Source: JAHJDO01 sp030671985 [NCBI: bacterium]
Lineage (GTDB): Bacteria > JAHJDO01
Reading direction: 5' to 3'
NCBI GenBank assembly: GCA_030671985.1
Contig: DAOVHI010000079.1
Span: 1-6,740 of the forward strand
Length of the DNA: 6,740 bases
Under the pieces are notes generated by a model. The model was not told the origin of the DNA. It saw only the letters and a list, made by a program, of their open reading frames with translations, and made no database searches. Positions within the stretch are counted from its first letter, which is position 1. Each line of letters starts with the position of its first letter. Below, piece by piece: positions 1-6,740 of this stretch. Made by a program: the position numbers and the translations under genes.

Positions 1-907
1 CAACAAACCATTTCCATTTTCCTGTTATGGTTTTTAGGCGATGAATATTTATATAATATTCTGTCTTCCCATCAAAGTGTTCTTGCAGATCAATGCTAAC
101 TTGTTTTAAATCATCAGGATGAATTTTATCTTCCCACCATTTAATATTTGGTTCCATTTCACCAAGCTTGTATCCTAAGTTTTGCGTCAGTATTTCATTA
201 TATGTTTCTTTACCAGATGGAATATCCCAATCCCACCAACCAATATTTGACCCTTGCGTTACCAGTTCTAATTGCTCAGTCTTTTGAATCAGTTTCTTTT
301 CCGCTTTCCTGCGCTCGGTGATGTCTTCGGATGTTATAATAGCGCCGCCAGAGAATGGAGCTATTACTATAGATAAAATTTTATCGTCATATTTTTGTTC
401 AGGAAACTTCTTTGGCTTGTCTAATTTGATACATTTCATCAATTCAGCATACATATCAGTCTTATGCTTTCCGGCGTAATCCTTATACATAACATCCCCA
501 ATATTGGGTAATTTATCGCCGGATTTTCTTCTTGCCAGATTGGACTTGACTACTCTTCCTTCAAGATCCACAATTGTGGTCTCTATGGGGTTGTAATTAA
601 ATAATGCCCAGTTAAACCCTTCCCTTTCCTGCAGCGTTTTTTCAGCTCGTCTTTGGGATTCTGATATCTTTCGCCCAAAGAATAATGTGATTAGTAATGT
701 GGTCAGAAAGAGCATGATATTGATTTTTAGCAGCTGCCTGACAGGTGCGTTGGTTTCAACTGCTTTACTTAATGCTTGAAATATATTAATTCCAATTTCA
801 TGACTGCAGAGATATGGGATAATATAGAATATTTGAATAATCAGTGACGCAGCTAATACTCCCACAAAAAGCAATATCAGTTTTGTTCTCCAGCTTAAGT
901 TATACAT
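1..907 (-). CDS. Membrane-anchored PAS-domain sensor protein, C-terminus beyond the window
   Basis: The ATG at 907-905 opens a frame of 302 codons that runs off the left edge, so the gene is partial. The N-terminus has two hydrophobic segments (about residues 9-33 and 61-78) separated by a short loop of about 27 residues, followed by a charged linker (about 79-97). A first PAS-like domain covers about 96-198 and ends in SEDITERRKAEKKL, the usual PAS-exit helix. A second PAS domain of the PAS_3 type starts near 212, with NIGWWDWD at 221-228 and WWEDKIHPDD at 257-266, and is cut at TGKWKWFV. Such proteins normally carry a histidine kinase, GGDEF or similar output module after the PAS repeats; which one is used here cannot be seen. 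The start overlaps the end of the upstream ORF by 13 bases. A GGAG 12 bases ahead is a distant ribosome site, so coupled translation is likely. The sensed signal is unknown. Confidence 0.8.
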   Translation of the reverse strand, partial: MYNLSWRTKLILLFVGVLAASLIIQIFYIIPYLCSHEIGINIFQALSKAVETNAPVRQLLKINIMLFLTTLLITLFFGRKISESQRRAEKTLQEREGFNWALFNYNPIETTIVDLEGRVVKSNLARRKSGDKLPNIGDVMYKDYAGKHKTDMYAELMKCIKLDKPKKFPEQKYDDKILSIVIAPFSGGAIITSEDITERRKAEKKLIQKTEQLELVTQGSNIGWWDWDIPSGKETYNEILTQNLGYKLGEMEPNIKWWEDKIHPDDLKQVSIDLQEHFDGKTEYYINIHRLKTITGKWKWFV

Positions 908-1308
908 TTGCGCGGTAAACTCCGGATATTTGATCTCAATCTGTTTCGTCCTTTATCTTTTGCTTTATACATCAGATCATCGCACTCTTTCATCAACTCA
1001 TCAATATTATTTTGATGTTTGTAATTTGTAACACCAAGACTGACTGTAATGGTCAATTCTTGAGAGCCGATCTTTATGGGTTTATGTCCAATAACAACGC
1101 TATTTGCCAGCTGCTCAATTGCTTTCTTATGCGTTTTCAAGAAGTGTCGAATATGATTTGACCTTGATTTAGCAGTTGTTTCCAGATGAGCGAATATTGC
1201 TTTTTGCAAAATGTTTCTGGCGTTAATGTAGAAACTGAACATTGTGATCGTTGTAAGCGTTACAGCTACTATTAAAAATGCCAGTCCTATTTTATCAGAT
1301 ATTTTCAT
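895..1308 (-). CDS. Chimeric remnant: sensor N-terminus fused to the C-terminal third of a GGDEF domain
   Basis: This 137-residue ORF looks like the two ends of a much larger signalling protein. Residues 1-7 are cytoplasmic, 8-28 form a transmembrane helix, and 29-72 (including HIRHFLKTHKKAIEQLA at 52-68) resemble the first helix of an extracytoplasmic dCache-type sensor domain. From about residue 75 it matches the end of a diguanylate cyclase: ELTITVSLGV (84-93), a DELMKECDDLMYKAK stretch (103-117) and KGRNRL (119-124). The GG(D/E)EF motif, its metal and GTP sites, and all intervening membrane and linker segments are absent. It therefore cannot make cyclic-di-GMP as written. The junction lies near 1080-1095 and keeps frame. 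The start overlaps the upstream dehydrogenase by 14 bases and the end overlaps the next gene by 13, so the operon arrangement survived. An in-frame internal deletion or an assembly collapse would both give this picture. A genuine small protein is less likely. Confidence 0.7.
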   Translation of the reverse strand: MKISDKIGLAFLIVAVTLTTITMFSFYINARNILQKAIFAHLETTAKSRSNHIRHFLKTHKKAIEQLANSVVIGHKPIKIGSQELTITVSLGVTNYKHQNNIDELMKECDDLMYKAKDKGRNRLRSNIRSLPRKCIT

Positions 1309-2149
1309 TTTTTCCGTATTTTCTGTTTAAATAAATGCCTGCTAAAATATCAAGCAGTTTATCAGGAAAGAAACGCTTTAGATATGCAGCGAGGTAAGCC
1401 TCTTTAGTAACCAAATATCTTATTTTTGGTCTTTTACTCTCAAGAGCACGCTTAACCTTTTTATAAAAAACGTCGGGTTCTGGAATGTTCTTTTTTGTTT
1501 CTTTTGTCTGCCTGTATTTACCCATTTTTTCGTATATATCCTTGTAACGGCTGTTATCAGGAGGATGGACTTGATTTTGAAAGATGGATAAGGCGTTTTT
1601 ACTGAAGTCGCTTTTAATAGGACCGGGTTCAATGATGCTGATTTTTATGCCTGTATTTCTAAGCTCAAGTCTCAACGCATCGGAAAGCGCTTCAAGGGCA
1701 AATTTTGATGCTGAATAAGCTCCCATAAACGGCATGCTGAATTTTCCTACGGCAGAGCTTATATTAATAATACGACCTGTTTTGTTTTTGCGGAATATCG
1801 GAATTATTTGATTGGTAAGTTCATGCACTCCAAACACATTGATTTCAAACTGGTTTCGCATAGCGTCTCTTGTTACATCCTCAAGAGCTCCGGAGTATCC
1901 GCATCCGGCATTATTGATCAGCGCATACAATTTTCCATCCGTTTTTTTGGAAACATATTTAACTAGTTTTTCAATAGAATCGGAATCTGTGACATCAAGG
2001 TAATATGTATCAATTCCTTTGCTCTTTAGATTCTCAATATCCTGTTCTTTCCTTGCAGTTGCAAATACGTTCCATCCGTTCTTTTGCAAAGATTCAGCCG
2101 TATACAATCCAAGTCCGGACGAACATCCTGTAATCAAAACGGATTTCAT
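1295..2149 (-). CDS. Short-chain dehydrogenase/reductase, 17-beta-HSD-like classical SDR
   Basis: A complete 284-residue classical SDR, predicted to be cytosolic, that oxidises or reduces a hydroxyl/carbonyl substrate with NAD(P)(H). The cofactor motif TGCSSGLG is at residues 7-14, and R33 after the second strand hints at NADP preference. NNAG is at 79-82 and the structural Asn of the tetrad is N104. The catalytic residues are S132, Y145 and K149 (AYSASKFALEAL), and EPGPIKSDF is at 174-182. The C-terminal 80 residues are basic and amphipathic, as in the cd05374-type subgroup, and may contact membrane or a hydrophobic substrate; that is inference. The substrate cannot be told from sequence. 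AAGG lies 8 bases ahead of the ATG, and the start overlaps the upstream stop as ATGA, so translation is probably coupled to the ychF-like gene. All active-site residues are present, so the enzyme should be active, unlike its two neighbours. Confidence 0.9.
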   Translation of the reverse strand: MKSVLITGCSSGLGLYTAESLQKNGWNVFATARKEQDIENLKSKGIDTYYLDVTDSDSIEKLVKYVSKKTDGKLYALINNAGCGYSGALEDVTRDAMRNQFEINVFGVHELTNQIIPIFRKNKTGRIINISSAVGKFSMPFMGAYSASKFALEALSDALRLELRNTGIKISIIEPGPIKSDFSKNALSIFQNQVHPPDNSRYKDIYEKMGKYRQTKETKKNIPEPDVFYKKVKRALESKRPKIRYLVTKEAYLAAYLKRFFPDKLLDILAGIYLNRKYGKNENI

Positions 2150-3213
2150 ACATTAAACCTTATATCAATTATATCTCCGTCTTCTACAATATAATCTTTG
2201 CCTTTAACATAGCATTTCCCGGCTTCTTTTACTTTTGCCTCTGCGCCAAAAGACACTAAATTTTCGTATTTAATAACCTGTGCTCTTATAAAGCCGCGCT
2301 GTAGATCTGTGTGAATCACGCCTGCCGCTTCAGGAGCAGTGGAATTTTTCCTAATCATCCATTCCCGAACTTCATCTTTGCCCACAGTAAAGAACGATAT
2401 TAGACCCAATGTCTTATAAAAGCATCTTGTCAGAGCGTTGACTGCCGGTTCTTCTATCCCAAGTTCAGAAAGAAAGTCTTTTTGCTCTTCTTCCGGAAGA
2501 GAGGCTATTTCTGATTCTATCTTGGCAGAAACCTGCATCACTCCAATTTTCTGCTTCTCGTATTTTTGCTTTACAGAGTCAAGAAGATTCGTATCCTTTA
2601 TATCTTCTTCTCCAATATTCAAAGCTATTACTATCGGTTTCATGGAAATAAACTGATACGCTAATATGAGTTTTTTTTCTTCCTCGCTAAGAGACATGGT
2701 TCTGAGAGGCAGTTCTTTCTCTAGATGGACTTTTAGTTTTGAAAGGATTTCTTTATCTTTTTCTTTCGCTGTATCTTTTTTTCTTGAAAGGTCTTTATCT
2801 ATTCTCTCAAGTCTCTTTTCTATAAATATCATATCATTCAAAATCAGTTCAGAATTAACTGTGTCTATATCCCGAATGGGATCAATTGACCCGTCAACAT
2901 GATAAACCGATTCGTCTTTAAATGAGCGGACTATATGGCAGAGCGCATCCACATCTGCTATCTTCGTAAAGATATCTCCGCTTGATACTGTTTCTTTTTC
3001 TATCTTAGGGAGGAGCGATATGTCTATTGTTGCAGGAACCTCGCTTTTTGGTGAATACATGGAAACAAGTTTGTCAAATCTAGGATCCTTTACGCTAACA
3101 ATGCCTGGAATTATGTCTTTTGAATTATCCGGCATTTTGGATTTTTGTTGTGTCAGAATTTTAAATAGAATCTTCTTCCCGACCTGAGGAAGCCCTATGA
3201 TTCCTATTTTCAT
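2146..3213 (-). CDS. YchF/Obg-type GTPase homologue (DUF933/TGS C-terminus) with a degenerate nucleotide-binding core
   Basis: 355 residues, close to the roughly 363 of E. coli YchF and collinear with it. The C-terminus is well conserved: ISFFTVGKDEVREW (272-285), TAPEAAG (292-298), IHTDLQRGFIRAQ (300-312), EAGK (330-333) and KDYIVEDGDIIDIRFNV at the end, which together form the TGS/DUF933 domain. Residues about 127-170 form a charged helical hairpin, as in YchF. The G-domain is eroded. The P-loop reads GLPQVGKK (7-14) where the family has GLPNVGKST, so the Mg-binding Ser is Lys. The DIAG switch II motif and its glycine-rich follow-on are absent around 65-85. The switch I Thr is gone. Only NIGE (199-202) keeps the YchF-style NxxE. 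YchF is a ribosome-associated ATPase; this protein may bind nucleotide poorly or not at all. The start at 3213 was chosen over an in-frame ATG at 3273 because it aligns with YchF N-termini and the upstream one lies within the promoter region. Confidence 0.85.
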   Translation of the reverse strand: MKIGIIGLPQVGKKILFKILTQQKSKMPDNSKDIIPGIVSVKDPRFDKLVSMYSPKSEVPATIDISLLPKIEKETVSSGDIFTKIADVDALCHIVRSFKDESVYHVDGSIDPIRDIDTVNSELILNDMIFIEKRLERIDKDLSRKKDTAKEKDKEILSKLKVHLEKELPLRTMSLSEEEKKLILAYQFISMKPIVIALNIGEEDIKDTNLLDSVKQKYEKQKIGVMQVSAKIESEIASLPEEEQKDFLSELGIEEPAVNALTRCFYKTLGLISFFTVGKDEVREWMIRKNSTAPEAAGVIHTDLQRGFIRAQVIKYENLVSFGAEAKVKEAGKCYVKGKDYIVEDGDIIDIRFNV

Positions 3214-3219
3214 ATCGCT

Positions 3220-3249
3220 ACTATAACAAAAATCGCTTGTTTTTGTCAA
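3220..3249 (-). promoter_or_regulatory. Sigma70-type promoter for the ychF-like operon
   Basis: On the minus strand a perfect TTGACA (-35, plus coordinates 3244-3249) is followed by 18 bases and then TATAGT (-10, 3220-3225). The -10 is preceded by TGT, an extended -10 element. The predicted start of transcription, 6-7 bases past the -10, falls at about 3212-3213, on the A of the ychF-like ATG. No Shine-Dalgarno is visible before that ATG. This is a motif match only. Confidence 0.6.
3226..3246. repeat. Inverted repeat in the ychF promoter spacer
   Basis: ACAAAAA (3226-3232) and TTTTTGT (3240-3246) form perfect 7-base arms around a 7-base centre. It fills the gap between the -10 and -35 of the leftward promoter, overlapping the -35 by three bases, where a repressor or a MerR-type activator could sit. 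The arms are low-complexity A/T runs, so chance is a real alternative. Confidence 0.4.
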
Positions 3250-3261
3250 AGAAAGAGCATA

Positions 3262-3278
3262 GCCTATTGACATTAGGC
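3262..3278. repeat. Near-palindrome on the -35 of the aminotransferase promoter
   Basis: GCCTA (3262-3266) and TAGGC (3274-3278) are perfect 5-base arms around TTGACAT. The 17-base element matches its own reverse complement at 14 of 17 positions and encloses the rightward -35 hexamer. It could be an operator shared by the two divergent promoters, but no regulator family can be assigned from it. Confidence 0.35.
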
Positions 3279-3295
3279 AGAATTGGCACTATCTT
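3267..3295 (+). promoter_or_regulatory. Sigma70-type promoter for the aminotransferase-uvrA block
   Basis: A perfect TTGACA (3267-3272) is followed, with the ideal 17-base spacing, by TATCTT (3290-3295). Transcription should start near 3302, giving a leader of about 22 bases that contains the ribosome site. The -35 lies only 17 bases from the -35 of the leftward promoter, so the two may compete for polymerase. Confidence 0.6.
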
Positions 3296-3310
3296 ATTCA
3301 TTCAAGTCTA

Positions 3311-3316
3311 AGGGAG
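3311..3316 (+). promoter_or_regulatory. Ribosome binding site of the aminotransferase gene
   Basis: AGGGAG lies 7 bases before a GTG at 3324. This strong Shine-Dalgarno decides for the GTG start; no ATG near the N-terminus is as well placed, and the GTG start gives the expected family N-terminus. Confidence 0.75.
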
Positions 3317-3323
3317 AAAATTA

Positions 3324-4517
3324 GTGAATTCATATATCAAACCGGCTGAGAGAACAAAAAAGATTAAATATGCAGTTAGGGATATCATGCTAATAGTCGA
3401 AAAGGCAGCCTCTCATGGCAAGGAGATGCTTTATCTCAACATAGGCGACCCGATAAAATCCGATTTTAAAACGCCTCGTCATATTGTTGAGGCTGCATGC
3501 AATGCAATGAAGAATGGATTTACCGGATACTCTCCGTCATCCGGTATTGATGAGGCAATTGAAGCCGTCAAGAATGAAGCTGGCAGAAAAGGAATACGTA
3601 ATATTCAGGACATTTTTATCTCGAATGGAGGAAGCGAAGCTATTGAAATAGCATTAACAAGTCTTGTGAATCCCGATGAGAATGTGTTAGTTCCTTCACC
3701 CGGCTATCCGTTGTACACAGCAGTGCTGACAAAGCTTGGCGCGGGAATCAATCCATATTATCTGGATGAGGAGAATGACTGGCAGCCTGATATTAATGAC
3801 ATAAAAAGCAAAATAGATAAAAATACAAGAGCAATTATCCTTATAAATCCCAATAATCCGACAGGCGCAGTTTACACAAGAGAAACTCTTACCAAGATTG
3901 TTGATATTGCTCTTGAGCATAACCTCGTAATATTTTCCGATGAGATATATGACAAACTTGTTTTTGATGCTGAGGAGCATATCTCTACTGCCTGCATCTC
4001 AAAAGAAGCGTCTGTTCTTACTTTTGGCGGGCTTTCAAAGTCCTATCTGTCTCCGGGTCTGCGTATCGGATGGTGCGTTGTAAGCGGCAAAGAGGAGAAT
4101 TTGGGAGACTATTACAGAGCTATGCAGAAACTAACACGGGCAAGACTCTGCGCAAATCATCCTGAACAATACGCAATAAAGCCGGCTTTAGAGGGAGATC
4201 AATCACATATAAAAGAAGCAAATACAAAGCTTAAACAAAGAGCGGATATTACATACCAAATGCTCAATACTATTCCGAACATCAGCTGTGTAAAACCAAG
4301 GGGAGCTTTTTATGCGTTTCCTAAAATAGATGTAGCAGTATCGGACCTGAAATTTGTTTCTGATCTAATCTATGAAACAGGCGTTGTTGTTGTCCATGGC
4401 GGGGGATTTGGTCAAAAACAGGGAACAAAACATTTCAGGATTGTTTTCTTGCCGGAAGAGAATGTCTTAAGAGAGGCGTATGAAAAGATTGGGCAATTCA
4501 TGACCAGGTATGAATAG
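3324..4517 (+). CDS. alaA: PLP-dependent class I/II aminotransferase, AlaA-type (alanine/aspartate aminotransferase)
   Basis: A complete 397-residue fold-type I aminotransferase, predicted to be cytosolic, that moves an amino group between an amino acid and a 2-oxo acid (typically pyruvate/alanine with glutamate/2-oxoglutarate). LNIGDP is at 38-43 and [11 protein letters not shown] at 101-111. [11 protein letters not shown] (174-184) supplies the PLP-contacting Asn178, and SDEIYDKL (205-212) holds Asp206, which pairs with the pyridine nitrogen. GGLSKSY (235-241) contains the Schiff-base Lys239. HFRIVFLP (370-377) has Arg372, the substrate carboxylate clamp. [12 protein letters not shown] (274-285) and [16 protein letters not shown] (321-336) closely resemble E. 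coli AlaA and Pyrococcus alanine aminotransferase as I remember them, rather than generic AspC. The start is GTG with a strong ribosome site. It leads a two-gene block with uvrA, which overlaps its last 8 bases. Exact substrate choice is not proven by sequence; aspartate is the main alternative. Confidence 0.88.
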
Positions 4518-6684
4518 CAACAGTATAATAATCAAGGGCGCCCGCCAGCATAATCTTAAAAACATAGATCTGGAAATTCCGCGAAACAAACTTGTTGTTA
4601 TTACAGGTTTGAGCGGTTCGGGAAAATCCTCTCTGGCTTTTGATACCATCTATGCGGAGGGACAGAGAAGGTATGTAGAAAGCCTGTCTTCTTATGCGCG
4701 TCAGTTTCTTGAACAGATGGATAAACCTGATGTTGACTATATTGGCGGACTTTCTCCTGCTATCTCTATTGAACAAAGAACCTCTGCAAGAAATCCACGT
4801 TCAACAGTCGGAACGGTAACAGAGATATATGATTATCTAAGAGTATTGTTTTCGCGAATAGGTGAAGTGTCCTGCTATAAATGCGGAAGAGCAATTAAAC
4901 GTCAAACTTCCCAGCAAATCGTTGACAAGATTATGAAGCTCCCTCAGTCTTCTAAAATTATGCTTATGTCTCCAATGGTAAGAGGAAGGAAAGGGGAATA
5001 TAGCGCGCTTTTTGAAGATATAGAAAAAAAGGGATTTGTAAGACTCAGAGTTGATGGGAACATCCATAATGTGGAAGACGAGATAAAACTCAATAAAAAC
5101 AAAAAACACAACATTGAAGTTGTTGTGGACAGACTTGTTGCAAAACCGGATATCAAATCACGGCTTACTGATTCTGTAGAAACCGCTCTGAAACTGGGTG
5201 AAGGCTTAATTTTGGTATGTGTTGACGATAAGAAAGATATCCTGTTCAGTGAGCATTTTGCGTGTATTAAGTGCGAAATAAATTACTCTGAATTCACACC
5301 TCGTATGTTCTCATTCAACAGTCCATACGGCGCATGCAAAACATGTAACGGACTAGGCAGAAAGATGGAGGTTGATCCTGACCTGATCGTACCTGATAAA
5401 AATTTATCCATCAATGAAGGCGCAATTGTCTCATGGAGTGATCCGATAACAACAAGACGCCATCGCTGGAAAGCAGCAACAAAAAGATATTTGTTTCAGA
5501 TGCTGGAGACAGTTGCCGATTACTATAATATAGACCTTGATGCGCCATTTAAGAATTTGAGCAAAGACCATCGAAATATGATTCTATACGGCACAGAGGA
5601 AAAACTGGATTTTAAATTGCGGCTCAGACGCAGGATACACAAACACAGAATGAAATTTGAGGGAGTAATTAACAACCTTGAGAGAAGATGGAGCCAAACT
5701 GATTCTGAATATGTAAAGTCGGAAATCTACAATAAATACATGAGAGTCAGATTATGTCCCGAATGCAAAGGCGCAAGGCTTTCCCCTCAGAGTCTTGCTG
5801 TAACGATCAATAAGAAATCAATAGCGAAAATATGTTCTTTATCAATCAAATCCGCTGTCCGATTCTTTAATAATTTACGTTTGGGCAAAACGGAAAAACT
5901 TATTGCGCGTGATATCTTAAAAGAAGTCAGTAACCGATTAGGATTTCTCTCAAATGTAGGACTTGACTATATTACCCTAGACAGAACAGCGCAGACCCTT
6001 TCAGGAGGAGAAGGAGAGAGGATCAGGCTTGCTACACAAATTGGTTCAAGTCTTGTGGGGGTATTGTATGTTCTAGACGAACCAAGTATTGGGCTTCACC
6101 AGAGAGATAATACTAAATTATTAAAAACATTAACAAGTTTGCGCGATCTTGGAAATACGGTTATTGTCGTAGAACATGACGAACAAACAATAAGGAATGC
6201 GGATTATGTGATAGATCTTGGTCCCGGAGCCGGCATTCACGGCGGTCGTCTTGTAGCGTGCGGCAGGCCGGAAGAAATAATTAAAAACAAGCGTTCTATT
6301 ACAGGTAAATATTTGTCAGGAGAAGTCAAGATTAATGTACCTAAACAAAGAAGAAAACCAACTGAAAAACAGCTTAAAATACTTGGGGCATGTGAACATA
6401 ATTTAAAAAAGATAAACGTAAATATTCCTCTAGGATTATTAGTCTGTATTTCAGGAGTATCCGGCTCCGGTAAGAGCACGCTGGTTGACGAAACACTATA
6501 TAGAGCACTGGCTCAAACGCTGTACGGTTCAAAAGAAAAGCCGGGTAAACATGTTGACATTAAAGGTTTTTCTCAAATAGATAAAGTTGCAAACATTACT
6601 CAGTCGCCAATAGGCAGAACCCCTCGATCTAATCCTGCTACATATACTCCAGTTCTATCCTGGCAGGATGTCCAGTTTTGTTGA
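4510..6684 (+). CDS. uvrA: UvrA, excinuclease ABC subunit A, C-terminally truncated
   Basis: UvrA is the cytosolic damage-recognition ATPase of nucleotide excision repair; it loads UvrB onto lesions. This frame has 724 residues, against about 940 for full-length UvrA. Module I is complete: Walker [10 protein letters not shown] (33-41), the [24 protein letters not shown] region, CxxC pairs at 122/125, 252/255, 276/279 and 416/419 for zinc, the signature LSGGEGER (497-504; the usual form is LSGGEAQR), Walker B VLYVLDEP with D523 and E524, and switch His556. The second Walker [10 protein letters not shown] is at 649-657. Similarity holds through [16 protein letters not shown] (698-713), then an unrelated 11-residue tail ends at a TGA. 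Zinc module CPxC, signature II and Walker B II are missing, so the product should be unable to form ATP site pairs. The ATG overlaps the aminotransferase stop by 8 bases and lacks a good ribosome site, implying coupled translation. Confidence 0.9.
6648..6677. repeat. 7-bp direct repeat flanking a perfect palindrome at the uvrA break
   Basis: TCCAGTT occurs at 6648-6654 and again at 6671-6677. Between the copies, ATCCTG (6657-6662), a single G, and CAGGAT (6664-6669) make a perfect palindrome with 6-base arms. The first copy begins at the last base of the final UvrA-like codon (Thr713). This could be the edge of a small mobile element, a recombination junction, or a chimeric assembly join. Confidence 0.6.
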
Positions 6685-6740
6685 ATCTTGCTAGTCTTAA
6701 TTGCTTCGTCAATTAATGTTTGAGGAAATGGAGAAGTTGA
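6685..6740. other. Unassigned tail after the broken uvrA
   Basis: These 56 bases, like the 36 before them, are not recognisable as uvrA in any plus frame. On the minus strand one frame is open from the right edge at 6740 down to a TGA at 6600 (46 codons). Its first 31 codons lie in the non-uvrA DNA and read, for example, FPQTLIDEAIKTSK and [10 protein letters not shown]. They could be the end of an unrelated leftward gene, but I do not recognise a family. Confidence 0.35.
6697..6716. repeat. Short perfect hairpin TTAATTG/CAATTAA
   Basis: TTAATTG (6697-6703) and CAATTAA (6710-6716) are perfect 7-base arms around CTTCGT, which contains a TTCG core. The stem is mostly A/T and no run of T follows on either strand, so it is not a convincing terminator. 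It lies inside the non-uvrA tail with the palindrome at 6657-6669. Confidence 0.4.

What the first reader, a model, noticed from the sequence alone, without database searches (positions are those of the whole stretch)
2911..3213. YchF-family protein whose GTPase motifs are eroded while its TGS/DUF933 end is conserved
Seen: the P-loop is GLPQVGKK instead of GLPNVGKST, the DIAG switch II segment and its glycine-rich loop are absent, and the switch I Thr is lost. The C-terminal domain and NxxE are near-canonical and the frame is intact over 355 codons. Known: YchF is an Obg-family ATPase that works with ribosomes. Inference: a pseudo-GTPase that kept ribosome or partner binding, or a separate DUF933 subfamily with a different nucleotide mode. 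Its place at the head of a dehydrogenase and signalling operon, rather than beside pth as is common for ychF, supports a divergent role.
Basis: partly seen in the sequence, partly recalled or inferred. Interest (0 to 1): 0.6.

Follow-up and report, generated by a model that had tools for sequence, protein, structure and literature searches.

The report
YchF with a dismantled ATPase site
A ribosome-associated protein that most life keeps as an ATP-burning switch has, in this lineage of uncultured bacteria, kept its shape but lost the parts needed to burn ATP, and some related bacteria have deleted the ATP-binding part altogether.

Summary
The window's 355-aa YchF (2149-3213, minus) has GLPQVGKK for the P-loop and no switch I Thr, DxxG or glycine-rich loop. 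It is the only DUF933 gene in its genome; three other genomes of its genus also have just one. The gene is under purifying selection, including over residues 1-85. Thirty-nine such proteins, 35 of them from the Omnitrophota phylum group, form one clade (SH-aLRT 98). In all 39 the Mg2+-ligand Ser/Thr has become Lys, Arg or His; a wider draw adds one Glu. Of residues conserved in canonical relatives, 0 of 7 in switch I and 0 of 14 in switch II are kept, while 8 nucleotide-contact positions I listed stay at least 90% conserved. In Omnitrophota, 70 of 134 genomes with a DUF933 gene carry as single copy only this form or a 224-255 aa form lacking P-loop, switches and NxxE region. Best reading: a non-hydrolysing pseudo-ATPase, still folded like YchF (pLDDT 87), probably an un-switched ribosome or RNA binder. 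New variant of a known kind; no biochemistry was found.

The parts
2149..3213 (-). basic-P-loop YchF-like protein, 355 aa
3172..3195 (-). P-loop GLPQVGKK (residues 7-14); residue 14 is Lys in place of the Mg2+-ligand Ser/Thr, residue 10 Gln in place of Asn
3094..3135 (-). switch I region (residues 27-40); canonical-invariant residues lost (0 of 7 kept across the clade)
2962..3030 (-). switch II region (residues 62-84); DxxG and glycine-rich loop lost (0 of 14 canonical-invariant residues kept across the clade)
2899..2901 (-). His105, counterpart of the loop His of canonical YchF; His in 39 of 39 basic-clade rows
2656..2853 (-). helical (coiled-coil) domain, residues about 121-186
2608..2619 (-). 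G4 motif NxxE as NIGE (residues 199-202), kept
2515..2529 (-). G5-like SAKIE (residues 229-233), kept
2152..2403 (-). TGS/DUF933 domain (PF06071)
1295..2149 (-). SDR-family dehydrogenase; its start overlaps the stop of the ychF-like gene; the SDR follows directly in the 4 genus loci and lies nearby in L121

Best explanation
The gene encodes the only YchF found in its genome, turned into a pseudo-ATPase. Shown by sequence: the Mg2+-coordinating Ser/Thr of the P-loop is a basic residue, the P-loop Asn is Gln, and switch I, DxxG and the glycine-rich loop are gone, while GxxxxGK, NxxE, SAK and the loop His are conserved under purifying selection and the YchF fold is predicted intact. Inferred: it no longer hydrolyses ATP and has no ATP/ADP conformational switch. 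The added Lys probably neutralises phosphates in place of Mg2+, so that a nucleotide, if bound, stays bound and holds the G domain in one state. The protein then works as a constitutive ribosome or RNA binder through the helical domain, TGS domain and G-domain surface. That the nucleotide site can be dispensed with is suggested by Omnitrophota genomes whose only DUF933 protein found lacks it.
For: One DUF933 gene in the own genome, in 3 further genus genomes and in 5 named Omnitrophota genomes. dN/dS 0.12-0.19 over the gene and 0.10-0.23 over residues 1-85 in six genus pairs. One clade: 100/100 for 9 rows (bootstrap not fully settled), SH-aLRT 98 for 39 rows. Residue 14 is K33, R4, H2 of 39; residue 10 is Gln in 36 of 39; His105 and N199 39 of 39; residue 202 E37/D2. 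Canonical-invariant residues kept (same residue, at least 90%): switch I 0/7, switch II 0/14, P-loop 6/9, G4-G5 6/9, TGS 24/33; 8 of 8 contact positions that I listed are at least 90% conserved against 37 of 179 G-domain columns. Pairwise identity is 0.81 in the P-loop but 0.36 and 0.45 in switch I and II (canonical 0.91, 0.73, 0.75). The short form is the only DUF933 gene in 42 of 134 genomes; EF-G is the same-strand neighbour within 200 nt in 28 of 42 short loci. Model pLDDT 87.2; best match 8kie, YchF with the 50S subunit, TM 0.90.
Against: The conserved loop His and contact residues would also fit a degenerate but active enzyme. My list of 8 contact positions comes from family knowledge and leaves out the changed positions 10 and 14; at 230 the clade has Ala where canonical rows mostly have Gly. 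Canonical-invariant residues are lost elsewhere too (rest of residues 1-120 keep 7 of 21, helical domain 4 of 9), so part of the change is general divergence. One wider relative (L220) has Glu at the Ser/Thr position. Three Omnitrophota genomes have a canonical copy beside the basic one. The Omnitrophota genomes were only required to be 80% complete, so some canonical copies may be missed. In E. coli the N-terminal ATPase domain is reported as the main ribosome contact (PMC8779481 section 2; PMC8138138 passages), which weakens the claim that helical plus TGS domains suffice.
Confidence: 0.7

Rival explanations
1. Degenerate but active NTPase: Lys14, Lys70 and the conserved His make a re-tooled site that hydrolyses nucleotide by another route, for instance when bound to the ribosome.
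For: His105 in 39 of 39; GK, NxxE and SAK conserved; residue 70 (the DxxG Gly position in the alignment) is Lys or Arg in 32 of 39.
Against: Mg2+ ligand, P-loop Asn, switch I and DxxG all lost; E. coli P11/N12 variants are described as ATPase-deficient (passage of PMC8138138).
Confidence: 0.12
2. The nucleotide site is dead and binds nothing; P-loop conservation reflects folding or an RNA or protein contact at that surface.
For: The short clade lacks the P-loop in 42 of 42 rows yet keeps the TGS core; a basic P-loop could touch rRNA.
Against: P-loop and G4/G5 contact positions, distant in sequence, are conserved together in the basic clade (8 of 8 listed).
Confidence: 0.3
3. Sequencing error, assembly error or a decaying pseudogene.
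For: Single short MAG contig.
Against: Same residues in four genus genomes and a basic residue in 35 further rows; intact frame; dN/dS well below 1.
Confidence: 0.01
4. Ordinary paralogue beside a canonical ychF that the incomplete assembly missed.
For: G000 is 92% complete; 3 of 134 Omnitrophota genomes have both a canonical and a basic copy.
Against: No second DUF933 gene in any of 4 genus genomes of 90-96% completeness or 5 named Omnitrophota genomes.
Confidence: 0.04

Closest known systems
YchF/OLA1 (TIGR00092, Obg-family ATPase of the TRAFAC class)
   Same: Full-length homology (33-42% identity to canonical rows), helical domain, TGS/DUF933, NxxE, loop His, predicted fold (Z 35.5 to 8kie).
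   Different: Ser/Thr Mg2+ ligand replaced by a basic residue, P-loop Asn by Gln, switch I and DxxG absent. The window protein and all 6 named relatives tested still pass the TIGR00092 cut-off (280.8-311 bits against 279.2), so annotation by that model would call them redox-regulated ATPases; 4 of 4 short forms tested fall below it.
PseudoGTPase domains such as those of p190RhoGAP (PMC5593906; only the start of the abstract was seen)
   Same: GTPase-like fold; that its catalytic motifs are lost is recalled.
   Different: Different family; here the protein takes the place of the only copy of a widely conserved translation-linked ATPase in bacteria.
Variant bacterial YchF with GKS/T but altered switch II (for example L041, L050, L063)
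   Same: Often the only full-length YchF match in its genome; switch II changed. G046 has such a variant beside a canonical copy.
   Different: They keep the Ser/Thr and, in many, a DxxG-like sequence; the relation to the basic clade is unresolved.

Membership tests
YchF/OLA1 (TIGR00092) | Full-length match over the curated score | tested here: met
   311 bits against a cut-off of 279.2
YchF/OLA1 (TIGR00092) | G domain, helical domain, TGS order and fold | tested here: met
   Model pLDDT 87.2; 8kie TM 0.90, Z 35.5; the alignment held 16 canonical relatives
YchF/OLA1 (TIGR00092) | NxxE in place of NKxD | tested here: met
   NIGE at residues 199-202
Functional Obg-family P-loop ATPase | GxxxxGK[ST] P-loop with Mg2+-ligand Ser/Thr | tested here: not met
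   GLPQVGKK; K, R or H in 39 of 39 clade rows
Functional Obg-family P-loop ATPase | Switch I Thr and DxxG switch II | tested here: not met
   Absent in the window protein; 0 of 7 and 0 of 14 canonical-invariant residues kept in the clade
Functional Obg-family P-loop ATPase | ATP hydrolysis | not testable with these tools
   Needs purified protein
PseudoGTPase (functional class) | GTPase fold, catalytic motifs lost, protein under selection | tested here: met
PseudoGTPase (functional class) | No hydrolysis; nucleotide binding present or absent | not testable with these tools
   Needs purified protein

The most novel reading that the evidence does not exclude
A metal-free nucleotide site: in this clade a basic residue at the Mg2+-ligand position (with Lys or Arg usually at the DxxG Gly position) stands in for Mg2+, so that YchF holds ATP, ADP or a ppGpp-like ligand permanently as a structural cofactor or as a ligand sensor on the ribosome. 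In Omnitrophota YchF would thus have been taken apart in steps, from ATPase to locked binder to G-domain-deleted adaptor, showing that its ancestral role does not need ATP turnover.
Probability: 0.3. Interest if true: 0.78.

Novelty: new variant of a known kind. Interest (0 to 1): 0.58.

Why it matters
YchF/OLA1 is described as universally conserved, yet its role and its need for ATP turnover remain unsettled. A lineage in which the only copy found has lost the catalytic and switch residues, and another in which the nucleotide site is deleted, are natural separation-of-function forms. Expressing them in a laboratory E. coli lacking ychF would show which phenotypes need ATP. It also shows that the curated model TIGR00092 would name likely non-ATPases as ATPases (7 of 7 basic-clade proteins tested pass it).

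Tried and rejected
Sequencing error: rejected by recurrence. Hidden second ychF: none found. Structure from 7 close sequences alone: poor (pLDDT 44), not used. Scans of viral contigs with the window protein and with a variant YchF found no relative. Pocket geometry: model coordinates are not in the Python box, so not measured. A species tree to test whether each class is vertically inherited was not made. The places of the basic and short clades relative to canonical YchF rest on a quick tree over 233 shared columns, rooted at the midpoint for drawing only, so the order of events is inferred. In the 289-genome draw only the 30 best loci were read for motifs (26 after the genus, some repeating earlier loci), so the true spread of basic forms outside Omnitrophota is unknown; 3 of 16 genomes looked at again have no DUF933 hit.

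Papers. Searches: YchF, ribosome and ATPase 86 papers, 25 listed, none of the listed titles on such forms; YchF with pseudo-GTPase 0; YchF with DUF933 0; YchF with H114A 0; Omnitrophota with YchF 1 (passages); pseudoGTPase with Mg2+, nucleotide binding and P-loop 3 (listing); Obg-like ATPase with cryo-EM 1 (listing); pseudo-GTPase with bacterial and ribosome 2 (listing); YchF with degenerate and Walker A 1, a review of Era (listing only). The library lacks most subscription papers.

Rows dropped before counts: six repeats of one gene under other handles (L001, L040, L066, L067, L068, L069); L070-L075, repeats of L032-L037; L211, a frameshifted canonical copy, not joined; L058, L062 and L065 (partial) from the first tree; five fragments (L078b, L083b, L087, L165, L179) from the second tree. 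L032 and G004 are the same contig, and G059 the same genome as G004. Neighbourhood counts used 114 loci: all 42 short rows, 33 of 39 basic and 27 of 51 canonical, because the other stretches are under 4.5 kb.

Full report
What is there. The window holds one YchF-like gene on the minus strand, 2149-3213, 355 codons from ATG without an internal stop. It matches TIGR00092 (redox-regulated ATPase YchF) at 311 bits against a cut-off of 279.2 and Pfam DUF933 at E 1.4e-37, but no Pfam G-domain model at E up to 0.001; the canonical L002 protein scores E 1.5e-23 with MMR_HSR1. Its best PDB sequence matches are 1jal and 8kie. The P-loop is GLPQVGKK; the switch I segment, DIAG and the glycine-rich loop are replaced; NIGE, SAK and the loop His remain.

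Is it real? The window is contig C43 of a 1.25-Mb, 92% complete genome with exactly one DUF933 hit. Its phylum is represented in the held set by one genus of five genomes. The four of 90-96% completeness have one DUF933 gene each, and G001 (62%) has none. All four genes read GLPQVGKK. Pairwise dN/dS is 0.12-0.19 for the whole gene and 0.10-0.23 for residues 1-85 over six pairs; the highest regional value is 0.32, for residues 86-120 in one pair. The altered site is under purifying selection.

A clade, not an oddity. Five named Candidatus Omnitrophota genomes carry the closest relatives found outside the genus (55-60% identity), each with a single DUF933 copy. I then searched 145 genomes of the phylum group of L033's genome, asked to be at least 80% complete: 134 have a DUF933 gene. 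I fetched the places in all 134 and classed them by motif. As single copies: 44 canonical (GKS/T with D[IV]AG), 42 short, 28 basic, 5 GKT with DIPG, 5 GKT/S without DxxG, 2 truncated, 1 frameshifted canonical. With two copies: 3 canonical plus basic, 2 canonical plus fragment, 1 double canonical, 1 basic plus fragment. So 70 of 134 have only a basic or a short form, as a single copy. In a tree on 233 shared columns the 39 basic rows are one clade (SH-aLRT 98), the 42 short rows one clade (99) and the 51 canonical rows one clade (95); the window's genus lies inside the basic clade.

What was lost and what was kept. In the 39 basic rows the Ser/Thr position is K33, R4, H2; residue 10 is Gln in 36; His105 is 39 of 39; N199 39 of 39; residue 202 is E37/D2. 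A wider draw of 289 bacterial genomes, of which only the 30 best loci were read, added four GKK rows (L216, L217, L218, L225), one GKH (L221) and one GKE (L220), the last an exception to the basic rule. Of residues at least 90% conserved in the 51 canonical rows, the basic clade keeps at 90% or more 0 of 7 in switch I, 0 of 14 in switch II, 6 of 9 in the P-loop, 6 of 9 around G4-G5 and 24 of 33 in TGS, but also only 7 of 21 in the rest of residues 1-120 and 4 of 9 in the helical domain. Eight of eight contact positions (7, 12, 13, 199, 202, 229, 230, 231; chosen by me from family knowledge, leaving out the changed 10 and 14) are at least 90% conserved, against 37 of 179 G-domain columns. So the parts that grip a nucleotide are largely kept and the parts that coordinate Mg2+, sense the gamma phosphate and switch are gone. 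YchF is listed among K+-dependent P-loop NTPases (passages of PMC6310460); that the P-loop Asn is the K+ ligand is recalled. E. coli P11/N12 variants are described as ATPase-deficient (passage of PMC8138138); from the ranges these correspond to Pro9 and Gln10 here, and S16 to Lys14.

The end of the road. The short form (224-255 aa) keeps the first strand, a stretch like GKHNVKDPRLD, the helical domain in part and the TGS core, but lacks the P-loop, switch I, switch II and the NxxE/SAK region. At least six genomes of the wider draw also have such frames (229-256 aa). EF-G occurs in the same stretch in 29 of 42 short loci and is the same-strand neighbour within 200 nt in 28; PurH occurs in 33, FolC in 36 and MnmE in 35 (names from one representative locus, L190). 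EF-G is in 0 of 27 canonical and 1 of 33 basic loci examined. This ties the short form loosely to translation, but operon context is weak evidence. The window's gene instead overlaps an SDR dehydrogenase, as in the other genus loci; in L038 and L039 a 148-aa RF-1-domain protein follows on the other strand.

Fold. With 23 sequences (7 basic, and 16 from viral contigs records, of which all 16 show DIAG and 15 GLPNVGKST, the other starting after the P-loop) AlphaFold2 gives pLDDT 87.2 and pTM 0.82. Foldseek's first match is 8kie, YchF with the 50S subunit (TM 0.90, 37% identity), and AtYchF1 with ppGpp is second. VIA-align gives Z 33.0-35.9 to the eleven YchF/OLA1 entries listed and 19.8 or less below them. 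With canonical sequences in the alignment this tests the fold, not the pocket.

How it works. Shown: a single-copy, selected YchF that lacks Mg2+-ligand and switch residues. Inferred: no hydrolysis (about 0.85); ribosome or RNA binding kept (about 0.7; the literature describes a positively charged helical-TGS cleft, but also names the ATPase domain as the main ribosome contact, PMC8779481 section 2); nucleotide still bound, without Mg2+ (about 0.5). I commit to a non-hydrolysing, un-switched ribosome or RNA binder, with the basic residue as the likely stand-in for Mg2+.

Novelty. Searches naming YchF with pseudo-GTPase, DUF933 or H114A returned 0 papers; with degenerate and Walker A, 1 (an Era review, listing only); Omnitrophota with YchF, 1, whose passages report fewer ribosome biogenesis factors in that phylum and call YchF broadly conserved. 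I saw no description of these forms. It is a new variant of a known family, and a natural test of whether YchF needs ATP.

Noticed in passing
window 4510-6684 (+): UvrA frame stops after 724 aa although the UvrA model runs to 943; it matches model positions 3-709 and ends 56 bases before the contig end, so probably a contig-end artefact.
   Followed up: no
window 895-1308 (-): A 137-aa ORF with a membrane-like start and only the last third of a GGDEF domain (profile 98-161 of 161); looks like a remnant of an internal deletion.
   Followed up: no
42 short loci among L134-L210: G-domain-deleted DUF933 proteins in the Omnitrophota group, mostly in an EF-G - short YchF - PurH - FolC - MnmE neighbourhood.
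   Followed up: partly
L038 7822-8265 (-), L039 2109-2552 (-): A 148-aa RF-1-domain protein (perhaps a ribosome-rescue factor) lies convergent to the ychF-SDR pair in two genus genomes.
   Followed up: partly
L041-L061 and other variant loci: Many unnamed bacterial families have, as their only full-length YchF match, a YchF with GKS/T but altered switch II.
   Followed up: partly
L292, L293, L295: Further odd DUF933 frames: 308 and 316 aa with a P-loop but no clear NxxE region, and one of 314 aa in which I see no P-loop.
   Followed up: no
L057 4196-6652 (+): A YchF-like match inside an 819-aa open frame, perhaps a fusion or only a long open frame.
   Followed up: no
G395:C1:818375-819460: YchF-like match with 2 in-frame TGA, as in a genome that reads TGA as a residue.
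   Followed up: no
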